This document shows, one piece after another, positions 1-10,681 of a DNA stretch of 10,681 bases. A program made the position numbers and the translations under genes. The stretch comes from Phascolarctobacterium sp. (GTDB lineage Bacteria; Bacillota; Negativicutes; Acidaminococcales; Acidaminococcaceae). Under the pieces are notes generated by a model. That model did no database searches. It saw only the letters and a list, made by a program, of their open reading frames with translations, and was not told where the DNA came from. Every line of letters starts with the position of its first letter. Position 1 is the first letter of the stretch. The stretch is taken from positions 1-10,681 of the forward strand of contig JAEDNJ010000041.1 in the NCBI GenBank assembly GCA_016302525.1. Reading direction: 5' to 3'.

Positions 1-250
1 CCTCGCCATTTTTGAAAATCATTACTGTCGGCACGAGCAATACCTGATAGCGCACAGCCAAGTCCATAGCCTCATCTATATTAATCTTGCCAATAACCAG
101 CTCTTGACCATATTCCTCGGCAATGGCATCAAAGGTGGCTGCAATGCGCTTGCAATAGGTGCACCAGGGAGCCCAAAATTCTACCATAACTGTCTTTTCT
201 TTTTCTTGCAATACTAATTGCTCAAAGTTTTCGTTATTGATATTTAACAT
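1..250 (-). CDS. trxA: Thioredoxin, N-terminal 83 residues (3' end outside window)
   Basis: This is a cytoplasmic thioredoxin-fold protein, expected to reduce protein disulfides. The start ATG at 250-248 follows a near-perfect GGAGGTGA ribosome binding site. The visible protein has the thioredoxin active-site context EFWAPWC-TY-CKRI, with redox cysteines at residues 30 and 33, and the cis-proline segment VPTVMIF (Pro74). The frame runs off the window at base 1, so about 20-25 C-terminal residues are missing. The dipeptide between the cysteines is Thr-Tyr rather than the Gly-Pro of classical TrxA, so redox potential or partners may differ. The N-terminus has no signal peptide. A family member other than canonical TrxA, paired with a dedicated reductase, is possible; the flanking gene is not visible. 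Family assignment is secure, the exact symbol less so. Confidence 0.9.
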   Translation of the reverse strand, partial: MLNINNENFEQLVLQEKEKTVMVEFWAPWCTYCKRIAATFDAIAEEYGQELVIGKINIDEAMDLAVRYQVLLVPTVMIFKNGE

Positions 251-284
251 AAAATCACCTCCGTAGTTATTTACCTCTAATGCT

Positions 285-313
285 ATTGTAGCGACTTTCT
301 AGTTTTTGGTCAA
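285..313 (-). promoter_or_regulatory. Sigma-A-type promoter of the thioredoxin gene
   Basis: On the minus strand TTGACC (313-308) and TACAAT (290-285) are separated by exactly 17 bases. Transcription would begin near 278, giving a leader of about 28 nt with the GGAGGTGA site just before the ATG at 250. It diverges from the plus-strand promoter at 416-443. Confidence 0.75.
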
Positions 314-415
314 GGAAAAGATTTTTCTGCTCTTTTGCAGGGGCTTTTTCCTACTTTTTAAGGTAAAAGTTTACATTTTGGTTGAATTTCGTCACATTCT
401 TTACATATTTTGTAA

Positions 416-443
416 TTGCTTTTTCCTGAAAATATGCTATAAT
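416..443 (+). promoter_or_regulatory. Extended -10 promoter of the repeat-containing RNA
   Basis: TATAAT at 438-443 is preceded by TGC (435-437), a perfect extended -10 element. A weak -35 match, TTGCTT, lies at 416-421 with a 16-base spacer. The predicted start is about 450. The upstream DNA (360-415) is A/T-rich. No gene of ordinary size follows on the plus strand; the transcript would run to the terminator at 846-883. Confidence 0.75.
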
Positions 444-511
444 ATAGTCAAGAAGTAAGAAAGAAGCACAACCCAAGAAGCCAAGGCTTCCGCTGGGATT
501 AAATAGAGCAA

Positions 512-810
512 GGCTTGATTCCAATGAAAATCTTACAGTTGGCTGCAAGTACTTAGGAAAGGGGTGAGTCCGAAAAAATAGTTAGTTGTTTTCCGGATTA
601 TGAAAAGAAAGGCTTGATTCCGATGAAAACATTACTCTTTGACTAACATCAATTAGTAAAGGGGATAGTCCAATGAACAAATTAAGCTGAACTTAAAATT
701 TCCAAGAAAGGCTTGATTCCGATGAAAATATTACTCATTGACTAACATCAATCAGTAAAGGGGATAGTCCAATGAACGCTTTTAGCTAAACTAAAAATTT
801 CAGAGAAAGG
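512..810 (+). repeat. Tandem 99-bp repeat array (three units plus the start of a fourth)
   Basis: Each unit begins GGCTTGATTCC (GGTTTGAAGGT in the last). Units start at 512, 611, 710 and 809, exactly 99 bases apart. Units two and three are very similar over their first ~65 bases, both containing GACTAACATCAAT and AAAGGGGATAGTCCAATGAAC. Unit one keeps the flanking motifs (GGCTTGATTCCAATGAAAA; AAAGGGGTGAGTCC) but differs in the middle. The motif AAAGG-N6/7-TCC-N-ATGAA occurs twice per unit, so each 99-mer may itself come from duplication of a ~50-base half-unit. The three inter-unit distances are identical although the 3' part of each unit has diverged, which suggests selection on length or recent duplication with substitutions only. 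Confidence 0.85.
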
Positions 811-847
811 TTTGAAGGTTATGAAAATCTACAGAGGCAATAGTTAA
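524..847 (+). other. Array of six very short ORFs, each behind AAAGG at fixed spacing
   Basis: Six ATG codons each follow an AAAGG by exactly ten bases, a fair match to the 16S 3' end if AGAAAGG pairs. They open: 524-556 (MKILQLAAST), 623-646 (MKTLLFD), 673-690 (MNKLS), 722-745 (MKILLID), 772-789 (MNAFS) and 821-847 (MKIYRGNS). A seventh AAAGG (558-562) has AAA instead of ATG at the equivalent place. The last stop codon (845-847) touches the 5' arm of the terminator. Start, spacing and stop positions are kept between units. However, the two copies of the heptapeptide differ by two non-synonymous changes, so selection on peptide sequence is not evident. They may be real leader-type peptides, or the AAAGG...AUG elements may matter only as RNA. 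Nothing here has been shown to be translated. Confidence 0.35.
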
Positions 848-883
848 GCCGTCCGTATCGAGAAGAAAATACGGACGGCTTTT
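846..883 (+). terminator. Intrinsic terminator of the repeat RNA
   Basis: A perfect 13-bp stem, AAGCCGTCCGTAT (846-858) with ATACGGACGGCTT (869-881), closes a 10-base loop and runs into TTTTACTTTT on the plus strand. On the minus strand the same hairpin is followed by AACTATTGCC with no T-run, so it is mainly a plus-strand terminator, though it also sits just beyond the ecfT stop and may protect that 3' end. Confidence 0.9.
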
Positions 884-887
884 ACTT

Positions 888-1556
888 TTAGATCCTCTTA
901 ATCCAAAAAGGATAGGTGCTCAGCACTACAGCTATGAGCAGCACGAAAAAATCGCCTATGCCCAAAGGCTCAGTAGGCATATTCTTATAGGTGTTTTTAC
1001 CAAAGCCCTTTAGCTCCATAGAAAGTGCCAGAGTTTCAGACTTGGCAACCGCACGCATAACCAAGGGGCGAATAACAGTGATATAAGCCTTAAAGCGTTT
1101 AATAATGCTGCCACGATTAGAATAGCCACGGCAGGTTTGCGCATCCAGCGTAATTTCGCTATCCTTTAAAAAGTTAGGCACAAAGCGCAGGGCCGTAGTC
1201 AGCATGAAGGCATATTCTACAGACAAATGAAAACGGTCTACTAAAGCCTTAGCAATGTCCTGAATACGGGTAGAGGCCAAGAGGCATAAGAAGCTCATGG
1301 TCATAACCATCATGCGCAGACCACCGAAAAGAGCCACCTGCAGCTTAGAACCGCACACTAGCTGCAGCAAAATCATCAGCCCAGTAAACACCGTCAGACC
1401 ACCAATGGCAGTCAAGGCCATCTTATCGTGCTTAATACACAGCAGGGAGACAATCTCCAGCACCAGCAGCATACCTACAGCCTGCACGGGCAGAATAAAT
1501 ACCCAGGCCGTAATCAAAATCGTAACGACAATTTTCGTGAAGGCAGTTAATTTCAT
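888..1556 (-). CDS. ecfT: ECF transporter transmembrane component EcfT
   Basis: EcfT is the membrane scaffold that couples ATP hydrolysis by the two EcfA subunits to the substrate-binding S component. The 222-residue protein has hydrophobic segments near residues 8-40, 46-68 and 75-96, a central cytoplasmic helical region, and a C-terminal segment at about 200-218. This is the usual CbiQ/EcfT plan. The two coupling-helix motifs that contact the ATPases appear as AQTCRGY (139-145) and SMELKGFG (179-186). The second normally carries Arg before Gly-Phe-Gly and here has Lys, a conservative change. The ATG overlaps the upstream ATPase stop by four bases (ATGA, 1553-1556), indicating translational coupling. 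It is the last gene of the operon; its TAA lies at 890-888, immediately beside the convergent terminator. Confidence 0.92.
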   Translation of the reverse strand: MKLTAFTKIVVTILITAWVFILPVQAVGMLLVLEIVSLLCIKHDKMALTAIGGLTVFTGLMILLQLVCGSKLQVALFGGLRMMVMTMSFLCLLASTRIQDIAKALVDRFHLSVEYAFMLTTALRFVPNFLKDSEITLDAQTCRGYSNRGSIIKRFKAYITVIRPLVMRAVAKSETLALSMELKGFGKNTYKNMPTEPLGIGDFFVLLIAVVLSTYPFWIKRI

Positions 1557-2362
1557 GCTTTGCCACCTGCCCTTCTTTCGATTTTGGCAACTAATTCCGC
1601 AGCATTGTCTGCCTTGAGATTTAGCGCCCCAGCCAAGGTCAGCACAGTGGGTCTATACAGGCCCCAGTTCTCTAGGGGCTTGGTGCCGTCAAAAAGCTCT
1701 GCCGGCATGCCATCAAAGGCCAGCTTGCCCCGGTGCATAACCAGGGTACGCTTAGCATAACGCGCCGCAATTTCCATATCATGAGTAATGAGAATAATAG
1801 TAATGCCACGCTTTTCGTTAATCTCACGCAGGTAGTGCATAATACGCTCCTGCTCTAGCGAATCCTGACCATTCGTAATTTCGTCTAAAATCAGGGTTTT
1901 AGGGTTCAGCGCCAGGGCTGCAGCCACGCCTAAACGCCGCTTTTGCCCGAAGGACAGCAATCGCGGATAAGCATTGCGCAGCTCTGTAAGGCCCGTAGCC
2001 TCCATAGCCGCCTCCACATGACGAGCCACATCAGTCTCTGCCACCTTGCGTGTACGCGGACCGTAGGCAATTTCGTCAAAAACCGTATCCTCTAAAATTT
2101 GCAAATCAGGATTTTGGAAAACATAGCCAATCTTATCGACTAAATCAGCAGGCTCCATCTTAGCAATATCATCACCATCTACAGCAATGACACCGCTGCG
2201 CGGATGACACAGAGCCATGAATAAACGGGTCAGCGTAGTTTTGCCGCTGCCGTTATGCCCCAAAAGGGCAATAAATTCCCCGTCCTGAATCGTTAAATTA
2301 ATATCGTGAATAACAGGCTCACCTCGCGTATAGGCAAAGTTCACCGCCCTTGCTTCTAGCAT
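1553..2362 (-). CDS. ecfA: ECF transporter ATPase EcfA (variant signature LSFGQ)
   Basis: This is one of two cytoplasmic ATP-binding subunits powering the ECF importer. The 269-residue protein has Walker A GHNGSGKT (35-42), Q-loop VFQNP (Gln83), Walker B LILDE with catalytic Glu161, and H-loop ITHD (His194). The ABC signature is LSFGQ (136-140) rather than LSGGQ. The segment after Walker B reads ITNGQD where PTSGLD is usual. All catalytic residues are otherwise present, so it should be active within an asymmetric heterodimer with the neighbouring ATPase. The C-terminal ~45 residues extend past the nucleotide-binding domain, as in other EcfA proteins. Its start overlaps the upstream ATPase stop by one base (TGATG at 2362). 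The labels EcfA1 and EcfA2 cannot be assigned with certainty from sequence alone. Confidence 0.92.
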   Translation of the reverse strand: MLEARAVNFAYTRGEPVIHDINLTIQDGEFIALLGHNGSGKTTLTRLFMALCHPRSGVIAVDGDDIAKMEPADLVDKIGYVFQNPDLQILEDTVFDEIAYGPRTRKVAETDVARHVEAAMEATGLTELRNAYPRLLSFGQKRRLGVAAALALNPKTLILDEITNGQDSLEQERIMHYLREINEKRGITIILITHDMEIAARYAKRTLVMHRGKLAFDGMPAELFDGTKPLENWGLYRPTVLTLAGALNLKADNAAELVAKIERRAGGKA

Positions 2363-3222
2363 CAGTCAGCCCTCCCTTCCAAGTTAAAGGTTCTAAAATC
2401 GCTAATCGCATCTGTCTCAGTGCGCCAATCGCCCAAATCCAGGCTCAGCTTTTGCTCAAGGCCCAGCTTAACCTGCCACAGAGGAGGGAGCAGCTGGCGC
2501 ATTTCCTCGTCCTCGTAGAGCTGACGGGCAGCAGCTGCAAAGGGACCATGGGCTACAATCTCACCCTGCTTAATGCCAATCATATCCGTAACAAAGGGCA
2601 GCAGATAATCTACACGGTGCTCTACAGCAACAATCGTCGTGCCGTACTGAGCGTGCAGTCTGCCAATAAGCTGATACAGATTATAAGCACCATCGGGGTC
2701 CATAGCCGAAACAGGCTCATCCAAGATAATAATGTCAGGATGTACAGCCAGCACAGAGGCCAACAAAAGGCGCTGTCTTTGGCCGCCAGAAAGCTCATCC
2801 AGCTGATAGGTTTCGCGCCCAGGCAGGCCCACATCCTCCAACGCCTGGCTTACGCGTGCAGAAATTTCTTCTACCGGAAAGCCGTGGTTAATGAGACTAA
2901 AGGAGATTTCCTCGCCCGCTGTCATAGAAACGAGCTGACTTTCATAGTCCTCCATAATAAAGCCAATCTTCATAGCCAGGTCGGACACCATCTTACCCTG
3001 GGTACTCGCGCCTTCGATTTCCACTTCACCAGCATAGCGGCCACCGCTATAGAAGGGCACGACGCCCGTCATAGCCTTGCACAGAGTAGTTTTACCAGCA
3101 CCGCTAGGGCCAACAATAACCGTAAAGCTGCCCTTAGGAATTTCTAAATTAATATCCTTGAGCACCAGTCCGCCCTTTTTATATCCAAAATAAAAATCCT
3201 TTAGCTTAATTGCAGTTTCCAT
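2362..3222 (-). CDS. ecfA: ECF transporter ATPase EcfA (canonical LSGGQ)
   Basis: This is the second ATP-binding subunit of the importer, 286 residues. It shows Walker A GPSGAGKTT (38-46), a Q-loop glutamine at about residue 96 (YESQL), a canonical LSGGQ signature (144-148), Walker B IIILDEP with catalytic Glu169, D-loop SAMD and H-loop VEHR (His202). The C-terminal ~60 residues extend past the nucleotide-binding domain and are rich in charged and leucine residues. It pairs with the downstream paralogue, which has diverged at the signature. The start ATG overlaps the S-component stop by one base (TAATG at 3222), so the two are translationally coupled. A second, longer plus-strand reading frame over this gene is only its antisense shadow. 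Confidence 0.93.
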   Translation of the reverse strand: METAIKLKDFYFGYKKGGLVLKDINLEIPKGSFTVIVGPSGAGKTTLCKAMTGVVPFYSGGRYAGEVEIEGASTQGKMVSDLAMKIGFIMEDYESQLVSMTAGEEISFSLINHGFPVEEISARVSQALEDVGLPGRETYQLDELSGGQRQRLLLASVLAVHPDIIILDEPVSAMDPDGAYNLYQLIGRLHAQYGTTIVAVEHRVDYLLPFVTDMIGIKQGEIVAHGPFAAAARQLYEDEEMRQLLPPLWQVKLGLEQKLSLDLGDWRTETDAISDFRTFNLEGRAD

Positions 3223-3800
3223 TATTTATCCTCTTCCTCCTGAACATAGAACAACCTCTTAACAGGAGCTGTCAGTACCTGGGCAATGACACAGTTAACG
3301 CCAGCAACCATGGCCACAACGGGCAGCATACCAAAAATCCACACCTTTAAGGGCAAGCCCAAAATAAAGAGCAGGATAAAGGTAAAGGAGCCACCGCTGG
3401 CCATCGTGCCGCAAAAGCAGCTCAGGAGCGGACGGAATTTAAAGTTGGGCAAGCCAAAGGAATCCAGCAGTCTCAAGACTGCCCAGCAGGCTACGGCACC
3501 AGAAAAGTCTGCCACCAAATTGCCCAAGGGAAAGGCAGATTTAGAGGAAGGCACAATAATAACGCCGGCAATGAAGCCCAGCCCCATGGCCTGCTTCAGG
3601 CTCAGCCCGCAAATGTTGATGACAATGCAGTACATAGCAATGCCCCAGTTTGGCGTTACCGGTCCCAGCTGCGGGGAAACTGTGTGCAGAATAATGCTGA
3701 TGGCCAAGAGCATGGCTGCCATAGCTACCCAGCGATAGCGGTCCTGGGTATTTTCTATTTCAATGAGCTCAGGAATAGGTTTATTTTTTTGTTCTTCCAT
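3222..3800 (-). CDS. ECF transporter substrate-binding S component, substrate unknown
   Basis: This 192-residue integral membrane protein opens the ECF operon. A charged cytoplasmic N-terminus (about 1-24) is followed by roughly six hydrophobic segments (near 25-45, 52-70, 72-92, 97-113, 125-148, 156-178) and a charged C-terminal tail. Size, topology and position before two EcfA and one EcfT identify it as the substrate-binding subunit. The stretch ILHTVSPQLG ... TPNWGIAM ... SAFPLGNLVADFSGA reminds me of tryptophan-type (TrpP) or ThiW-like S components, but this is memory-based and not a substrate call. Membership in one operon with A, A and T suggests a dedicated (group I) importer. The short leader (~24 nt) leaves no room for a riboswitch that would reveal the ligand. 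The start is supported by GAGGTG four bases before ATG. Confidence 0.82.
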   Translation of the reverse strand: MEEQKNKPIPELIEIENTQDRYRWVAMAAMLLAISIILHTVSPQLGPVTPNWGIAMYCIVINICGLSLKQAMGLGFIAGVIIVPSSKSAFPLGNLVADFSGAVACWAVLRLLDSFGLPNFKFRPLLSCFCGTMASGGSFTFILLFILGLPLKVWIFGMLPVVAMVAGVNCVIAQVLTAPVKRLFYVQEEEDK

Positions 3801-3830
3801 AATACACCTCGCAAAAAAAGTTACCTTTTC

Positions 3831-3839
3831 ATTTTATCA
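3831..3839 (-). promoter_or_regulatory. Extended -10 promoter of the ECF operon
   Basis: On the minus strand TGATAAAAT (3839-3831) is an extended -10 element one base from TATAAT. No good -35 is visible at 17 bases. Transcription would start near 3824, leaving about 24 nt before the S-component ATG. It lies just beyond the hairpin at 3849-3898. Confidence 0.5.
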
Positions 3840-3848
3840 CAAATAGCT

Positions 3849-3898
3849 AAAAAAGCCTAGAAATACATACAGGTCGGCAGAAACCCTAGCCGACCTGT
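3849..3898 (-). terminator. Hairpin with delayed T-run after the VanZ-like gene (weak terminator)
   Basis: A perfect 10-bp stem, ACAGGTCGGC (3869-3878) with GCCGACCTGT (3889-3898), lies nine bases after the VanZ-like stop codon. On the minus strand the T-run (3854-3849) begins only about 14 bases after the stem, so termination efficiency is uncertain. It separates the gene from the ECF operon promoter. Confidence 0.55.
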
Positions 3899-3906
3899 TC
3901 CATTCT

Positions 3907-4332
3907 TTACAGTTTTGACCAATCCCAGACCCTTTGGCTCAGCCAGGAGCAGAAGGCACCGCTAAAATCCAGCAGCACATCCTTGACCATCGAGGAACGC
4001 CCTGGAGAAAAGGCTTGGATATACTCATCCACTACAGCAACAAAGAGACAAATAAAGAAGATATAACCGGTAGAGGTTCTGTGTCCGATATGAAATTCAT
4101 CATAGGTGCGGCAAAGCAGCCAGCCCAGGAAGGCAAATTCCAGAAAATGCGCCAGCTTGCGTACCAGGTGCTCCACATCCCAATTAAAGGTTATGCTGAG
4201 AGCATCCCCAATTATAGTTAAAATTGTTGTAATCATGCCGCTCATGCGCAGGGATTCATCTCCCGGCATCATGGAGTTGCCCCAAATAACGGCAACCATA
4301 ACCACTGCCAATAGCAGCCACAAATATCTCAT
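3907..4332 (-). CDS. VanZ-family membrane protein
   Basis: This 141-residue protein has hydrophobic segments near residues 4-18, 32-48, 62-75, 88-103 and 118-130. It carries the motifs expected of VanZ-like proteins: an early RKLAHFLEF (58-66), then DEYIQAFSPGR (102-112) followed by DVLLDFSG (118-125). The N-terminal WGNSMMPG resembles the family's WSNSxQPG-type opening. VanZ itself gives low-level teicoplanin resistance in the vanA cluster, but chromosomal relatives are widespread and mostly of unknown function, so no resistance claim is made. The start is preceded by GGTGAGG at acceptable spacing. It appears to be a single-gene unit between the folD terminator and the hairpin at 3849-3898; its promoter would have to lie within or beside the repeats upstream. 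Confidence 0.88.
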   Translation of the reverse strand: MRYLWLLLAVVMVAVIWGNSMMPGDESLRMSGMITTILTIIGDALSITFNWDVEHLVRKLAHFLEFAFLGWLLCRTYDEFHIGHRTSTGYIFFICLFVAVVDEYIQAFSPGRSSMVKDVLLDFSGAFCSWLSQRVWDWSKL

Positions 4333-4365
4333 ATTATTCTACCTCACCCAATATACTCTACTTAC

Positions 4366-4657
4366 TATATAAATACTGCCGACCTATTTCCTAGAACAAA
4401 ACCTTCTGCAAAACTGCTTACTATTTCCCAGAGCAAGTCTTTCTAAAACTGCTGTCCTTGTTCCTTGAACAAAACTTTTTTTAGCAGAGCTGCTTACTAT
4501 TTTTATATGACCTCAAAACATGAAAAAAGCTAAAAACCACTATCCATTTTCTATAACCAGTATTTCTGCAAAACTGCTTACTATTTTCTAGAACAACTCT
4601 TTTGGCAAACTGCCGTCTTTTATAAGTTGTCACAATATGAAAGCAGCTAAAAAAACA
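4366..4657 (+). repeat. Degenerate ~36-40 bp tandem repeats between folD and the VanZ-like gene
   Basis: About seven diverged units are seen on the plus strand, starting near 4385, 4422, 4458, 4498, 4546, 4582 and 4618. The consensus begins TATTTYCTAGAACAA, has a CTTNTGCAAAA middle and ends CTGCTTAC or CTGCCGTC. A partial unit end, TACTGCCGACC, precedes the first. Most units are 36-40 bases; the fourth (48 bases) is more diverged and resembles the seventh (both have ATATGA..., AGCTAAAAA). Units contain short palindromes such as TTCTAGAA, GCAAAACTGC and TTGTTC-CTT-GAACAA. The copies are too diverged for a CRISPR array. The stretch has no credible gene; a 79-codon minus-strand frame through it is composed of the repeat. 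Transcribed from the minus strand, it would form the leader of the VanZ-like gene. Confidence 0.7.
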
Positions 4658-4687
4658 CAAAGAGTGCCCGTTTGTGCGGACACTCTT
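4649..4687 (-). terminator. Intrinsic terminator of folD
   Basis: On the minus strand AAGAGTGTCCG (4687-4677) pairs with CGGGCACTCTT (4670-4660), 11 pairs including one G-U, closing a six-base loop. A seven-T run at 4655-4649 follows after a short gap. It begins 12 bases beyond the folD stop codon. Confidence 0.9.
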
Positions 4688-4698
4688 ATTGTAATAGT

Positions 4699-5529
4699 TT
4701 AGAGGTGGCGTGTCAAGCATTCCATGACCATCATGTTGCTTACAACGCCAACACCACCAGGAACAGGGGTAAAGGCAGAGGCCTTTTCGGCTACAGCAGG
4801 GTCAACATCCCCCACTAGCTTGCCCTCGACAGAGTTAATGCCAACATCCACAATGACAACGCCCTCCTTCACCATCTCCGGCTTCACGAAGCAGGGTTTA
4901 CCTACGGCAGCTACAATCACATCAGCAGTTTTGAGGATGTCTGCCAGATTTTGGGTGCGAGAATGACAAATGGTTACTGTAGCATTTTGCGCCAGCAGTA
5001 AATTTGCCACAGGCTTGCCTACGACATTACTGCGACCAATGACAACAGCGTGCTTGCCGCTCAGTTCAATGCCATAATGCGCCAGAATCGCCATACAGGA
5101 ACGCGGTGTGCAGGGAGCCCATTTACTACGCCCCAAAAACAGCTCGCCAGAATTCAGCGGCACCAGACAGTCAACATCCTTATTAGGAGAAATAGCAGCG
5201 CCCACAGCATCATCATTAATATGCTTGGGCATGGGCATCATGGGCAGAATACCCTGAACATAGCGGTTACGATTGAGCTTTTTAATAGCAGCAATAACCT
5301 CCTCCTGGGTAGCCTCCTCTGGCAGCTCTACTAATTTAGCTGCACCGCCCAGGCTCTCAATGAGCTTAACTAGGCGACCCTTATAAACATGCGAAGCAGG
5401 GTCATTGCCCACCACGATAATTGCCAAAGTAACGAGAACACCTCTCAGCTTCGCCCTGGCAATGGTGGCAGCAATAGCCTCACGATAGACATCAGCTACC
5501 GGCTTTCCCTTCATGATAACAGTATCCAT
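4699..5529 (-). CDS. folD: FolD-family methylene-THF dehydrogenase/cyclohydrolase with altered active site
   Basis: FolD normally oxidises 5,10-methylene-THF with NADP+ and hydrolyses methenyl-THF to 10-formyl-THF in the cytoplasm. The 276-residue protein has the family layout: VGNDPASHVY (40-49), GILPMMPMPKHI (93-104), NKDVDCL (116-122), the dinucleotide-binding VVIGRSNVVGKP (162-173), CHSRT (188-192), VAVGKP, VDVGIN and TPVPGGVG (254-261). Against the classical YxxxK and GILVQLPLP motifs, however, the catalytic lysine is Leu53 and the glutamine is Met97; only the aspartate (Asp120) remains. GPMT after PGGVG is replaced by VVSN. Dehydrogenase activity may persist with cyclohydrolase lost. 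It lies downstream of fhs in the same direction with a 244-base gap. GAGGAAA precedes the ATG. Family assignment is firm; bifunctionality is doubtful. Confidence 0.88.
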   Translation of the reverse strand: MDTVIMKGKPVADVYREAIAATIARAKLRGVLVTLAIIVVGNDPASHVYKGRLVKLIESLGGAAKLVELPEEATQEEVIAAIKKLNRNRYVQGILPMMPMPKHINDDAVGAAISPNKDVDCLVPLNSGELFLGRSKWAPCTPRSCMAILAHYGIELSGKHAVVIGRSNVVGKPVANLLLAQNATVTICHSRTQNLADILKTADVIVAAVGKPCFVKPEMVKEGVVIVDVGINSVEGKLVGDVDPAVAEKASAFTPVPGGVGVVSNMMVMECLTRHL

Positions 5530-5559
5530 ATTATTTTCCTCATTACAATCACTTGCAAA

Positions 5560-5680
5560 TATTTTCTACTTTAACTAAAGCAAAGCTCCAACAAGCTATT
5601 TTCTACTATATTACTAGTATGCTTTATGTATTTTAAGCCACGGTTTAAAGCTTATTTCTCTACTAATGCCGTCGCCTATT
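5560..5680 (+). repeat. Further degenerate repeat units upstream of folD
   Basis: TATTTTCTACT occurs at 5560-5570 and again at 5597-5607, 37 bases apart. A looser TATTTCTCTACT (5654-5665) is followed by AATGCCGTCGCC. The first unit, TATTTTCTACTTTAACTAAA then GCAAAGCT, lines up with the consensus of the array at 4366-4657 (TATTTTCTAgaacAAC...GCAAACTGCCGTC). The same repeat family therefore appears to flank folD on both sides. No clear folD promoter can be picked out of this A/T-rich DNA. Confidence 0.45.
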
Positions 5681-5684
5681 AACT

Positions 5685-5712
5685 ACAAATGTGCTATTTA
5701 CAGCACATTTGT
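5685..5712. repeat. Perfect 11-bp inverted repeat between fhs and folD
   Basis: ACAAATGTGCT (5685-5695) and AGCACATTTGT (5702-5712) flank a six-base spacer. Neither strand has a T-run after the stem, so it is a poor intrinsic terminator. It could be an RNA processing or stability hairpin at the fhs 3' end, or an operator for folD. Confidence 0.6.
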
Positions 5713-5773
5713 AACCACAACTCCACAGAATAAGAAGCTAAGCAAATATTTACTGCATATAATACAAAGCGTA

Positions 5774-7444
5774 TTAGAATAAGCCGCTGATGGTGCCGTC
5801 GTCGCTAACATCAATCTTTTCTGCGGAGGGCACCTTAGGCAGACCGGGCATAGTCATAATATCGCCTGTCAGCACTACGACAAAGCCAGCGCCTGCAGAA
5901 ATACGACATTCCTTAATGTTCAGGGTAAAGCCGCTAGGTGCGCCTAAGAGCGCCGCATCATCAGAGAAGGAATACTGGGTCTTAGCCATGCAGATAGGCA
6001 GGCTGCCAAAGCCCATTTCGGTAAACTCCTTCAGAGACTTGTCTGCGTTCTTGCTGTAAACAACATCAGCAGCGCCATAAATTTCCTGAGCAATGGTCTT
6101 AATCTTATCCTTTAAAGACATTTCGCTCGGATACAAGGGCTTGAAGTCAGCCTCGCCGCTTTCAGCCAGACGCACAACCTCCTTAGCCAGCTCAATGCCA
6201 CCCTCGCCGCCTTTAGCAAAGACCTCAGACAGGGCTACATTTACGCCGTGCTTAGCGCAGTGCTCACGCACAGCCTCTAATTCCTCTACAGTGTCCTGCT
6301 CGAAGCGGTTGATGGCTACGACAGCAGGCACGCCATATTTCTTAACATTTTCAATGTGCTTTTCTAAATTGCTCATGCCAGCCTTAACTGCCTCTACATT
6401 CGGGGTTTTCAGCTCGGTCTTGGGTACACCACCATGCATTTTAAGAGCGCGTACAGTAGCAACGATAACCACAGCATCAGGCTTTAAGCCAGCATAGCGG
6501 CATTTAATATCAAAGAATTTTTCTGCGCCCAAATCAGCACCGAAGCCAGCCTCGGTGATGGTGTAATCTGCTAATTTCATAGCTGTCTTGGTAGCCATGA
6601 TAGAGTTGCAGCCATGAGCAATATTCGCAAAGGGACCGCCATGGATAATAGCAGGAACGTGCTCTAGGGTTTGGACCAGATTCGGCTTAATAGCATCCTT
6701 TAAGAGAGCAGCCATAGCGCCCTGAGCCTTTAATTGGCCAGCGGTGATGGGCTTACCAGTATAGTCATAGGCAACAATAATGCGTGCCAGGCGCTCCTTG
6801 AGATCGTGCAGGCTGGTTGCCAGGCAGAGAATAGCCATAATCTCAGAGGCAACAGTAATATCAAAGCCATCCTGACGCGGTACGCCATTAACCTTGCCGC
6901 CTAAGCCAACAACGATTTGGCGCAGCTCGCGGTCGTTCATGTCTACAACGCGCTTCCAGCAAATACGGCGCGGGTCAATATTCAGGCTATTGCCCTGTTG
7001 GATGTGGTTGTCCAGCATAGCAGCCAGCAGCATATGCGCAGAGGTAATAGCGTGAAAGTCACCCGTAAAGTGCAGGTTGATGTCCTCCATCGGCACAACC
7101 TGAGCATAGCCGCCACCTGCAGCACCGCCCTTAATGCCAAAGACAGGGCCCAAAGATGGCTCACGCAGAGCAACGATAACCTTCTTGTCGATTTTTGCCA
7201 GACCTTGAGCTAAGCCTACGGTAGTAGTGGACTTGCCTTCACCAGCAGGAGTGGGAGTAATTGCCGTAACTAAAATCAGCTTGCCAGCAGGAGCAGTTTC
7301 CAGGCGTTGGATGAGGTCCATAGACAGCTTCGCCTTATAGCGGCCATACATTTCAATATCTTCATCAGCAATACCTAATTTAGCAGCGATGTCGGTAATT
7401 TTTTCCATTTTACATTGTTGAGCAATCTCGATATCAGATAACAT
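5774..7444 (-). CDS. fhs: Formate-tetrahydrofolate ligase (10-formyl-THF synthetase)
   Basis: Fhs makes 10-formyl-THF from formate, THF and ATP in the cytoplasm, feeding purine synthesis and one-carbon metabolism. The 556 residues match the family's usual ~555. Visible hallmarks are the P-loop [11 protein letters not shown] (63-73), the [27 protein letters not shown] region (94-116, key residues Glu95, Gly106-Ala109), HFTGDFHAI (125-133), [12 protein letters not shown], and the typical C-terminus ending SGLF. No key residue is missing. A strong GGAGGAG sits just before the ATG. The gene has its own promoter (7609-7637) and a ZTP riboswitch with terminator (7500-7600), so expression should rise when ZTP accumulates, the signal of 10-formyl-THF shortage. 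folD follows downstream in the same orientation. Confidence 0.98.
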
Positions 7445-7499
7445 TCTTTCTCCTCCTAAAAATAAAACTTACAAAGTCCATCCATCGACTAAAGGGTCC

Positions 7500-7541
7500 A
7501 AAAAAAACAAAGACCGTCCAGGCAACAGAGCCCAGACGGTC
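7500..7541 (-). terminator. Riboswitch expression-platform terminator before fhs
   Basis: On the minus strand GACCGTC-TG-GGC (7541-7530) pairs with GCC-TG-GACGGTC (7523-7512) around a six-base loop, followed after TTTG by an eight-T run (7507-7500). The 5' arm includes CCGUCUGGGC, the conserved 3' segment of the ZTP aptamer, so aptamer folding and termination are mutually exclusive. This is an ON switch by transcription antitermination. Confidence 0.93.
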
Positions 7542-7600
7542 GGCATTTCAGCAATGTGGTCCACGTGGTCAATTCCACTTATCCGTCAGTTCCACATCGG
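7530..7600 (-). promoter_or_regulatory. ZTP (pfl motif) riboswitch aptamer controlling fhs
   Basis: The aptamer senses ZTP/ZMP, the purine intermediate that accumulates when 10-formyl-THF is short. On the minus strand, P1 is ATGTGG (7597-7592) with CCACAT (7559-7554). The conserved AACUGACGG loop strand lies at 7591-7583. A GUGG/CCAC hairpin (7578-7575 with 7568-7565) follows. After a short linker comes GCCGACCGUCUGGGC (7544-7530). GACGG in the loop can form the expected pseudoknot with CCGUC. The arrangement matches known pfl RNAs, including the variants with ACUGACGG and GCCGACCGUCUGGGC. Its position before fhs is among the most common for this class. Confidence 0.95.
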
Positions 7601-7608
7601 ATAATTCA

Positions 7609-7637
7609 ATTATAAACGATAAGCCCTGTAATTGCAA
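7609..7637 (-). promoter_or_regulatory. Promoter of the riboswitch-fhs transcript
   Basis: On the minus strand TTGCAA (7637-7632) and a perfect TATAAT (7614-7609) are 17 bases apart. The start would be near 7602, at the 5' edge of the aptamer, giving a leader of about 158 nt. The -35 begins four bases after the PBP stop codon. Confidence 0.85.
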
Positions 7638-7640
7638 GAG

Positions 7641-9665
7641 CTAATTAAACCAAATTTCTACAGTAGAATTTGGCTCCACCTCTGTACCCGGCAGCGGCTT
7701 TTGCTGATAGGCCTTGCCCTCGCCATAGGGTCGCAAGCGCAGCTTACCCTGCTCTAGCACCTCCGTAGCCCTACGGATGCTCACACCCTTGAAGTCAGGC
7801 AGCTTCAGCTTGCCGTTCTTCAAAGTCTGCACCTTAGGTCTCGGCATAGGTGCCTCGTAGCTGCCTAGCTTTTGGCTCAGCTTGTGCATTTCGTCTAAAG
7901 AGGGCAACCCCTCCTTATTAGAGGGCTGAATACCCTTTAGCACGAGAATCTGCTGCAGTACATCACGGAAAATCGGCGCAGATACCTGCGAGCCGTAGAA
8001 ACGGTCGCCCTTAGGCGTATCCACCATCACCAGCATAGCATATTTAGGCTTATCTGCCGGCACAAAGCCCACAAAGGAAGCAATATACTTGCCAGGGGTA
8101 TAGCCACCATTGGGGTCCAGCTTTTCCGCCGTACCCGTCTTGCCAGCTATGCGATAGCCCTTAATAGAGGCCCTCTTACCGCCGCCCTCGCTGACAACCT
8201 TCTCCATCATGCCGCGCATTTGCAGAGCAACGCTTTCGGTGATGACATTACGGACAACCTCTTTTTTGCCCTCGCGCAGAACAGTGCCATCGGCATCAAC
8301 TATCTTCTTTACGACATAGGGCTTCACCAGCTCGCCGCCGTTAGCAATAGCGCAGATAGCCCGCAGCTCCTGCAGAGGCGTTACAGCAATACCCTGACCA
8401 ATGGAAAACGAAGCAAGGTCCGGGTCCCACATATTCTTGTCGTAGAGAATACCGCTTTCCTCACCCGGCAGGTCTACACCGGTCTCCTTGCCAAAGCCAA
8501 AGCTTTTCGCTCCCTCAACCATCGCCTTTTTGCCAATGCGTTGGCCCAGCTGAATCATGCCTACATTGTTAGAAAACTTAATAACATCCGTAAAGCTCAG
8601 ATGTCCCAGGCCCTCGTTATCCCAGTTACGGAAAATACGATCGGCTATTTTAATATAGCCCTTATCATTAAAATCCGTATAGGGTGTAACAACGCCGTTA
8701 GTAAGGCCAATAGCGCCCACAATCGGCTTAAATACAGAGCCCGGCTCATAAATAAAGGAAACTACCTTATTGTTCCAGCTCTCTATGGGATACTCGTCAT
8801 ACTCATTCGGGTCGAAGGTGGGTCTGGAAGCCATAGCCAGAATTTCGCCCGTATAGGGGTCCATAATGACCGCAGCCGCACCCGCAGCGCTGTATTGGCG
8901 CATAGCGTTATCCACGGCCTCCTCTAGCACAAACTGCATAGGACTATCTATGGTCAGATAGACCGTAGGCAGCTTATCCTCTACAGGTGCCTTCACGCCC
9001 TCGTCATAAATACGCGACTGATGGCTGTCAAAGGACTGGCGTTGCTTCGTCTTGCGCCCCTTAAGCTCCTTATCCAGCTGCAGCTCAATACCGCTCTTGC
9101 CCTCGTCATCCCAGCCTACAAAGCCCAGCACCTGAGCAGCCGCCTTCTTCTTGGGATAGAAGCGCTTGCTCTCTGGCTCAAAGTGCAGACCAGGCAGGTT
9201 ATTTTCTTTAATAATACGGCGAATTTCCTTATATTCCCTAGGCGTAATCATGCGCTTAATCCATTGAAAGCGACTTTCCGGCACGCTGAACTTGGCTAAA
9301 AGCCTTGCCTCGCTCATCTCTAGCACTGGTGCTAGGAGCCTTGCTGCCTCCGCCCGCACATCTCTGGGCGGCTTAGAGCTTCTTGCCCCAACCTTTTCCA
9401 CCATCGCCTCAGGGTCAGCATAAAGAGCGCCTGTCATCACGCTGATGGCCAGCTCCGCCCCATCACGATCCACAATTTTGCCGCGTGGATGATGGGTTAC
9501 GACATTATTCGTAGCATATTCAGCAGCCTGCTTTTTTAAGGCACTGCCCCGCACCAGCTGCAGCCAGCCATAGCGCAGAAAAATTGCCAGACAGGCTAAG
9601 CAGACCAGCACACAGATAAGCGCATACCTTTGCCGACACTCATTAAAGGATAATTTTGGTCGCAT
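7641..9665 (-). CDS. Class B penicillin-binding protein (FtsI/SpoVD type) with one PASTA domain
   Basis: This is a membrane-anchored D,D-transpeptidase that cross-links peptidoglycan with the adjacent SEDS polymerase. The start chosen is ATG at 9665-9663, preceded by AAGGAGG (9680-9674) with eight bases between. A GTG three codons earlier (9674) is in frame but overlaps that ribosome binding site. In the resulting 674-residue protein a single membrane segment lies at about 15-33, followed by the dimerisation/linker domain (PRGKIVDRDG near 60-69). The transpeptidase motifs are SVFK (Ser310), SNN (365-367) and KTGT (509-512). A PASTA domain covers about 620-673, with LPDFKGVSIRRA and PGTEVEPNSTVEIWF. 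A PASTA tail fits SpoVD or Gram-positive FtsI-type enzymes; division, elongation or sporulation cannot be separated here. The start overlaps the SEDS stop by one base (TAATG). Confidence 0.93.
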   Translation of the reverse strand: MRPKLSFNECRQRYALICVLVCLACLAIFLRYGWLQLVRGSALKKQAAEYATNNVVTHHPRGKIVDRDGAELAISVMTGALYADPEAMVEKVGARSSKPPRDVRAEAARLLAPVLEMSEARLLAKFSVPESRFQWIKRMITPREYKEIRRIIKENNLPGLHFEPESKRFYPKKKAAAQVLGFVGWDDEGKSGIELQLDKELKGRKTKQRQSFDSHQSRIYDEGVKAPVEDKLPTVYLTIDSPMQFVLEEAVDNAMRQYSAAGAAAVIMDPYTGEILAMASRPTFDPNEYDEYPIESWNNKVVSFIYEPGSVFKPIVGAIGLTNGVVTPYTDFNDKGYIKIADRIFRNWDNEGLGHLSFTDVIKFSNNVGMIQLGQRIGKKAMVEGAKSFGFGKETGVDLPGEESGILYDKNMWDPDLASFSIGQGIAVTPLQELRAICAIANGGELVKPYVVKKIVDADGTVLREGKKEVVRNVITESVALQMRGMMEKVVSEGGGKRASIKGYRIAGKTGTAEKLDPNGGYTPGKYIASFVGFVPADKPKYAMLVMVDTPKGDRFYGSQVSAPIFRDVLQQILVLKGIQPSNKEGLPSLDEMHKLSQKLGSYEAPMPRPKVQTLKNGKLKLPDFKGVSIRRATEVLEQGKLRLRPYGEGKAYQQKPLPGTEVEPNSTVEIWFN

Positions 9666-10681
9666 TAACGCCACCTCCTTCGAGAGGTGAATTGAAAGTC
9701 CTCACGACGGGTCTCCGGAGCCAGTTGCTGTAGCTCTTCCTCTTTTTCTATCCTGACAGTCTCATCATAAACAGAAAGGAGGAGGCCAATCGCCGCCATA
9801 GACACGACCATGGAGCTGCCACCGTAGCTGATAAACACCAGTGGCACGCCAATAACTGGCAAAAGCCCACCTACCATGGCGATATTCGCCACAGACTGCC
9901 CCACAATCAGGAAGGTTACGCCTGCACAGAGCAAAAAGCCCTCCTGGTCTCTTGCTCGCATAGTAATATAAGTAAACACATAGCCCAGCAAAATAAACAG
10001 CACCAGAATTGCAGCTACACCAAAAAAGCCATTTTCCTGCGCAAAAATCGCAAAGGCAAAGTCTGTATGCGCCTCCGGCAGATAGAAAAACTTGCTTAAG
10101 CCATGTCCCCAGTTAGTACCCACAAGGCCACCAGAGCCAATCGCCATCTGCGCCTGCACCATTTGGTAGCCCTTATCCAGAGGGTCAATCCACGGGTCGA
10201 GAAAAACCTTCATTCTTTCCAAGCGATAGGCTGTGCCCACCGTCAAGACCGCTGCCCCCGCAGCAAGAGCAATGCTCATGACGACAATTTCCCTTTGCGA
10301 CAGGCCGGCAATAATAAACAAGCCCAGCATCAACCCCACGACAATAGCGCCCGTACCTAAATCAGGCTCCACATAAATCATGACAAAGTAAGCCAAGGTC
10401 ATGGCAACCAGCTTAGCGGAGCGACCTGACCACAGACTTACCCTTTCCCCCTTGCGCATCATCGTGCCCAGAGAGCTGGAGCAAACCATGATAACAGCCA
10501 GCTTTGCTGCCTCCGAGGGCTGCACGGAAAGGCCTCCCAGCCTAATCCACCTGTGTGCACCATTGACAGAGGCGAACAAAAACACGGCCATGAGCAAAAG
10601 AGCCACGCCAAAATAAATCCAAAAGAGCATATCCGGCTTCAAAAGGCGCTTGTAGCCAATTTTTCGCACAACGCCAATAGC
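9665..10681 (-). CDS. SEDS-family glycosyltransferase (FtsW/RodA/SpoVE), 5' end outside window
   Basis: This is a polytopic membrane enzyme that polymerises lipid II into glycan strands together with its partner class B PBP. The open frame continues to the window edge (residues AIGVV before RKIGY), so the N-terminus and first membrane segments are missing; about 338 residues are visible. Recognisable SEDS motifs are NGAHRWIRLG followed by QPSEAAKLAV, EPDLGTGAIV, PEAHTDFAFAIFAQENG (containing the aspartate of the proposed catalytic PExHTDF motif) and FISYGGSS near the C-terminus. A GTG at 10669 is in frame, but the reading frame upstream of it is open and the preceding residues fit the family, so it is unlikely to be the start. 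The charged tail ends in SRRRWR. The stop codon overlaps the PBP start (TAATG), showing tight coupling of the cognate pair. Confidence 0.93.
   Translation of the reverse strand, partial: AIGVVRKIGYKRLLKPDMLFWIYFGVALLLMAVFLFASVNGAHRWIRLGGLSVQPSEAAKLAVIMVCSSSLGTMMRKGERVSLWSGRSAKLVAMTLAYFVMIYVEPDLGTGAIVVGLMLGLFIIAGLSQREIVVMSIALAAGAAVLTVGTAYRLERMKVFLDPWIDPLDKGYQMVQAQMAIGSGGLVGTNWGHGLSKFFYLPEAHTDFAFAIFAQENGFFGVAAILVLFILLGYVFTYITMRARDQEGFLLCAGVTFLIVGQSVANIAMVGGLLPVIGVPLVFISYGGSSMVVSMAAIGLLLSVYDETVRIEKEEELQQLAPETRREDFQFTSRRRWR

Follow-up and report, generated by a model that had tools for sequence, protein, structure and literature searches.

A tandem array of seven start-like units before a terminator in a Phascolarctobacterium-like bacterium: a possible decoy RNA

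Bacterial sponge RNAs are known to titrate proteins (CsrA, Hfq) or small RNAs. CsrB and RsmZ are stand-alone RNAs in which a single binding motif, found also at gene starts, recurs many times. CrcZ, the Hfq/Crc decoy of Pseudomonas, copies sequences found at translation starts and carries repeated A-rich Hfq sites. The type III antitoxin RNAs (ToxI, CptI) have short tandem repeats and a terminator.

The locus described here lies in a stretch of 10,681 nucleotides (the window) from an uncultured Acidaminococcaceae, Phascolarctobacterium-like bacterium. It is an array of seven tandem start-like units before a terminator, and none of the units leads into a real gene. Like CsrB/RsmZ, it presents many copies of a gene-start motif in a predicted stand-alone RNA. 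Its motif, however, is a whole Shine-Dalgarno (SD)-plus-start unit in a linear rather than a hairpin-loop setting: the array has AAAGG-N10-ATGAA and no strong repeated hairpin, where CsrB/RsmZ have ANGGA in a hairpin loop. With CrcZ it shares copies of start-region sequence, but the array repeats SD and ATG and CrcZ repeats A-rich sites. SD-led frames of 5–10 codons are common to the array and to minigenes or leader-peptide ORFs; here there are six in tandem and no downstream gene on the same strand to regulate in cis. Short tandem repeats and a terminator are also found in type III toxin-antitoxin RNAs. This class was rejected because no toxin was present among the ten neighbour proteins scanned and the gene that follows, ecfT, runs on the minus strand.

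The preliminary description had invoked the CsrB principle. As an analogy, a CsrB-like principle is possible for the array. CsrA itself is an unlikely target, and a CsrA sponge was set aside: CsrA (PF02599) was found in none of the 59 genomes of family relatives searched, and the control genomes were positive. An Rfam search, proposed there as a check, revealed no family at gathering score in the array, which argues against a known RNA family; the only such match in the window was a ZMP/ZTP riboswitch. At a relaxed threshold the array gave five weak matches, all far under the cut-offs. The name "unclassified repeat RNA" thus fits as regards the repeats and the lack of an Rfam family, while the RNA is a prediction.

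Structure of the array and its borders

The 99-base periodicity noticed earlier is exact. Positions 605–703 and 704–802 are 90% identical, TRF likewise gave a period of 99, and a 29-nt core repeats at 505, 604, 703, and 802. Our analysis refines this, since the 99-nt unit consists of two half-units of 49/50 nt. With three or fewer mismatches, AAAGGNNNGANTCCNATGAA occurs seven times (at 509, 558, 608, 658, 707, 757, and 806; spacings of 49, 50, 50, 49, 50, and 49); 200 shuffles had 0.33 occurrences on average and never more than 3. The half-units alternate between an A type (AAAGGCTTGATTCCGATGAAAA) and a B type (AAAGGGGATAGTCCAATGAAC). The features of the array, all on the plus strand, are as follows.

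435–443, plus strand: extended -10 element TGCTATAAT, a pattern match; transcription start expected at about 450
472–497, plus strand: predicted 5' hairpin, CCCA/GAAGC pairing with GCTTC/TGGG, seen in the MFE and centroid structures alike
509–557, plus strand: half-unit A1; SD, ATG at 524, frame MKILQLAAST
558–607, plus strand: half-unit B1, AAAGGGGTGAGTCC; ATG lost; a GTG at 564 would yield VSPKK
608–657, plus strand: half-unit A2; SD, ATG at 623, frame MKTLLFD
658–706, plus strand: half-unit B2; SD, ATG at 673, frame MNKLS
707–756, plus strand: half-unit A3; SD, ATG at 722, frame MKILLID
757–805, plus strand: half-unit B3; SD, ATG at 772, frame MNAFS
806–845, plus strand: half-unit A4; spacer diverged and without TCC; SD, ATG at 821, frame MKIYRGNS
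846–895, plus strand: intrinsic terminator; perfect 13-bp stem (846–858/869–881), 10-nt loop, then TTACTTTTAG

The common plan of the half-units is AAAGG-N10-ATGAA, that is, an SD and a start codon. AAAGG-N10-ATG is found in six of the seven units, and A1 reads CAAGG; the ATG is absent from B1 and the TCC from A4. Across the seven there is no variation in AAGG, in one A of the spacer, in the A that begins the ATG column, in the two A's after that column, or in a single T of the tail. Six half-units have an open frame after their ATG, of 10, 7, 5, 7, 5, and 8 codons, closed in order by TAG, TAA, TGA, TAA, TAA, and TAA.

A protein-coding tandem repeat (99 = 3 × 33) was rejected. The only start-to-stop frames of at least 30 codons that touch 505–845 are both on the minus strand, at 351–548 (65 codons, touching the edge only) and 582–680 (32 codons), in agreement with the earlier statement that the region holds no normal gene. 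A CRISPR array was also discarded: the would-be "spacers" repeat along with the units, and there is variation within the 20-nt motif. The array is the sole plus-strand item of the window. Every gene is on the minus strand, including the two that flank the array, the thioredoxin gene and ecfT, whose opposite orientation had been correctly described.

From the promoter-like and terminator sequences we infer that the region 450–885 specifies a short plus-strand RNA. The terminator has the 13 bp first reported; its stem is perfect, and a T-rich tail stands beside it on the plus strand only. A simple terminator scan omitted the 846–881 stem because its loop limit was 8 and the loop here has 10 nt. 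The 3' end of ecfT, on the minus strand, is at 888. Read in the minus direction, the stem beyond it is not followed by a T-run, and read-through from ecfT would give an RNA antisense to the whole array.

The promoter at 435–443 is plausible. We do not go further, since extended -10 elements of the TGCTATAAT type are unremarkable by chance (0.42 expected per window; at least one in 70 of 200 shuffles), the -35 is weak as judged by eye, and a sigma-70 scan of the window did not have this site among its promoters. The element itself is present as had been described, but "textbook" was too strong a word for it.

The repeated motif and the gene starts of relatives

A model of the seven half-units, built from sequence only, was searched in the window and in 59 Acidaminococcaceae genomes. 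In the window it recovered all seven half-units, with E values from 2.9e-10 to 3.5e-6. In the family it had matches at E ≤ 1 in 48 of the 59 genomes (best, 0.0036); filters in this search were tighter and scoring covered about 100 candidates per genome, and weak matches may be missing. Among the family matches listed, no two were close together on one strand.

Among the best 30 family matches, an ATG was at the expected place, or no more than 4 nt from it, in 27. In 22 of the 30, the frame that it opened ran for 40 codons or more; the remaining eight were L300, L305, L307, L310, L314, L317, L318, and L321. The base rate for such frames at ATGAA sites of the same loci was 85 of 201, a value that is raised because the loci surround genes. 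A Pfam scan of ten of the 22 proteins behind the matches found a family in nine (the protein of L293 was without one): radical SAM with a B12-binding domain, rubredoxin, NlpA lipoprotein, metallophosphoesterase, two of the transaldolase family, HisI/E, desulfoferrodoxin, and prepilin.

Because the best matches in relatives are mostly real gene starts, we read the repeated motif as a translation-initiation region, the ordinary gene start of Acidaminococcaceae. Its SD can pair with the 16S tail and lies at a working distance before the start, with weak core pairing in A1–A3, and its occurrence at real gene starts of relatives extends to the 22 of 30 best matches given above. The "multi-copy binding sites" of the preliminary description are indeed one repeated site, but that site is a translation-initiation region (AAAGG as the SD, ATGAA as the start), which had not been named.

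One gene start in a relative, that of a B12-binding radical SAM gene at L294:1501–1543 (AAGGTTTGATTTTTATGAAAACATTATTA), bears a close likeness to the A2 unit. A start of this kind may have been the kind of source from which the amplified start came.

The 16S tail of three family loci reads GGATCACCTCCTTTCT. AAAGG can pair with its CCUUU, and the spacer TGA.TCC with GGAUCA. For six units, however, 2–12% of shuffled spacers paired as well, and for A4 72% did, so that the extended pairing of the spacer with the 16S tail is no more than suggestive. The core anti-SD energies were -3.1 to -3.5 kcal/mol in A1–A3 (random 20-mers: mean -2.7, sd 2.6), -5.3 in B1, -6.2 in A4, and -7.9 in B2 and B3. The nine scorable genes of the window had -5.6 to -13.8 kcal/mol, and eight of them were stronger than every array site; ftsW was left out, its start being too near the window edge. 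The weak SD energies of the array are evidence against a strong ribosome trap.

In the predicted ensemble, start regions were less paired than the RNA average in all seven units and SDs in six of the seven, and spacers were more paired than average in all seven. The plus-strand array without its terminator folded no better than 60 shuffles (z = +0.7), and including the terminator it had z = -1.5. The minus strand folded slightly better than shuffles (z = -1.3). A conserved fold was rejected on the plus-strand score without the terminator and on the weak RNAalifold consensus of three units (-4.1 kcal/mol).

Decoy, duplication, and other readings

The reading that we prefer, tentatively and at less than even confidence, is that the array specifies a decoy RNA that titrates whatever recognizes gene starts. 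Each unit would display what the cell's own gene starts display, so that something recognizing gene starts would bind it and be titrated. The recognizer might be an antisense sRNA or an RNA-binding protein aimed at gene starts, or 30S subunits; with frames of 5–10 codons, a ribosome would be released at once. Several points favor this decoy: the number of units (seven, never more than three in the shuffles), the gene starts found among the best matches of the unit model in relatives, the lack of a protein-coding alternative, start regions that are less paired, a self-contained unit with a strong terminator, and an SD-to-ATGAA block spared by differences. Against it are the SDs, weak in A1–A3 and in all seven units weaker than those of eight of the nine scorable genes, the no more than suggestive longer pairing with the 16S tail, the more paired spacers, the lost ATG of B1, and the lack of a second example in the sequences searched.

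The sparing of the block was seen in three comparisons. The two youngest copies have 10 differences, and every one falls outside the 40 positions that run from SD to ATGAA (P = 0.004). The first and second units differ at 50 of 99 positions, 12 of these within the SD-to-ATGAA blocks (P = 0.0007), and A4 differs from A2 at 29 of 49 positions, with only six differences among the first 20 (P = 0.0007). All three P values are biased, since the block was partly picked out by its own conservation. The value of 0.004 is the least biased because the A–B resemblance that defines the block predates that duplication. In-frame stops in the tails occurred at about the chance rate (P = 0.06), and so we make no claim of selection for the mini-ORFs or their peptides.

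Almost as likely as the decoy, and near-equal to it in our judgment, is neutral tandem duplication. According to this explanation, slippage or unequal exchange multiplied a copy of some gene's start at an intergenic site peculiar to the lineage, and the constant step and surviving SDs and ATGs reflect recent copying and not use. It agrees with the 90% identity of the middle two units, with tail stops near chance, with SDs in A1–A3 no stronger than background, and with an ecfT-adjacent slot that differs in all the relatives read. No other array was found in the genomes and contigs searched, which also favors it. The fixed inter-unit length had been taken to suggest function; the spacing is constant at 49/50 nt, but the argument is weak because recent tandem duplication fixes spacing as well. 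The sparing of the SD-to-start block speaks against it. Amplification alone would leave unexplained the 13-bp terminator that closes the array and the extended -10 ahead of it.

If the decoy reading is true, the array would be an RNA consisting only of translation starts without genes, and such an RNA would lend itself naturally to titrating the initiation machinery or its regulator. If the array is neutral, it illustrates that amplifying a gene start may yield something that looks like a purpose-built regulatory RNA, which calls for caution in RNA discovery from sequence only. A step of 49/50 nt might leave room for one 30S initiation complex. By analogy, the array might be a dedicated ribosome sponge, a translational counterpart of CsrB, lowering free 30S or a start-recognizing regulator under particular conditions; the spacing would then let each start hold one such complex. 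We consider this version unlikely.

It is improbable that the RNA is a polycistronic message whose product is the micro-peptides of 5–10 residues (MKILQLAAST, MKTLLFD, MNKLS, MKILLID, MNAFS, and MKIYRGNS). There are six SD-led frames with stops, and between B2 and B3 the stop changed from TGA to TAA and was kept. However, the peptides are altered by the two changes between the frames of A2 and A3 and by the clustered ones that separate B2 from B3, the stops are close to the chance rate, and no maturation or export gene was present among the ten neighbours scanned. Also improbable is an element that acts as DNA or from the minus strand, with the repeats as protein-binding DNA sites or with the minus-strand read-through of ecfT as the functional RNA (such read-through is possible because no T-run follows the terminator stem on the minus strand). 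Direct repeats with a constant step and the slightly better minus-strand fold (z = -1.3 vs. +0.7) agree with it, but the step does not correspond in any obvious way to whole helical turns, and conservation falls on the columns of a plus-strand SD and start codon.

Occurrence of the array and its neighbourhood

One array is known so far: no second was found in the family, by patterns in Negativicutes, or in viral contigs. With positions 430–900 as query, blastn gave no match in phages or plasmids and none at E ≤ 0.01 in seven genomes of the genus; the best E value among the 59 family genomes was 0.011. A strict three-unit pattern, which does match the window, was absent from the 59 family genomes. 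Its relaxed form, which also matches the window, was present in 43 of 380 Negativicutes genomes, compared with 25 of 380 for the reversed control. Thirty loci were examined among the 49 relaxed matches listed, and none had a chain of at least four mini-ORFs. One of the loci, L347 (about 1501–1612), has a duplicated stretch inside a coding repeat, RTX-like by eye, that mimics the three-unit pattern.

A TCC double pattern had three matches in the window and none in viral contigs, and a looser version matched the window alone among 355 sequences. In viral contigs, the loose pattern gave at least 120 stretches, and only L230 and L280 formed chains among those examined; two one-unit patterns gave 1 and 101 stretches, all of them single sites. 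In a non-random sample of 352 sequences (2.3 Mb), four or more SD-led mini-ORFs followed one another in a chain in the window and otherwise only in L230 and L280. These two viral contigs have low-complexity tracts of 7-nt and 21-nt repeats (L280:4096–4600, L230:150–350) that give SD-ATG-stop chains. A literature search of titles and abstract openings, together with part of PMC6429828, returned no description of such an array, a result that does not establish absence from print.

The gene order of the window is thioredoxin, array, ecfT, two ABC ATPases, a TrpP-like S component, VanZ-like, folD, fhs, PASTA penicillin-binding protein, and FtsW/RodA. EcfT is 78–80% identical to that of the Phascolarctobacterium MAG loci L001 and L002 and 89–92% identical to four sequence-database entries; over the ecf genes, the nearest genomes compared are 72–73% identical to the window. 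The ECF transporter operon lies at 888–3800 (minus strand). Its S component matches TrpP (PF17099, 30.1 bits; cut-off 27.2), which suggests tryptophan uptake.

The divergent thioredoxin gene is at 1–250 (minus strand). Among the 59 family genomes its product had no match at E ≤ 1e-20, although this threshold is strict when the query has 83 residues. In a large database 39 homologues were found at E ≤ 1e-12, the best with 75% identity over 78% of the partial query. The slot adjoining ecfT was different in all relatives read, and no array was present 3' of ecfT in 16 relatives, in the parts read (L008 and L009 partly; L012 ends early). The scan for mini-ORF chains and the looser TCC pattern covered the DNA of these loci throughout and gave no array there. 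This end of the window, with thioredoxin and array, looks lineage-specific, because thioredoxin is without a family match at the strict cut and no array was seen in the ecfT-adjacent slot of the relatives read. In L001 the slot holds what, judged by eye, resembles a toxin-antitoxin pair.

Two further elements were observed in the window. A second tandem repeat, degenerate, with a period of 37 and 2.5 copies, lies between the vanZ-like gene and folD (4384–4475). The ZMP/ZTP riboswitch (7523–7603, minus strand; 57.7 bits, gathering 39) is upstream of fhs, which encodes formate-tetrahydrofolate ligase, a common arrangement.
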